Part shown: piece by piece, positions 1 to 54,893 of the stretch
Layout: each line of letters begins with the position of its first letter
How positions within the stretch are numbered: the first letter of the stretch is position 1
Program-made: the position numbers and the translations under genes
Assembly (NCBI GenBank): GCA_018110925.1
Contig: JAGAZJ010000021.1
Span: 1 to 54,893, forward strand
DNA length: 54,893 nt
Direction of reading: 5' to 3'
Origin: Oscillospiraceae bacterium
Lineage (GTDB): Bacteria; Bacillota; Clostridia; Oscillospirales; Ruminococcaceae
Notes under the pieces: generated by a model
What the model was told of the DNA's origin: nothing
What the model saw: the letters and a program-made list of their open reading frames with translations, nothing else
Databases searched by the model: none

Positions 1-67
1 TAAGCTCATCCCCGCAGGTACGGGTATGGACGTTTACAACAACGTCAGCATCATCAAGAACGAATGA
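1..67 (+). CDS. rpoC: RNA polymerase beta' subunit, C-terminal end (partial)
   Basis: Only the last 21 codons are present; the gene enters from the left edge in the frame starting at base 2 and stops with TGA at 65-67. The residues KLIPAGTGM followed by a short tail ending SIIKNE match the usual C-terminus of bacterial RpoC, where a G-K-L-I-P-A-G-T-G segment sits close to the end. A strong hairpin terminator follows directly, fitting the end of the rpoBC operon. The call rests on this short motif alone. Confidence 0.75.
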   Translation, partial: KLIPAGTGMDVYNNVSIIKNE

Positions 68-80
68 TCTTACTTATCAG

Positions 81-111
81 AGGACTGTCGTGTAAAGCGG
101 CAGTCCTTTTT
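81..111 (+). terminator. Intrinsic terminator after rpoC
   Basis: AGGACTG-TCG and CGG-CAGTCCT form a stem of about ten pairs with a small loop, followed directly by five T residues. It lies 13 bases after the rpoC stop codon and before the promoter of the next gene. Confidence 0.85.
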
Positions 112-135
112 CTATGTATTTTATCATTTTTTCTA

Positions 136-164
136 TTGCTTTTTTTTTCTCTGTATGATACAAT
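136..164 (+). promoter_or_regulatory. Promoter of the methionyl-tRNA synthetase gene
   Basis: TTGCTT (136-141) and TACAAT (159-164) are separated by exactly 17 bases, giving a predicted transcript start near 171. This places the in-frame ATG at 155 inside the promoter and supports the downstream TTG start. The resulting leader of about 56 bases is too short for a T-box or SAM riboswitch. Confidence 0.6.
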
Positions 165-226
165 ATAAGTTGTATCAGTATGTAAAGATAAACGGTGTTT
201 TGTCTTTTAAACATGGAGGGTCTCAT

Positions 227-2242
227 TTGAGCGAAAAGTTTTCTAAAAAAGTATCAAGGGATACACGTCCCTCATTCCCGAAAAGAGCGGTCATAACAGG
301 CGGTATGCCCTATGGCAACAAGACTCTGCATTTCGGTCATGTGGGCGGTGTGTTCGTTTTCGCAGATGTATATGCACGCTTTCTGCGTGACAGGATAGGC
401 AAAGACAATGTCATATTCGTATCCGGCACCGACTGCTACGGCTCCCCTATCGCAGAGGGTTACAGAAAAGCCAAAGAAGCAGGCTTTGACGGCGATATAA
501 GGGATTATGTAAGAAAAAATCACGAGGATCAGAAGAAAACCCTCGGAGATTACGATATAAGCCTTGACCTCTTCGGCGCATCGGGCATAGGCGACACGGC
601 AGAGATGCACAACAAGGTGTCTGACAGCTTCATAAGAAAGCTCTATGAGATGGGACACCTTAGAAAGCGCTCCACAGCGCAGTTCTATGATGAAAAAGCC
701 GGTATGTTCCTCAACGGCAGACAGGTCATCGGCAAATGCCCCGTTCAGGGATGTCAGTCCGAAAAGGCATATGCGGATGAATGCGACTTGGGTCACAGCT
801 ATGACCCCATAAATCTTATCGACCCCAGAAGCACCCTCACAGGCGACAAGCCGGTCATGAAGGATGTGGAGAACTGGTATTTCAGACTGCCCGACTTCAA
901 CGGCAAGCTGAGAGAAATGACAGCGGAAATGGAGCAAAAGGACAATGTGCGCTCCGTAGTCACCAAGACGATAAAGGAATTTCTTGAACCCCCTGTCATA
1001 TACATAATGAAAACATATCTCGACACCTACAAGGAGCTTGCTCCCCGGATGCCGGAACATGAATACATAGACGACGAGAAAAAGACCTCCTTCACCATCG
1101 TTTTCAGGGAGCTGTCAGAGCGTGACAAGGCATCCGCTCTCCTGACAGAGCACGGTGTAAGGTTCAGAGAGGGCAAGACACTTGTTCCTTTCAGACTCAC
1201 AGGCAATATTGAATGGGGCGTTCCCGCGCCCTCGCTTGAAGGAGAGGAAGGGCTCACCGTGTGGGTATGGCCTGAGTCTCTTTGGGCACCTATCTCGTTC
1301 ACAAAGGCATATCTCGCTTCAAAGGGATGTGACGACGATGAATGGAAGAAATACTGGTGCGATGACGAAGCACAGGTATATCAGTTCATCGGTCAGGACA
1401 ACATATATTTCTACGGCGTGGCTCAGTCGGCTATGTGGCTCGCATTCCAGAGTGAGAACATAGATGATATAGATGTGAAAGACACCAAGGGTCATCTGCG
1501 TCTGCCCGTGCTGGTAGCAAATCATCACATACTTTTCCTTGACAAGAAGGCATCCTCCAGCGGCTCGGTAAAGCCTCCCATGGCGGCAGAGCTTCTTGAC
1601 TTCTACACCGCAGAACAGCTCCGTATGCACTGGCTGGGTCTCGGTCTCGGCATGAGGAGCGTCAGCTTCCAGCCGAAGCCCCTCAACCCCGTTGCGAAGG
1701 AGGATGAGAGCGACCCCGTAACAAAGGAAGGTTTTCTGCTCTCAAATGTGTTCAACAGAGTTATCCGAACCTGCTTCTATGACGCACAGAAGTACTTTGA
1801 CGGTGTTATGCCCGTGGGCAATGTCACACAGAGCGTGCTCGACGACTCGGAGCAGGCGGTGCTTGAATATGAACGTTTCATGTACAGGACGGAGTTCCAT
1901 CAGGTAACATATGTGCTTGACTCCTACATCAGAAAGGCAAGCAAATATATGGCAAAGGTCAAGGCGGAGGCGGACAAGGCTGAGGGCGACGATGCCGAAG
2001 CGCTCCGCAGACAGTACCTCATTGATGTGTTCCATATGATAAAGACCGCCGCAGTACTGCTTCACCCCATTGCCCCGAGAGGCACAGAGATGATAAGGGA
2101 ATATCTCATGTCGGGTGAAGAGCTCTGGGACTGGAGCAATATATTCGACAGCTTTGAGACCATATACGGAAATGACAGAAAGCTGAAATTCCTTGAACCA
2201 AAGGTAGATTTCTTCACAAGACATCCATCACAGTTCAAATAA
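227..2242 (+). CDS. metG: Methionyl-tRNA synthetase-like class I tRNA ligase
   Basis: Predicted to charge tRNA-Met with methionine in the cytoplasm. The TTG start at 227 follows GGAGGG (215-220) by six bases; the in-frame ATG at 155 lies inside the promoter. The 671-residue product has a Rossmann core with the HIGH-type motif HFGH (residues 35-38), a zinc-knuckle insertion CPVQGC...ADECDLGH around residues 171-190, and a helical anticodon-binding half. The KMSKS loop is unusual: it reads KKASSS (440-445), so the second lysine expected in KMSKS is serine. That departure leaves open a divergent second MetRS or a paralogue with altered activity. No C-terminal tRNA-binding domain of the EMAP/Trbp111 type is visible. 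It stands alone between terminator and the vWA gene, 27 bases from the latter, so both may share one transcript. Confidence 0.75.
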   Translation: MSEKFSKKVSRDTRPSFPKRAVITGGMPYGNKTLHFGHVGGVFVFADVYARFLRDRIGKDNVIFVSGTDCYGSPIAEGYRKAKEAGFDGDIRDYVRKNHEDQKKTLGDYDISLDLFGASGIGDTAEMHNKVSDSFIRKLYEMGHLRKRSTAQFYDEKAGMFLNGRQVIGKCPVQGCQSEKAYADECDLGHSYDPINLIDPRSTLTGDKPVMKDVENWYFRLPDFNGKLREMTAEMEQKDNVRSVVTKTIKEFLEPPVIYIMKTYLDTYKELAPRMPEHEYIDDEKKTSFTIVFRELSERDKASALLTEHGVRFREGKTLVPFRLTGNIEWGVPAPSLEGEEGLTVWVWPESLWAPISFTKAYLASKGCDDDEWKKYWCDDEAQVYQFIGQDNIYFYGVAQSAMWLAFQSENIDDIDVKDTKGHLRLPVLVANHHILFLDKKASSSGSVKPPMAAELLDFYTAEQLRMHWLGLGLGMRSVSFQPKPLNPVAKEDESDPVTKEGFLLSNVFNRVIRTCFYDAQKYFDGVMPVGNVTQSVLDDSEQAVLEYERFMYRTEFHQVTYVLDSYIRKASKYMAKVKAEADKAEGDDAEALRRQYLIDVFHMIKTAAVLLHPIAPRGTEMIREYLMSGEELWDWSNIFDSFETIYGNDRKLKFLEPKVDFFTRHPSQFK

Positions 2243-2269
2243 ATCTTTTTAGCAAAGGAAGTGGATCGA

Positions 2270-5242
2270 TTGGCTAAAAGGAAACCGAACAAGGCACAGC
2301 CTGAAAAGAAAAGCGTGCAGAAGTCCTCGGACGAAAAGCCGATAAGCCCTGCCGTACAGAACGGCGCCGCTCAGAAGGCCGCACCGCCGCCGGAAATAAC
2401 GAAAGCCCCTGCTGCACAGGATCAGCCTGACGATGAAGTACCTCTGACCGACGGTGACTGGACCACTACCGAAAATGTCTATGAGCGCATAGAGGAGAAA
2501 AAGGCAGAAGCATCAAGACCAGTACGCACAAGGGTGATACAGGCGCCTTCAAGAAAGGATATGCCGTCCGAAGACATACCCGAAGTGCAGGAGGAGACCA
2601 CTGACAGCACGACACATCACCACGGCCCCCCTGTGACGGCTGAGGAAGAACAGCGCAGACTTGCCGCAGAGAGCCTGCTTGACAGGGATCTGAGCAGTGC
2701 AAAGCGCAAGAGGACAGCCGAAGAAGAAGCGGAGATAAAGCGCTGGCAGGATATGCAGAAGCGTGAAGCCGAGCGTGTAGCAAAGCTTCAGGCAAACAAG
2801 GAGCACAGGGAACAGCTCAAACAGCAAGCCAAGGAACGTGAGGAAGCAGCAAGGCTGAGAGATAAGGAAGAAAAGCCGCAGGGCGGCAGCATAACCCATG
2901 TCTCGGAAACGGGCACTGTGTCCCACGGCACTTCCAAGGACAGCGGCAACACCGCAGACAAGCTGTTCAACAGCGGAATGAAGCAGCTCTCGGCAGGCAG
3001 AGCGATATTTATAGTGATCGTGTTCCTGGGGCTGTCATACCTCGGTCTGTATATCTATACCAGACACCTGAACGAATCCTTCTATAACGACCTGTCACAG
3101 CAGCTCACAGGCGAGAACAGGCTTGTCACGGAAAAGAGCTTCCCATACACTCTTCCCGCAGGAGCAGCTCTCTCACTGGAACAGAAAAAGGAGATAGTCC
3201 TGACACCGTGGCTTGCCGACACCGACAAGGACGGTCTTACGGACGACAATGAACTGAACCTTGGTACCAATCCTGTAATAGCAGACACAGACGAAGACGG
3301 CATACCCGACGGTCTTGAAGTGACCGCAGGACTTGACCCCCTTGCAGTCTCCACCAACGGCATACTCCCCGACGGAGAGATAAGAGGCGATGAGGTGCTG
3401 TCATCTGACAATGTGACTGTCGAGATAACAGGCATTCCCAAGCCCTGTATGTCAACTCTTGAACCTGTCGGCAACAACTCGATAAACGGTTCGCCCGGTC
3501 TTGTGTGCAACGCCGCAGAGTTCTACACGGACAAGGATTTCAAGGATGCTGTGATCTCATTCAGATACCCCGAGAACATAATATCAATGCACGGTTACAA
3601 CGAGAACGCCCTTTCGGTGTTCCGCTTTGATTCGGAAAATCTCGAATTCCTGCCCGTGCCCAGCACACTTGACACCGAGCAGAAGACCGTGAGCGCACAC
3701 ATAAAGGAAACAGGCATCTATGCCGCCGCTGATACATCAGTACTCATGCAGGAGGGCAAGACGCAGATATTCTTCCTCATAGACAATTCGGGCTCCATGT
3801 ACCCCGAAGAGCTTTGCGCAGGTTCAGAGGAGAATGACCTGGAATTCAAGAGACTCGATCTGACGCTCAATCTCATTGATATGTTCGGCGACACCGCATA
3901 CTACGGTGCAGGCGAATTCTCCGGCGGATATACGAATATCGTGCCCATATCCAACGACACGGAGAAAGTAAAGCAGAAGATAGACGCTATCCGCACACGC
4001 ACCAACAACAACTTCACAGGCACCGAGATATCCAATGCTATGGAGCACGCCATAAAGGAATTCGGCAGCATAAACAACGCCGACAAAAACTACATCGTGC
4101 TTCTCACGGACGGCATGAACACCACATCCAACCCCGCCCGTGACGGCAGTGTGATAGCCGCAGCCCAGACAAGCGGCATAACAGTGTTCACCATAGGTCT
4201 TGGCAAGGATGTTGACTCGGATTATCTCTACAACATTGCCACACAGACCAACGGACAGTTCTTCCAGGCAACAAATGCAGACGCTCTCGAGAATATCTAC
4301 AAGAAGATCGAGAACTTCATGTACTTCAACCAGATAACCCTTGAGGAAGAAAGCGGCAGAAAGGGCTATATCATCGCTGACTCGGGATTCAATGTCACCC
4401 GTGACGGTATAGGCTACAACAACTTCCGCTCAGACTTCGCCCCCAACGGCGCAGACCCCGGCATAGCAGGTCTTATAGACGACTATTTCACGGGCAAGCT
4501 GGCTGTTTCAGCGGAAGGGTACACCACAAAGGACGGCATACAGGTTCCCGGATATGATATATCGGGAATAGCAGAGCTTGCAGACGGCAAGGTAGATCTG
4601 CACTCCGTATCGGTGGGTGTTCTCGACAGATACAACCAGTATCTCGCCATCAAAAAGAAGTGGGGCTTCACAAAGGTAAACTATGCGGGCACTCTGCCGT
4701 ATACCGAGAGCACAAGGCAGTTCATCGACCAGGCAGGACTTAAAGTAGCCACATCGGCTTTTGACTTCAAGCCCCCTGTCGAGACCGACACAGAGATATT
4801 CCTGAAGCACATCACATTCAATGACATAAAGAGCTTTTCAAGATATGAGTCGGTGCTTATCGACAGCACGCTCTGCACAGGCAACGATGCTCAGATAATG
4901 AACATGATACGCTGGTATTATTATCTGCCCTACTCCGACAAGTGCGATATATACGATTTCGGCTATCAGGGCGATATGGCGTTTGACTCTCTCGTTACCG
5001 AGCTCACCACGGGCAAGCCCGCGATGCTCATCTATAACGGCTCTGCCCTAAACGCTGTAAGGCTCACCAAGGACACATCAGACCCCAATCTCTATGTTCT
5101 TGACACCTATGACAGCAACTCGCCCGAACGCTCCACAAAGATAGAGCTGAGGCGCACACCTCTCTACCACACAAGCAGTTCCTATCAGTATGCTGCTTCA
5201 AAGAACGGTCAGGAAGCTCCCCTTCTCATAGTGGTCAGCTGA
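2270..5242 (+). CDS. Membrane-anchored von Willebrand factor A protein with calcium-binding repeats
   Basis: Function unknown; probably a surface-exposed adhesion or sensing protein. A TTG at 2270 sits eight bases after AGGAAG and is preferred over GTG 2261, which would touch the Shine-Dalgarno sequence. Counted from GTG 2261, residues 1-240 are charged and coiled-coil-prone (cytoplasmic, Glu/Lys/Ala-rich at 125-205), 248-266 are a single membrane segment, 319-360 hold two thrombospondin type-3-like calcium motifs (DTDKDGLTDD and DTDEDGIPD), and a vWA domain begins near 502 with MIDAS motif DNSGS (508-512), later TG and LLTDG. The C-terminal part from about 860 contains a Cys in STLCTGND and a segment GSALNAVRL...YVLDTYDSNSP that recalls C39/papain-like peptidase cores, but the position expected to be His is Asn. 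No Cys lipobox or LPxTG signal is present. A rho-independent terminator follows. Confidence 0.75.
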   Translation: MAKRKPNKAQPEKKSVQKSSDEKPISPAVQNGAAQKAAPPPEITKAPAAQDQPDDEVPLTDGDWTTTENVYERIEEKKAEASRPVRTRVIQAPSRKDMPSEDIPEVQEETTDSTTHHHGPPVTAEEEQRRLAAESLLDRDLSSAKRKRTAEEEAEIKRWQDMQKREAERVAKLQANKEHREQLKQQAKEREEAARLRDKEEKPQGGSITHVSETGTVSHGTSKDSGNTADKLFNSGMKQLSAGRAIFIVIVFLGLSYLGLYIYTRHLNESFYNDLSQQLTGENRLVTEKSFPYTLPAGAALSLEQKKEIVLTPWLADTDKDGLTDDNELNLGTNPVIADTDEDGIPDGLEVTAGLDPLAVSTNGILPDGEIRGDEVLSSDNVTVEITGIPKPCMSTLEPVGNNSINGSPGLVCNAAEFYTDKDFKDAVISFRYPENIISMHGYNENALSVFRFDSENLEFLPVPSTLDTEQKTVSAHIKETGIYAAADTSVLMQEGKTQIFFLIDNSGSMYPEELCAGSEENDLEFKRLDLTLNLIDMFGDTAYYGAGEFSGGYTNIVPISNDTEKVKQKIDAIRTRTNNNFTGTEISNAMEHAIKEFGSINNADKNYIVLLTDGMNTTSNPARDGSVIAAAQTSGITVFTIGLGKDVDSDYLYNIATQTNGQFFQATNADALENIYKKIENFMYFNQITLEEESGRKGYIIADSGFNVTRDGIGYNNFRSDFAPNGADPGIAGLIDDYFTGKLAVSAEGYTTKDGIQVPGYDISGIAELADGKVDLHSVSVGVLDRYNQYLAIKKKWGFTKVNYAGTLPYTESTRQFIDQAGLKVATSAFDFKPPVETDTEIFLKHITFNDIKSFSRYESVLIDSTLCTGNDAQIMNMIRWYYYLPYSDKCDIYDFGYQGDMAFDSLVTELTTGKPAMLIYNGSALNAVRLTKDTSDPNLYVLDTYDSNSPERSTKIELRRTPLYHTSSSYQYAASKNGQEAPLLIVVS

Positions 5243-5272
5243 TGTCCGTAAACCTGTTTTATACTAAAATAT

Positions 5273-5307
5273 CGAGCCCGGCACGAAAAAGTGCCGGGCT
5301 CGTTTTT
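5273..5307 (+). terminator. Intrinsic terminator between convergent genes
   Basis: A 12-pair perfect stem CGAGCCCGGCAC / GTGCCGGGCTCG with a six-base loop, followed by TTTTT on the plus strand. It ends the vWA transcript and, since the stem is symmetrical and followed by an AT-rich stretch on the other side, may also stop the minus-strand nitroreductase transcript. Confidence 0.9.
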
Positions 5308-5344
5308 ATGGCTTGCTTCGGGGCAAAGCTGTTATACAGGCAGG

Positions 5345-5971
5345 TCAGAACATATCCCGGTGTATCCGCTCTCTGATATCAACAGCTCTCTGTTTCACCG
5401 GAACTATGCCGCTTTTGGGCTTGCCGATGCCGATAAAACAGGGCATAATATACTCGTCGGGAAAACCGAGGATTTCCCGTGCATACTCAGCCTCATTCCC
5501 CAGAGGTATACGCAGATTACATCCGTATCCCTCTGCCGTCGCAGACAGAAAGATATTCTCTATACTGCACCATATGGATGCAAACCCGTTGAGATGAGAG
5601 ATATTATCGGGATGAAGGATATCCGTTTTCTGTTTAAAGAGCGGTATGATGACCGCTGACGCATCAAACAGCATCCTGTATTGCTTCGGGACTGCATTGC
5701 GGTAACACTCCTGCTGAGTGCTGTCACTCAGATCCCAGTCCTTTATGAGCGCATCCATATCCTCGTCCGATATTTCTTTTGGAATGATATCAAGAAGTTT
5801 TGCCGTGACTTTTTTATCACGGATGATAATATAGTGCCAGTCCCTCATGTGATCATTCGTAGGCGCTTTGAATGCGGCACCAATGATCCTTTCCAGAACC
5901 TCAACAGGAACAGTTTCATCCTCAAACTCACGGACCGTCCTTCTGCGGTCTAACGCTTCATATAGTTCCAT
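5345..5971 (-). CDS. Nitroreductase family protein
   Basis: A 208-residue cytoplasmic flavoprotein of the nitroreductase fold, which uses FMN and NAD(P)H to reduce nitro compounds, quinones or flavins. The N-terminus MELYEALDRRRTVREF carries the family's FMN-phosphate-binding R-R-[ST]-x-R-x-F signature, a segment KAPTNDHMRDWHY follows near residue 40, and a Gly-rich GYGCNLRIPLG sits in the second half. The start at 5971 is chosen because GGAGG lies six bases upstream; an in-frame ATG ten codons earlier lacks such a site. It starts 26 bases after the stop of the GH2 gene, so it is probably the second gene of that transcript. Length is normal for the family. The true substrate cannot be told from sequence. 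Confidence 0.85.
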   Translation of the reverse strand: MELYEALDRRRTVREFEDETVPVEVLERIIGAAFKAPTNDHMRDWHYIIIRDKKVTAKLLDIIPKEISDEDMDALIKDWDLSDSTQQECYRNAVPKQYRMLFDASAVIIPLFKQKTDILHPDNISHLNGFASIWCSIENIFLSATAEGYGCNLRIPLGNEAEYAREILGFPDEYIMPCFIGIGKPKSGIVPVKQRAVDIRERIHRDMF

Positions 5972-5997
5972 ATAACCTCCGTTGGAATTATCTGCGT

Positions 5998-8900
5998 TCA
6001 TTCAAATCTGAAGGACTTAAAGTCAAAGTCGCTTCCGGGCAGGAACCCGAAGGAGATCCTGCACTTGCCCGTGATGCCCTCCACGGGGAAGGAGCGCTCT
6101 GTATATTCCTCCGCCTTTGCAAATTCGCAGAGTATACGCTGTGTCTTCTCTCCGTCAACTATGAGGTGAACGGAGTTCACAGGCAGAAGTGATCTGCCCG
6201 TTATGCACAGCTTCGACGGCTGACGGTCAGTGAAGTCAAACTCGCCGAAATCAAGCACCACGTTGTTGCCTATGCCTGTTACCTCGTCCTTGCCTGCGGT
6301 GAACCTGTCGCCGTAGATGCTCTCGTTGTCGGCGGCGTTTATCTCTGCAAACTCCTTTTCGGGTCTTTCAAACTCAAAGCCCTTTACGCTGTAACCGTCT
6401 GCAGAGCGCATAACAATAGTGTGCATACCTTTCAGCTTCTTGTTCAGCTTATAGGTGGCAGGCTGATATGTGAGCCACTGAGGGGGCAGATGATAGGTAA
6501 AGCTGCCAAGCAGTTCTCCTCCGTCGGGTGTGCTGTCGTATATCTCCAGCTTTACCGGCGTGGTGACATTTGCGTATATTGGTATGGTTATGGTGTCACT
6601 GCCCACGGGGCCGAAATCAACGTTCTCAAAACCGAACCAACTGTCCTCATGGGCAAAGGCGGCGCCCTTGTCTATGCCGTTGCCCGCATTTCCGCTTTGT
6701 ATATTGTAAAGGCCGCCCGTGACGAAGTGATACGGGTCGAATGTGGCATTGCCCACACCCTCTGCGGTGAGAGGCAGGGCGGAAATGATGTGTACCTGAT
6801 CTGTACCGTTCCTTGCAAGCGCTCTGAGATAGAACTTACCGTCGCCCTTGCAGCGGACAGTCAGTTTTCCGCTGTCCTTCTCGACCGTGGCAAGGTTTGA
6901 CTCTATGCCCAGCACTGTGGTTATCCTGTACTCTATCTCGTCAATATAGCTCTGCGATGCATTTGCGGGATATATCACGGGTTCTATCACCATCGTCTCA
7001 TGACCCTCGGTGAATTTTCTGCTGCCGCAGGCAAAGTCTATGCGGCGGATAGGTATGTCTTTGCTTTCATCGGGGCAGTCGGAGGGCATGGGAACGTTTT
7101 TCTCAATGCTGGTGATACCCTCTGGATAATCCCCTGCTATTGCGGTGAGCCTTACCTCGGCGGAGGTGAGGGAGGGGGATGATGCCCTGAAACATATCTC
7201 GCCTGTCCTATCGGTGGCGGCTATTATCGCCAGCAGCCTGCCGGAGAACAGCCTTCTCGATGTGCCCTTGTACTCCTCATAGTCGGTGGAATCGCCGTTG
7301 TCAAGACCCACGAGCCTGCCTGCGCCCGTGACCTCGACAAAGATACGGTCATTTGCATTGGCAACGGGATTTCCGTCCTCGTCTGCGGCAGATATATCCA
7401 CATATATAAGATCTCTGCCGTCAGCTCTGAGAGCGGTGCTTTCCGGCTTGAGAACTATCTTCTCGGCATTTTTGAATGAACGTACCGAGTCACGGGCTAT
7501 CTCTGTGCCGCTTTCGTCATAGGCAACAGCGGTCAGCTCTCCCCTCTTGTAGTTTATTACAGTGTCAAGAGTCAGTTCCGTTCCGTGAGCGTGGTCTATA
7601 TTCTTTTCGGCAACACATTCACCGTTGAAGAACAGCTTCACAAACGGGGCGTTGGTTGCAACACGCACATCAACGGGAGTATCCTCGATGTGATCCCAGT
7701 AGGGATATATATGCACAAAGGGTGCGGTCTTATAGTCCGTCCAAGCCCCACGGTAGATATACACACTGTCTTTTGGGAAGCCCGCAGTATCATACTGACC
7801 GAAATAGCTGTTCTTGGTATCGTAGGGAGTGGGCTCGCCGATATAGTCAAAGCCTGTCCATATAAACTGCCCTGCACAGAATTCCGCATCCCTGTCGGGT
7901 ATGATGCACGCCTCGGTATTCTTGGCGCCCCAGCCTGTGGAGCAGTTGCCTATGGCACTGCACTGCTTGTCATCGTCAGCCAGCACCGACTGTGACAGCG
8001 GGAAGTGATATATCCCTCTCGACTGGAGCGTTGACGCCGTTTCGGAGCCGTATATGAACCAGTCGGGGTGAGCCTTGTGATGCTCTTCATAGAGCCTTTC
8101 GGTATAATTGTAGCCCGCCAGCTTCACAATGTCGGCACACTTTTGTGCGTTTTCCCACTGCATATAGTTTGAGCCGATGGTCACATGGGCATTTTCTCTC
8201 GGGTCATGCTCCCTGACAAGTCCGACGAGCTTTGAGATTATCTCCTGACCGTGTTCGTCAGCGTGAGTGTCATATATCTCATTACCCACAGACCACCCGA
8301 AAATACAGGGGTGGTTCCTGTCACGCCTTATCCATGAGGCAACGTCCTTATCGACCCATTCCTTGAAAAAGCCTGCATAGTCATATTCGGTCTTGTGCAT
8401 CTCCCACATATCGAATGCCTCGCACAGCACAAGGAAGCCCATTTCATCACAAAGCTCCAGCACGCCCACGGCAGGCATATTGTGGCTCGTTCTTATGGCG
8501 TTTATGCCCATAGTTCGCAGCTTTTCGAGCTTGCGCCTGAATGCGGCACGGTTGAAAGCCGCTCCAAGTGCGCCGTTGTCGTGGTGCTCACAGCAGCCGT
8601 GGAGCTTGACATGGCGGTCATTGATGAAAAAGCCCTTGTCCGTGTCAAAGCGAATATCCCTGAATCCGAAGCTGACAGTCTCTTCATGCACCTTCTCATC
8701 TCCGCTGAACAGCACTGCCCTTGCGGTGTACAGCACAGGGTCGGTGATATCCCACTTTCTGACATCATCAAGTCTGAATATGAAACTGTTGCGGGAATAT
8801 CTCATACCCTCGTGTCTAACGGGCTGAGGTATACGGCTTATGTCGCAGGCACATACAGGGAGCTTTTGCTCCGCAAGTACAGCCCCGTCCTTTTCTATGC

Positions 8901-9438
8901 TGACGCACAGTGAAAGACCGTCCACCTTCATATCCGCAGGGCGCTCGCACTCGACCGTGATCTGTGCAGTACCGTCGCCCTTTGCAGTGATGTATACGCC
9001 GTCCGGGGATATGTGTACAGGCTCGTATTCCTTTATATATACATCCCTGAATATGCCTGCTCCCGAATACCAGCGTGTGTTGGGACAACGGTAATCGACA
9101 CGCACGGATATCTCGTTCTCACCGTCTTTTAAAAGGTCTGTTATATCAAACTCAAAGGTGGAGTAGCCGTATTTCCACTCCCCTGCAATGACGCCGTTGA
9201 CATATACCTTTGAGTCCATGTATACGCCCTCAAAGCGCACAGCGGTGCGTCTGTCCTTATGCGCAAGAAATCTCTTTCTGTACCAGCCCGTGGAAGTCTC
9301 ATACAGGTTCTTTGTCTGATAGATGAGCCAGTCGTGAGGGATATCCACACTGTGCCAATCTTTGGCATCGATGTACTCTGTGCCAATGGGATTTTTTGAA
9401 AATTCCCATCCGTCACAAAAAAGACGTGATTTGTTCAT
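5998..9438 (-). CDS. Glycoside hydrolase family 2 enzyme, beta-galactosidase-like
   Basis: Predicted to release beta-linked sugars, most likely galactose, by the retaining GH2 mechanism. The 1146-residue product has an N-terminal jelly-roll sugar-binding domain (DIPHDW, GVYMDSKVYVNG), an Ig-like domain, a TIM barrel with SHNMP at 318-322, acid/base Glu387 in GWSVGNE and the probable nucleophile Glu466 in YGSETAST. From about residue 620 follow extra beta-sandwich domains (DUF4982-like, an Ig-like GH2 C-terminal domain) and a last carbohydrate-binding-like module. There is no signal peptide, so it acts inside the cell on imported oligosaccharides. AAGGAG lies nine bases before the ATG. The gene is divergent from an AraC regulator that likely controls it and is followed by a nitroreductase. 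Beta-glucuronidase or beta-mannosidase activity is less likely but not excluded. Confidence 0.85.
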   Translation of the reverse strand: MNKSRLFCDGWEFSKNPIGTEYIDAKDWHSVDIPHDWLIYQTKNLYETSTGWYRKRFLAHKDRRTAVRFEGVYMDSKVYVNGVIAGEWKYGYSTFEFDITDLLKDGENEISVRVDYRCPNTRWYSGAGIFRDVYIKEYEPVHISPDGVYITAKGDGTAQITVECERPADMKVDGLSLCVSIEKDGAVLAEQKLPVCACDISRIPQPVRHEGMRYSRNSFIFRLDDVRKWDITDPVLYTARAVLFSGDEKVHEETVSFGFRDIRFDTDKGFFINDRHVKLHGCCEHHDNGALGAAFNRAAFRRKLEKLRTMGINAIRTSHNMPAVGVLELCDEMGFLVLCEAFDMWEMHKTEYDYAGFFKEWVDKDVASWIRRDRNHPCIFGWSVGNEIYDTHADEHGQEIISKLVGLVREHDPRENAHVTIGSNYMQWENAQKCADIVKLAGYNYTERLYEEHHKAHPDWFIYGSETASTLQSRGIYHFPLSQSVLADDDKQCSAIGNCSTGWGAKNTEACIIPDRDAEFCAGQFIWTGFDYIGEPTPYDTKNSYFGQYDTAGFPKDSVYIYRGAWTDYKTAPFVHIYPYWDHIEDTPVDVRVATNAPFVKLFFNGECVAEKNIDHAHGTELTLDTVINYKRGELTAVAYDESGTEIARDSVRSFKNAEKIVLKPESTALRADGRDLIYVDISAADEDGNPVANANDRIFVEVTGAGRLVGLDNGDSTDYEEYKGTSRRLFSGRLLAIIAATDRTGEICFRASSPSLTSAEVRLTAIAGDYPEGITSIEKNVPMPSDCPDESKDIPIRRIDFACGSRKFTEGHETMVIEPVIYPANASQSYIDEIEYRITTVLGIESNLATVEKDSGKLTVRCKGDGKFYLRALARNGTDQVHIISALPLTAEGVGNATFDPYHFVTGGLYNIQSGNAGNGIDKGAAFAHEDSWFGFENVDFGPVGSDTITIPIYANVTTPVKLEIYDSTPDGGELLGSFTYHLPPQWLTYQPATYKLNKKLKGMHTIVMRSADGYSVKGFEFERPEKEFAEINAADNESIYGDRFTAGKDEVTGIGNNVVLDFGEFDFTDRQPSKLCITGRSLLPVNSVHLIVDGEKTQRILCEFAKAEEYTERSFPVEGITGKCRISFGFLPGSDFDFKSFRFE

Positions 9439-9506
9439 GTTATTTCTCTCCTTTGCGATGAGATCTTGTGTATAATAAAATTAAACAGCTAAAGGGGGGC
9501 ACATAC
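9439..9506. promoter_or_regulatory. Divergent control region of the GH2 gene and its AraC regulator
   Basis: The 68 bases between the divergent starts contain TATAAT (9471-9476) on the plus strand and overlapping TATAC on the minus strand, without good -35 boxes on either side. Weak -35 elements are usual for promoters that need an AraC-type activator. Ribosome binding sites AAGGAG (minus) and AAAGGGGGG (plus) flank the region. Confidence 0.45.
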
Positions 9507-10298
9507 ATGGGTGAATCCATATATCCCGTAATAAAGGGAATAAGCCCTGTCACCGCCGCAGGCATCGGTGTGACCGACGACCAGTACAACTGTGTCAGAC
9601 GAAACGGCTATCCCGACCACCAGATAAATCTCTGCATCCGGGGCGAGGGCGTGCTAAAAGTTGACGGCAGGGAATACCGCATCACAGAGGGGATGTCCTT
9701 CTTTCTTGCAAAGAATGTGCCTCACGAATACTACGGCACAGACAAGCCGTGGACACTGAAATGGGTCACGTTCACAGGCTTTTCCTGCGATATATTCCTT
9801 GCCAAACTGGGGCTGCAAAACCACGCCGTGGTTACTCACAAGGACATATCGGGACTTGAAGCGGCTTACAGCGGCATATACGGGCATCTTAAAAAGAACG
9901 GTGAATATGATGCACTGCTGGCAGATTCATATGTTTTCAGATACCTTGCGGAGTACCATATCAGCATGAAAAAGAGCCTTGAAACGCCCTCGGGGTCTGC
10001 CGCCGTATCACGGGCAATGAGATATATCTCCGAGCATTTTTCCGAGGATATGTCGCTCTCGGAAATATCAGACTTTGCAGGCGTGTCGGAACAGTATCTG
10101 TGCCGTGTATTCAAACGCAGAACGGGCATGACGCCCTTTGACTATGTGACGGGCGTGCGGATAAGCTGTGCCAAGGAGCTTCTTGCCGGTGGCACTCCCA
10201 TAAAGCGCACGGCTGAGCTGTCCGGCTTCAATGACACCAGCTATTTCTGCAAGGTGTTCAAGGCGCATGAAGGTGTTTCTCCCGGCAAGTTCCTTTGA
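9507..10298 (+). CDS. AraC family transcriptional regulator (sugar-responsive type)
   Basis: A 263-residue regulator with an N-terminal cupin-like ligand pocket (INLCIRGEGVLKVDGREYRI is the typical beta-strand pair, followed by FFLAKNVPHEYY) and two C-terminal helix-turn-helix motifs at about residues 165-263, the second ending with the family signature GFNDTSYFCKVFKAHEGVSP. The ATG at 9507 is seven bases after GGGGGG; an in-frame ATG 13 codons upstream lacks a site. Its position back to back with the GH2 gene suggests that it senses the sugar released or imported and activates that gene. Length matches the family. No transporter gene is beside it, so sugar uptake must be encoded elsewhere. 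Confidence 0.88.
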   Translation: MGESIYPVIKGISPVTAAGIGVTDDQYNCVRRNGYPDHQINLCIRGEGVLKVDGREYRITEGMSFFLAKNVPHEYYGTDKPWTLKWVTFTGFSCDIFLAKLGLQNHAVVTHKDISGLEAAYSGIYGHLKKNGEYDALLADSYVFRYLAEYHISMKKSLETPSGSAAVSRAMRYISEHFSEDMSLSEISDFAGVSEQYLCRVFKRRTGMTPFDYVTGVRISCAKELLAGGTPIKRTAELSGFNDTSYFCKVFKAHEGVSPGKFL

Positions 10299-10643
10299 TT
10301 TGATTATATCAGAAACAACGGATATGTCAATATAAAGTTTTTGACAAATTCAGCTTGAATATAAAAATATTAAACCTGCACATCCGCCCTCATATCAGCC
10401 CGGTCAAATGCAAATGATAAGCTGATAAGTCTGTTGAACAGGCAAATGATATGCCGAAGAAGCATAAACGATAAAACGTACAGATTCGGGTCGTGACCCG
10501 TCTCCTGTCAGGCAGACAGCGCAAACAGCAAAAACGATCTATGATTTGATAATGTTATCCGATATTGACAAATCGCATCAGATATTGTATTATTATATGG
10601 TAAAAACCACTGTCGTGATGAGCGACAAAAGGAGAAAAGTATA
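10299..10643 (+). promoter_or_regulatory. Intergenic region with the promoter of the HAD protein gene
   Basis: This 345-base gap has no convincing coding frame. Near its end TTGACA (10565-10570) and TATTAT (10588-10593) are spaced by 17 bases, a strong housekeeping-type promoter, followed 45 bases later by AAAAGGAG before the ATG. A further TTGACA at 10341-10346 lies in an AT-rich stretch but has no -10 at a fitting distance. No clear terminator for the AraC gene was seen. Confidence 0.6.
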
Positions 10644-12413
10644 ATGAAGAAAAGCAAGATCTGGAAAGTGACAGCTATAACCGCCATCGCTCTTCTGATC
10701 GTCGTCAGCGTGCTGTATGCAGTAAGTCTCAGTAAGCCAAAGACGACATCCGCAAACGACGAAGCATCCGTGACAGCATCACAGACCACAGTGACAGAGG
10801 CTTCACAGACCGAGGCACAGACAGAGACACCGACAGATGCAAAGAGAACTCCCGAGGAGATACTTGCCCACTGGACAGACAGTTCACAGACAAAAACACA
10901 GCTCTCGGCATACCTAAAAAATGTAACAGACGAACTCAGCGCAGACTTCATCCCCGAAAAGGACAGGATAGCAGTATTTGACCTGGACGGCACTATACTC
11001 AGCGAGACAAACCCCGTGTACTTCGATCATCTTCTGCTTGTATACAGAGTTTTTGAAGACCCCGATTACAAGGACAAGGCATCGGATTTTGAGAAATACA
11101 CCGCCGCAAAGATCCTCGGCTGGATACAGGACGGCACATACCCCGAAAACATGGACGTTGACCACGGCACAGCGATAGCAACCGCCTTTGCAGGCATGAC
11201 CGTTGAGGAATTTGAGGCGTATGTGGCAGAGTTCGGCTCTCAGCCCGCCCCCGGCTACAACGGCATGACAAGGGCTCAGTCACTCTATCAGCCCATGCTT
11301 GAGATACTCGATGTGCTCGATGAATACGGCTTCTCGTCATATATCGTCAGCGGCACTGACAGACTCATCGTAAGGGGCGGCCTTGAAGAAACTCTCGGCA
11401 TACCCATGAACAGGATAATCGGCTCGGATGAAACGCTTGTTGCGTCGGGTCAGAACGGAGAGAACGGTCTTAAATACCAGTTCACCAAGGACGACAAGCT
11501 GGTGACAGGCGGCGAGTTCATCATAAAGAACCTCAAAATGAACAAGGTCTCCGTCATTGCAAAGGAGATAGGCATTCACCCCGTACTCTCATTCGGCAAC
11601 ACCACAGGCGACCAGAGCATGGCAGACTACACCCTTACAAACAGCCGATACAAGAGTATGGCATTCATGCTCTGCTGTGACGACACAGACAGAGAATACG
11701 GCAACATCGAAAAGGCAGACAAGATGTACGGTCTCTGCAATGAACACGGCTGGGTGCCTGTATCCATGCAGAATGACTGGACTACTATCTACGGCGACGG
11801 CGTGACCAAAGCCCCCGAAAGTCTGGAGCATTACACTGAGCTTTACGAGCAGTACAAGTATCTGCTTGAAAAGACGGATATCCCCGAATACGAATACCCC
11901 GGTCCTGAGCTGTTCTACACCGTGCTTTATGATTACATCGAAAACTTCAAAGAAAACTATGAAGAGAGCGATGTCTCGATCCCCTGCCCTGTAATCATAT
12001 ACGAAGATGAGACAGACAGAGAGGATATAAAGGTCTACGGCGATTTCTGGCTGTTCAACTACGACCTGAACGGCGACACCCTTGAAAATGTCTCCGGCGG
12101 CTCATACCCAGGATGCATACACATAAAGACCACCGAAGAGGGCTATGAGGTTACAGGCTTTGACGGCGTGGCTGACGGCTCCGGCTACACCGACAGCGCA
12201 AAGGAAATATTCGGCGAACACTATGACGAGTTCATTTCCTCATCCGAGGGGGACACAAGAGAGCAGATAAGAGCTCAGATAATAGCAAACTATGTTGCGG
12301 CAAATGGCCTTGATATCAGACAGTATCAGGATTACGGCTGGGATCCCGTACCCCTGCCCGAGCAGAACATAGACAGCTTTTACAGTTCACTTGACGGCGA
12401 CATGGCCGCATAA
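10644..12413 (+). CDS. Secreted, membrane-anchored HAD-family phosphatase-like protein
   Basis: A 589-residue protein with an N-terminal signal anchor (residues 11-29) and a Thr/Ser/Glu-rich linker to about residue 68, so the enzyme part lies outside the membrane. The HAD core has motif I VFDLDGT (111-117, nucleophile Asp113), motif II IVSGTDRL and motif IV SFGNTTGDQSMAD, the pattern of phosphoserine-phosphatase-like HAD enzymes. A separate C-terminal module from about residue 430 (KVYGDFWLFNYDLNGDTL ... QDYGWDP) has a conserved look but no function known to me. No lipobox Cys is present. It is monocistronic, with its own promoter and terminator. Substrate unknown; an outward-facing HAD enzyme would act on phosphate esters in the surroundings. 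Confidence 0.75.
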   Translation: MKKSKIWKVTAITAIALLIVVSVLYAVSLSKPKTTSANDEASVTASQTTVTEASQTEAQTETPTDAKRTPEEILAHWTDSSQTKTQLSAYLKNVTDELSADFIPEKDRIAVFDLDGTILSETNPVYFDHLLLVYRVFEDPDYKDKASDFEKYTAAKILGWIQDGTYPENMDVDHGTAIATAFAGMTVEEFEAYVAEFGSQPAPGYNGMTRAQSLYQPMLEILDVLDEYGFSSYIVSGTDRLIVRGGLEETLGIPMNRIIGSDETLVASGQNGENGLKYQFTKDDKLVTGGEFIIKNLKMNKVSVIAKEIGIHPVLSFGNTTGDQSMADYTLTNSRYKSMAFMLCCDDTDREYGNIEKADKMYGLCNEHGWVPVSMQNDWTTIYGDGVTKAPESLEHYTELYEQYKYLLEKTDIPEYEYPGPELFYTVLYDYIENFKENYEESDVSIPCPVIIYEDETDREDIKVYGDFWLFNYDLNGDTLENVSGGSYPGCIHIKTTEEGYEVTGFDGVADGSGYTDSAKEIFGEHYDEFISSSEGDTREQIRAQIIANYVAANGLDIRQYQDYGWDPVPLPEQNIDSFYSSLDGDMAA

Positions 12414-12421
12414 CAGCTGAC

Positions 12422-12455
12422 AAAACCGACGGAGAATCGCTTCTCCGCCGGTTTT
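12422..12455 (+). terminator. Bidirectional intrinsic terminator
   Basis: AAAACCGACGGAGAA and TTCTCCGCCGGTTTT form a stem of about 14 pairs with one mismatch and a TCGC loop. The A/T ends give a U tract on both strands, so it can end both the HAD gene and the convergent Crp/Fnr gene. Confidence 0.85.
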
Positions 12456-12457
12456 AC

Positions 12458-13081
12458 TTATTGCTCGGACGACGGAGCACTGCTGTCGTCCGCTTCTCTC
12501 ATGGCGCTTCTTATCCTGCTCAGGGATTCGGGCTTTATGCCGAGGTATGTAGCAATATATCTTTGCTGTACTCTCCCTGCAAGATCGGGATCGTTTCTGC
12601 GGAATTTGATATAGCGTTCGGTCGCATTTTCTGTCAGGAAGCCGCATTCACGGTACATCTTATAGCGCATACCGCTTTCAAGGAGCTGTATCCATACGGT
12701 TTTGAGTTTCTCACTGCTGAAGATAAGCTCCTTCATCTTTTTTACATCAAACAGCATGACCGTTGTTTCCTCAATAGCCTCCCACATTTTGAGCATCTCA
12801 TCAAATCCCATGAGCCCTTCATCCATGCACATACTGCCTTCTTTTGAAAAGAACTGTGTGATATCATTTCCGTCGCCGTCTATATAATAACTGCGTATCA
12901 GACCTTTCATCACGATACCCGCATACGCCGCTCTGTCGCCTGTTCCTGCGAGCAGTGACCCCTTTGAATATATCTTGAACTCCGAGAACCCGATCACTGC
13001 ATCATACACTTCATCATCAAATTCAAGGCCGAGTTTGTTTGAAAGAGCTTTCATGCGGCTGATAATGTATGGCTTATCCAT
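12458..13081 (-). CDS. Crp/Fnr family transcriptional regulator
   Basis: A 207-residue regulator with an N-terminal cyclic-nucleotide-binding-like beta barrel (FKIYSKGSLLAGTGDRAAY, then MKGLIRSYYIDGDGND) and a C-terminal winged helix with YIATYLGIKPESLSRIRS as recognition helix region. No Cys cluster for an iron-sulphur centre is present, so it is not an FNR-type oxygen sensor. GGAGGG seven bases before the ATG at 13081 fixes the start. It lies 11 bases after the CPBP remnant and probably shares its promoter. Proteins of this subgroup often control a neighbouring membrane or efflux gene, but no clear target is seen here. Confidence 0.85.
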   Translation of the reverse strand: MDKPYIISRMKALSNKLGLEFDDEVYDAVIGFSEFKIYSKGSLLAGTGDRAAYAGIVMKGLIRSYYIDGDGNDITQFFSKEGSMCMDEGLMGFDEMLKMWEAIEETTVMLFDVKKMKELIFSSEKLKTVWIQLLESGMRYKMYRECGFLTENATERYIKFRRNDPDLAGRVQQRYIATYLGIKPESLSRIRSAMREADDSSAPSSEQ

Positions 13082-13092
13082 AATACCCTCCT

Positions 13093-13564
13093 TTAACTGA
13101 TCAGATAATAAAACAAATAGACTATAACGGACCCGCCGTGAGCGATCATTGGAGCGATGAGGTGTCCTGTCTTTTTGTATGCCCATATCCATACAAGCCC
13201 GATGATGAACGAGTAGCCATAATTATGCCAGTCGAGCATTGCAAACAAGACATTGAATAACAGGAATGCCATAGTCTCGCCCATAACGGGAGCGCAGATT
13301 TTTTCAAGCGTTTCTGTGCTGTATATCTCATCTTTCAGGCTGATACCGTTTTCCATAAACAGCAGTACCGCACTTGGTGGCAGTTCCATATTTCCGATGA
13401 TGAGCAGCAGAAAACAGATGTACTTATTTACCGTCACATAGCTTGTGATATCAAGGAAATTCATTCCGGGCTTATAGTTCGTATAGGCCTGCCCCCGCAA
13501 CAAACCGTGTGAGGATCGTTGCCGGTGTCAAGGCTCTTCTTGCGTTTTGTTTCGTATCATTCAT
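13093..13564 (-). pseudogene. CPBP-type membrane protease remnant, frameshifted
   Basis: A good start (ATG at 13564, CAGGAGG ten bases upstream) opens a frame of only 30 codons beginning MNDTKQNARRAL and stopping at 13472. The homologous-looking continuation, YTNYKPGMNFLDITSY onward to 13093, lies in another frame that is open from 13503 but has no ribosome binding site. The second part has two or three membrane segments and the later CPBP motifs (LFAMLDWHNYGYSF and HLIAPMIAHGG), but the catalytic EExxxR motif that should precede them is missing. The simplest reading is an inactivated CAAX-protease-like gene with a frameshift near 13490 and perhaps an internal deletion. A sequencing error would only explain the frameshift, not the missing motif. 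Confidence 0.5.
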
Positions 13565-13586
13565 AATGATCAGCCTCCTGAAAGGC

Positions 13587-13615
13587 ATTATATCATAATG
13601 AACGTGGTTTGTCAT
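13587..13615 (-). promoter_or_regulatory. Promoter of the CPBP remnant and Crp/Fnr gene
   Basis: On the minus strand ATGACA (-35) and TATAAT (-10) are 17 bases apart, with TG one base before the -10. The predicted transcript begins about ten bases before the CAGGAGG of the CPBP remnant. Confidence 0.6.
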
Positions 13616-13698
13616 TGACATATGTTAAGTGTGGATGTGTCTGAAAGATCATTTCAATTCAGCCATCGCCACATCGTATCCTTCTCACCGTCCGGTCA

Positions 13699-14139
13699 TC
13701 ACGAAAGCGTCAGACGCATCTCCTCCATACCATTCTCAAACAGACCCGTAAACTCAAACCCCACAGAGCTGTAAAGCCGCTTTGCTGTATCATTTTCGGG
13801 TATCACACCTGTGTATACCTCCGAAGCACCGAAGCGCTCTTTCAGAAATGCGATGCCGAGTTCAAGTGCCTTTCTGCCATACCCCATATGCTGATACCGC
13901 TTGTCGATAAAGAACTTCCACAGAGTATAGCAGTCCTTTGCCTCATAATACCCCAGCATAATTAATCCCACCGCCCTGTCGCCGTCATACACAGCAAAGG
14001 GAAAGGCAGTGTCTCTGTACACATACGCCTGTGCAAGACTCTGTGCGGCAAGCGAAACGAAACGCCTCTGCTCTTCCCTGATATCAAGCGCCAGTATATC
14101 GTCCAGGTTTTCCCGTGTTATCTCTCTGAGCTGTATCAT
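13699..14139 (-). CDS. GNAT family N-acetyltransferase, diamine/spermidine acetyltransferase-like
   Basis: A 146-residue single-domain acetyl-CoA-dependent acetyltransferase. The acetyl-CoA loop is QHMGYGRKALE, the usual [QR]xxGx[GA] pattern, preceded by the strand KFFIDKRY and followed by GVIPENDTAKRLYSSVGFE, the motif B region. The N-terminal MIQLREITREN with IREEQ resembles BltD/PaiA-like polyamine acetyltransferases, so polyamines are plausible acceptors, though ribosomal or drug substrates cannot be excluded. The ATG at 14139 is seven bases after AGGGGGAT; an upstream in-frame extension overlaps the promoter and is rejected. It is a single-gene transcript with its own promoter. Confidence 0.85.
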   Translation of the reverse strand: MIQLREITRENLDDILALDIREEQRRFVSLAAQSLAQAYVYRDTAFPFAVYDGDRAVGLIMLGYYEAKDCYTLWKFFIDKRYQHMGYGRKALELGIAFLKERFGASEVYTGVIPENDTAKRLYSSVGFEFTGLFENGMEEMRLTLS

Positions 14140-14167
14140 GCTATATCCCCCTGAATAAGATAACTCC

Positions 14168-14196
14168 ATTATAGCAGATGTAACTTCATTTTGCAA
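14168..14196 (-). promoter_or_regulatory. Promoter of the acetyltransferase gene
   Basis: TTGCAA and TATAAT on the minus strand with a 17-base spacer, ending 28 bases before the ATG. Confidence 0.65.
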
Positions 14197-14284
14197 GACC
14201 GTCACAGTCTGTGAACGAGCCGGGACAGTATTTTTCAGTGCATACATAAATTTTTCAGAATGGATTATCCGAAGCAAAATGGAG

Positions 14285-14313
14285 TTGAAAAATCCATATT
14301 ACTGTGCTATAAT
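14285..14313 (+). promoter_or_regulatory. Promoter of the ECF/ABC operon
   Basis: TTGAAA (14285-14290) and TATAAT (14308-14313) are 17 bases apart, and TG one base before the -10 makes an extended -10 element. This is one of the strongest promoters in the window and needs tight repression, which the iron box downstream would supply. Confidence 0.75.
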
Positions 14314-14348
14314 ATATATCGCCTTTGTAAAGGGCAAATATTTATGTT

Positions 14349-14367
14349 TTAAGTTAGCCTAATCTAA
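14349..14367 (+). promoter_or_regulatory. DtxR/IdeR-type iron box
   Basis: The 19-bp site TTAAGTTAGCCTAATCTAA matches the DtxR/IdeR consensus TWAGGTWAGSCTWACCTWA at 17 positions and contains the palindromic arms AGTTAG/CTAACT. It lies in the leader, three bases before the GGAGGT ribosome binding site of the first operon gene, where a bound metalloregulator would block elongation. The similarity is to the published consensus as remembered; no DtxR-family gene is in this window. Confidence 0.65.
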
Positions 14368-14380
14368 CTCGGAGGTAATT

Positions 14381-14947
14381 ATGAAAGGTAAAGATCTGAT
14401 AAACATTGGTATTTTTTCTGCGATCTATTTCATCATATTGTTCGCAGTGGCAATGCTTGGCTTCATACCAATATTCCTGCCGCTCCTTACCGTGTTTGTA
14501 CCCATAATAGGCGGCATTCCCTTCATGCTGTTTCTTACAAGGGTCAAGAAATTCGGCATGATATGGATAATGAGCGTCATAATGGGCATCCTCATGCTCC
14601 TGACAGGTATGAGCTGGCCGCCGCTCGTAGTATCGGCAGTGAGCGGTCTGATAGCCGAGCTCGTGTATAAGAGCGGCAATTACAGGAGCGCATCAAAAGC
14701 CGTTCTCACAAACGGCGTGTTCAGCCTCTGGGTGGCCGCAAACTACCTGCCGCTGTTCTTCGCCGCCGAAAAATACTGGTCGTCAAGACAGAATTTCGGT
14801 CAGGACTATATAGACACGGTCACAAAGCTGATGCCCGTATGGATGTGCCCCGTGCTATTCGTCGTATCCTTCGTTTGCGGCATAATAGGCGGATTTTTGG
14901 GCAGAGCGCTTATGAAAAAGCACTTTGAGAAGGCCTGTATAGCATGA
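14381..14947 (+). CDS. MptD/Trep_Strep-family ECF transporter S component
   Basis: A 188-residue integral membrane protein with five or six hydrophobic segments and few charged residues inside them, matching the MptD (Trep_Strep) family of substrate-binding S components of energy-coupling-factor importers. It should bind the transported molecule in the membrane and dock on the EcfT/EcfA module encoded four and five genes downstream. GGAGGT lies four bases before the ATG. It opens a six-gene operon and overlaps the AraC gene by four bases. Known S components of this family are poorly characterised; together with the iron box and the two exporter-fold ABC proteins, an iron chelate or related metallophore is the most plausible substrate. 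Confidence 0.8.
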   Translation: MKGKDLINIGIFSAIYFIILFAVAMLGFIPIFLPLLTVFVPIIGGIPFMLFLTRVKKFGMIWIMSVIMGILMLLTGMSWPPLVVSAVSGLIAELVYKSGNYRSASKAVLTNGVFSLWVAANYLPLFFAAEKYWSSRQNFGQDYIDTVTKLMPVWMCPVLFVVSFVCGIIGGFLGRALMKKHFEKACIA

Positions 14948-15918
14948 ATGACCTTTTTGACCGCCTTGACAGAGCGGGCTTCGGCTCTAATGTGCATGAG
15001 GTAGCCGCCGACGGAGAATGCAGGGTACTGCGGCTCGATGACGGGTCGGGCGAGGGTTTCATGACCATGTACCGTGTGTTTGAGGGCATATACCTGATGT
15101 ACAATGACTTTCACCTCAGAGAATGCATTTCGGAGTATCAGAATGCAGAAACGGTGCTATGTATAGATCACTGCCGTGAGGGCAGGATAGAGCATGAGAA
15201 CGCAATGGGCGGCAGGTACTATATGGAGGCGGGCGATATGCGCATAGACAAACGTGTTCACCATGCGGGCAAAGTCGAGATGCCCCTCTGTCATTACCAC
15301 GGCATCACTATCGGCTTCATAAAAGAGCTGGCGGACAGAGCTATCCGAAGAGAATTCCCGTTCCTGCACACAGACCTTGCCGCTCTCGCAGACAAGTTCT
15401 GTCACGATGACAGAGAATACCTCATCCGTACGAATGAAACATTCAACCTCATTTTCGGTCAGCTCTATCATGCACCCAAGAGCATAAGGCTCAATTACTT
15501 CAAGGTAAAGACAGCAGAGCTGCTCCTGCTCCTTGATGCGGCAGACCCAACACAGAACAGCGAGCAGAGGCAGTATTTCCCCGCAAGTCAGACCGACAGG
15601 GTAAAGAAGGTACATTCCATCATAACGACAGACCTGGAAAGATCCTACACCGCCGACGAACTGGCAGAGCTGTCGGGTATGCCTGCCGCAACGTTCAGAA
15701 AGGTATTCAGAGCAGTTTACGGCGCACCCGTATACCGGTACATCAAAGACTTCAAGATGAAAGCCGCCGCCGCTATGCTCATATCGCAAAGAGATCTGAA
15801 TATCTCTGAGATAGCCCAGCGGACGGGATATGACAATGCTTCAAAATTCTCTGCGGCATTCAGGGATGTCATGGGCACTACGCCCCAGAATTACAGAAAA
15901 AGACAGGAGGATATATAG
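14944..15918 (+). CDS. AraC family regulator within the ECF/ABC operon
   Basis: A 324-residue regulator. The first 200 residues form a ligand-sensing part (RVFEGIYLMYNDFHL, then CREGRIEHENAMGGRYY), and two helix-turn-helix motifs occupy about 225-322, with LAELSGMPAATFRKVFRAVYG and ISEIAQRTGYDNASKFSAAF marking them. Its layout recalls the PchR/YbtA group, AraC regulators that sense ferric siderophores and activate the cognate import genes. The ATG overlaps the previous stop (ATGA) and the TAG stop shares one base with the GTG of the next gene, so translation is tightly coupled. Activation of its own operon when ligand is imported is the natural inference. Confidence 0.85.
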   Translation: MNDLFDRLDRAGFGSNVHEVAADGECRVLRLDDGSGEGFMTMYRVFEGIYLMYNDFHLRECISEYQNAETVLCIDHCREGRIEHENAMGGRYYMEAGDMRIDKRVHHAGKVEMPLCHYHGITIGFIKELADRAIRREFPFLHTDLAALADKFCHDDREYLIRTNETFNLIFGQLYHAPKSIRLNYFKVKTAELLLLLDAADPTQNSEQRQYFPASQTDRVKKVHSIITTDLERSYTADELAELSGMPAATFRKVFRAVYGAPVYRYIKDFKMKAAAAMLISQRDLNISEIAQRTGYDNASKFSAAFRDVMGTTPQNYRKRQEDI

Positions 15919-17669
15919 TGGGAAAGGACAGACACGGCTCATTCGGCTGGCTCCTCAGCCAGTCGGGAGAGCGCAGAGGTAAATTCATCGCAAGCGTACT
16001 GCTTGCGGCACTCAGTACCATATGCGGCATTGTGCCGTATTATTTTATTGCCCGTATAGTCAGGGGGCTGATTGAGGGCAGTACAGACAAGGGCGCATAT
16101 ATCACGGACTGCACGGCGATATGTCTTTTGTGGCTGGGTCATGCGCTGTTTCATGCGCTGTCTACCGCAAACTCACATCTGGCAACTTTCCACACCCTTG
16201 CGGTGATAAGAAAGAAAGCCCTTGACAAGCTGGCAAAGATGCCCCTCGGCAATGTGATAAACATACCGTCGGGAGCTCTCAAAAGCACGATAGTCGAGCG
16301 TATAGACAGCATAGAGACAACACTTGCTCATATACTTCCCGAATTCACAACGGGTATCGGTGCGCCCGTGATAATACTCATATACGCCTTTGTGATAAAC
16401 TGGAAACTGGGTCTTGCGTCACTTATCACCGTTCCTCTCGGGATAGTGTGCTATATGCTCATGATGTACGGCTATGAGGAGAACTACGGCAGGACAGTCA
16501 GAGCCACGAAAGCCCTCAACGCCGTCACCACGGAATACATAAACGGCATAGAGGTCATAAAGGTATTCGGCAAGGCGCAGTCAAGCTATGAAAAATTCTC
16601 AGCTGCCGCAAAGGAGAGCGCTGACAGCTTTGTGAACTGGATGCGCTCCTGCAACGTGTATATGACCTTTGCTATGTGCATAATGCCCGCAACGATGCTG
16701 TCCGTACTGCCCATAGGCGGTATAATGACCATGCACGGGACCATAAGCACAGCAGACTTTATCACCGTGATAATCCTGACAGTCGGACTTATTGAGCCCG
16801 TTATCGGCGTAATGTCCTATTCGGACGACATCGCACAGATGGACACCATCGTCACCGAAGTGCGTTCCGTGATAGATGCGCCCGAGATGCACCGTCCCGA
16901 AAAGCTCAACAAGACCATGCAGGGCGGCGACATCGTGCTTGATGATGTACATTTCGGCTACTCGGGAGATGAGATACTCCACGGCATATCCATGACCATC
17001 CGCAAGGGTGAATTTGTCGCACTGGTAGGCCCGTCGGGCAGCGGCAAGTCCACCGTGGCAAGGCTTATCGCCAGCCTGTGGGACACCGACAGCGGCAGTA
17101 TATCCTACGGAGGAGTGGATATAAAGGACATACCCCTTGATGACTACAACGACAGGATCGCATTTGTTTCACAGGACAACTATCTCTTTGACCTGACCGT
17201 GCGTGAAAATATACGTCTCGGCAGGCAGTCCGCCACTGATGCGGAGGTCGAGGAAGCGGCAAGGAAATGCGGCTGCCACGATTTCATCATGTGGCTTGAA
17301 AATGGCTACGATACGACAGTGGGCAATTCAGGCGGACATCTTTCGGGCGGTGAGCGCCAGCGTATCGCCATAGCAAGGGCTATGCTCAAAAACGCTGACA
17401 TCATCATCCTCGACGAAGCAACTGCGTATACAGACCCCGAGAACGAGGCTGTCATACAGAAAAGCGTGGCGAAGCTGGTCGAGGGCAAGACGCTCATCGT
17501 TATCGCTCACAGGCTCTCCACGGTCAAGAACGCCGACAGGCTCTATGTCATAAAGGACGGCAATATCGCAGAGCAGGGCACACATGAGGAGCTTCTGAAA
17601 ATGAACGGTCTATACAATTCAATGTGGGCGGCACATATCTCGGCAAAGGACGGTGATGAGAATGTTTAA
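15918..17669 (+). CDS. ABC half-transporter with exporter fold, YbtP/IrtA-like
   Basis: A 583-residue fusion of six membrane helices (about residues 15-300) and an ATPase domain with Walker A GPSGSGKST (371-379), Q-loop FVSQDNYLF, signature LSGGERQ, Walker B IIILDEA and H-loop AHRLST. Half-transporters of this kind work as dimers, here surely with the next gene product. Although built like exporters, YbtPQ and IrtAB import siderophores, and the setting (iron box, AraC regulator, partner half-transporter) matches theirs. The D-loop region reads EATAYTDPENE, shared in outline with the partner. Translation starts at GTG, overlapping the preceding TAG by one base. Export of a small molecule remains an alternative. 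Confidence 0.88.
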   Translation: MGKDRHGSFGWLLSQSGERRGKFIASVLLAALSTICGIVPYYFIARIVRGLIEGSTDKGAYITDCTAICLLWLGHALFHALSTANSHLATFHTLAVIRKKALDKLAKMPLGNVINIPSGALKSTIVERIDSIETTLAHILPEFTTGIGAPVIILIYAFVINWKLGLASLITVPLGIVCYMLMMYGYEENYGRTVRATKALNAVTTEYINGIEVIKVFGKAQSSYEKFSAAAKESADSFVNWMRSCNVYMTFAMCIMPATMLSVLPIGGIMTMHGTISTADFITVIILTVGLIEPVIGVMSYSDDIAQMDTIVTEVRSVIDAPEMHRPEKLNKTMQGGDIVLDDVHFGYSGDEILHGISMTIRKGEFVALVGPSGSGKSTVARLIASLWDTDSGSISYGGVDIKDIPLDDYNDRIAFVSQDNYLFDLTVRENIRLGRQSATDAEVEEAARKCGCHDFIMWLENGYDTTVGNSGGHLSGGERQRIAIARAMLKNADIIILDEATAYTDPENEAVIQKSVAKLVEGKTLIVIAHRLSTVKNADRLYVIKDGNIAEQGTHEELLKMNGLYNSMWAAHISAKDGDENV

Positions 17670-19395
17670 GATACTCAAAAACTTCTTTGACTTCTGCGGT
17701 GAAGAGGACAGAAAGAGGTTCTATACCTCCATTATACTTAGCTTTGTCACAGCGATGTTCGAGGCACTGAAAATACCTGCCATAGCCTGCATGGTCAAGG
17801 CACTGCTTGAGGGCAGCGTGACATCTGCGACCTGCCTTACCTGTCTCGGCATAATGCTTGTGAGCATCATAGGCGCAGGGATCTTCAAGTCAAAAGCAAC
17901 CATGCTCCAGACAGAGGGCGGCTATAATACCTGCGCTCACAAGCGCATGAAGCTCGCTGAGCATCTGCGTTATCTGCCCATGGGCTACTACAACGAGAAC
18001 AGTCTCGGTCACATAATGTCTGTTACCACTAACACCATGCAGAACCTTGAAAATGTTGCGACAAGAGTTGTCATGATTGTTTGCTCGGGTCTTCTCACAA
18101 CTGCTGTGATAACAGTTATGATACTGTTTTTCGACTGGCGGATCGGACTTGTGCTCTGCGTCGGTCTTGTGGTGTTCTTCCTCATAAACAGCGGCATGAT
18201 GAAAGTATCGGCAGGTATGGCAAAGCAGAAGCTGGAAAAGGACTCCGCACTTGTTGCCAAAGTAATAGAATACATACAGGGCATATCAGAGGTAAAGGCA
18301 TTCCGTCTCACTGGAGAAAGGAGCCGTGACCTTAACATAGCCATAGACGAGAATGAGCACGCCAATTCCGCAATGGAGCTGAAGCTTATACCGTTTATGA
18401 CCATGCAGAGCTTCTGGCTCAAAGGCGTCGGCACTCTGATCGTGCTCATATCCGTGCTTCTGCACACGGGCGGAAATATGGATCTGCTCACCACGATCAT
18501 AATGATAATAAGCTCATACATGATATACGCACAGCTTGACAACGCAGGCAAATACTCCGCACTGCTGAGGACTGTCGATGTCAGTGTTCGTCAGGCACAG
18601 GAGATACTGGATACACCTCAGATGGACATTTCAGGCGATGACATCACCCCTGCGCACTTCAATATCTCCGCAGAGAACATTACCTTTGCCTATGAGAAAA
18701 AGTCCGTCATAAACGGCATATCCCTCGATATACCCGAACGCACGACCACCGCAATAGTCGGCCCGTCGGGAGGAGGAAAGACGACTCTCACCTCACTGCT
18801 CTCACGTTTCTGGGATGTTGACAGCGGCAAAGTAACTCTGGACGGCAGAGATGTTCGTGAATACAGCATGGATGCTCTTATGAGAAATTACAGCTTCGTG
18901 TTCCAAAAGGTATATCTCTTTGCAGACACCATAGCAAACAATATCCGCTTCGGTCAGCCCGATGCGCCTATGGAGAAGGTCATAGAGGCAGCAAAAAAGG
19001 CCTGCTGTCACGATTTTATAACAAAGCTCCCCGATGGTTACGACACTGTTATAGGCGAGGGCGGTGCTTCACTTTCGGGCGGAGAGAAACAGCGCATATC
19101 CATAGCCCGTGCCATAATGAAGGATGCTCCCGTTATCGTACTCGACGAAGCCACCGCAAATGTTGACCCCGAGAACGAAGCTGAACTCATGAAGGCAGTG
19201 GAGGCTCTCACAAAGGAGAAGACCATCATTATGATCGCCCACAGGCTCAAAACGGTCAGAAACGCCGACCAGATACTTGTCATAGACAGCGGCAGGATAG
19301 CACAGCAGGGAACGCACGAAAGCCTTATGAGCGAGGACGGCATATACCGCACATTCGTTGAGAGCAGGCGTGAAGCCGCATCGTGGAGACTGTAA
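17656..19395 (+). CDS. ABC half-transporter with exporter fold, YbtQ/IrtB-like
   Basis: A 579-residue half-transporter with six membrane helices and an ATPase domain carrying Walker A GPSGGGKTT near residue 370, signature LSGGEKQ, Walker B VIVLDEA and H-loop AHRLKT. It overlaps the previous gene by 14 bases, typical of a heterodimer pair made in equal amounts. Three starts are possible (GTG 17653, ATG 17656, ATG 17662); 17656 is chosen for its distance of five bases from AAGGA. As with its partner, import of a ferric siderophore is the favoured role by analogy with YbtQ and IrtB, while drug or peptide export is the alternative. Confidence 0.88.
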   Translation: MRMFKILKNFFDFCGEEDRKRFYTSIILSFVTAMFEALKIPAIACMVKALLEGSVTSATCLTCLGIMLVSIIGAGIFKSKATMLQTEGGYNTCAHKRMKLAEHLRYLPMGYYNENSLGHIMSVTTNTMQNLENVATRVVMIVCSGLLTTAVITVMILFFDWRIGLVLCVGLVVFFLINSGMMKVSAGMAKQKLEKDSALVAKVIEYIQGISEVKAFRLTGERSRDLNIAIDENEHANSAMELKLIPFMTMQSFWLKGVGTLIVLISVLLHTGGNMDLLTTIIMIISSYMIYAQLDNAGKYSALLRTVDVSVRQAQEILDTPQMDISGDDITPAHFNISAENITFAYEKKSVINGISLDIPERTTTAIVGPSGGGKTTLTSLLSRFWDVDSGKVTLDGRDVREYSMDALMRNYSFVFQKVYLFADTIANNIRFGQPDAPMEKVIEAAKKACCHDFITKLPDGYDTVIGEGGASLSGGEKQRISIARAIMKDAPVIVLDEATANVDPENEAELMKAVEALTKEKTIIMIAHRLKTVRNADQILVIDSGRIAQQGTHESLMSEDGIYRTFVESRREAASWRL

Positions 19396-19396
19396 C

Positions 19397-20140
19397 ATGA
19401 CGGGACTATTCACGGCGGATGTGGAGAACAGAGGACTTGTCCTCGATCCGAGGACAAAACTGTTCGTAATGATAACGCTGGTGGTATTTGCCCTTGGCAA
19501 TACGGGCAGTGACATAGCGGCAGTAAAATATGCCACTGTCGTGCTTTGCCTTTTGCCCGTGATACTTCTTTGCACGGCAAGGCAGTATAAGAGAGCGGCA
19601 TTATCGGGGCTGGTCTATACTTTGATGAAGACGGTGGAGATGTTCTGTATGCCCCATATGACAGGTATGATCCTGAGTCTCATCGGTCTGTGCTGCCTGA
19701 TATTCGTGCGGCTTATGCCGGGGCTCATAATGGGCGCATATATGCTCTCATCGACGACGGTGAGCGAATTCATCGCCGCAATGCACCGTATGCACATACC
19801 CCGGCAGATAACCATACCGATGTCTGTGATGTTCAGGTTTTTCCCGACGGTGTTCGAGGAATTTTCGTCGATAAACACTGCGATGAAAATGCGTGATATA
19901 CGGATAGGTGGAAAAAACTCGGGCAAGTTCATCGAGTACCGGCTTGTGCCGCTGATGGTCTGCTCGGTGAATATAGGAAGCGAGCTGTCTGCGGCGGCTC
20001 TGACACGGGGGCTCGGCACTAAAGTGCGCCGCACCAATATATGCAGGATAGGATTTCATGTACAGGATGTCATAGTGCTGATTCTCTCATCTGCGCTGTA
20101 TGTGCTGTGGATACTCGGTCTGACAGGAGTGACAGGATGA
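19397..20140 (+). CDS. ECF transporter transmembrane component EcfT
   Basis: A 246-residue membrane protein of the EcfT/CbiQ family that couples ATP hydrolysis to the S component. It shows the expected order: an N-terminal segment VLDPRTKLFVM, four or five hydrophobic helices, and two coupling-helix motifs near MKMRDIRIG and AAALTRGLGT, the latter matching the Ala-Arg-Gly signature. The ATG at 19397 begins one base after the stop of the ABC gene, with GGAG nine bases upstream. The stop overlaps the EcfA start by four bases. It completes an ECF module with the S component at the head of the operon. Confidence 0.85.
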   Translation: MTGLFTADVENRGLVLDPRTKLFVMITLVVFALGNTGSDIAAVKYATVVLCLLPVILLCTARQYKRAALSGLVYTLMKTVEMFCMPHMTGMILSLIGLCCLIFVRLMPGLIMGAYMLSSTTVSEFIAAMHRMHIPRQITIPMSVMFRFFPTVFEEFSSINTAMKMRDIRIGGKNSGKFIEYRLVPLMVCSVNIGSELSAAALTRGLGTKVRRTNICRIGFHVQDVIVLILSSALYVLWILGLTGVTG

Positions 20141-21549
20141 GCGCTGTATTAAGGAATGTTTCTTTCAGATACGCAAACGGTGATACAGGCGCTCTCTGCG
20201 ATGTCAGCCTTGAAATAAGACAAGGTGAATGTGTACTTCTCTGCGGCAGTTCCGGATGCGGCAAAACAACGGTCACAAGGCTATTAAACGGGCTTATCCC
20301 ACATTATTACGAGGGTGAGCTCGATGGTGAGATCACGGTTTTCGGCAAGGACATACGCTCTGCCGCCATAGAAGACCTGGCAGGCACGGTGGGAAGTGTG
20401 TTCCAAAATCCTCGGAGCCAGTTTTTCTGTGTGGATACAACCGCAGAGATAGCATTCGGCTGTGAGAACATGGGTCTGCCGGAGAATGAGATACGCTCAC
20501 GCATGGACAGGACCGTTACCGAAATGAATATACGGCCGCTCCTTGACAGGAGCATATTCAGGCTCTCGGGCGGTGAAAAGCAGAAGATCGCCTGCGCCGG
20601 GGTAGCGGCTATGCTCCCTGAGCTTATCGTACTTGACGAACCCACATCAAATCTCGACCTTGATGCGATAGAGGAGCTGAAAGAGACGATACGCAGATGG
20701 CAGACACAGGGCAAGACCATCGTCATCGCAGAGCACCGTCTCGGCTGGCTGAACGGTCTCTGCACAAGAGTGCTGTTTATGGAAAACGGCCGAATATCTT
20801 CGGAGTTTGCGGGAGAGAGCTTTTTCTCACTGGACTCAGAAACGCTTTCAGGTATGGGTCTGCGGCCTGTATACACAAAGCACGATTATCTTGACAGCAG
20901 AACGGGGCTGTCCCGTATCAAGCCGTTTGATCAAAGAGATGTCATCACCCTCGAGAACTTCGTTTACAGCTACGGCAGACACACGGCGCTCAACATAGAC
21001 CGTCTGGAGATACCCACAGGCTCGGTAACTGCTGTCGTGGGTCACAATGGCGCAGGCAAATCCACATTCACAAAATGCCTGTGCGGTCTGCAAAAGGGCT
21101 TCAGAGGCACAGTGACAACAGGAAGGGCTTTGCGCCCGAAGGATATGATGGCTCTGTCTTATATGGTCATGCAGGACGTTAATCATCAGCTCTTTGCAGA
21201 GACCGTTATGGAGGAGATCATGCTCGGCGCCGATGATACAGACACTGACAAGGCACTCGACATACTGAACAGGCTGAACATATACGAATATAAGGACCGC
21301 CACCCCATGTCACTCTCAGGCGGACAGAAACAGCGTGTGGCTATCGCCTCCGCTCTGCTTGCAGGGAAGAAACTGCTGGTCTTTGACGAGCCCACCAGCG
21401 GTCTTGACCTGAGGAGCATGGAGTGTACCGCCGAACTTCTCAGCTCTCTCGGTAGCAATATCACCGTTCTTATCGTCACCCACGATATGGAGCTGATAGA
21501 CCGCTGCTGTACACATATACTTCACATTGAGGCAGGCAAAATCAATTGA
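20137..21549 (+). CDS. ECF transporter ATPase, two fused ABC domains
   Basis: A 470-residue protein with two ATPase domains in one chain, the fused form of EcfA and EcfA'. Domain 1 has Walker A GSSGCGKTT (37-45), LSGGEKQ and IVLDEPTSNLD; domain 2 has GHNGAGKST (302-310), LSGGQKQ and LVFDEPTSGLD, each with an H-loop (AEHRL, THDME). It should power the MptD-type S component through EcfT. The start at 20137 overlaps the EcfT stop as ATGA; a longer in-frame reading is rejected because it lies inside ecfT. It is the last gene before a strong terminator. Confidence 0.9.
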   Translation: MSAVLRNVSFRYANGDTGALCDVSLEIRQGECVLLCGSSGCGKTTVTRLLNGLIPHYYEGELDGEITVFGKDIRSAAIEDLAGTVGSVFQNPRSQFFCVDTTAEIAFGCENMGLPENEIRSRMDRTVTEMNIRPLLDRSIFRLSGGEKQKIACAGVAAMLPELIVLDEPTSNLDLDAIEELKETIRRWQTQGKTIVIAEHRLGWLNGLCTRVLFMENGRISSEFAGESFFSLDSETLSGMGLRPVYTKHDYLDSRTGLSRIKPFDQRDVITLENFVYSYGRHTALNIDRLEIPTGSVTAVVGHNGAGKSTFTKCLCGLQKGFRGTVTTGRALRPKDMMALSYMVMQDVNHQLFAETVMEEIMLGADDTDTDKALDILNRLNIYEYKDRHPMSLSGGQKQRVAIASALLAGKKLLVFDEPTSGLDLRSMECTAELLSSLGSNITVLIVTHDMELIDRCCTHILHIEAGKIN

Positions 21550-21565
21550 CTTAGCCGACACACAA

Positions 21566-21601
21566 AGCCATAGCTTCTGACACACATAAGAAGCTATGGC
21601 T
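21566..21601 (+). terminator. Bidirectional terminator after the ECF/ABC operon
   Basis: A perfect 13-pair stem AGCCATAGCTTCT / AGAAGCTATGGCT with a ten-base loop, followed by ATTTTAT on the plus strand and TTTGTG on the minus strand. It separates the operon from the convergent MFS gene. Confidence 0.85.
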
Positions 21602-21611
21602 ATTTTATCTA

Positions 21612-22862
21612 TCATACTAATTGTCTTGCATCTGCGGCGTTTTCGTTTTCAAGCTGTTGTATATCACGGTCACGAAGCAGTGTCACCGCAGAGACTGCGA
21701 GAAGTACTCCCGATATGAGTATCATCAGCGCCGCTCCCCTGCCGACACCGTACCCCGTCAGCCTGCCAAAAGCGTCAGCAGCTATGCCCGACAGACCGTA
21801 TGCCGCCACATACCCTATCTGCGAAAGCGAACCGATAAAGCCCCACGCCCTGCCTTGCAGATGATCGGGTATATTCGTGCGTGCCAGATAATCAAGACAG
21901 TTGTTAGCAAAGGGCAGTACTGCAAAGAACATAAAGCCGAACAGGCATATGGGTATCACGTTCTCAAACAGCGATATGCCGGCCATGAATGCCCCTGCCA
22001 TAAAAAATGAGATGCGCAGTATCTTCACATAGCCCTTTTTTATGCCTGTGATGCCGAGTATCAGACCGGACACCAGCATACCGCAGGCACAGACAGTCTC
22101 TGTTATTCCGAGTATCTTTTCATCGGCTATCGACAGCACCATAGGCTCAACAAGTATCTGCAAAACTCCCATGAACATCGTTATGGCGGATGACACAAGT
22201 ATCAGTTTGAATACGCCCTTCCTGCCGTGTACCGCCTGCCAGCCCTCACCGATGCTTTCGGCAAATGAGGAGGAGGTCTCCGCCTTTTTGGTCGTTATGC
22301 TCTTTCTCACTATCGCCGTTGCCGTAACTGTAACAAAGAATGTGCATATATCTATTGCAAGGAGAAGTGTAATATCGCTTATGCTCAACAGAAATCCCGC
22401 TATCACCGGTGAAAAGAGATACCTTGCACTGCCCGCAAGAGAGACAAGTCCGCTCGCCTTGGAAAATTCTTCCTTTGAGAGAAGGTCGGTTATCGTGGCT
22501 CTGTAACTCGGTTCAAGAAGCGAGGAGAACACGGCGCTCACAAGCACCCCTGTACATATCTGGAGCATCGTCGCACCGCCGCACTTCATACAGATGAGAA
22601 TGAAAGCTACGCCAAGCCCCGAGAAGCCGTCCCCTATCATCATAAGAAGCCTTCTGTCAAAGCGGTCTGCAAGCACCCCGGCTGGAACGCTCAGAAGCAG
22701 TGTGGGCAGAAAGGCAAGCAGTGTCACAAGCCCCATATATGCCGCACTGCCTGTCTGCCTGAACACATACACTCCCAACCCGAAACTGGTCAGTCCGCCG
22801 CCTATGGAGGATATGAGTTCCCCTGCCCAGAGAAGTAGAAACTTTTTGAAATTTCCGCTCAT
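21612..22862 (-). CDS. MFS transporter, MefA/EntS-like
   Basis: A 416-residue integral membrane protein with 12 predicted helices. The loop between helices 2 and 3 reads GVLADRFDRR, the major-facilitator signature, and the family most resembling it is MFS_3, which includes macrolide efflux MefA and enterobactin exporter EntS. It is therefore probably a proton-driven exporter of a hydrophobic compound. The ATG overlaps the stop of the upstream CPBP gene by four bases, so the two are cotranscribed from an operator-flanked promoter. Nearness to the iron-box operon is notable, but the two are convergent and separated by a terminator. Confidence 0.85.
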   Translation of the reverse strand: MSGNFKKFLLLWAGELISSIGGGLTSFGLGVYVFRQTGSAAYMGLVTLLAFLPTLLLSVPAGVLADRFDRRLLMMIGDGFSGLGVAFILICMKCGGATMLQICTGVLVSAVFSSLLEPSYRATITDLLSKEEFSKASGLVSLAGSARYLFSPVIAGFLLSISDITLLLAIDICTFFVTVTATAIVRKSITTKKAETSSSFAESIGEGWQAVHGRKGVFKLILVSSAITMFMGVLQILVEPMVLSIADEKILGITETVCACGMLVSGLILGITGIKKGYVKILRISFFMAGAFMAGISLFENVIPICLFGFMFFAVLPFANNCLDYLARTNIPDHLQGRAWGFIGSLSQIGYVAAYGLSGIAADAFGRLTGYGVGRGAALMILISGVLLAVSAVTLLRDRDIQQLENENAADARQLV

Positions 22863-23701
22863 CTGCCCTCATCCTCCGTCTGATATTCAAGCAGTCTGCC
22901 CACATGGTCGGTCTCAAAGAACATCTTCTTGTTTGTCAGTACGATAACTACCGCCGCTATGAACACGAATATGGTCTCTATACACTTTGTTTCGGGAGTC
23001 ATGGCTATCTTTTCCTGCATGATGTTCACAAACAGGTGAAATATTATGGTCGCCAGCATACTTCTTCTGTTCTTGACATAGACCCATGTCTGGATAAAGT
23101 CAAAGGGTATGGTGCTTATGAGGAAATTCAGCATATAGAATATGCCCATCTCTCTCAGTCCGTAGTGGTATGTGCCGGGCACCCAGAAGAGGGGCAGATG
23201 CCAGCAAGCCCATATGCATCCGAATATTATCGACTCGGTGAACCAGTTGTGATATGAACCCACTGCATCCTCGCCGTATCCTCTCCAGCCGAGTTCCTCC
23301 AGTGTGGAAGCAAGGAATATGGTGAGCAGTGCAGATGTGCCGCTTATGGAAAACGAGAAATCCTCGGTGAACGACAGCTGGTCGGGCGAGCCGCCGAACA
23401 GCACAGATGTGCCGATAGATGCCAGTACTATCGCCGCAAATACGACTATGGCGAGAATGATATACAAGGGTTTCAGGTGGTAAAATCCAACCAGCTTTCG
23501 TTTGAGGTCGTCTTTCAGCATCTTGTTGCCGGATGCCAGCACAGTTACCATAGCCGTTACAGCAGGGCTTATCAGGCCGAGCAGCATAAGAACGAACATC
23601 AGCGGTGTGTCTTTCAGAAGTATGGCGGCTATCCAGAAGCCCCATGTCAGCGCAAAAACTATCAGATAAAATTTCTTAGGATTGTATGTATAGTGTCCCA
23701 T
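22859..23701 (-). CDS. CPBP family intramembrane metalloprotease
   Basis: A 280-residue membrane protein with about eight helices and all three CPBP motifs: EELGWRG (EExxxR), ACWHLPLF (FxxxH type) and IIFHLFVNI (HxxxN type), which coordinate the metal in CAAX-processing and bacteriocin-immunity proteases. The start is set at 23701, seven bases after AAAGGAG; a longer in-frame reading would include the promoter and operators. It is translationally coupled to the MFS gene, suggesting joint work in resistance to or processing of a membrane-active compound. The actual substrate is unknown. Confidence 0.85.
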   Translation of the reverse strand: MGHYTYNPKKFYLIVFALTWGFWIAAILLKDTPLMFVLMLLGLISPAVTAMVTVLASGNKMLKDDLKRKLVGFYHLKPLYIILAIVVFAAIVLASIGTSVLFGGSPDQLSFTEDFSFSISGTSALLTIFLASTLEELGWRGYGEDAVGSYHNWFTESIIFGCIWACWHLPLFWVPGTYHYGLREMGIFYMLNFLISTIPFDFIQTWVYVKNRRSMLATIIFHLFVNIMQEKIAMTPETKCIETIFVFIAAVVIVLTNKKMFFETDHVGRLLEYQTEDEGR

Positions 23702-23729
23702 GATGATCTCCTTTTTCGACGGGGGTGTT

Positions 23730-23811
23730 TTCGACTGATAGTCGGTTTTATTGATTTTATAATACCACACACTCTGCGTCTTGTCAAGAACATTTTCGAC
23801 TATTAGTCGAA
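23730..23811 (-). promoter_or_regulatory. Promoter of the CPBP-MFS operon flanked by two operators
   Basis: On the minus strand TTGACA (23782-23787) and TATTAT (23759-23764) are 17 bases apart. Two inverted repeats sharing CGACT-N3-AGTCG flank this promoter: CGACTATTAGTCG at 23797-23809, extended to a 17-bp palindrome, and CGACTGATAGTCG at 23732-23744. Their centres are 65 bp apart. A further half site TTCGAC is at 23715-23720. This looks like a TetR- or MarR-type repressor target, but no matching regulator gene lies next to it. Confidence 0.7.
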
Positions 23812-24077
23812 TTTTGTTGAATATGAACATTTTAACATAACAAAGCCGCTCTGATCATATGTCATTTGCACTAAAACATACTGTTGTTTTTATGAGCTGT
23901 ATATGGTGGTCTGCAAGCCGCAAAGCATATGATACTGATTTCGACCCATGTGCAGACAGAGGAAGAAACAGTTTACAGCCCCATAAATAGTGCAATTTTT
24001 ATATAGCTTTTTTCGGGCGTTTGTGGTAAGATATATATGCTTTACTTTTACGACTCAGATTTCAAGGGGATAACAGG
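23812..24077. other. Intergenic gap without recognised features
   Basis: This 266-base gap between divergent genes holds no convincing coding frame, hairpin or full promoter. The stretch 24000-24060 is AT-rich and presumably contains the dnaD promoter, but no -35/-10 pair with proper spacing was found. Confidence 0.4.
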
Positions 24078-25007
24078 ATGAAATACAGGATAAACTGGGG
24101 CGACGACGTGTTCGCCGTACCGAGGAGCGCCGCAGACGGCCTGAAGCTCGCCTCGCCAAAGGCGGCAAAAGTGCTTATGTGGCTGTGTGCCAACAAATGT
24201 CTGCCCGATGACCCGTCAGAGATAGACAGAAACATCTCACGGGATGACGTCGAGGATGCACTGAATTTCTGGACACAGCTCGGCGTGGTCACAGACAAGG
24301 ACAGATGTGAGCCCGCTCCCGTTCCTTCGCCGAAAAAGGCTTCTCCGCCCAGGTTCAAGATGCTCATGCCCACCGAGATAGCAGAGCGTGTACAGGGCTC
24401 GCCTGACATACGCTTTCTCTTTGAAAGTACGGAGCAGTACGCCGCACGGCCGCTGACCCACGATGAACAGCGCACACTGATATGGATACACGACCATCTG
24501 GGCATTCCCTCGGATGTGATACTGATGCTTGTCAGCAGATGTTTCTCCGCAGGAAAGGGACAGATGAGCTATATAGAAAAGGTCGCCTGTGACTGGAGCG
24601 AAAGGGGCATATTCACCTATGCCGACGCAGAAAGGGAACTTATCGAGATACAGCGCAGGGACAGCGGCAGAGATCATATCATGAAGCTCATAGGAGCGGC
24701 ACGTCTAAGCTCCGCTCAGACCGAGTGTGTTGACCGCTGGAACGACTGGAACGTCACCGATGAGATGATAAACCATGCAGCAGAGATATGCACGGACAAG
24801 AAAATGAGGATAGATATAAAATACATGGACGGCATAATCTGCAAGTGGCGCAAAGACGGCATAAACACCGTTGATGGCGCAAAGCGCATGAGCGAGGAGC
24901 GCAGAAAGCCGGCCGAAAAGGGACGTCCGCAGAAGACCATATATGACACGGATATGCTGGCGATGCAGAACTTTACGGGATTTCTTGACGGGGGTGCTGA
25001 TAATTGA
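24078..25007 (+). CDS. DnaD domain-containing replication initiation protein
   Basis: A 309-residue protein of the DnaD/DnaB-like primosome family. An N-terminal winged-helix-like part (residues 1-80) is followed by two C-terminal DnaD modules, around 125-200 (LTHDEQRTLIWIHDHLGI ... YIEKVACDWSERGI) and 205-280 (YMDGIICKWRKDGINTV). Such proteins remodel DNA and help load the replicative helicase. Its stop overlaps the start of the dnaI-like helicase-loader gene, a conserved pairing in Clostridia. AGGGGG lies upstream of the ATG. Confidence 0.85.
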   Translation: MKYRINWGDDVFAVPRSAADGLKLASPKAAKVLMWLCANKCLPDDPSEIDRNISRDDVEDALNFWTQLGVVTDKDRCEPAPVPSPKKASPPRFKMLMPTEIAERVQGSPDIRFLFESTEQYAARPLTHDEQRTLIWIHDHLGIPSDVILMLVSRCFSAGKGQMSYIEKVACDWSERGIFTYADAERELIEIQRRDSGRDHIMKLIGAARLSSAQTECVDRWNDWNVTDEMINHAAEICTDKKMRIDIKYMDGIICKWRKDGINTVDGAKRMSEERRKPAEKGRPQKTIYDTDMLAMQNFTGFLDGGADN

Positions 25008-25981
25008 CAAGAACAGAGATAAGGCATCTTGCCAATGCGCAGATGGAACAGCGCAGGAACAGGGCTGTTGCCGCCGCAGAGGAAAGACGGAAAGAGATAT
25101 ATTCAAAACTTCCGCAGATAAAAGAGATGCAGACGATGCTGGCTCAGACCTCGGTAAAGCTGTCACAGTCACTTATAACAAACAAGGGCGACCACAGACA
25201 GGCACTGGAGGAGATACGCAAGAACAACACCGAATGCCGCCGCATGATCGCAGACACTCTCACCGCCGCAGGCTATCCCGAGGATCACCTTGAGATCCAC
25301 TACCGCTGTCAAATATGCGAAGACACGGGTTTTACCGACAGAGCAATGTGCGACTGCCTCAAAAGGCTGATAAACAAGATAGCCTCCGACGAGCTCAACC
25401 GTGATGCAAATATGCCCAATGCGGACTTTGCTCACTTTGACCTCAATATGTACAGGGATGTGAACATCAACGGTATTGATGCGTACAAACTAATGAGCAA
25501 CGTTGCCGCATTCTGCCGTGACTACGCAAAGAATTTTTCCATGTCGTCCCAGAGCCTGCTGATGATCGGCAATCCCGGTCTTGGCAAGACACATCTTTCC
25601 GTCTCTATCGCAAAAGAGGTCATAAACCTCGGTCACAGCGTCATCTACGGTTCAGTAGTGGACAGGCTCCGTGACATAGAGCGTGAGCATTTCGGCAGAG
25701 CCGAGGAGGACAGGAACGTTCTTGACCTTTTGCTTGAAACGGATCTGCTCGTACTTGACGATCTCGGCTCCGAACAGCGCACTCCCTTTTATGAGTCCAC
25801 CCTTTACAACATCATAAACACAAGGATAAACACCTCACGTCCGACTATCATCAGCACCAATCTCACATGGGAGGAGCTGTCCCAGATGTACAACGAGAGG
25901 CTCATATCCCGTCTGGCATATGTCTACAAGCGTGTGGGCTTTATAGGCAGGGATGTCAGGGCAATAATGGCAGGGATGTGA
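25004..25981 (+). CDS. DnaC/DnaI-like helicase loader ATPase
   Basis: A 325-residue AAA+ ATPase predicted to load the DnaB-type helicase. Residues 102-119 form a zinc-binding-like cluster (CQIC ... CDC), as in DnaI; the ATPase part has Walker A GNPGLGKTH (189-197), Walker B LLVLDDLGSE and a sensor STNL, with an arginine-rich C-terminus. The gene starts at TTG, overlapping the dnaD-like stop by three bases, so the two are coupled. IstB-like transposition helpers share this fold, but no transposase lies nearby. Confidence 0.88.
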   Translation: MTRTEIRHLANAQMEQRRNRAVAAAEERRKEIYSKLPQIKEMQTMLAQTSVKLSQSLITNKGDHRQALEEIRKNNTECRRMIADTLTAAGYPEDHLEIHYRCQICEDTGFTDRAMCDCLKRLINKIASDELNRDANMPNADFAHFDLNMYRDVNINGIDAYKLMSNVAAFCRDYAKNFSMSSQSLLMIGNPGLGKTHLSVSIAKEVINLGHSVIYGSVVDRLRDIEREHFGRAEEDRNVLDLLLETDLLVLDDLGSEQRTPFYESTLYNIINTRINTSRPTIISTNLTWEELSQMYNERLISRLAYVYKRVGFIGRDVRAIMAGM

Positions 25982-26016
25982 CCCAAAGCCAATGCATAAT
26001 ATCTGTAAACGCAAGA

Positions 26017-26049
26017 AAGACCTGTCCCGGTGTGATCGGGACAGGTCTT
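26017..26049 (+). terminator. Intrinsic terminator after the dnaD-dnaI pair
   Basis: A perfect 13-pair stem AAGACCTGTCCCG / CGGGACAGGTCTT with a seven-base loop, followed by ATAATAT. Confidence 0.8.
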
Positions 26050-26058
26050 ATAATATAA

Positions 26059-26082
26059 ACAGGGCTGCACAAACAGCCCTGT
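26059..26082 (-). terminator. Terminator of the decarboxylase-subunit operon
   Basis: ACAGGGCTG / CAGCCCTGT form a nine-pair perfect stem with a six-base loop, read from the minus strand and followed there by TTATATT. It is seven bases beyond the stop of the beta-subunit gene. Confidence 0.75.
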
Positions 26083-26089
26083 GATACTT

Positions 26090-27295
26090 TTAGTGAGGTA
26101 TTATGCTGAGAAGAACGCCTGCCGCAACAGCAGATCCGATAACTCCGGCAACATTGGGACCCATAGCGTGCATGAGAAGGAAGTTCGTGGGGTCTTCCTC
26201 CACACCGACCATCTGAGACTGTCTTGCAGCCATGGGAACGGCAGATACACCTGCGGAGCCGATAAGAGGATTTACCTTGCCCTTGGTGACGGCGCACATG
26301 ATCTTGCCGAAGATAAGACCTGCCGCAGTACCGACACTGAATGCGATAACACCAAGGATTATTACCTTGAAGAACGCAAATGATATGACCTTTTCGGCAA
26401 CGGTAGTAGCTCCGACGGATATTCCGAGGAATATGGTGATTATATTCATCAGTTCGTTCTGTGCGGTCTTTGTAAGTCTGTCAACACAGCCGCTCTCCTT
26501 GAAGAGATTGCCCAGCATGAGCATACCTACCAGAGGAGCCGCCGAGGGAACGAGAAGTGCAATGATTATGGTAACTGCAATGGGGAACAATATCTTCTCG
26601 GTCTTGCTGACCGTTCTTAGCTGTTCCATTCTGATAAGACGCTCTTTCCTTGTCGTGAGCTTTCGCATTATGGGTGGCTGTATCAGGGGAACAAGCGCCA
26701 TATAGGTGTATGCCGCCAGTGCGATAGTTCCGACCTCGACCTGATATCCGCCCGTACTGAGCAGTTTACTCGACACATATATGGACGTGGGACCGTCCGC
26801 ACCGCCTATGATAGCGATGGAACCCGCCTCATTGGCATTGAAGCCCAGCAGTGCCGCACCCAGGAAAGTGAGGAATATTCCCGCCTGAGCCGCCGCACCG
26901 AGCAGAAAGCTCTTTGGGTTTGCTATAAGAGGCGCAAAGTCTGTCATACAGCCGATGCCGAGGAATATGAGCGCAGGGTATATCTGGAGCTTTACGCCGA
27001 TGTACAGAAAGTCCAGAAGCCCTCCCTCATGGAGTATCCTGCCGAAATCAAGCTCATGACCGCTGTCTATGTTCCACAGCTCGGGGTGATACATCCCCGT
27101 AGACGGCAGATTGGTAAGAAGCATACCGAATGCTATCGGCAGAAGCAGGAGCGGCTCATATCCCTTTTTTATCGCAAGATACATGAACACGAACGAAATG
27201 AGCATCATCACTACATTCTGCCAGCCGAGCGATGCAAATCCCGAAGTCTCTGCAAGCTCGGCAAGTGTTTGGATAAACAGATCTATCATTTCCAT
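26090..27295 (-). CDS. oadB: Sodium-translocating decarboxylase beta subunit
   Basis: A 401-residue membrane protein of the OadB/GcdB/MmdB family, the subunit that couples decarboxylation of a carboxybiotin intermediate to export of two Na+ ions. It has about ten hydrophobic helices, an N-terminal helix, and the conserved segments GIGCMTDFAPLIANP and GGADGPTSIY, the latter containing the aspartate essential for sodium movement. The ATG at 27295 is preferred over GTG 27307 because of its distance from AAGGGG. It follows the gamma-subunit gene by 15 bases. The biotin-carrier and carboxyltransferase subunits are not in the window, so the actual substrate (oxaloacetate, methylmalonyl-CoA or glutaconyl-CoA) is open. 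Confidence 0.9.
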   Translation of the reverse strand: MEMIDLFIQTLAELAETSGFASLGWQNVVMMLISFVFMYLAIKKGYEPLLLLPIAFGMLLTNLPSTGMYHPELWNIDSGHELDFGRILHEGGLLDFLYIGVKLQIYPALIFLGIGCMTDFAPLIANPKSFLLGAAAQAGIFLTFLGAALLGFNANEAGSIAIIGGADGPTSIYVSSKLLSTGGYQVEVGTIALAAYTYMALVPLIQPPIMRKLTTRKERLIRMEQLRTVSKTEKILFPIAVTIIIALLVPSAAPLVGMLMLGNLFKESGCVDRLTKTAQNELMNIITIFLGISVGATTVAEKVISFAFFKVIILGVIAFSVGTAAGLIFGKIMCAVTKGKVNPLIGSAGVSAVPMAARQSQMVGVEEDPTNFLLMHAMGPNVAGVIGSAVAAGVLLSIIPH

Positions 27296-27310
27296 AAACG
27301 CCGACACCCC

Positions 27311-27679
27311 TTACTGTATGCTCTCACGGGCAGCAGCAGCAGCCCATTGACCTCTTGAACTGCGGCGCTGACCGCCCGCAGGTCTGATGCTCTTTACACG
27401 CAAAGCCCTGCCGCTCTCTTCCGCTATGGCGGCAACTGCCGCTGCGATCACTGCGGCGATCTCTGTTTCATCGTCATCTGTCGCTGTTTCGACGGGCGCA
27501 GGCATCTCTCTGACGGGTGCAGGTGCTGTCGTCTTTTCGGGAACGGCGGCTTTCTTGTCATTGGCAGTGAATATCTTACCCATGACAGAGACCGCAAGTA
27601 TCAGCAGTATCAGCGCAACGAAGACCAGCACGAGTCCCGATATGACCACTGCAAATACATAGCTCCACTCCATTTGCAT
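27311..27679 (-). CDS. Sodium pump decarboxylase gamma subunit (OadG family)
   Basis: A 122-residue small membrane protein: one N-terminal helix (FAVVISGLVLVFVALILLIL), a Pro/Ala-rich linker and an acidic plus Ala-rich C-terminus, the standard build of OadG/MmdD proteins that hold the decarboxylase complex together. The second ATG at 27679 is preferred, eight bases after AAGGA. It is the first gene of a two-gene operon with the beta subunit. The C-terminal segment AIAEESGRALRVKSIRP is typical of the family in Clostridia. Confidence 0.85.
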   Translation of the reverse strand: MQMEWSYVFAVVISGLVLVFVALILLILAVSVMGKIFTANDKKAAVPEKTTAPAPVREMPAPVETATDDDETEIAAVIAAAVAAIAEESGRALRVKSIRPAGGQRRSSRGQWAAAAARESIQ

Positions 27680-27721
27680 ATACATCGTCCTTTCAATCTT
27701 GAAAAATCCAAAATCAAATTC

Positions 27722-27750
27722 AGTATATCACATTTTCGATGCGGTTTCAA
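27722..27750 (-). promoter_or_regulatory. Promoter of the decarboxylase-subunit operon
   Basis: TTGAAA and TATACT on the minus strand with a 17-base spacer and a TG one base before the -10. Confidence 0.65.
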
Positions 27751-27770
27751 GAGATTTTGCCAAAAATCAC

Positions 27771-27801
27771 AAAAAAAGCTCTCCGCTTTCGGGCGGAGAG
27801 C
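27771..27801 (-). terminator. Terminator of the alpha/beta hydrolase gene
   Basis: Read on the minus strand, GCTCTCCGC / GCGGAGAGC form a nine-pair perfect stem with a six-base loop, followed by seven T residues. It ends the hydrolase transcript 86 bases after its stop codon. Confidence 0.85.
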
Positions 27802-27886
27802 GCATCAATCGTCACAGACACGCCGTTTGAGCGGTCATAAGACATTTGTTCTCATGCGAACTTGTCATTTTTTGCGGTCACGGTAA

Positions 27887-28681
27887 TCATATCCGTTCCC
27901 CGTTCATGACATCCTTTAAAAGCCGTGCGTAGCGCTTGGGACGCTTTACCTGAAACAGACAGTGTGCATATCCTTTCACATCACGGTATTTGGCAAAGGG
28001 ATAGGCTTTTTTCAAGCGCTTCTTCGACTTTCTTGCCGGTTCGTCGGTAGAGAAGAAGAACACAAGTGTGCGCTGTACATCATTTGTCAGGTCGGGCAAT
28101 GCGCAGTTATAGCAGGTCTTTACCATGCCCTTGACCGTCTTTTTGCTGAACTTACGCCGCTTTGAGGACATGGAAGCAAATAACGGCTCAAACTCATCTC
28201 GCTTCTTGCCCAAAACAAATCTGACGAACAGGTTGCCTTTCAGTTTTTCCGAAACGTGTTCCGGGTCTTTTTCAAATATACCGACAAGCCCTGAGAATAC
28301 TATTTCCATGAACTTTCTGAACACGGGAGAAAAGTCAAAGAAAGGTCCTCCGTCAAAGAAACAGTGATCCACCTTGATATCCGAACGGATGCAGGCATCA
28401 CGCACGGCAAGGGCAACTTCCGCTCCCATAGAGCTTCCCTGTATAAGTGCAAGAGAACGTATGCCGTTTTCCCTGAGCCATACTGTGATCTTTCTTGCCT
28501 CATCCTCAGCGGACACAAGGTCGCTGCCGTCATCGGCATGGCCGTCAAGCGTGGGACATATCACATAGTGATCGTCTGCAAGATACCTGCCGAAATGGAC
28601 GCTGTCATCCGCAGAGCTCAGCATACCATGGATAAGGAGCACGGCAGGTGCGTTCCTGTCGCCCAAAGTTGTAAACTGCAT
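27887..28681 (-). CDS. Alpha/beta hydrolase
   Basis: A 264-residue cytoplasmic serine hydrolase. It has the oxyanion segment LLIHGML, the nucleophile elbow QGSSMGAEVAL (G-x-S-x-G) and a late GYAHCLF that supplies the catalytic histidine; the acid is probably in FFFSTDEPARK. A basic, lysine-rich lid region (KRRKFSKKTVK) is notable. ATG 28681, third of three in a row, is chosen for its six-base distance from AGGAGGT. The gene has its own promoter and terminator. Substrate unknown. Confidence 0.85.
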   Translation of the reverse strand: MQFTTLGDRNAPAVLLIHGMLSSADDSVHFGRYLADDHYVICPTLDGHADDGSDLVSAEDEARKITVWLRENGIRSLALIQGSSMGAEVALAVRDACIRSDIKVDHCFFDGGPFFDFSPVFRKFMEIVFSGLVGIFEKDPEHVSEKLKGNLFVRFVLGKKRDEFEPLFASMSSKRRKFSKKTVKGMVKTCYNCALPDLTNDVQRTLVFFFSTDEPARKSKKRLKKAYPFAKYRDVKGYAHCLFQVKRPKRYARLLKDVMNGERI

Positions 28682-28716
28682 CATCATACCTCCTGTGTTA
28701 TCATACATACATATAT

Positions 28717-28745
28717 ATTTTAACACGGTCAATGAGAGATGTCAA
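28717..28745 (-). promoter_or_regulatory. Promoter of the alpha/beta hydrolase gene
   Basis: TTGACA and TAAAAT on the minus strand with a 17-base spacer. Two copies of a 17-bp direct repeat lie immediately upstream of the -35 box. Confidence 0.7.
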
Positions 28746-28781
28746 ATTAGATTCAGATTAAATAATTAGAATCAGATTAAA
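28746..28781 (-). repeat. 17-bp tandem direct repeat upstream of the hydrolase promoter
   Basis: ATTAGATTCAGATTAAA (28746-28762) and ATTAGAATCAGATTAAA (28765-28781) differ at one base and are 19 bp apart, close to two helical turns. They abut the -35 box at 28740-28745, the usual position for activator sites such as those of response regulators. Confidence 0.6.
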
Positions 28782-28789
28782 AAATCGGT

Positions 28790-31585
28790 TCAGAGTATTA
28801 TTCGGGCGGAACTGCCGCCGCTTTTCTGCTTTGTCACGATGATCTGCTTGTCTATCTCGTTTTTGAATGCATCCACATGGGATATTATGCCTATCAGTCT
28901 GCCCCCCGTGAGACCCGTGAGTGCCTTCATAGCCCTGTCGAGAGTATCGCTGTCAAGCGATCCGAAGCCCTCATCCACAAACATTGTATCGAGCTGTATG
29001 CCGCCCGCCGACTCCTGTATCTCCTCCGAGAGCCCGAGGGCAAGGGACAGCGACGCAAGGAATGACTCACCGCCCGAAAGAGAACGTATGTCACGCTTAG
29101 TACCGTTGTAGTGGTCAACGGCATTTATTTCAAGGCCATAGCTTGAATTGGCTCTGTCAGCCTCCTCACGGCGCTCCATCTCATATTTTCCGCCGCTCAT
29201 GCTCATAAGATGTACATTTGCCTTGCCGAGTATGCTGTCAAAGAAAGCGGTCTGCACATATGTTTCAAGATCAAGCTTCTTGCCCGATATCTTGCCGTTG
29301 GCTGTCTCGGACAGTTCATTTATCATGGCATATCTCTTTTCGAGCCTGCCGGTATCCTCACACAGTACGGCTGTATTTTCCCTTATATCCGTATTTGTCT
29401 TTATACGGTGGTCGGTACTGCTGAACGCCTTTGTGAGACGTGTCTTTTCCTTGTTCAGCGCTTCAAGCTCTGCATCGAGGGCAGTAAGGTCAATGTCCTT
29501 CCCTTGTGAGAGCCGGTTCCTGAGCGCATCTATCTGTCCGTCAGCGGCTGATATTTCGTTTTTGGTCTCATCGAACCTTTTCCTTGCCTCTTCATGAGCA
29601 CTTCTTATGGCACCGGCACGGCTTTTAAGGAGCGTTATCTCCTTTGATGCCGTTTCCTTGCTGTCAAAGGTCAGCTGTGCGGACAGCTCCTCACCCCTTG
29701 CACAGATATTGTCATGGTCGGCTTTGAGCTTCTCGGCCGCTTTTTCGGCATTCACGACTTCTTCCGCCTTCTGCTGTTCCTTTTTCTCGGTCTGAGGGAT
29801 AAGAGCGTCAAGCTCATCCCTGCGCTTTGTCCTTAGCGTATGCTCCGAGACAGCCTTCTCAATGGCGGCTTTCTCGTTTTCCTTTGCCGCCAGCGCATTT
29901 CTGATGTGTTCAAGAGAGCCTTTGGGGTCTATCCCTGCGGCGATAAGGCTGTCTCTGACGGTCTCCTTTCTGGTCTCAAGCTGTCCGCTGTATTGTGAAT
30001 AAAGCTCTGATGCTTTCTTCTCTCTGTCCTGTTGTGCGGCAAGGCGATCGGATATATCCTTCAGAGCTCTTTCGACCTGCTTTATCTCCTGCTCGGAGGG
30101 GGCATCGTCACGCAGGGATGCTATCATCGGGTGATGCACGGAGCCGCACACAGGGCATGGCTCGCCCTCTTTCAGCCTGTCTCTTGCAAGTATGCCCGCC
30201 TGCTCAAGATAGAATATGCCCCTCATCTCATTTAGATGCTGTTCGGCGCTGTCCTTTTCCGATGCGATACGCACGCTCTCAGACCGTTCTTTTTCAAGTT
30301 CCGACCTCAGGTCGTCACATTTTCTTTTGAGTGCGCCAAGCTCCCTCGCAGAGCGTTCAAGTATAGTCAGGTCGTTTATCTCTTTAACTACCCTGTCAAG
30401 TGCCCCTTTACAGCGTTCCAACTCGGCTGGGGAGTTTTCCAGACCCTTTCTTTCCTCTCTGAGTGCCGTTATCCCCACGGCAAGTTTTTCTCTTTCCTTC
30501 CCTGCGGCAAGTCTCATTCTTTCATTATCGTTTATTGACTTCTCTATGGATATTCTTTCCCTGCGGCATCTGTCCAGCTCATCATACTGAGACAGGCTGT
30601 TCTCTAAACCTATCGCCTGTCTGTCAAAATCGTCCGCATCGGGCAGCAGTGCCGCTTTTTCATCGACCGTTTTACCGAGTACAGACAGCTTCTCGGCACT
30701 GTCACTGCGTTTCTTCCCTATATTAACAAGCTCTTTCTTTATGCTCTCACGCTGTTTTGCCTGCTCAGAGCGCACATTTGCATCGGATATCCTCTTTTCT
30801 GTTTCACCAAGGAGTTTTGACAAACTCTCTGCCTCTGCGGTATCTTCTGCTATGAGCTTATGGAGCAGGTCTGCAAGGTTCTCTGATGTGATGCCGTACT
30901 CCTTAGCGGTTTTCACCATTTCGGCGTATCCGCTGTCCTCACGGCAGATCACATACCTCACATACAGTGCTCTTTCATTCTCCTTTTCCTGTATATCGTG
31001 TCTGAGCTCCTTTTCCATCAGGTTTATGCGTTTCTGGAACAGGGAATATATCTCCGTGCCGAACACACTGCGGAATATCCCCGTTCTTTCATCCGACTTG
31101 GCGTATATCAGCTTCTGGAACTGTCCCTGTGCGATCATGGCTATCTGGGAGAACTGACCGCCGCTTATGCCGAGTATCTCCTCAACTTTCCTTGTAACGG
31201 GCTTCACCCCGGAAACCACGCTGTTGTCGGGCAGTATCAGCTCTGCACCGGCAGTCTCTTTGGTAGTTCCCTCTCCCCTCTGCTTCTTTCTCTCGTATTC
31301 GGGGTTTCTCCTGACGGTATAGCGCTGACCCTTGTATTCAAATACCAGCTCCACCTCTGTCGGGGCGCTCTCATCGGCATACTTTGAGCGTATCATGGAT
31401 GTACTGCGGTACTCGCCGTTAAGGTCGCCGTACAGCGCATAGCGTATGGCATCGAATATAGTGGTCTTGCCTGCTCCCGTCTCGCCTGTGATAAGATAAA
31501 GGCCGCTGCGACCCAGCTGTTGAAAATCTATCTGCTGTGACACATATGGGCCGAATGAACTCATAGTCAGCTTCAACGGTCTCAT
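28790..31585 (-). CDS. sbcC: Exonuclease SbcCD subunit C
   Basis: The 931-residue Rad50-like ATPase of the SbcCD nuclease, which cleaves DNA hairpins and protein-blocked ends. It has an N-terminal Walker A (GETGAGKTTIF), two long coiled coils separated by the zinc hook CPVC near residue 477, and a C-terminal signature LSGGESFLASL with Walker B TMFVDEGFGSLD. Its length is somewhat below the 1040 residues of E. coli SbcC, due to shorter coiled coils. The ATG overlaps the sbcD stop by four bases, with GGGGGAG upstream. The gene is last in a four-gene operon. Confidence 0.95.
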   Translation of the reverse strand: MRPLKLTMSSFGPYVSQQIDFQQLGRSGLYLITGETGAGKTTIFDAIRYALYGDLNGEYRSTSMIRSKYADESAPTEVELVFEYKGQRYTVRRNPEYERKKQRGEGTTKETAGAELILPDNSVVSGVKPVTRKVEEILGISGGQFSQIAMIAQGQFQKLIYAKSDERTGIFRSVFGTEIYSLFQKRINLMEKELRHDIQEKENERALYVRYVICREDSGYAEMVKTAKEYGITSENLADLLHKLIAEDTAEAESLSKLLGETEKRISDANVRSEQAKQRESIKKELVNIGKKRSDSAEKLSVLGKTVDEKAALLPDADDFDRQAIGLENSLSQYDELDRCRRERISIEKSINDNERMRLAAGKEREKLAVGITALREERKGLENSPAELERCKGALDRVVKEINDLTILERSARELGALKRKCDDLRSELEKERSESVRIASEKDSAEQHLNEMRGIFYLEQAGILARDRLKEGEPCPVCGSVHHPMIASLRDDAPSEQEIKQVERALKDISDRLAAQQDREKKASELYSQYSGQLETRKETVRDSLIAAGIDPKGSLEHIRNALAAKENEKAAIEKAVSEHTLRTKRRDELDALIPQTEKKEQQKAEEVVNAEKAAEKLKADHDNICARGEELSAQLTFDSKETASKEITLLKSRAGAIRSAHEEARKRFDETKNEISAADGQIDALRNRLSQGKDIDLTALDAELEALNKEKTRLTKAFSSTDHRIKTNTDIRENTAVLCEDTGRLEKRYAMINELSETANGKISGKKLDLETYVQTAFFDSILGKANVHLMSMSGGKYEMERREEADRANSSYGLEINAVDHYNGTKRDIRSLSGGESFLASLSLALGLSEEIQESAGGIQLDTMFVDEGFGSLDSDTLDRAMKALTGLTGGRLIGIISHVDAFKNEIDKQIIVTKQKSGGSSARIIL

Positions 31586-32703
31586 AAATTCTCCCCCTTT
31601 ATCTCGCTGAACAGGTCTTCGACTGTCTTTTCCTGCTCAGGGGTCATCGGTCTGCCGTTGACCTTTTCAAACAGCTCACCGAACAGTTCGTTCTCTGTCT
31701 TTCCCCTCTTTGCGGCATGACCGCCGACTGCCGCCCTGCTCCTGGAGTTTTCGTATCTCAGCTCCATGATATTGGGGTAGACGGTGCGCATCTTCTGCAC
31801 GCCATTCACGATCTCCGTTTCATCTGTAAGGACTGCATAGATATAGTCATCGACAGCCGTACCCACATAGTTGTCTTTGAGCATCAGTTCATCATATCTT
31901 CCCCTTATCTCTCTCAGGTCATGAAGCGGTTTCAGCGGCACAGTGCGTATTTCTGTCTCCCCTTTACGCCCCATATCCACGATTGTGACCGATTTCTGGT
32001 GTGATGCTTCGGACAGTGAGTATTTCAGCGGTGTGCCGCAGTACCTGATGTTCTTTCCCGCAAACTGCGGCTTGTGTATGTGACCGAGAGCGGTGTAATC
32101 GAATTTCTCAAAGACATATGCATCCACATTGTCAAGACCGCCCACGGATGTCTCAGAATCCGACCTCTCTGAATCGGTAACGAACTGATGAGCCACAAGC
32201 ACATTCCTTTCTTCCGTGTTTATGTCCATACGGGATACTGCCGCCGCAACTGCGTCTGTATAGGTATTTATCTCATCATCACAATACGGTCTTACATTTG
32301 CAGGTCTGACAAAGGGCAGGAGCCAGAAGCACACATCACCGTGCTCGTCATGAAGGCGCACAGGGGCGATATTGCCGTCATAGACATGGGACAGGTATAT
32401 ATTCGCCTTGTCCATTATCCTGCCGCCAAAGGATACCCTCTCGGCACTGTCGTGATTTCCGCTTATGACAAACACCGCAGTGCCCCTGACGGAAAGACTG
32501 TACAGAAAATTGTCGAACAAAGCCACTGCCTCCGCAGGGGGCACGGGCTTGTCGTATATATCCCCTGCTATGACCACTGCCTGCAGTTTCTGCTCGTCCG
32601 CCGCATCAAGTATCCTGTCAAGGATGTATTTCTGGTCTTCTATGAGAGAATACTCTCTGAGACGCTTTCCGAGATGAAGGTCGGATATGTGCATGAATCT
32701 CAT
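31582..32703 (-). CDS. sbcD: Exonuclease SbcCD subunit D
   Basis: The 373-residue Mre11-like metallophosphoesterase subunit of SbcCD. All nuclease motifs are visible in order: SDLHLGK near the N-terminus, AGDIYD, SGNHDS, AHQF and GHIHKP, which bind two manganese ions. A C-terminal capping domain follows. GGAAGTGATAG lies before the ATG; it starts four bases after the APH-like gene and is translationally coupled to sbcC. Confidence 0.95.
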   Translation of the reverse strand: MRFMHISDLHLGKRLREYSLIEDQKYILDRILDAADEQKLQAVVIAGDIYDKPVPPAEAVALFDNFLYSLSVRGTAVFVISGNHDSAERVSFGGRIMDKANIYLSHVYDGNIAPVRLHDEHGDVCFWLLPFVRPANVRPYCDDEINTYTDAVAAAVSRMDINTEERNVLVAHQFVTDSERSDSETSVGGLDNVDAYVFEKFDYTALGHIHKPQFAGKNIRYCGTPLKYSLSEASHQKSVTIVDMGRKGETEIRTVPLKPLHDLREIRGRYDELMLKDNYVGTAVDDYIYAVLTDETEIVNGVQKMRTVYPNIMELRYENSRSRAAVGGHAAKRGKTENELFGELFEKVNGRPMTPEQEKTVEDLFSEIKGENL

Positions 32704-32707
32704 TCTA

Positions 32708-33619
32708 TCACTTCCTGAAATAATTATCTATACATTCTCTGATATATCTTTCGTTCCGTCTGAACATATCGAGCTGTGAAACCAAGCTCTCTGCCCGTTC
32801 AAGACACTGGGCAGGGGCTTTACCCAGATCCTCCCTGCCGCCTGCGGCGAGCATATACCTCATCGCAAGCTCACCTGTCACGCATATTATGCCCTTATAG
32901 AGCGACTGTATCTCCGCCTCTGACAATATGCCGCCAAGCCCCCGTGCAAATCCTGCTGTCAGGTCACAGAGCCCGGATAAGCCGTCCCGGCACACAGACC
33001 TGACCATATCCCCGTAATCATAGGCTGCGTAGTGCGTCATGAGAGTATCAAGGTCAATGACCGCACAGGGCTCTCCTGCGATACAGTTGTCCTGCTTTGC
33101 GTCGCCGTGGATATTTCGCTTCGGGATGCCATCAAAGCACATATCGTCAGCCGAAAGGAACACAGGTTCTGTTCCCGAACAGCGCAGTCTTTCATAATAT
33201 GAACGTGTGTCATGAAAGCGGTCTATGGTGCATACAAACGGCTCCTCCATGCCGACACGGCGCATGAACGCACCGAAGGCATGACCCGTATCATAGGCGG
33301 AGGTCGGTCTCTCACTGTGTATGTACGGGCACATTCGCCAGACATTTCCATCCGACCTGACAAATATACTGCCGCTAACGCTGATATATCGGGGCACACA
33401 CAGATCATCACAGCCGTCGGCAGCCCTGACAGCCCTTTCGGTGTTTTCGGACAGTCTGCCGATATCCTTGAACACACGGGTATTCACCGATTGAAGTATG
33501 AACCTTCCCTTGTCTGTATGCACATCGTATGTTTCGTTTATATGCCCGTTTGACAAAAGGACTGCCCTGTCAGCACGAGGCAGTCCGAAAAGACAGGGCA
33601 AAGCACAGATATCCGTCAT
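32708..33619 (-). CDS. APH-family phosphotransferase, sugar-kinase-like
   Basis: A 303-residue cytoplasmic kinase of the aminoglycoside phosphotransferase fold. The N-lobe has SNGHINETYDV, the catalytic loop reads NIHGDAKQDN (base Asp in HGD) and the metal-binding motif is AVIDLDT. The pattern GHINxT plus HGDxKxDN is like that of N-acetylhexosamine 1-kinase (NahK) and related mucin-sugar kinases, so a sugar substrate is more likely than an antibiotic. It overlaps the ThrE-type gene by one base (TGATG) and is followed by sbcD, with which it probably shares a transcript only. Confidence 0.8.
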   Translation of the reverse strand: MTDICALPCLFGLPRADRAVLLSNGHINETYDVHTDKGRFILQSVNTRVFKDIGRLSENTERAVRAADGCDDLCVPRYISVSGSIFVRSDGNVWRMCPYIHSERPTSAYDTGHAFGAFMRRVGMEEPFVCTIDRFHDTRSYYERLRCSGTEPVFLSADDMCFDGIPKRNIHGDAKQDNCIAGEPCAVIDLDTLMTHYAAYDYGDMVRSVCRDGLSGLCDLTAGFARGLGGILSEAEIQSLYKGIICVTGELAMRYMLAAGGREDLGKAPAQCLERAESLVSQLDMFRRNERYIRECIDNYFRK

Positions 33620-34941
33620 CAGCTGCTTTTCCTGAAATTATTGTCGGTGAATATCCTTGCAAAGACAAGACCCAGGGGCAGTGCGGTAACTATGAGAAGT
33701 GCCTTTGTGAGCCACAGACCGCCGGTGCTGATGTCGCTCTGACCGATAAAATAGATGGCCTTGTACATAAACATACCCGGTACCATGATAACGATGGAGG
33801 GTACTGTGAGCGATATGCGCGGATAGCCTGCGTAAGACCTGATGGCGGATGCAAGCAGACCTGCGGTCAGCGCACCTATGAATGCGCCCACGCTCGCAGG
33901 GATGCCTGTGATGTCCACAAGCTCCAGACGGAGCGTATTTGCGACCATGCCTATCACTGCGGCTATCAGCGCCATTCTCTGAGGGCTGTTGAACAGGAAA
34001 GAGAAGCCGTAGACCGCAAAAAAGCTGGCAACGAGCCTCAGCCCGAAAAGCACCGCAGGCTGTATCTGCATCTCTGTAAAGCTCTCGGGGCGGAAATCAA
34101 ACATCTCTGCCGCAACCCAGCCCGTAAGTGTCGCCATGCCGATGATGAGAAAGGCGTAGGCAAGGCGCTCTATACCCGACCGCATATCCAGCTTTGCTAT
34201 GTCAAGAAAGCCCGTTATCAGCGGAAATCCGGGTATGATGAACAGCATGGAGCATATATATCCCGACTGATGCACCGACGGCACTCCGAAAACCAGTTCG
34301 ATGAGCTTTATGAGCGCCATATAGGTAAAACAGGCCGAAGCGACCGCCGCCGTGACATTGGCGAGCAGGGTTATCTTTTTGTCAATGAGCATTTTACGCA
34401 CGAACTGCCCCACCCCTGCGCCGACAAACGCCACAAGCATCTCTATGGGGCCGCCGCCCAGCAGAAATGTGAATGCACAGCACGCCAGCGCCGCCGCAAG
34501 AGATATCTGTATCGGCTTGTAGTTTGAGGGCATCTTCTCTATCTTGTCAAGTATCCTGTGTATCTGCTCGACGGAGTATCTGCCCGCCCTGTCCTTGAAG
34601 CCGTCGGAGAAATCCTTGATATATGTGAGCTTATCCGTGTTTACACCCGTGGTATTTATGGAAATGGCGTTGGTATATGTTTCCTCACCGTCTATACAGG
34701 TGTACTCTATCGCCAGAAGCCCTATATCGGCATTGCAGACTATGCCCAGCGCCCTTGCCATCTTGTTCATTGCCGCACGCACCCGCCACGCCCCTGTGCC
34801 TGCGGAGAGCATCAGAAGCCCTGTCCTGCCCACTATCGTGGATTTCTCTTTTAAAGTCGCCTCGGTAGCGGGGCGTACCGTGTCCTCATTTACAAGCTCA
34901 TGCCATTCTATCGCCATGTGCTGTTTGCGGAATTTACTCAT
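33619..34941 (-). CDS. Threonine/serine exporter family protein (ThrE-like)
   Basis: A 440-residue membrane protein joining the two ThrE modules in one chain. The N-terminal soluble part (residues 1-150) ends with the conserved segment VEQIHRILDKIEKMP, then five helices from about 150 (DUF1212 module), and a second five-helix ThrE_2 module from about 290 (SFLFNSPQRMALIAAVIGM ... PSIVIMVPGMFMYKA). Such proteins export threonine, serine or small peptides. AAGGAGAA lies before the ATG. It is the first gene of the operon with the kinase, sbcD and sbcC, under its own strong promoter. Confidence 0.88.
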   Translation of the reverse strand: MSKFRKQHMAIEWHELVNEDTVRPATEATLKEKSTIVGRTGLLMLSAGTGAWRVRAAMNKMARALGIVCNADIGLLAIEYTCIDGEETYTNAISINTTGVNTDKLTYIKDFSDGFKDRAGRYSVEQIHRILDKIEKMPSNYKPIQISLAAALACCAFTFLLGGGPIEMLVAFVGAGVGQFVRKMLIDKKITLLANVTAAVASACFTYMALIKLIELVFGVPSVHQSGYICSMLFIIPGFPLITGFLDIAKLDMRSGIERLAYAFLIIGMATLTGWVAAEMFDFRPESFTEMQIQPAVLFGLRLVASFFAVYGFSFLFNSPQRMALIAAVIGMVANTLRLELVDITGIPASVGAFIGALTAGLLASAIRSYAGYPRISLTVPSIVIMVPGMFMYKAIYFIGQSDISTGGLWLTKALLIVTALPLGLVFARIFTDNNFRKSS

Positions 34942-34989
34942 CAGCGGTTCTCCTTATCATCGTTTTTTGTACGAACAATTCTGTCCTCT

Positions 34990-35018
34990 ATTATACAACG
35001 TTTCATCTTCAAAGTCAA
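34990..35018 (-). promoter_or_regulatory. Promoter of the thrE-kinase-sbcDC operon
   Basis: TTGACT and TATAAT on the minus strand, 17-base spacer, 49 bases before the thrE-like ATG. Confidence 0.7.
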
Positions 35019-35177
35019 TGGTCGGTGCAGGGACAACACCGTTATCTGAAGCAAGTGCCGTTATGATACACGGGTCATTGACAACATCTGATTGACAAAC
35101 AGCAAAAGCCTGTCATTATGCATATTTTTAATTAATCAATTTATGCATTATAACGATGTTCCACACAACAAATTCTA

Positions 35178-35229
35178 TTGACAAAGTTGGTCTATTATGA
35201 TAGACTATAATCAGTCTAATACAATAGAC
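35178..35229 (+). promoter_or_regulatory. Promoter and twin BlaI-type operators
   Basis: TTGACA at 35178-35183 is followed by TAGACT at a 17-base distance or TATAAT at 35206-35211 with an over-long spacer. Two 16-bp inverted repeats cover this region and the start site: GTCTATTATGATAGAC (35190-35205) and GTCTAATACAATAGAC (35214-35229), 24 bp apart. Both share GTCTA-N6-TAGAC arms. Their place over the promoter of blaI suggests autorepression by the BlaI dimer. Confidence 0.65.
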
Positions 35230-35252
35230 CAGTAATTACAGTGAGGTATGAT

Positions 35253-35618
35253 ATGAAACTTAACCTGAGTGAAATGAAGCTTATGGAGATCATATGGGAT
35301 AAAGAGCCGGTGCGCTCGGGGGAACTGGTAAGATTGTCTGAGCAGAAGCTTGGCTGGAAAAAATCTACGATGTACACTGTGCTCAAACATCTTACGGAAA
35401 AGTCTGCTGCCAATAATTCCGAAGGAGTAGTGACCGCTCTTGTAAAAAGAAATGAACAAATGAATGCACAGTCGGAGAACATACTGGAACGATCGTTCAA
35501 CGGTTCACTGCCGTTATTTCTAACTGCTTTTTTCAATGATAAAAAGCTCTCTCCTGCCGAGGCAAAGGAGTTAAAAGAACTTATAGACCGCTATACGGAG
35601 GCAAATGATGATATTTGA
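35253..35618 (+). CDS. blaI: BlaI/MecI/CopY family transcriptional repressor
   Basis: A 121-residue winged-helix repressor (LNLSEMKLMEIIWDKEPVRS, then KSTMYTVLKHL as recognition helix) with a short C-terminal dimerisation helix pair. The ATG at 35253 is six bases after GAGG. It overlaps the BlaR1 gene by 11 bases, the standard gene pair in which the BlaR1 sensor-protease relieves BlaI repression after an envelope signal. Twin operators upstream fit autoregulation. No beta-lactamase gene is adjacent, so the pair either controls only itself here or acts on distant genes. A cleavage site cannot be named with confidence. Confidence 0.88.
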   Translation: MKLNLSEMKLMEIIWDKEPVRSGELVRLSEQKLGWKKSTMYTVLKHLTEKSAANNSEGVVTALVKRNEQMNAQSENILERSFNGSLPLFLTAFFNDKKLSPAEAKELKELIDRYTEANDDI

Positions 35619-38600
35619 AACAGTAGTCAATATGAGTATCACTGCGGCATATATCTGTGCGGCTGTGTTTGTTCTTCGCTTTTTCATGAAAAAACTGCCG
35701 TCAAAATACTCCTATATCCTGTGTCTGATACCGTTTATACGTCTCCTTATACCGGTGAGCATCGGGTCTGTACTCAGTATTTTCAACATTGTCGATCTGC
35801 CGCAGATGCCTGATATGAACGATAGTATTGTTATTAGCGAACCGGCATCCGAACAATGGCAGGCAGATACGAAGATCGTTCAGCAAAACGAACAATCTCA
35901 GCCAAAGAGATATTTAAAGCCGCAGGAACAGAGCAATGCGCCAAATGATGAAAGATTTCCTGATCATACATCAAACGTTCGGTACGAAAAAGAAGAAACA
36001 GCGCCAAAAGAAAAAATGTCACTATCGGACATACTGTTTGGTTTGTGGGTCTGTGGCATGGCAATACTTTTTATGCACAGCACAGTCAGTGTTATAAGAC
36101 TTAAAAAGCGCCTGACAGGCTCGTCATTTCCGTTGCGTGACAATATCATGGTCTGTTCCGATACAGACACACCGTTCGTATTTGGTATAATCAAGCCGAA
36201 GATATATCTTCCGCAAAGTATCGGAAAAGAGGATGTGCCATTTGTGATAGCCCATGAGAATATTCATATACAAAGGGCTGATTATATAATCAAGCCGCTT
36301 GCATACGCCATTATGTGCGTACACTGGTTCAATCCCTTTCTTTGGATAATGTTCCGGTTATTGGAATGTGATATGGAACGGTCATGCGATGAAGCAGCCC
36401 TTATGCAACTTGGAAGCGATGCCAGAAAAGGTTATGCCCAAGCTCTTCTGAATATTTCAGTGAAAAAGAGCAGCCTGTCAGGAGGGAAACTTGTATCCTT
36501 CGGCAATAACAGTGTTAGACAGCGCATAAAGAATATACTCAGAAACAAGCAATACGGGATAGCCGCCACTGTAATCGCCTTGATGATCATAACTGTATCA
36601 TGCGTATGTATGCTAACTGACCCGAAAAAGAACGACCTGTTCAGCAAGGACATAACATCAGCCTGCATCGGTATATACAATGTGGAGGGCGGCAAGCCCG
36701 GCGGATACGAAGCCGTGACAGTTGACGTCAACGAGATAAAGGAAATTCTTACTGACCTTGATCCCGTTAAGGTTGAAGGATGCCCCGAACTTCCCCGTCA
36801 GTATACCGAAATATCCGCAGAACTTGAAAACAGTGATGACAGTGTTTACAGAATAAGACTTTTATCCCCTGTTTATACAAACGATATATCCCTTTACAGA
36901 TATGATTCGGATAACAATAACGAACGGACCGTATACGAGAAGTTCATGACAGTGGAAGAACGCAATTCCGGCACGGTCATGACAAGTTATTATGAACTCT
37001 CCGATAATGACTATGATAGGCTGATGACATACCTGACAAAAAAAGCAGAGGTGTTCCCCGAAGGCACTTACAGACTTTCAGACCATTCATACCGTGCAGT
37101 TGTCAAGAAAAACGGTAGCAGTAATGACCTGTACATTGTCATTCCGAACGGGCACTCTCCTGACATCAGGTATTATCAGGCTGAAAGCCTTGCATACGGT
37201 ATGCTGCTTGCCTGCACAAACCGATCTGAAGATCGTGACGATACTGCGATTTTCTTTGAATGTACAGGCAACAATAAATTCAGTATGCACACAAATTTCT
37301 ACTCCTCCCTGTCAATAGCAGGAGAATTTGAACACACAACCGCTATTACCGACTTGGATAGCGTAAGCAGTGTGACCCAACCCGATAATATCACCTATTC
37401 TCTCCTGAACGATTTTTTACGCCATTTTGAAAACTATTCAGACCTCTACTCTCTCGGAGCATCCGATGTATATATAGACCAACCGTTTTTCATGTCGGAC
37501 AGCGATGGTAATATGACCGCCAGAACAAATCTTTGGGTACGATTCTATGATGGACACGGAAAAATGCTACCTGTTTATTATGACAATATAACAGGCAAAT
37601 GGCATCGCTCAGGAGAATTCGCAGATGTTGCAAGCATCAACACATTTGGGCGACGGCTTCCGGAACACAGCTTTGAGACAGAAGCAAAACTCGCCTATGC
37701 AAAAGAAATGCCGAAATTACGGGATAAGTTTCAGACATCAAAGCTTTCCGACCCGGAAACAGGAGTGATGCAATATATTGACACTGTATACATATCAAAG
37801 CCTGTTATATCAGACAATGGCTATAGTGTAAACGCATATGTGGATCTGATATTTGAAAGCAAAGATCTTGTCTGGAGAGATCAGTTAGTCTTCATGGAGA
37901 ATTCCTATGACTTTTCAGATACCGCCATGTATTGGGGACATCCGAGAGGAACGGGCAATCCGGTACACAAAAAAGACGAATATGAGTATTCTACCGAGGG
38001 AATGACAAAGATAAGCTTTGACGGCAGAGAACTTGAGGATGTTTTCCTTTGCAGTGAATTTGGCATCAAATATCTGATGAGTATGTTCGGCAGAGGTGAA
38101 GTTCATCCTGAAAACTACATAGCAGATGAAAGATTTGTTGAGATAGCAACGATGCTTGACGAAAAAAACAAGCGACGGGTCATAGACGGAGCAGCCGTTA
38201 TCCCTGAATATAACAGCATCGCAAGTCAAACTGTAATTCCCGCCGAAAACACGGATATCTATGCCTATGTTATGGATTTTTCAGTAACACTGGCAGAGCC
38301 TGACAGAATACTTGAGAAGAGCGACGGATACAGCTATTATTTTGAAACGCAGACAATAAACGGAAAAAGGCGCATCGTCAAGTTCTATGAGCTTTGGGGA
38401 ACAAGCAGGGATCTTCTTGATAAATCCGGCGGAAAAACAGCCGAGCTTGATTTCTCGGAAGTGGACACTGAGCTGTATCTGAGATATCTCAACGGCGAGA
38501 TAAGTCCATATCAGAACAGGACGCTTATTAAAAGCTCTGATAAAACCAATAAAGGGAGCGACTGGGATGTACATCTGCGAAAAGATAGCGAAAGCAATAT

Positions 38601-38928
38601 CAGCATGAAATTATACATATCCCAGACAGGCAATGCCGAGATATACACTGATAACTATTTCTTCCTGCAATACTACGATCTGAATACAGGCAAATGGGAA
38701 AACGTTGAGGAGATATCCTACAATGACAATATAACATGGTCAGATGAGCCTATATCCATACCGACAGACGGCAGTGAACTGCTGCTCGACATCAACTGGA
38801 AAGATCTGTACGGCGTTCTGCCCGAAGGACACTGGCGCATCGCCAAACGCCTGTCAGACGGCAAGGGCTATCCTGAAACGATCTATAACTATTATCTTGA
38901 ATTCTATACGGATAAGCCTGAGACGTAA
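35608..38928 (+). CDS. BlaR1-type M56 sensor metallopeptidase with very large C-terminal region
   Basis: A membrane zinc peptidase, 1106 residues, about twice the length of BlaR1/MecR1. Four membrane segments lie near 10-28, 38-62, 141-163 and 316-336 (counted from ATG 35605). The M56 signature HENIH (217-221) with RAD and the downstream ECDMERSCDEAA form the zinc site on the cytoplasmic side. The 770 residues after helix 4 face outward and lack the SxxK and SxN motifs of a penicillin-binding sensor; instead they seem to be repeated beta-rich modules, the last of which (about 1000-1107, ending LPEGHWRIAKRLSDGKGYPE) resembles bacterial Ig-like domains seen in related Clostridia proteins. ATG 35608 is six bases after GGAGG. 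Base composition is more AT-rich than in flanking genes. The ligand is unknown. Confidence 0.85.
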   Translation: MIFETVVNMSITAAYICAAVFVLRFFMKKLPSKYSYILCLIPFIRLLIPVSIGSVLSIFNIVDLPQMPDMNDSIVISEPASEQWQADTKIVQQNEQSQPKRYLKPQEQSNAPNDERFPDHTSNVRYEKEETAPKEKMSLSDILFGLWVCGMAILFMHSTVSVIRLKKRLTGSSFPLRDNIMVCSDTDTPFVFGIIKPKIYLPQSIGKEDVPFVIAHENIHIQRADYIIKPLAYAIMCVHWFNPFLWIMFRLLECDMERSCDEAALMQLGSDARKGYAQALLNISVKKSSLSGGKLVSFGNNSVRQRIKNILRNKQYGIAATVIALMIITVSCVCMLTDPKKNDLFSKDITSACIGIYNVEGGKPGGYEAVTVDVNEIKEILTDLDPVKVEGCPELPRQYTEISAELENSDDSVYRIRLLSPVYTNDISLYRYDSDNNNERTVYEKFMTVEERNSGTVMTSYYELSDNDYDRLMTYLTKKAEVFPEGTYRLSDHSYRAVVKKNGSSNDLYIVIPNGHSPDIRYYQAESLAYGMLLACTNRSEDRDDTAIFFECTGNNKFSMHTNFYSSLSIAGEFEHTTAITDLDSVSSVTQPDNITYSLLNDFLRHFENYSDLYSLGASDVYIDQPFFMSDSDGNMTARTNLWVRFYDGHGKMLPVYYDNITGKWHRSGEFADVASINTFGRRLPEHSFETEAKLAYAKEMPKLRDKFQTSKLSDPETGVMQYIDTVYISKPVISDNGYSVNAYVDLIFESKDLVWRDQLVFMENSYDFSDTAMYWGHPRGTGNPVHKKDEYEYSTEGMTKISFDGRELEDVFLCSEFGIKYLMSMFGRGEVHPENYIADERFVEIATMLDEKNKRRVIDGAAVIPEYNSIASQTVIPAENTDIYAYVMDFSVTLAEPDRILEKSDGYSYYFETQTINGKRRIVKFYELWGTSRDLLDKSGGKTAELDFSEVDTELYLRYLNGEISPYQNRTLIKSSDKTNKGSDWDVHLRKDSESNISMKLYISQTGNAEIYTDNYFFLQYYDLNTGKWENVEEISYNDNITWSDEPISIPTDGSELLLDINWKDLYGVLPEGHWRIAKRLSDGKGYPETIYNYYLEFYTDKPET

Positions 38929-38957
38929 AACGAAGCGGTCGTAAATCTGGTTAAAAA

Positions 38958-39005
38958 ATCCCCCTCAAAGCACTTACGAAAAATCGTATCCGCTTTGAGG
39001 GGGAT
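38958..39005 (-). terminator. Terminator of the partner-switching operon
   Basis: ATCCCCCTCAAAGC / GCTTTGAGGGGGAT form a perfect 14-pair stem; the 20-base loop holds a further TACGA/TCGTA hairpin. Read on the minus strand it is followed by TTTTTT, so it ends the STAS-kinase operon; the plus strand lacks a T tract, though it may still limit blaR1 read-through. Confidence 0.8.
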
Positions 39006-39020
39006 CATGTAATCAAGATA

Positions 39021-40175
39021 TCACAGTGCAAGGTCACTGACCCTTGAACAAAGGTCGGCCAGTCCCTCCTTGGCGTGCTTTATGCGCAGTCTGCCGAGGT
39101 CCGTGCCTTTAAGATCCGATGACAGGATGATATACAGAAACCGCACATACGCCAGTATCCTTATCTTATCCTCCGCCTTTCGGATTATCGCCTCGTCCTC
39201 GCTGCCCAGATAAAGACGTATGACCCTGTTCCATATATGCCTTGACATCTCAGACGTAATGCCCAGAAAAGCCATGCTGTTGCCCGGGTCATCCTCAAGA
39301 AACTGCATATACGTCACGTACAGCGCCTGCAAGTCGAATATAGGCTGACCCTTGCTCATTGTGTCCATATCAATAAGCATCATCTCGCCATCGCACATCA
39401 TCACGTTTTTCATCTGCAGATCGCCGTGAATGAACTTGTCGTCATAGGGCAGTGCGGATATCATCTTTTTCAGCCTGTCGTGCATCTCATCGCCTATCTC
39501 ATCCTTCATGAATTCAAGATAGTGCCAGAATCTCCCGCTCGCCGTGGGCAGAGCCACGCCATAGGCTCTCAGGCTGTGTATCTGCCTGATAAACGCCACA
39601 TACTTTCCGATTATATCATCCGCCTGTTCGGGGTGCTTTATTATGATGTCGTTGAGTGTCTCAGACCTGAACAGCTCATAGACCGCCCCGTATGAATCCC
39701 CCACACGCACCATGTCATAGGATATTGCGGTGGGTATGCCCTTGACAAAAGCCGTCTTCGCCTTCTGCTGTTCATTCTCTATGATGTCCACGGAGCAGCC
39801 CGGCTCATATACCTTTACTATGGTTTCTTCGTCAAGACGGTAGACAGTACCGTAAAAGCCCTTGCCTATGACCTCACAGCCCTCAACAGAGAGTTCCCTC
39901 AGACGCTTTTTCACATCAAAAAGCTCTGTGAAGCCCGTAGTGCTCAGTATGTCATACACGCCCTCGGACACTTCAGTTATGGCAAGAGACTGTGAGAAGC
40001 GCTTGCGTATCTTCATTAACACACGAAGTCCCGCGCTGGAGATGTATGTGAGCTCCGATGCGTCTATATCGGGACGGTCTGTGCCGTGCGCATCTATCTC
40101 GGACATAAGTTCCTTTTCGGTCTCGGCAGCATTGGATATATCTATCCTTCCGCTCAGCTTTAAGGTATAACCCAT
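39021..40175 (-). CDS. STAS domain fused to an APH-type kinase domain
   Basis: A 384-residue fusion. Residues 1-95 form a STAS (anti-anti-sigma) domain with the phospho-acceptor motif TYISSAGLRVL (Ser46/Ser47). Residues 100-384 are an aminoglycoside-phosphotransferase/choline-kinase-like domain: glycine-rich IGKGFYGTVY, Lys121 in VKVYE, catalytic HGD (250-252) in FIHGDLQMKN and metal-binding LIDMD (Asp269). Kinases of this type include the TIGR02172 family, as I recall it. AAGGAG precedes the ATG, 13 bases after the SpoIIE gene. As last gene of the cluster it may phosphorylate a partner or be controlled by STAS phosphorylation. This domain pair is outside the textbook RsbV-RsbW-RsbU scheme. 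Substrate unknown. Confidence 0.85.
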   Translation of the reverse strand: MGYTLKLSGRIDISNAAETEKELMSEIDAHGTDRPDIDASELTYISSAGLRVLMKIRKRFSQSLAITEVSEGVYDILSTTGFTELFDVKKRLRELSVEGCEVIGKGFYGTVYRLDEETIVKVYEPGCSVDIIENEQQKAKTAFVKGIPTAISYDMVRVGDSYGAVYELFRSETLNDIIIKHPEQADDIIGKYVAFIRQIHSLRAYGVALPTASGRFWHYLEFMKDEIGDEMHDRLKKMISALPYDDKFIHGDLQMKNVMMCDGEMMLIDMDTMSKGQPIFDLQALYVTYMQFLEDDPGNSMAFLGITSEMSRHIWNRVIRLYLGSEDEAIIRKAEDKIRILAYVRFLYIILSSDLKGTDLGRLRIKHAKEGLADLCSRVSDLAL

Positions 40176-40188
40176 ATGTCATGTCTCC

Positions 40189-42342
40189 TTATCTGTGTCT
40201 TACGAACGCCAGCATGGTCAGATCATCGAACTGCGGCGCTTCACCCACAAAGTCGTCCACAGACTGCTTAACATTAACGAGAAGCTCCTTGGGCTCGGCA
40301 TCCTTTACGGCGTTGAGCGCTGTGAGCATCCTGTCCGTGCCGAAAAGCTCATTTTCCGAATTTGTAGCCTCGGGCACGCCGTCAGTATAAAGGAACAAAG
40401 CTCCGCCGTGATCTATGGTGAATTCGTATTCCTTGTATCTCACGCCCTCCATGCCGCCGACCACAAATCCATGCTTGTCCTTGAGCAGTTCAAAGCCGCC
40501 GTCAGCCGACTTTATAACGGGATACTCATGACCTGCGTTTGCCGCAGTGACCTTGCCTGTGGATATCTCCATAATGCCCAGCCATACGGTGACGAACATT
40601 TCCTCCTCATTGTTCTTGCATATAACGGTGTTTGTCTGTTCAAGCACCTTTGCGGGGGATATGCCCATGTTCGCAAAATTGTTGACGAGTATCTTTGACA
40701 TCATCATGAACAGTGCCGCAGGCACACCCTTGCCGGATACATCTGCCATCACCATGCACAGATGGTCGTCGTCTATGAGGAAGAAGTCGTAGAAATCTCC
40801 GCCGACCTCCTTTGCGGGGGTCATGGTCGCATAGAGATCGAATTCCGGTCTTTCGGGGAACGGCGGGAATATATTCGGGAGCATATCCGCCTGTATCTTG
40901 TTTGCAAGTTCAAGCTCCGTGCCGATACGTTCCTTTTCTTTGGTTATCTCGGTTATCTCGGTGATATACTGCCTGGTGCGGTCTGACAGCGTTTTGAAGG
41001 ACTCTGCCAACACCTGTATCTCGTCGCCCGTGCGGTATATCTCATCCATCTCGAATTCTCCGCCTGCCGCCTTTATGCGGTCGAGCCTTGCCGTCATATG
41101 CTCTATGGGTCTGACTATCCTGTTGGCAACGAACAGTGCGGCGGCTGAACCCAGTATCATGACCAACAGTATCATAACCAGTGTGGTCTTCTCCGTGCGT
41201 TTCACGCCCGTTTCAAATTTGTCGGTCGCTTCATCGTTTATCCTGCTGTACTCGTCGAGCATCTGCTTTGTGGGCTGTTCGGTGATCTCCTTGTCCACCA
41301 CTGTGATGACAGACCAGCCGACTGTTTTCATAGGTGAGCCGCACATATAGTAGTCCCTGCCGTTTATCGTAACGAGTGAGAGACCCGTCGGCTCTGAAAG
41401 CGACCTGCTGACCAGCTCCGCAAGATCCTTGTTGTCGGATTTGGTAAGATCCTCTGCCTCGGCTGAGACCTTTATATCGAATATCCCGTTGTCCTCGGGA
41501 GCGAATATGACCTGTCCCCTGTCGCTGACAACACAGCTGAAACCTGCCGCATCCTTTGACTTCACGATCTCATCCATATTGTCTATGGTCACATCTATGC
41601 CGACAACGGCAACAAGCTTTCCGTCAACTGTCACGGGGGCTGAACAGGTTATGCATATTCCGTCGGTATATGTGTCGTTTTCAAGACCTGTAAAGTATAT
41701 GTCCCCTGCTTCAACAGCACCCTTGTACCACGGTCTTTCACGCACGGGAAAGGGTATCAGTCTGCCGCTCTCGTCGTATTTGTCGGATGACATATCATTG
41801 ACGGCTATATGAGTGCCGTCTGCGAGACCTATATAGCAGGATCCCACATTGGAGGAATTGTTGTACATTGCTATCATGAGGTTGTTCATATGAGAGGCGA
41901 TGCCCAGATACTCGGAATTCGCATAGTCAACGCCCTGCTCATACAGCACCTGAGCCGTGACTTTGCCGTCATCGGCAGGGTCAGGCAGGCTGAAAGCCGC
42001 AGGGACGATGATGTCTCTTTTCTCAAACAGGTCTTCTGCGACCGATCTCATCAGCTTTATATTCTCGACGACCTCCAGGAAATCATCATCGGCTATCTTA
42101 GCCCGCATAGTTGTGCTTTGCTGCATAGTACCCTCTACGGTTGCGTGCATGGTAGCTTCTGAGACCTGTGTTATGGAACGTTCCTGCTCTACTCTCGCTC
42201 CACCCACCACATCAGAAAGGGCGTTGCTCTGGAACACGGACATCCCGCCGAAAACTCCCGTCAGCACCAGCAGGAAAACAAGCACAAGATTGATTATCTT
42301 CTGCTGAAGGCCTCCGAAAGTGATACCGTACTTTTTGAACAT
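40189..42342 (-). CDS. Cache-HAMP-SpoIIE (PP2C) sensor phosphatase
   Basis: A 717-residue membrane sensor that should dephosphorylate the STAS protein of this cluster. It has a first helix near 16-36, an outside sensor of the double Cache type (RLIPFPVRERPWYKGAVEAG and GKLVAVVGIDVTIDNM are characteristic), a second helix near 385-405, a HAMP linker, a short coiled coil and a PP2C-type SpoIIE domain from about 500, with GGDFYDFF and MADVSGKGVPAALFM supplying the metal-binding aspartates, then NAGHEYP and YTDGVPEA. The ligand of the Cache domain would set the output of the whole module. GAGGTGATG lies before the ATG, six bases after the RsbW-like gene. Confidence 0.92.
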   Translation of the reverse strand: MFKKYGITFGGLQQKIINLVLVFLLVLTGVFGGMSVFQSNALSDVVGGARVEQERSITQVSEATMHATVEGTMQQSTTMRAKIADDDFLEVVENIKLMRSVAEDLFEKRDIIVPAAFSLPDPADDGKVTAQVLYEQGVDYANSEYLGIASHMNNLMIAMYNNSSNVGSCYIGLADGTHIAVNDMSSDKYDESGRLIPFPVRERPWYKGAVEAGDIYFTGLENDTYTDGICITCSAPVTVDGKLVAVVGIDVTIDNMDEIVKSKDAAGFSCVVSDRGQVIFAPEDNGIFDIKVSAEAEDLTKSDNKDLAELVSRSLSEPTGLSLVTINGRDYYMCGSPMKTVGWSVITVVDKEITEQPTKQMLDEYSRINDEATDKFETGVKRTEKTTLVMILLVMILGSAAALFVANRIVRPIEHMTARLDRIKAAGGEFEMDEIYRTGDEIQVLAESFKTLSDRTRQYITEITEITKEKERIGTELELANKIQADMLPNIFPPFPERPEFDLYATMTPAKEVGGDFYDFFLIDDDHLCMVMADVSGKGVPAALFMMMSKILVNNFANMGISPAKVLEQTNTVICKNNEEEMFVTVWLGIMEISTGKVTAANAGHEYPVIKSADGGFELLKDKHGFVVGGMEGVRYKEYEFTIDHGGALFLYTDGVPEATNSENELFGTDRMLTALNAVKDAEPKELLVNVKQSVDDFVGEAPQFDDLTMLAFVRHR

Positions 42343-42348
42343 CTCACA

Positions 42349-42765
42349 TCACCTCGCACCGAGCGCCTTCTTTATCGTCAGTATATTGTGTCCGTCACGG
42401 TATTCATACGATACATCGTCCATGCTTTTCTTCACCATGAATATGCCAAGTCCGCCGATCTGCCTTTCCTCTGCGGAGAGGGTCACATCGGGGTCTTCCT
42501 TTTTAAGAGGATCATAGGGAACACCGTGATCAATAAAGGTGATGTCCACCACAGACGGATCCCCGGAGACATCCACCCTTACCTTTGCGGGACCTACATC
42601 GGGCTTATAGGCATAGTGGGCGATATTCACAAATATCTCCTCCACTGCGATATCCACCTGCATCTGTATCTTCATGGGGCAGTCAACTGCCTCAAGCTGT
42701 GCATCTACAAACTCGGTCACCTTGTCAAGGTTTTCTACCAGTGCGTCAATGATCAGTTCTTTCAT
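42349..42765 (-). CDS. RsbW/SpoIIAB-like anti-sigma serine kinase
   Basis: A 138-residue GHKL-type ATPase. The N-box EEIFVNIAHYAY (Glu43, Asn47), the G1 box DHGVPYDP and the G2 box IGGLGIFMVKK bind ATP and magnesium. Proteins of this type phosphorylate a STAS partner on Ser and bind either it or a sigma factor. There is no sigma factor gene nearby, so the output may be a distant sigma factor or another target. AGGAGAG precedes the ATG. It is second in the operon, between the STAS gene and the SpoIIE phosphatase. Confidence 0.9.
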   Translation of the reverse strand: MKELIIDALVENLDKVTEFVDAQLEAVDCPMKIQMQVDIAVEEIFVNIAHYAYKPDVGPAKVRVDVSGDPSVVDITFIDHGVPYDPLKKEDPDVTLSAEERQIGGLGIFMVKKSMDDVSYEYRDGHNILTIKKALGAR

Positions 42766-42787
42766 AGCTCTCTCCTGTTACACAAAC

Positions 42788-42819
42788 GGCTGTTCATCAC
42801 ATAAATGCAACAAACAGCC
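42788..42819 (-). promoter_or_regulatory. Hairpin between the STAS and RsbW-like genes
   Basis: On the minus strand GGCTGTT and AACAGCC pair perfectly around an 18-base loop, just upstream of the AGGAGAG of the RsbW-like gene. No T tract follows, so it is not a normal terminator; it may protect or process the message and set the ratio of STAS to kinase. The remaining bases of this 129-base gap show no gene. Confidence 0.4.
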
Positions 42820-42894
42820 CCCTTCGTTTTGTTTAATTGGCTACACCCGTCCACAGCTCCGTCCCCCACGGGCGGTGATGTACGGCGCACATTC

Positions 42895-43194
42895 TCATTC
42901 GATATCAAGGATATCGGAGAAGCCTGTTACCTCAAATATCTCCATTATCTCAGAGCTTACGTTAGTGAGCTTCATGGAGCCCTGCTTCGTCATTATCTTC
43001 TGAGCGGACAGAAGAACTCTCAGACCTGCGGAGGAGATATACTCCACCTTTGAAAAATCAAGGATCAGCTCGGATACACTCGCAAGAGAATCCTTTATCT
43101 CATTTTCAAAGTCGGGTGCGGTAGTGGTATCGATCCTTCCCGATGCCTCAACGGTAAGAGTTCTTTCTTCAAGTTTCTTGGTTATTTTAAGCAT
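42895..43194 (-). CDS. STAS domain anti-anti-sigma factor (RsbV/SpoIIAA-like)
   Basis: A 99-residue single STAS domain. VEASGRIDTTTAPDFE is the usual first half and YISSAGLRVLLSAQK carries the serine phosphorylated by the RsbW-type kinase. It should bind the kinase when unphosphorylated and be reset by the SpoIIE phosphatase encoded two genes downstream. The ATG at 43194 follows AAAGGA; an upstream start has no site. It is the first gene of the operon, behind a TTGCAA/TATAAT promoter, and may be made in excess of the later proteins. Confidence 0.92.
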   Translation of the reverse strand: MLKITKKLEERTLTVEASGRIDTTTAPDFENEIKDSLASVSELILDFSKVEYISSAGLRVLLSAQKIMTKQGSMKLTNVSSEIMEIFEVTGFSDILDIE

Positions 43195-43300
43195 ATCCTG
43201 TCGTCCTTTCGTATCTTTGTGACAGAGCATATCCGTATGTCATACAAAACAGCTCCCTGTCGGCATTCCATCTGAACGCTGATGCTCTGACCCCGACCCC

Positions 43301-43329
43301 ATTATAACACATTATTTTTATTTTTGCAA
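43301..43329 (-). promoter_or_regulatory. Promoter of the partner-switching operon
   Basis: TTGCAA and TATAAT on the minus strand with a 17-base spacer, leaving a leader of about 100 bases before the STAS gene. Just upstream (about 43336-43366) an imperfect GC stem followed by TTTTTT on the minus strand looks like an insulating terminator. Confidence 0.65.
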
Positions 43330-43437
43330 TAGGTTTGGCAAAAAAGCCCGCAGAAATCGGTTGCCGGCACATTCCACAGTGGAACTTGATTTGAAGAGCG
43401 ACTGTAAAAAAAGCCGCAACATAACAGAAAAAAACAC

Positions 43438-43466
43438 TTGACAAATCCGAAGATTTATGGTATATT
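43438..43466 (+). promoter_or_regulatory. Promoter of the carbamoyltransferase gene
   Basis: TTGACA (43438-43443) and TATATT (43461-43466), spacer 17. The predicted start near 43473 gives a 94-base leader. Confidence 0.75.
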
Positions 43467-43490
43467 AGAACATATTTTCAATGAGATGAC

Positions 43491-43511
43491 AGCCGCATTG
43501 ACGGCTTTTTT
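43491..43511 (+). promoter_or_regulatory. Terminator-like hairpin in the carbamoyltransferase leader
   Basis: AGCCG / CGGCT form a five-pair stem with a six-base loop, followed by TTTTTT, about 18 bases after the predicted transcript start and 55 bases before the ribosome binding site. Such a short stem is a weak terminator, suggesting transcription attenuation rather than full stop. Confidence 0.4.
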
Positions 43512-43566
43512 ATTTTCTCGGACTGCCCTGCTCTTTGCACGAAGGTCAGTCGGAACGGAGGTATGT

Positions 43567-44502
43567 ATGAAAAATATTCTCAATTTCAGCAATTTTTCTG
43601 CTGATGAACTGATGAAGATACTTGACCTGGCGCTGGATATGAAAAAAGATCCTGCAAAGTATGCCGACAGTCTCAAGGGCAAGAAGCTGTACACCCTGTT
43701 TGAAAAAACATCCACAAGGACATTTCTCTCATTCACCACAGGCATTACCGAGCTTGGGGGCACATACTACAATCAGCTTTGGAAGGACTCAAACTTTGTC
43801 CTCGGAGAGCCTGTGTCCGAGATAAAGTATGTGGGCAGGAACGTTGACATCATCATGGCACGCCTGATAAAGAACGAAACTGTCGAGCTTTTCGGCAGGA
43901 ACTCCGATGTCCCCTTCATAAACGGGTGTGACAGCTCGTACCACCCATGCCAGATACTTGCCGATGCCCTGACCGTTATAGAGAAATTCGGTAGCCTCGA
44001 TGTGAACTTCATGTACATCGGCGCCAAGAACAATGTGTTCAACTCTCTGGTGGAGTTTTTCTCAAAGATGAAAAAGGGCACTCTCTACGGTCTCACTCCG
44101 CTGGTGAACAATACCGTATGCGGCGAGGAGTTCTATGAGGCGGCAAAATCCACCGGCTATTACAAGGAGCTGGATACATCCATGTCGATGCAGGAGGCGG
44201 CAGAATATGCAAAGAAGATGCAGGTCATCTACACAGACACATGGGTGGATATGGAGTTTTTCAACGACCCTGCGTATCAGAAGCAGAAGGAAGAGACTCT
44301 TGCCAGGATGATGCCCTATCAGATAAACGATGAACTGCTGGCAGGCTCTGATGCGCTGGTATTCCACGATATGCCCATCCATGCAGGCTTTGAGATATCC
44401 GAAAGCGTACTTGAAAAGCATATGCAGACCATACTTGACGAGGCCGAGAACAGACGTCACGCAGAAAAGGCAGTGATGTACTATCTGCTCAAAATGTGCT
44501 GA
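43567..44502 (+). CDS. Ornithine/aspartate carbamoyltransferase family enzyme
   Basis: A 311-residue cytoplasmic transferase that moves a carbamoyl group from carbamoyl phosphate to an amine, most likely ornithine. The carbamoyl-phosphate motif STRT is at 49-52 in EKTSTRTF, and YHPCQILAD matches the HPxQ motif. In the second domain the ornithine-type motif HCLP is HDMP here (267-270), followed by IHAGFEIS, so the cysteine that contacts the substrate in standard OTCases is aspartate. The ATG at 43567 is six bases after GGAGG; in-frame upstream codons lie in the leader. No other arginine genes adjoin it. An altered acceptor, such as putrescine, agmatine or an acetylated ornithine, must be considered; argF would be the default name. 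Confidence 0.8.
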   Translation: MKNILNFSNFSADELMKILDLALDMKKDPAKYADSLKGKKLYTLFEKTSTRTFLSFTTGITELGGTYYNQLWKDSNFVLGEPVSEIKYVGRNVDIIMARLIKNETVELFGRNSDVPFINGCDSSYHPCQILADALTVIEKFGSLDVNFMYIGAKNNVFNSLVEFFSKMKKGTLYGLTPLVNNTVCGEEFYEAAKSTGYYKELDTSMSMQEAAEYAKKMQVIYTDTWVDMEFFNDPAYQKQKEETLARMMPYQINDELLAGSDALVFHDMPIHAGFEISESVLEKHMQTILDEAENRRHAEKAVMYYLLKMC

Positions 44503-44580
44503 CAGGTCTCGCTGAAACACATATCCACGAAAGCATGATGGACTTCCTTACGCTTTAAAAAGATACCCATACAGAAGCTG

Positions 44581-44604
44581 TGCCCCTGATTTCACTCAGG
44601 GGCA
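44581..44604 (+). terminator. Terminator after the carbamoyltransferase gene
   Basis: TGCCCCTGA / TCAGGGGCA form a nine-pair perfect stem with a six-base loop; the following ATCGTGTTT is only a weak T tract. Confidence 0.6.
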
Positions 44605-44637
44605 TCGTGTTTAATGTTTGACGAGATAAACCCGGAC

Positions 44638-45036
44638 TTACAGGCTTTTCAGTTCTTTTATGAATTTCGGAAAAACCGTCTGGTCCGTCATAAATTCAAA
44701 TTTAAGAATATGGCTGCCCACATCACCCTGTATATCACCGGAAACCTTTATATGACCTGTTCTGTCGCACTCAAACACGATCTTGTTACCATAACCTATT
44801 TCAATAAATGCTGTTTCTTTTCTCTTAAATAATATCATTTCTTCAAGAGCTTCAATGAATTTCTGTAACTCCTTATAATCATACTCACAGCCATCCGCCA
44901 AGCCCGAGAACATACCTGATCTCACTTTGATATCAAACGCACAATTATAGGGATTACCATTTTTCTCGTCATCAACAAAGTGGTGAAAATCCGTGATCTC
45001 TACATAATTGCCACAGTATTCAAGTCGTGCTTCCAT
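44638..45036 (-). CDS. Small hypothetical protein, possibly WapI-type immunity protein
   Basis: A 132-residue soluble protein without signal or membrane segment. It alternates predicted beta strands (CAFDIKVRSGMFSGLADG, then TAFIEIGYGNKIVFECD) with one helix (YKELQKFIEALEEMILFKRK). The layout resembles small proteins annotated as WapI-like immunity proteins of contact-dependent toxins, but I cannot confirm this and no toxin gene lies beside it. The ATG at 45036 is about nine bases after AGAGGTG. Its own consensus promoter (TTGACA/TATAAT) and single-gene arrangement are typical of orphan immunity genes. Treat the function as unknown. Confidence 0.6.
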   Translation of the reverse strand: MEARLEYCGNYVEITDFHHFVDDEKNGNPYNCAFDIKVRSGMFSGLADGCEYDYKELQKFIEALEEMILFKRKETAFIEIGYGNKIVFECDRTGHIKVSGDIQGDVGSHILKFEFMTDQTVFPKFIKELKSL

Positions 45037-45072
45037 AGATCTTATCACCTCTAAATACCGTTATCAGTAACA

Positions 45073-45101
45073 ATTATAGCACAGCATCACTGTACTGTCA
45101 A
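45073..45101 (-). promoter_or_regulatory. Consensus promoter of the small hypothetical gene
   Basis: Perfect TTGACA and TATAAT boxes on the minus strand with a 17-base spacer. Confidence 0.8.
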
Positions 45102-45108
45102 TGAAAAA

Positions 45109-45149
45109 AGCCATAGTACTTCTGACCTCATATCAGGAATACTATGGCT
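45109..45149 (-). terminator. Terminator of the eight-gene redox operon
   Basis: AGCCATAGTA / TACTATGGCT form a ten-pair perfect stem, read on the minus strand and followed by TTTTTTCATT. It lies just after the stop of the last flavodoxin gene and before the promoter of the small hypothetical gene. Confidence 0.8.
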
Positions 45150-45156
45150 TGAAATT

Positions 45157-45621
45157 CTATACCAGCGCCGCCAGAGCTTTTATATCCTTAGCGGAGGGAT
45201 TGACATTGCCCTCGGTGATCTGTGCATCGGGTGCGCTGGATCTCAGGTTATCCACCGCCTTGCCGAAGCCGCTCCCGCCCGATGTGGCGAACAGGACTAT
45301 CTTCTTGCCCGAGAAGTCATAGCTTTCAAGGAAGGAATTGATGATGGTCGGCGCGATGTACCACCATACGGGAAAGCCCACATATATCGTGTCATACGCC
45401 GCAATATCCGCATTTTTGTCAGCAAGGGCAGGACGTGAAGAATGATCTGACATCTCGATGCTGCTCCTTGACTTCTTATTCTGCCAGTTAAGGTCATCAG
45501 CAGTATATGGGACAGCGGGCCTTATCTCGTACAGATCTGCACCTGCCGCCTCCGCCAATTTCTTTGCGAGATTTGCGGTATTGCCGCTTGCGGAAAAATA
45601 TGCTACCAGTTTCTTGCTCAT
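45157..45621 (-). CDS. Flavodoxin
   Basis: A 154-residue flavodoxin. The FMN-phosphate loop is YFSASGNTANLAKK near residue 9 and the aromatic loop is VGFPVWWYIAPT, with the family feature ATSGGSGFGKA near the C-terminus. The segment NWQNKKSRSSIEM is shared with the lipoprotein flavodoxin four genes upstream in the same operon. AAGGAGATG lies before the ATG, 12 bases after the FMN-reductase-like gene. It likely carries electrons for reductases of this operon in the cytoplasm. Confidence 0.88.
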   Translation of the reverse strand: MSKKLVAYFSASGNTANLAKKLAEAAGADLYEIRPAVPYTADDLNWQNKKSRSSIEMSDHSSRPALADKNADIAAYDTIYVGFPVWWYIAPTIINSFLESYDFSGKKIVLFATSGGSGFGKAVDNLRSSAPDAQITEGNVNPSAKDIKALAALV

Positions 45622-45633
45622 TTTAACATCTCC

Positions 45634-46170
45634 TTATTTAATTGATCGTCCGAGTTCGTATGCTTCTTTCAGAGCTGTGCCTGACCGTGTCATTGACGGA
45701 GTGCCGCACCCATAGCCCAGCACCATGCCCATATCCTCAAATCCTATATATCTCACCAGTGTTTTATAGTGAGATACCAGCGCATCAAACGTCCAGCCGT
45801 CCGAATTCCATGCAACTGTGAGCAGTGCGGACTTCAGATGCCTTCTGTTAAGACTGCTGTTATATGCGCAGAACCTGTCCACCACCGTTTTCAGCTGTGC
45901 CGACATACCATAGTAGTAAAGCGGCGTTGCAAACACCACCATGCCGCAGGACAAAAGCTTTTCTCTTATCAGGTCATTGTCATCGTTCTGTACGCAGTCT
46001 CCTTCATAGCCGCAAGCCACACAACCGGTGCACGGAGCTATACGGAGCTTACAGACGTCTATGATCTCAGTCCTGTGTCCAGCCTCATCCGAGCCCTTTT
46101 TGAACTGCTCCGCCAGCATTGAAGCAGACCCTTTTATATTCGGGCTTCCCATAAGTACAATTATTTTCAT
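45634..46170 (-). CDS. NADPH-dependent FMN reductase / iron-sulfur flavoprotein
   Basis: A 178-residue flavodoxin-fold reductase. It begins IIVLMGSPNIKGSASMLAE, the FMN-phosphate motif, and holds a cysteine-rich segment CTGCVACGYEGDC near residues 47-59, the compact motif of iron-sulfur flavoproteins (Isf type). It thus may carry a 4Fe-4S cluster besides FMN. The ATG follows AGAGGTG and overlaps the DUF4405 gene's stop by four bases. It fits an operon of flavin-dependent redox proteins. Confidence 0.85.
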   Translation of the reverse strand: MKIIVLMGSPNIKGSASMLAEQFKKGSDEAGHRTEIIDVCKLRIAPCTGCVACGYEGDCVQNDDNDLIREKLLSCGMVVFATPLYYYGMSAQLKTVVDRFCAYNSSLNRRHLKSALLTVAWNSDGWTFDALVSHYKTLVRYIGFEDMGMVLGYGCGTPSMTRSGTALKEAYELGRSIK

Positions 46171-46832
46171 ACCGCACCTCTGCTGTCACGGTGTTTGTGT
46201 GTCAGCTCGGATATGATGTATCCCACAAACGCCCAGAATATGAGCATCGCCAGATTTTCAAGGATGATGAGCCACTTTGCGGTTTCATAATCCAGAAAGG
46301 CAAAGTGCGTCCTGAACAGTATATAGTTCACGATGCCGCTCCTTATGAACAGCCACAGCCCCACAGCGGCCAACACCACAAATACCGCTTTGAATACGAT
46401 CCTTCCCGTGCCGTCAAGTGCAGCAGTCATCGCCCGCATATGCAGACCGATATGCACGCCCATAAGAATAAATGACCAGTATGAGAAGGCAAGATGCATC
46501 GTCCTTGCAGTCATTACGTCTATAAGTCCGTACATGAACGGAACCGCATGACCGCTCATCGCCATACCGCTCACCGCCGTCATGCAGAAGGATATGAGCA
46601 ATAAAGTATTTACCGCCGTCATTGCTATGCGATAGGGAGAAAACTCTCCCTTGAACAGCGACTTGTAAAAACCGCGGTTGAGCACATGATGAACGATAAG
46701 AGTCACCGTCATGGCTATGCCGAGCCATTCATGCAGCACATCGCCTGTGACCTGATATGCCATGAGAAACAGCAGCAGGACTGTCAGCACCACATCGACT
46801 GTTCTTTTTGCGGCTTTAGTCTTTGACTGCAT
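46167..46832 (-). CDS. DUF4405 membrane protein, cytochrome b-like
   Basis: A 221-residue membrane protein with six predicted helices. Several histidines lie in helices (LHEWLGIAMTVTLIVHHVL, MHLAFSYWSFILMGVHIGLH), the arrangement seen in DUF4405 proteins, which look like b-type cytochromes or ferric reductase-like membrane domains. Haem binding is inferred from those pairs and not proven. GGGAGG precedes the ATG. It sits between a lipoprotein flavodoxin and a cytosolic FMN reductase, so it could pass electrons across the membrane between them. Confidence 0.8.
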   Translation of the reverse strand: MQSKTKAAKRTVDVVLTVLLLFLMAYQVTGDVLHEWLGIAMTVTLIVHHVLNRGFYKSLFKGEFSPYRIAMTAVNTLLLISFCMTAVSGMAMSGHAVPFMYGLIDVMTARTMHLAFSYWSFILMGVHIGLHMRAMTAALDGTGRIVFKAVFVVLAAVGLWLFIRSGIVNYILFRTHFAFLDYETAKWLIILENLAMLIFWAFVGYIISELTHKHRDSRGAV

Positions 46833-46843
46833 GACAGCCTCCC

Positions 46844-47530
46844 TTATTTCAGATCATTTATCCATTCCTTTATCTCATCCTCTGAGATATTGCCGTTCAG
46901 CCTGTCGCCGTCGAGCCATTTACCGCTCCCCGCCTGAGATGCAAGGGCATCATCGCTTCTGCCTATGGAGCTTCCTCCGGAGGTGCAGAAGGGTATGACG
47001 GTCATATCATCAAAGCTGTGAGCCTCAACGAATGTGCTCATGATCCTGGGTGCTTCTCCCCACCATATGGGATAGCCGATATACATCGTCTTGTAGCCGT
47101 CCAGTTCAACGTTGTCATTTTCAATGGCAGGGCGCACATCCGGGTCGTTCATCTCTATGGTAGTGCGGCTGTTTTTGTCGTTCCAGTCAAGGTCTGCATC
47201 TGTATACGGCTCTGCGGGGATTATCTCAAATATATCCGCATCAGTGACAGCCGCTATCTTTTCGGCAACGCCCTTTGTAGTGCCTGTGGCAGAGAAATAT
47301 ATCACGATCGTTTCCTTATGCTCTGCCTGCTCCGTTTCGCTCACCTTTGCAGAGGTCTTTTGCAGGACTACGTTTTCATCGGCGGTAACTGTCTCCGCCG
47401 CTGTCACGACCTGTGATACGGTCGTCTGTTCGGTCTGTACCGTTGTCTGTACCGTGACCTCGCTGTCCGCACCGGAGCTGCAGGCTGTCAGTCCCAGACA
47501 CATAAGTGCTGCAAGAAATATCTTTTTCAT
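46844..47530 (-). CDS. Lipoprotein flavodoxin
   Basis: A 228-residue flavodoxin with a lipoprotein signal: LGLTAC places the lipobox cysteine at residue 17. A Thr/Val/Glu-rich linker runs to about residue 70, and the flavodoxin fold follows with YFSATGTTKGVAEK, IGYPIWWGEAP and CTSGGSSIG. Flavodoxins are normally cytosolic, so an anchored, outward-facing one is unusual. In NDLDWNDKNSRTTIEM-like positions it parallels the cytosolic flavodoxin of the same operon. GGTGATAG lies before the ATG, four bases after the CMD-cupin gene. Confidence 0.88.
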   Translation of the reverse strand: MKKIFLAALMCLGLTACSSGADSEVTVQTTVQTEQTTVSQVVTAAETVTADENVVLQKTSAKVSETEQAEHKETIVIYFSATGTTKGVAEKIAAVTDADIFEIIPAEPYTDADLDWNDKNSRTTIEMNDPDVRPAIENDNVELDGYKTMYIGYPIWWGEAPRIMSTFVEAHSFDDMTVIPFCTSGGSSIGRSDDALASQAGSGKWLDGDRLNGNISEDEIKEWINDLK

Positions 47531-47534
47531 ACTA

Positions 47535-48290
47535 TCACCACAGATTTGAATACTCTTCGTCTGAGACCGCTTCGCACCATTCGGTGCTGCGCTCCTCGCC
47601 CTTTATCTCGAAGGCAAGGTGTGAGAACCAGCTGTCCTTAGCCGCACCGTGCCAGTGCTTCACATTGGCGGGAATGTTTACAACAGTGCCGGGAACAAGC
47701 TCCACTGCCGCCTTGCCCCATTCCTGATAATAACCTCTGCCGCCCACACATATGAGCATCTGACCGCCTCCGCTCCTGGCATGGTGTATATGCCAGTTGT
47801 TACGGCAGGCAGGCTCAAAGGTCACGTTGAATACCGGCACCTGCTCTGTTGAGATGGGCGCAAGATAGCTTTGCCCCTTAAAATATTCGCCGTATGGGTT
47901 CGGTTCGCCCACAGGGAAGAATATGGTGTTCTGATACCTGTCCTTATCGGTCATCCCGGTAACAGTGTCATTCCATACCTCTTTTGCAAGTCTGAACACT
48001 GCCCAGCCCTTTGGCCAGCCCACATACATAGTCGCATGGGTGATTATGGCGGCAATCTCCTCTTTTGTGACTCCGTGCGCTCTGGCGTTCTGCAAGTGAT
48101 ATAACAGTGAAGAGTCAGTGATGCCCGATGCCATAAGTGACACAACGGTGATGATACACTTTGTCTTTACATCTATCGCCTGTTCGTTCCATACCTCACC
48201 GAAAAGCACATCATCATTGAGGTGCGCAAAGCACGGAGCAAACTCGCCAAGCTGGTCTCTGCCTGCTGTCTGAACTATCTTTTCATTCAT
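47535..48290 (-). CDS. Carboxymuconolactone decarboxylase-like domain fused to a cupin
   Basis: A 251-residue two-domain protein. Residues 1-120 are an AhpD/CMD-like helical domain (VKTKCIITVVSLMASGI, then IAAIITHATMYVGWPKG), which lacks the CxxC pair of peroxidase-type AhpD. Residues 150-251 are a cupin with NWHIHHARSGGGQ and a late HWHG, giving metal ligands. Fusions of this kind are common next to aldo-keto reductases and flavodoxins in gut Firmicutes; their reaction is not known to me. The ATG at 48290 follows GAGTGG weakly; another ATG six codons upstream is possible. Confidence 0.8.
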   Translation of the reverse strand: MNEKIVQTAGRDQLGEFAPCFAHLNDDVLFGEVWNEQAIDVKTKCIITVVSLMASGITDSSLLYHLQNARAHGVTKEEIAAIITHATMYVGWPKGWAVFRLAKEVWNDTVTGMTDKDRYQNTIFFPVGEPNPYGEYFKGQSYLAPISTEQVPVFNVTFEPACRNNWHIHHARSGGGQMLICVGGRGYYQEWGKAAVELVPGTVVNIPANVKHWHGAAKDSWFSHLAFEIKGEERSTEWCEAVSDEEYSNLW

Positions 48291-48336
48291 AATACCACTC
48301 GCTTTCATTAAGGGACAAACCGGAATATAGCTGTAC

Positions 48337-49212
48337 TCAGAATTTTCCGCCGAACACGGGGAAGAAGCTGTGCTCGCCGTAATCCTCGATATGCTTTATG
48401 GTCTTGAGAGCCTGCATATCCTCATCTGTAATTACAAATCCGACATCTGCATTGTTTCTCATATGGTCGGGGTCTGCTGTTTTTGGCAGTACCACCATGC
48501 CGAGCTGTATGTCGAACCTGATGCAGAGCTGAGGCACGGTAACACCGTATTTCTGAGCCATCTCGATGATAGCCGGATTTTTCATTGCTTCGCCGTGGGC
48601 AACGGGTGAGTATGCCTCCATAACTATGCCCTTTGCGGTGCAGTAGTCGATGAGTTCAAGGGGAGAATTTGAGATGTGGCAAAGCACCTGATTTGTCATG
48701 GGCTTTATCTGTGCGGTCTCCCACAGGCTGTCTATATCGCCTCGGAGAAAATTCGACACACCTATGGCACGAAGCTTTCCTGCCCTGTATGCATCCTCCA
48801 GCGCTCTCCACGCTTCACGGTTGCCTTCGGTGAAACGGTCATCGGACTGGTTAACCAGCCTCCAGGGCTGAGGAGAATGTATTATCATCATATCAAGGTA
48901 GTCAAGGCCGCTTTTTCTGAGTGTCTCATCTATGCCTTTTGCGGCACTTCTGTGATCCTTGTGCTCTGCGGCTACCTTTGATGTGACAAATATCTCCTCA
49001 CGGGACAGACCGTAAGCCTTCATACCTTCACGCACGCCCTCGCCTACGCCGTGCTCGTTGCCGTATGCCTGTGCTGTGTCTATATGGCGGTATCCCAGAG
49101 AGAGTGCGGTTTTTACAGCCGCTGCCGCATCGCCGTCATCTATGAGCCATGTGCCGAGTGCAAGCTGTGGGATCTCCGTACCGTTTGCAAGGGTCAGTTT
49201 GCTATTGAACAT
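48337..49212 (-). CDS. Aldo/keto reductase
   Basis: A 291-residue NADPH-dependent TIM-barrel reductase of the 2,5-diketogluconate/prostaglandin F synthase type. The catalytic tetrad is visible: Asp and Tyr in HIDTAQAYGNE, Lys in VTSKVAAEH and His in MMIIHSPQP; GVSNF follows. The C-terminal NADP-binding segment is VLPKTADPDHMRNN. GGAGG precedes the ATG by six bases. It lies third in the TetR-controlled operon and is likely to detoxify reactive aldehydes or ketones. Confidence 0.9.
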   Translation of the reverse strand: MFNSKLTLANGTEIPQLALGTWLIDDGDAAAAVKTALSLGYRHIDTAQAYGNEHGVGEGVREGMKAYGLSREEIFVTSKVAAEHKDHRSAAKGIDETLRKSGLDYLDMMIIHSPQPWRLVNQSDDRFTEGNREAWRALEDAYRAGKLRAIGVSNFLRGDIDSLWETAQIKPMTNQVLCHISNSPLELIDYCTAKGIVMEAYSPVAHGEAMKNPAIIEMAQKYGVTVPQLCIRFDIQLGMVVLPKTADPDHMRNNADVGFVITDEDMQALKTIKHIEDYGEHSFFPVFGGKF

Positions 49213-49242
49213 AAGTTACCTCCGTTCATGGACTGGTATCAG

Positions 49243-50280
49243 TCATATCTTCTGTGAGCCTGTTGACCAGACGTGTTTTTCGTTCCTGTTCGCAGGCTTG
49301 TTCTGAGCCATCACGCCTGCAAGAGCATGGGGTATATAAGGCTCCTCAAGATAGCTTATCTCCTCGGGTGAGAGCTCCAGATCCACTGCCTTTGCCGCAC
49401 CCTCGATATGGTGGGATTTGGTTGCGCCCACTACGGGGGACGTGACCTTTGTAAGAAGCCATGCGAGGGATACCTCTGTCATGGATACGCCGTGTTTTTC
49501 TGCTGTCTCAGCCACTCTGCGGATAATGACCTCGTCCTGCTCCTTTGTGGCATCATACTTGAATTTGGCGTAGCTGTCCTCCTCGGCACGCTTTGATGTC
49601 TCACCGGGAAGTCTCGCCAGTCTGCCGCTCGCAAGCGCGCTGTACGGGGTCATAGCAATGTTGTCCTCTGCGCACAGCACAGCCATTTCACGCTCCTCCT
49701 CACGGAATATCAGATTGTAGTGTCCCTGTATGCTGATAAACTTTGCAAAGCCCTCTTTTTCCGCCAGAGCATTTGCCTTTGCAAGCTGCCACGCAAAGCA
49801 GTTCGATATGCCGATATAGCGTGCCTTGCCCGCCTTGACGATGTTGTTGAGCCCCTCCATTATGTCATAGAGAGGTGTGTTCCAGTCCCACATATGATAG
49901 ATATACAGGTCAACATAATCCATGCCGAGATTTTCAAGGCTCCTGTCTATCATTCGTGCGATATGCGCCTGACCCGTTATTCCTGCCTCTATGTCGGCGG
50001 AAGTCCTCGGCAGGAATTTTGTAGCCACCACGACCTCGTCACGCTTTGCAAAGTCACGAAGTGCCCTGCCCACAAACTGTTCGCTCGTGCCCGACTGATA
50101 GGCTATTGCCGTGTCATAGAAATTCACGCCCAGCTCAAGCCCGTGCTTTATTATCTCACGGGAGTGCTCTTCATCGAGCGTCCATGAATGCTGACCGTTT
50201 GCCGCATCGCCGAAGCCCATGCAGCCCATGCATATCCTTGAAACGTTCAGTTCCGAATTGCCAAGCCTCGTGTATTTCAC
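49243..50280 (-). CDS. Aldo/keto reductase, long type (YhdN/AKR13-like)
   Basis: A 345-residue aldo/keto reductase with catalytic residues in NFYDTAIAYQSG (Asp, Tyr), VVATKFLPR (Lys) and DLYIYHMWD (His), and the segment GISNCFAWQLAKA. It starts with GTG preceded by GGAGGT and overlaps the tetR stop by four bases (GTGA), so its production is tied to that of the repressor. The C-terminus PVVGATKSHHIEGAAKAVDL is the NADP-binding part. Together with the next reductase it suggests that the operon answers to carbonyl or electrophile stress. Confidence 0.9.
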   Translation of the reverse strand: MKYTRLGNSELNVSRICMGCMGFGDAANGQHSWTLDEEHSREIIKHGLELGVNFYDTAIAYQSGTSEQFVGRALRDFAKRDEVVVATKFLPRTSADIEAGITGQAHIARMIDRSLENLGMDYVDLYIYHMWDWNTPLYDIMEGLNNIVKAGKARYIGISNCFAWQLAKANALAEKEGFAKFISIQGHYNLIFREEEREMAVLCAEDNIAMTPYSALASGRLARLPGETSKRAEEDSYAKFKYDATKEQDEVIIRRVAETAEKHGVSMTEVSLAWLLTKVTSPVVGATKSHHIEGAAKAVDLELSPEEISYLEEPYIPHALAGVMAQNKPANRNEKHVWSTGSQKI

Positions 50281-50894
50281 CTTGTACCTCCCAAAAGTCT
50301 CATTATGCAGGAATATATCATCTCATAAATGCTGTGTACAGTGAATTCTATCTTAGCTTCACTCATGGCGGTGAGCTGTTTTTCCGTTGCCACCGCATAG
50401 GGGTATACTCCGAACAGGAACGGGAAAAACACGAATATAAAGCTCTCTTTGTCGGTATCGGGGAAGAATTTTTTCAGACAGGCTCTCACTGCATCCAGCG
50501 ATGCGCCATATGCGGATTTGAACTCTGTCAGCCGTTCGGGAGCTGAATTATCCTCCATATCATAGTGGTTCATTGCAAGGAGCTTCAGAAGCTGTTCATG
50601 CCTTTCAAGAGAGTGTGCAACTGCGTCCGCAAATTCTGCGGCTGTCATGCTGTCCCTTTCCGTCAGTGCGGCTGTCTCAGCCGCCCATTCCTCATATTCA
50701 CGCTGCATCAGGGCTAAGAATATCTCTTCCTTTGTACGGAAGTAGTTGTATATCGATGTTCTTGTAAATGAAGTCACAGCGCCGATCTCTTTGATCGTTA
50801 TGTCCTTGAAGCTCATTGTCCTGTAAAGCTGTTCACAAGCGGCCACGATCTCGTCCCTGCGTGAAGCAGTCAGTTCGGGTGAACCCTTAGGCAT
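50277..50894 (-). CDS. TetR family repressor of the redox operon
   Basis: A 205-residue repressor with an N-terminal helix-turn-helix (TIKEIGAVTSFTRTSIYNYF) and a ligand-binding C-terminal part typical of TetR_N plus DUF-like all-helical domain. ATG 50894 follows GGGGGCGGAG; the longer in-frame reading passes over the promoter and operators and is rejected. It is the first gene of the eight-gene operon and two copies of a 13-bp palindrome lie over its promoter, so it should repress itself and the reductases until an inducer binds. Confidence 0.9.
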   Translation of the reverse strand: MPKGSPELTASRRDEIVAACEQLYRTMSFKDITIKEIGAVTSFTRTSIYNYFRTKEEIFLALMQREYEEWAAETAALTERDSMTAAEFADAVAHSLERHEQLLKLLAMNHYDMEDNSAPERLTEFKSAYGASLDAVRACLKKFFPDTDKESFIFVFFPFLFGVYPYAVATEKQLTAMSEAKIEFTVHSIYEMIYSCIMRLLGGTR

Positions 50895-50919
50895 CACTCC
50901 GCCCCCTTTTATATTATTC

Positions 50920-50969
50920 TGACACCGTGTCATTACAGACAGTATAGCACTATTCTGACACCGTGTCAA
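50920..50969 (-). promoter_or_regulatory. Promoter and twin operators of the redox operon
   Basis: On the minus strand TTGACA (50964-50969) and TATACT (50941-50946) have a 17-base spacer. The palindrome TGACACCGTGTCA occurs exactly twice, at 50920-50932 (after the start site) and 50956-50968 (over the -35 box), 36 bp apart. The -35 hexamer shares bases with the second operator, so repressor binding would exclude polymerase. Confidence 0.85.
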
Positions 50970-51067
50970 TAGGTGGAAGCAGATTTCCTTAATTTCGGGA
51001 TTTTGCACGGTTTTACAGTGACTGAATTTGGTGAAATGCACATATGACTTCAACTGCCCGAAAAGGC

Positions 51068-51103
51068 AAGGACTGTCCGAACCATACGGATCGGACAGTC
51101 CTT
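51068..51103 (-). terminator. Hairpin between feo and tetR operons
   Basis: AAGGACTGTCCGA / TCGGACAGTCCTT form a perfect 13-pair stem with a ten-base loop. On the minus strand it is followed by GCCTTTTCG, so it probably ends the feo transcript ahead of the tetR promoter. Confidence 0.65.
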
Positions 51104-51220
51104 ATACTGATTTACGGCCTTATAGAACAGGAAATGCCGAGCAATCGCATATATACCATACTTTGTACGATTATCGAGGCAAAGATCGTCTGTACGTAGA
51201 GGAGTAATCAGTATTATGTC

Positions 51221-51298
51221 TTAATGAGATCTCATAACTGCAACGGCAATGATCACATACATGACCGCTGACAGCCAGACCGTATTAGCCGGGATCAT
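51221..51298 (-). CDS. Candidate 25-residue membrane peptide downstream of feoB
   Basis: A very short open frame with ATG at 51298 preceded by GGGGG at a spacing of five bases. It begins MIPANTVWLSAV and continues with a hydrophobic stretch MYVIIAVAVM, ending RSH; one membrane segment fills most of it. It lies 76 bases beyond the feoB stop on the same strand and before the terminator, so it is probably cotranscribed with feo. Small single-helix partners are common for transporters, but this one is not recognised, and chance cannot be excluded for so short a frame. The rest of the 480-base gap 50895-51374 holds no other gene. Confidence 0.4.
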   Translation of the reverse strand: MIPANTVWLSAVMYVIIAVAVMRSH

Positions 51299-51374
51299 AC
51301 CATACCCCCATTCCTGACCACATCAGATCCCTTATCTCACTGACATTTTTTCATCTGACGCAAAGCACCCGTCA

Positions 51375-53216
51375 TCACATAAAAAGGCTTGCTATGTGGT
51401 ATACTATGCAGGAAAGCACCAGTGCATTGCAGACATAGAACAATGCGACCCTGACGGTCCATTTCAGCGAATGTGACTCCTTGTAGGTGGTGGAAAGAGC
51501 CATAAGACAGGGAATGTTGAATGTTGTCGCAAACATGAAAGCAAGCGCCTCTGCGGGAGATATCGCCTGTATCATGACACTTCCGAGCATTGCGGTATCC
51601 GTTGGGGCGGTCTTTGCGTAGAAGGTCGCATCCATCAGCGAATTGTTACCCATGAATACAGCATTGAGTGTTCCGAGAACAGCTTCCTTGGCAAATGCGC
51701 CGCTTACGAACGCCATGAATGTCTGCCAGCCCATACCGAAGAAACGTGTGACAGGCTCAATGAACGTACCTACACGGTACAGCAGGCTGTTGTCTATATT
51801 GCCGTCTTTGCTGAACGAGAATACATAGAAAATAATTGATACCAGCGTTACTGTTCCGAGCGCTCTCTTAAAGATATCCAGCGCCTTGAAGAACGCCTCT
51901 TTTACGATATGTTTCCAATGTGCCTTGTGATAGGGAGGAAGCTCCATTATCATGCCGCTTCTTGTATCCCTGGGGGAAAGCTTTTTGCTGAACAGCTTTG
52001 AAACGATGACCATGGTGACGACCACATACAGAAGAATGCCGACACAAACGAGCATCGTCTGCCACCATGAGAAAAACATTCCCGATATCACGGGGATTAT
52101 CGACCAGATAGACGCACACGGTATTGCCCAGACGATGGACATGGCGAGCATCCTCTGCCCCCAGTTGTCCATTACCCTTGTTCCGCAGGCACCGCCGATG
52201 GTACATCCGAAGCCCATCAGCATGGGGCATATCGCCTTGCCCTGAAGCCCCAGCTTTGAGAGAAGCCCGTCAAACTGATATGCGGCACGGGCAAGGAAGC
52301 CTATCTCCTCCAGAAAACCGAATACGATGTTCACACCAAACACGAAGCTTGCCATTGATATGGTAAAGTAAAGCACATTCGGCAGCATCGTACTGAATAT
52401 GGACACGATCCACGGATGAACGTTCCAGCCCGTGAGGAGCTTATCAACAGGGTCATGCAGTAATCCCGGTATCATCTGACCCATGTGCATGAAGGGTATC
52501 ATGATTATCATGGCAACGATGAATGCCAGCAGCACGACACCGATACAGATGATCTTGCCCAGCAGGGGTCTTGTCATCAGGCGGTCAAAGCGAGACATCT
52601 TATACATCTTATCCGATGTTCCCGTTACATTTTGCAGAAGACTGCTCACCCATTCAAATTTCGCCTTGCTGTCCGACTTGACGTCCGCCTGTCCCTCCGG
52701 GGCGGTGACAGCCAGTTTGTGGGGCTTTTTCAGTTCGTCGGCTATCTGCTTTCTGAGCTTGTCATAGTCACGGGTATCGGTGGCATTGAAGGGCAGGACA
52801 GGGATGCCCAGCTTCTTTTCAAGTGCCTTTGCATCTATCTTTTTGCCCATGTCATTGGCAACATCCATCATATTGAGCACCAGTAATGCAGGTTTGTCGA
52901 GACCGGCAAACTCCGCCAGCATGAACATACTTCTTTCCAGCTGAGAAGCATCCACCAAAATGACCGTCAGTTCGCTCTGTCCCGACTTTATAAAATCGGT
53001 GGTGATTATCTCCTCATCAGAATTTCCGGAGAGGCCATAGCTTCCGGGAAGGTCTGTAACAGTATACTTAGTGCCGTTATAGGTGTAGACACCCTCATTC
53101 TTTTCAACGGTCTTGCCTGCCCAGTTGCCGACGTGCTGACGTGCTCCCGTAAGATTATTGAATATCGTGGATTTGCCTGAGTTCGGCTGTCCCAGAAGTG
53201 CGATACTGTTGCTCAT
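51375..53216 (-). CDS. feoB: Ferrous iron transporter FeoB
   Basis: A 613-residue iron transporter. The N-terminal GTPase has G1 GQPNSGKST (8-16), G3 DLPG and G4 NMMD, with TGARQHVGNWAGKTVE as switch region; the membrane part from about residue 215 has eight or nine helices and two gate regions. The conserved pore cysteine Cys338 is kept in GFGCTIGGACGTR, but this differs from the usual GCNVPAIMATR pattern. The length is below the 770 residues of E. coli FeoB, due to a short linker and no C-terminal cytoplasmic domain. The ATG overlaps the feoA-like stop by four bases. It imports Fe2+ under anaerobic conditions. Confidence 0.92.
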   Translation of the reverse strand: MSNSIALLGQPNSGKSTIFNNLTGARQHVGNWAGKTVEKNEGVYTYNGTKYTVTDLPGSYGLSGNSDEEIITTDFIKSGQSELTVILVDASQLERSMFMLAEFAGLDKPALLVLNMMDVANDMGKKIDAKALEKKLGIPVLPFNATDTRDYDKLRKQIADELKKPHKLAVTAPEGQADVKSDSKAKFEWVSSLLQNVTGTSDKMYKMSRFDRLMTRPLLGKIICIGVVLLAFIVAMIIMIPFMHMGQMIPGLLHDPVDKLLTGWNVHPWIVSIFSTMLPNVLYFTISMASFVFGVNIVFGFLEEIGFLARAAYQFDGLLSKLGLQGKAICPMLMGFGCTIGGACGTRVMDNWGQRMLAMSIVWAIPCASIWSIIPVISGMFFSWWQTMLVCVGILLYVVVTMVIVSKLFSKKLSPRDTRSGMIMELPPYHKAHWKHIVKEAFFKALDIFKRALGTVTLVSIIFYVFSFSKDGNIDNSLLYRVGTFIEPVTRFFGMGWQTFMAFVSGAFAKEAVLGTLNAVFMGNNSLMDATFYAKTAPTDTAMLGSVMIQAISPAEALAFMFATTFNIPCLMALSTTYKESHSLKWTVRVALFYVCNALVLSCIVYHIASLFM

Positions 53217-53434
53217 CTTTTATCTACCTCGATCCTTTCCGCATCTGCTCTGTTGAGAGAGATAAGTGTCTCTCTTACATAGATGAGCAGCGGCATATTC
53301 TTATCATTGCGCACCGTCTGAAACGGCGTTCCCTCCGTCATACCTATGGATGTGATACGATTCATGAAATGATCGTCACCGTTGAGTGACCGTATCATCC
53401 CCTGCATATCCGCAGTTGTTTCTGTAAGTTTCAT
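53213..53434 (-). CDS. feoA: FeoA domain protein
   Basis: A 73-residue small SH3-like protein of the FeoA family, thought to assist FeoB. The segment RITSIGMTEGTPFQTVRND is the family's typical core, followed by a strand MPLLIYVRETLISLNRADAERI. AGGAGGTACT precedes the ATG. It overlaps the feoB start by four bases and follows the Cys-rich membrane protein gene by 14 bases, the classical small Feo operon. Confidence 0.88.
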   Translation of the reverse strand: MKLTETTADMQGMIRSLNGDDHFMNRITSIGMTEGTPFQTVRNDKNMPLLIYVRETLISLNRADAERIEVDKR

Positions 53435-53448
53435 AGTACCTCCTGAGT

Positions 53449-53637
53449 TTATTTATCCCGATCCCTGTCGGGTCTAATCCTCATACACGAAGCGCATCCG
53501 CTGCACCCCGAGCATCCGCAGCCGCACCCTTTGCCTGCTTTTTTCTCTTTTATCTTGGCTCTGATGATAAAAGCGACTATCATCACGAGTGCGACGAGCA
53601 GAATGATCGACATGATATTTTCAGCAAGCCATGTCAT
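53449..53637 (-). CDS. FeoB-associated Cys-rich membrane protein
   Basis: A 62-residue protein with one membrane helix (about residues 8-27), a basic KIKEKKAGKG stretch and a tail GCGCGCSGCSGCASC with seven cysteines spaced by one or two residues. This is the build of the FeoB-associated Cys-rich (P12/FeoC-like in some annotations) proteins in Firmicutes. The cysteines could bind iron or a cluster at the inner face. AAAGGAGG lies six bases before the ATG. It opens the feo operon, just after an inverted repeat resembling the iron box of the ECF/ABC operon. Confidence 0.88.
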   Translation of the reverse strand: MTWLAENIMSIILLVALVMIVAFIIRAKIKEKKAGKGCGCGCSGCSGCASCMRIRPDRDRDK

Positions 53638-53655
53638 CTGTATCCTCCTTTAAAA

Positions 53656-53671
53656 TTAGCGTTAGCTAACC
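53656..53671 (-). promoter_or_regulatory. Inverted repeat upstream of the feo operon, possible metalloregulator site
   Basis: TTAGCGTTAGCTAACC contains the perfect palindrome GTTAGCTAAC (53661-53670), read on the minus strand as GGTTAGCTAACGCTAA. It lies six bases before the ribosome binding site AAAGGAGG, the same place as the DtxR/IdeR-like box of the ECF/ABC operon, with which it shares GTTAGC and CTAA. No clear -35/-10 pair was found in the 74-base gap to the tetR gene. Confidence 0.5.
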
Positions 53672-53685
53672 ATCCATCAAATAAA

Positions 53686-53705
53686 TACCGGCATAAGCCG
53701 ATATC
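53686..53705 (-). terminator. Weak terminator-like hairpin after the second tetR gene
   Basis: CGGC/GCCG with flanking ATA/TAT pairs around a four-base loop, read on the minus strand and followed by ATTTATTTG. It may partly separate tetR from feo, but read-through is likely. Confidence 0.4.
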
Positions 53706-53711
53706 CATTTA

Positions 53712-54326
53712 TCATTCAATTCCGCAGAGCCACTTCCAGCCCTTGGCAAAGAATGTATTGATCGTCTGTGCATAGTGCATGGCTTCTTCCCGTGTGAAAT
53801 CGTGACGCAAAGGCTGTAAAACAGCCTCCACATTTGAAGACACCAGCAGATGGAACTCCCTGCGGTCGAATTCGGGCACATGGTCACCGCGTCTGCGCAG
53901 CACCTCAATAAATCTCAGAGAGCTTTCCTCCTCCATTTCTGCGAGCCTGTGGGCATAGTTCTCATAACGTGTACCCTGAGAACAGCAGACGAGCAGTCTG
54001 AACTCATCCAGATGATCGTATATGAAAGCCATGGCATAAACTGCATCCTCATTCTGAAAGGCGGCAGATGCACCCACACGCTCGATAGCATCTTTCTCTT
54101 CTCTTTCTTTGCAACGGTAAAGTTCAAGAAATTCATCGAGCATGGGCTGTACCAGAAAAGCAAACATTTCTTCCTTGTTGGGAAAATGCTTGTACAGCCC
54201 CGAAGCAGTTATCCCTGCGTTTGCGGCTATTCGTCGCATGGAAGCATTCTCAAACCCACGAGTCAGAAATTCGTCCTTTGCAGACGCTATTATCCTTTCA
54301 TGGCTTTCGGTCTTATCTCTCGGCAT
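53712..54326 (-). CDS. TetR family transcriptional regulator
   Basis: A 204-residue repressor. The helix-turn-helix lies at about 28-50 (MRRIAANAGITASGLYKHF), with the usual TetR_N shape KDEFLTRGFENAS before it; the ligand domain is all-helical with two Cys in LLVCCSQG. GGAGG lies six bases before ATG 54326. Its promoter contains the repeated motif TAAGAGAAC, suggesting autorepression. It precedes the feo operon by 74 bases on the same strand, so it may be cotranscribed with it, but the family is not known to sense iron. Confidence 0.85.
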   Translation of the reverse strand: MPRDKTESHERIIASAKDEFLTRGFENASMRRIAANAGITASGLYKHFPNKEEMFAFLVQPMLDEFLELYRCKEREEKDAIERVGASAAFQNEDAVYAMAFIYDHLDEFRLLVCCSQGTRYENYAHRLAEMEEESSLRFIEVLRRRGDHVPEFDRREFHLLVSSNVEAVLQPLRHDFTREEAMHYAQTINTFFAKGWKWLCGIE

Positions 54327-54350
54327 ATTATCCTCCGATAGTGAACGTTG

Positions 54351-54391
54351 TTCTCTTAAATAAGAATACACTGTTCTCTTATATTTGTCAA
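54351..54391 (-). promoter_or_regulatory. Promoter and repeated operator motif of the second tetR gene
   Basis: On the minus strand TTGACA (54386-54391) and TATTCT (54363-54368) are 17 bases apart. TAAGAGAAC occurs in the spacer and again after the -10, with a TTCTTA inverted half between them, giving overlapping inverted and direct repeats where a TetR dimer could bind. Confidence 0.65.
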
Positions 54392-54569
54392 GGGGTAAAG
54401 GCGGATTTTGTCATTTTGCATTAAAATCCGTCAAACTGCGGTATGTTTTTATGACAGCACTTTCGGGGATACTGCTTTAATTTGTAAGCGATAAATTAGG
54501 ACACCATATCCAAAACAGCTTAAAATCGGTAAAATAGCAATAATGTTGAGATAACCGAAAGGACGGATT

Positions 54570-54803
54570 ATGATGATCGATGCGCTTTACAACTATCGCC
54601 GGGGTGATGTTCACGCTGCTGAGTTCTCGGACGAGTGGGGCAAGCTCTGTATTCCCTTTGAGAATTCGCTGAGTGAGGAGCAGATTGATGTGTTTCACAA
54701 GCTCCTCGACTGCGTGAGCGATACTGCCGCCGATGAGATGAGAGCTGCATACAAGGTCGGATTCAAGGATGGCGCAGCATTGATGAGGGAGATTCAGGAA
54801 TAA
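54570..54803 (+). CDS. Small hypothetical protein, DUF6809-like
   Basis: A 77-residue soluble, mostly helical protein. It ends with the pattern AYKVGFKDGAALMREI, seen in small Firmicutes proteins that I associate with DUF6809; the match is from memory and weak. LSEEQIDVFHKLLDCV is the middle helix. AAAGGA lies six bases before the ATG. It is a single-gene transcript with a terminator following. The 240-base gap before it holds the tetR promoter and an AT-rich stretch without a clear promoter of its own. Function unknown. Confidence 0.6.
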   Translation: MMIDALYNYRRGDVHAAEFSDEWGKLCIPFENSLSEEQIDVFHKLLDCVSDTAADEMRAAYKVGFKDGAALMREIQE

Positions 54804-54837
54804 AGCGAACCATAATGGATATGTATAATATCACAAA

Positions 54838-54871
54838 GAGCTATGCTCTCCTATAACGGACAGCATAGCTC
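54838..54871 (+). terminator. Terminator after the small hypothetical gene
   Basis: GAGCTATGCT / AGCATAGCTC form a perfect ten-pair stem with a 14-base loop, followed by CTTTC; the T tract is weak. Confidence 0.6.
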
Positions 54872-54893
54872 CTTTCAAGCAGAAGTTTGCTCA

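Follow-up and report, generated by a model that had tools for sequence, protein, structure and literature searches.

The window, i.e. the whole stretch of 54,893 nucleotides analysed, contains at positions 14381-21549 a six-gene cassette on one strand (+), in which neighbouring genes overlap or touch in the list of open reading frames and follow the order S-AraC-ABC1-ABC2-T-A. The first gene (14381..14947) encodes an ECF S component of the Trep_Strep / MptD family (PF09605, E 9.9e-63; TIGR02185, 164.9 bits against a cut-off of 76.45), and the second (14944..15918) an AraC-family regulator (PF12833, E 2.3e-20). They are followed by two exporter-fold ABC half-transporters, ABC1 (15918..17669, GTG start at 15918) and ABC2 (17653..19395, GTG start at 17653), each matching PF00664 and PF00005. 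The last two genes encode EcfT of the CbiQ family (19397..20140; PF02361, E 2.2e-17; ATG start at 19397, longer TTG frame from 19358) and EcfA (20137..21549; ATG start at 20137, longer frame from 20041), which consists of two fused ABC ATPase domains (PF00005 in two stretches). The best TIGR profiles for EcfA are TIGR04521 and TIGR04520, each of which matches two stretches and stays under its own cut-off. In the profile searches, the EcfT and EcfA query proteins carried one extra N-terminal residue. The first-pass annotation had described six tightly coupled genes of these families; all are present on the same strand, and the profile matches agree. S, T and two A domains are co-encoded, as in a dedicated ECF transporter, and this clustering is repeated in relatives. 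The tRNA scan of the window found none.

Upstream of the cassette, a sigma-70-type promoter-like site, TTGAAA-17-TATAAT (14285..14313, +), agrees with the consensus at 11 of 12 positions, which bears out, as a consensus match only, the promoter claimed earlier. Between this site and the ribosome-binding site, 12 bp 5' of the S start codon, lies a 16-bp palindrome of the form GTTAG-N6-CTAAC (14353..14368, +), which reads GTTAGCCTAATCTAAC (half-sites and inner hexamer) and is predicted to be a DtxR iron box of the EqbA type. The same core, GTTAGATGTATCTAAC, is found in the EqbA operator of Streptococcus equi, an operator required for the binding of rEqbA in EMSA (PMC3672683, in excerpt). The box with a gap of 6 is perfect upstream of 61 of the 100 homologous S genes, and every other gap from 0 to 13 occurs at zero mismatches in at most one of these regions; when one mismatch is allowed, a gap of 2 is found in 13 and a gap of 10 in 14. 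In the control upstream regions, the perfect box occurs in 0/91 for T, 0/84 for ABC2, 0/39 for AraC, 1/106 for A, and 23/83 for ABC1. The gap-6 box is absent even at one mismatch in 28 of the 100 S regions, many of which belong to Lachnospiraceae copies behind an ABC pair. Locus L020, which shares its contig with L038, and S genes with less than 100 bp upstream are left out of these counts.

The first-pass annotation had placed the operator in a 19-bp IdeR-like site (14349..14367, +), which overlaps the palindrome. It agrees at 17 of 19 positions with the IdeR consensus and is the sole match in the window at three or fewer mismatches (it has two), with none in 100 shuffles. The match is therefore real, but the operator is of the EqbA type. 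The 19-mer is not conserved in the orthologous operons, contrary to what had been expected: 4-9 positions deviate from the IdeR consensus in the 24 Ruminococcus-type operons besides that of the window, whose match is thus partly coincidence, whereas the gap-6 palindrome is present with at most one mismatch in all 25. A classical IdeR box was rejected as the operator for this lack of conservation. The idea that the operator is nevertheless an ordinary IdeR/DtxR box, with the palindrome as a mere by-product, draws on the 17 matched positions in the window; it is made highly improbable by these counts, by the low information of the six inner bases (0.09-0.56 bits), and by the same gap in the EqbA operator (PMC3672683, in excerpt). 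Control by a DtxR-family iron box, as originally proposed, is thus supported, the conserved palindrome being the EqbA operator core and the site itself a predicted one. On a Corynebacterium plasmid, genes in the order S-T-A-ABC-ABC stand behind TTAGGTAAGCCTTACCTTT, which has 4 mismatches to the IdeR/DtxR consensus versus 6 in the best of 300 shuffles.

A second box, with one mismatch (53655..53670, -), precedes a feo operon in the same window (51375..53637, -), which encodes a FeoB-associated Cys-rich protein (53449-53637, -; PF12669), FeoA (53213-53434, -; PF04023), and FeoB (51375-53216, -; PF02421). This copy, in front of genes for a ferrous-iron importer, supports the reading of the cassette box as an iron box. 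In 61 genomes of the family, 269 perfect boxes were counted versus 108 occurrences of the reversed pattern; the reversed pattern is the commoner in 15 of the 61, and the relative G019 has 4 boxes versus 3. A match to FeoA/FeoB, flavodoxin, or DtxR lies within a stretch of at most 3 kb at 16 of 29 box loci from this search, and none of the iron genes sought is found at the other 13. Among the papers listed, an iron box of the form GTTAG-N6-CTAAC is named for no organism other than S. equi, which is no proof of absence. The cassette itself is of a known type, and the novelty lies more in the spread of an EqbA-type iron box through the family: an operator that these papers describe for a single streptococcal mobile element is tied to iron genes throughout a family, namely feo, flavodoxin, and dtxR.

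The co-occurrence of a DtxR/IdeR gene, suggested earlier as a check, holds among the relatives. PF02742 is found in all 15 other genomes searched, and in three of these relatives a short DtxR gene ends the cassette: at L029 and L027 it comes immediately after the final cassette gene or overlaps it, and at L022 it is placed at the end of ABC2. In the assembled part of the window's own genome, which is 69% complete, no DtxR gene was found; the repressor is presumably encoded in the missing third. A PF01325 match on contig C29 of this genome was rejected as the missing gene, since the sequence reads as a short gene of GntR type followed by an ABC gene. The relative G090 has DtxR in the neighbourhood of recA; this neighbourhood is uninformative for the window's genome, because a different gene follows recA there.

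Among PDB chains with one nucleotide-binding domain, 6p6i_A (YbtP) is the best match of both ABC1 (309.7 bits) and ABC2 (281.0 bits), and IrtA is the next for both; the best others are TM288 (254.2) and MsbA (258.9), respectively. Two other exporters of the same genome served as a control; their best matches are TM288 and TM287, and neither YbtPQ nor IrtA appears in the 60 matches listed. Judged by sequence similarity, YbtP and IrtA are therefore the closest solved half-transporters to ABC1 and ABC2, in line with the likeness to YbtPQ and IrtAB noted before. That both transporters import, as the first-pass annotation had it, is doubtful. In S. equi, uptake requires eqbHIJ, which appear ECF-like from their gene order, and not eqbKL, and deletion of eqbKL does not prevent the iron-toxicity phenotype (PMC3672683, in excerpt). 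By analogy, the ECF-like genes would be the importer, and the ABC pair may perhaps serve efflux or recycling. The pair is not a fixed partner: where the S genes of two loci share about 70% identity, that of their ABC pairs can be as low as about 34%. Of 55 well-covered loci (L020 left out, as its contig is shared with L038), 13 do not have two half-transporters on the same strand within 6 kb.

The operon is probably an iron-repressed cassette for metallophore import that is of the equibactin type but free of synthesis genes, and metallophore uptake, proposed at the outset, is supported as its likeliest role. A search of the window at E 1e-5 for homologues of the NRPS/PKS proteins of R. flavefaciens FD-1 and R. 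albus found none, in agreement with the earlier statement that no biosynthesis genes adjoin the cassette. It had further been claimed that the metallophore is made by another organism. This is supported for relatives without condensation and IucA/IucC domains, such as the 100%-complete G019, and may apply to the 69%-complete genome of the window; FD-1, however, has NRPS/PKS genes beside the cassette. It is unlikely that the window's species makes its own metallophore elsewhere in the genome and exports it through the ABC pair. This alternative draws on FD-1, where the NRPS/PKS cluster is divergent from the same cassette with boxes between them, and on R. albus 8, where a box precedes the thioesterase gene of such a cluster and an EcfA-like gene adjoins it. 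Condensation domains were found in all seven named Ruminococcus genomes tested; they are absent from 10 of the 15 family genomes with an S gene, the IucA/IucC domain from all 23 genomes, and no more than 3 of 96 loci, many of them short, have NRPS/PKS-like matches nearby. Export would fit the twofold lower streptonigrin sensitivity given by medium of the S. equi eqbKL mutant (PMC3672683, in excerpt), and the window's genome is incomplete. The one large NRPS found in it (contig C12), however, with three adenylation domains, two condensation domains, and a terminal reductase-type domain, has no box at one or fewer mismatches in its 20-kb stretch and was judged unlikely to be a siderophore synthetase; an NRPS of similar size is present in G090, in which the S gene is broken. 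One further match of the NRPS search, on contig C20, is below the cut-off. The literature matches listed for R. flavefaciens NRPS or siderophores include none naming the species.

Still less probable is a reading in which haem or some other source of iron enters through the ECF part, and the ABC pair, though iron-controlled in the same way, is an efflux pump unrelated to it. The box argues for iron control and not for any ligand, and LhaSTA of Staphylococcus lugdunensis is an iron-regulated, haem-specific ECF importer; the spectrum of LhaS, however, suggested histidine ligation of haem (PMC7299338, in excerpt), and the S component of the window has a single His, residue 181, near the C-terminus. 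A His is found in this column in 13 of 15 homologues, and in every other column in at most 5. Haem is also disfavoured as the ligand by the resemblance of ABC1 and ABC2 to siderophore importers and by the neighbours of the cassette, which are NRPS/PKS genes in FD-1 and equibactin-like genes in Clostridioides difficile (PMC6814731, in excerpt).

For the metallophore import cassette, the following course may be proposed. When iron is plentiful, a short Fe2+-loaded DtxR-family repressor of the EqbA kind would bind GTTAG-N6-CTAAC and block transcription; when iron is scarce, it would be released from the box. The AraC regulator is probably a sensor of the imported ligand that boosts expression, a role also proposed for YbtA. 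A ferric metallophore from the surroundings would be bound by the S component and driven into the cell by EcfT and the fused EcfA. ABC1 and ABC2 may form a YbtPQ/IrtAB-like heterodimer for the same ligand; in the light of the S. equi genetics, the pair would not be the main importer and would most likely expel the stripped metallophore or provide a secondary route.

The host is a Ruminococcus-like bacterium with an apparently iron-controlled six-gene import kit. For synthesis-free genomes in general, a scheme of import and recycling is put forward tentatively, as a possibility short of an even chance: ECF imports the foreign ferric metallophore, the YbtPQ-like pair expels the stripped one, and the EqbA-type box is a general iron box of the family, common to Treponema. 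Where no siderophore is made, the ABC pair cannot be there to export one, so that cassettes without synthesis genes open the role of the pair to testing. The data suggest that many anaerobes of the rumen and gut (Ruminococcus, Lachnospiraceae, Treponema) possess an importer for siderophores which they seldom make, at least at the same locus.

With the eqbA-N locus of S. equi (ICESe2; Heather et al. 2008, PMC3672683, in excerpt), the cassette shares an importer (eqbHIJ), a YbtPQ-like pair (eqbKL), and the operator core of the DtxR-like EqbA. By gene order, eqbHIJ would correspond to S, T, and A, with EqbH as the Trep_Strep S component. The kinship proposed earlier is supported at the level of ECF module, YbtPQ-like pair, and operator core. 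An ECF-type module beside such a pair and an EqbA-type operator before the operon are found here as in equibactin loci. In contrast, NRPS genes are neighbours in the eqb locus and EqbA lies upstream of it, neither of which is found in the window; because no NRPS genes adjoin it, the cassette is likened in function to the uptake half and is not filed as an equibactin locus.

The equibactin-like cluster CD305_02401-02416 of C. difficile clade 3 encodes a membrane protein (presumably the S component), Ecf, an ABC ATPase, AraC, ABC, and ABC (PMC6814731 Table 1, in excerpt). These six functions, as annotated, match those of the window, and a DtxR/MntR-type gene is in the cluster; it differs in its order, S-T-A-AraC-ABC-ABC, and in adjoining genes for a thiazolinyl imide reductase, NRPS, and salicylate synthase. 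LhaSTA is likewise an iron-regulated S, T, A module, but with a Fur box, haem as the ligand, and the suggested histidine ligation in LhaS, and the available part of the report (PMC7299338) mentions no ABC pair. The nearest solved kin of ABC1 and ABC2, YbtPQ (yersiniabactin) and IrtAB (mycobactin), are exporter-fold siderophore importers (PMC10246721, in excerpt), and an AraC-type regulator also goes with Ybt (PMC3672683, in excerpt). Unlike in IrtA, no siderophore-interaction domain was found in the ABC proteins of the window by profile search, and, unlike YbtPQ and IrtAB, the pair is co-encoded with an ECF importer.

All six tightly coupled genes proposed by the first-pass annotation were found on the plus strand at 14381-21549, with neighbours touching or overlapping, and their families were assigned by profile match. 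The ECF S component (S; PF09605/TIGR02185) comes first, followed by AraC, two exporter-fold ABC half-transporters (ABC1 and ABC2), EcfT (T) and a fused EcfA (A). The promoter claimed before the operon corresponds to a promoter-like site at 14285-14313, as judged by consensus match (11/12). The contig (C17) belongs to an assembly of 1.67 Mb that is 69.25% complete (G000). Among the matches listed, the best relatives of S (78-89% identity) are mostly from Ruminococcus flavefaciens, R. albus and rumen Ruminococcus MAGs.

The 19-bp IdeR-like site, also proposed earlier, stands within the window, where it lies at 14349-14367 with two mismatches and has no chance match in 100 shuffles. Its conservation in orthologous operons does not hold, since the other 24 Ruminococcus-type operons carry 4-9 mismatches. 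What is kept instead is a palindrome with a gap of six, GTTAG-N6-CTAAC, recognised on re-reading the mediocre matches of the IdeR scan before S genes, most of which, in the Ruminococcus group, fall 10-19 bp upstream of the start codon. This box is perfect in 18 of the 25 Ruminococcus-type operons and has at most one mismatch in all 25; its inner six bases and flanks are weakly conserved. In 100 S genes whose upstream region spans at least 100 bp, a search within 200 bp found it perfect in 61 and within one mismatch in 72. Other gaps between 0 and 13 occur without mismatch in at most one of the 100 regions each; with one mismatch allowed, gap 2 is found in 13 and gap 10 in 14. Before the other cassette genes the box was seen in 0/91 (T), 1/106 (A), 0/84 (ABC2), 0/39 (AraC) and 23/83 (ABC1), the last count could reflect loci in which the ABC pair opens an operon of its own. 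In Treponema and Spirochaetales loci (e.g. L076, L078, L088 and L094), S is preceded by a tandem pair of boxes, spaced 23 bp apart, rather than by a single box.

The motif was derived from the S upstream regions before it was compared with the published operator of EqbA, the DtxR-like repressor of the Streptococcus equi equibactin locus. In the available portion of PMC3672683, a 36-bp palindrome before eqbB (Heather et al. 2008), with core GTTAGATGTATCTAAC, is described as unlike other iron boxes, and fragments without it were not shifted by EqbA.

The box may be assessed against its reversed pattern. The counts are 79 versus 7 in eight genomes, and 269 versus 108 in 61 genomes of the family; the box is the commoner of the two in 39 of these and the rarer in 15, with 7 ties (Wilcoxon p = 2 × 10-6, relatedness not being allowed for). 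The excess is weak in G019, a close relative by S protein (4 versus 3). In the window, a one-mismatch box at 53655-53670 on the minus strand lies directly upstream of the ribosome-binding site of a feo operon (51375-53670, box included) encoding a FeoB-associated Cys-rich protein, FeoA and FeoB. Elsewhere, a box adjoins FeoA in G017 and feoB in G090, and R. flavefaciens XPD3002 has feoB with two boxes as well as another FeoB-like gene beside a box; other neighbours are flavodoxin and DUF2325. In stretches of up to 3 kb, FeoA/FeoB, flavodoxin or DtxR matches are present in 16 of 29 box loci taken from the 61-genome search and absent from 13, against a chance level of about 1%, a rough estimate that assumes a few such genes in 2-3 Mb rather than a random-stretch control. 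Some box neighbours in G000 have no obvious iron role, e.g. an M18 aminopeptidase; another box adjoins prephenate dehydratase and also falls inside an overlapping frame. A second AraC-ABC-ABC locus of G000 (L133 on C8, 467-5102) has a perfect box between AraC and the half-transporter pair, with no neighbouring ECF genes seen. Two small membrane protein genes of G000, alike by eye and without a Pfam match, each directly follow a perfect box (L138 on C32, 3541-4029; L135 on C19, 3454-3951).

Co-occurrence of a DtxR gene is borne out in 15 of 16 genomes tested (PF02742), although not in G000 itself, the sole exception, where a DtxR protein of G090 as query likewise found no match in the 69.25% complete assembly. 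A 123-aa DtxR gene begins just past ABC2 in L029 (G116), a DtxR gene shares an overlap with the end of EcfA in L027 (G140), and in L022 (G137) about 18 bp lie between the start of a DtxR match and the end of ABC2. The proteins encoded in L029 and L027 consist of DNA-binding and metal/dimer domains only, in agreement with EqbA, which the accessible part of its description reports to lack an SH3-like fold (PMC3672683).

At E 1e-20, an S match was found in 15 of the 148 family genomes, one of them G000; from the scan of named genomes, the 80 best loci among 544 relatives were retained. The order S-AraC-ABC1-ABC2-T-A recurs in other genomes, being exact in 18 of 95 loci, the window among them (20 if two split-hit loci are counted; L020 excluded). 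The order S-T-A-AraC-ABC-ABC is found exactly in three loci and inside longer strings in three more, and matches that annotated for a Clostridioides difficile clade 3 cluster in the portion of PMC6814731 available. Where 6 kb is present on both sides of S, at least two same-strand ABC half-transporters lie within 6 kb in 42 of 55 loci and are absent from 13. The pair is 75-87% identical to that of the window in some loci and only about 34% in others despite S identity of about 70%; therefore, an exporter-type partner is usual, while its lineage changes. In a complete genome of the same genus, G090, the locus L141 (4010-5204) is a decayed cassette: the box and AraC remain, S is reduced to a 62-aa remnant without its middle and ABC1 to a 28-aa trace, and genes for ABC, T or A were not seen in the stretch. 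A mobilizable plasmid of Corynebacterium aurimucosum (NZ_CP068167.1; L200, 8138) carries S-T-A-ABC-ABC preceded by a DtxR-like box that differs from the 19-mer at 4 positions (best of 300 shuffles, 6); the 13 features of an incomplete table include no synthesis gene, 17.8 of the 20.7 kb being covered.

The suggestion that the metallophore is made by another organism is upheld in part, for relatives. Condensation domains were not found in 10 of 15 S-bearing family genomes, including the 100% complete G019, and none of 23 genomes has IucA/IucC domains. On the other hand, condensation domains are present in all seven named Ruminococcus genomes tested, and NRPS/PKS-like matches lie near at least 3 of 96 loci (one through a thioesterase-like match alone), a lower bound because several contigs are short. 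In R. flavefaciens FD-1 (L146/L147, C26) an NRPS/PKS cluster adjoins the cassette divergently, and S and the first gene of the cluster are each preceded by a box; in R. albus 8 (L144/L145, C27) the box precedes the thioesterase gene of such a cluster, with an EcfA-like gene alongside. Both are candidate metallophore clusters. An NRPS of G000 with a 3A-2C-reductase layout (C12) has no box. The part of PMC12709192 available also draws a comparison to equibactin, for an NRPS cluster of S. lugdunensis that has a dedicated ECF transporter.

The proposed likeness of the ABC pair to YbtPQ and IrtAB was reproduced. Among single half-transporters in the PDB, 6p6i chain A (YbtP) ranks first for ABC1 as well as for ABC2, with IrtA next; the related entry 8vsi has its chain B named YbtQ. 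Higher scores come from double-length ABCB1-type chains, which match in two stretches. The matched regions of two other G000 exporters have TM288 and TM287 as their best half-transporters, with neither YbtPQ nor IrtA among the 60 rows listed. From gene order, EqbHIJ would correspond to S, T and A. In S. equi, as far as the accessible text of PMC3672683 goes, deleting eqbHIJ lowered 55Fe and kept the eqbA mutant from showing its iron-toxicity phenotype, which deleting eqbKL did not do; the effect of medium from an eqbKL mutant was weaker by a factor of two, read by the authors as possible efflux. If a pair of the eqbKL type serves efflux, its retention in genomes free of condensation domains would suggest that it recycles the ligand or gives a secondary import route.
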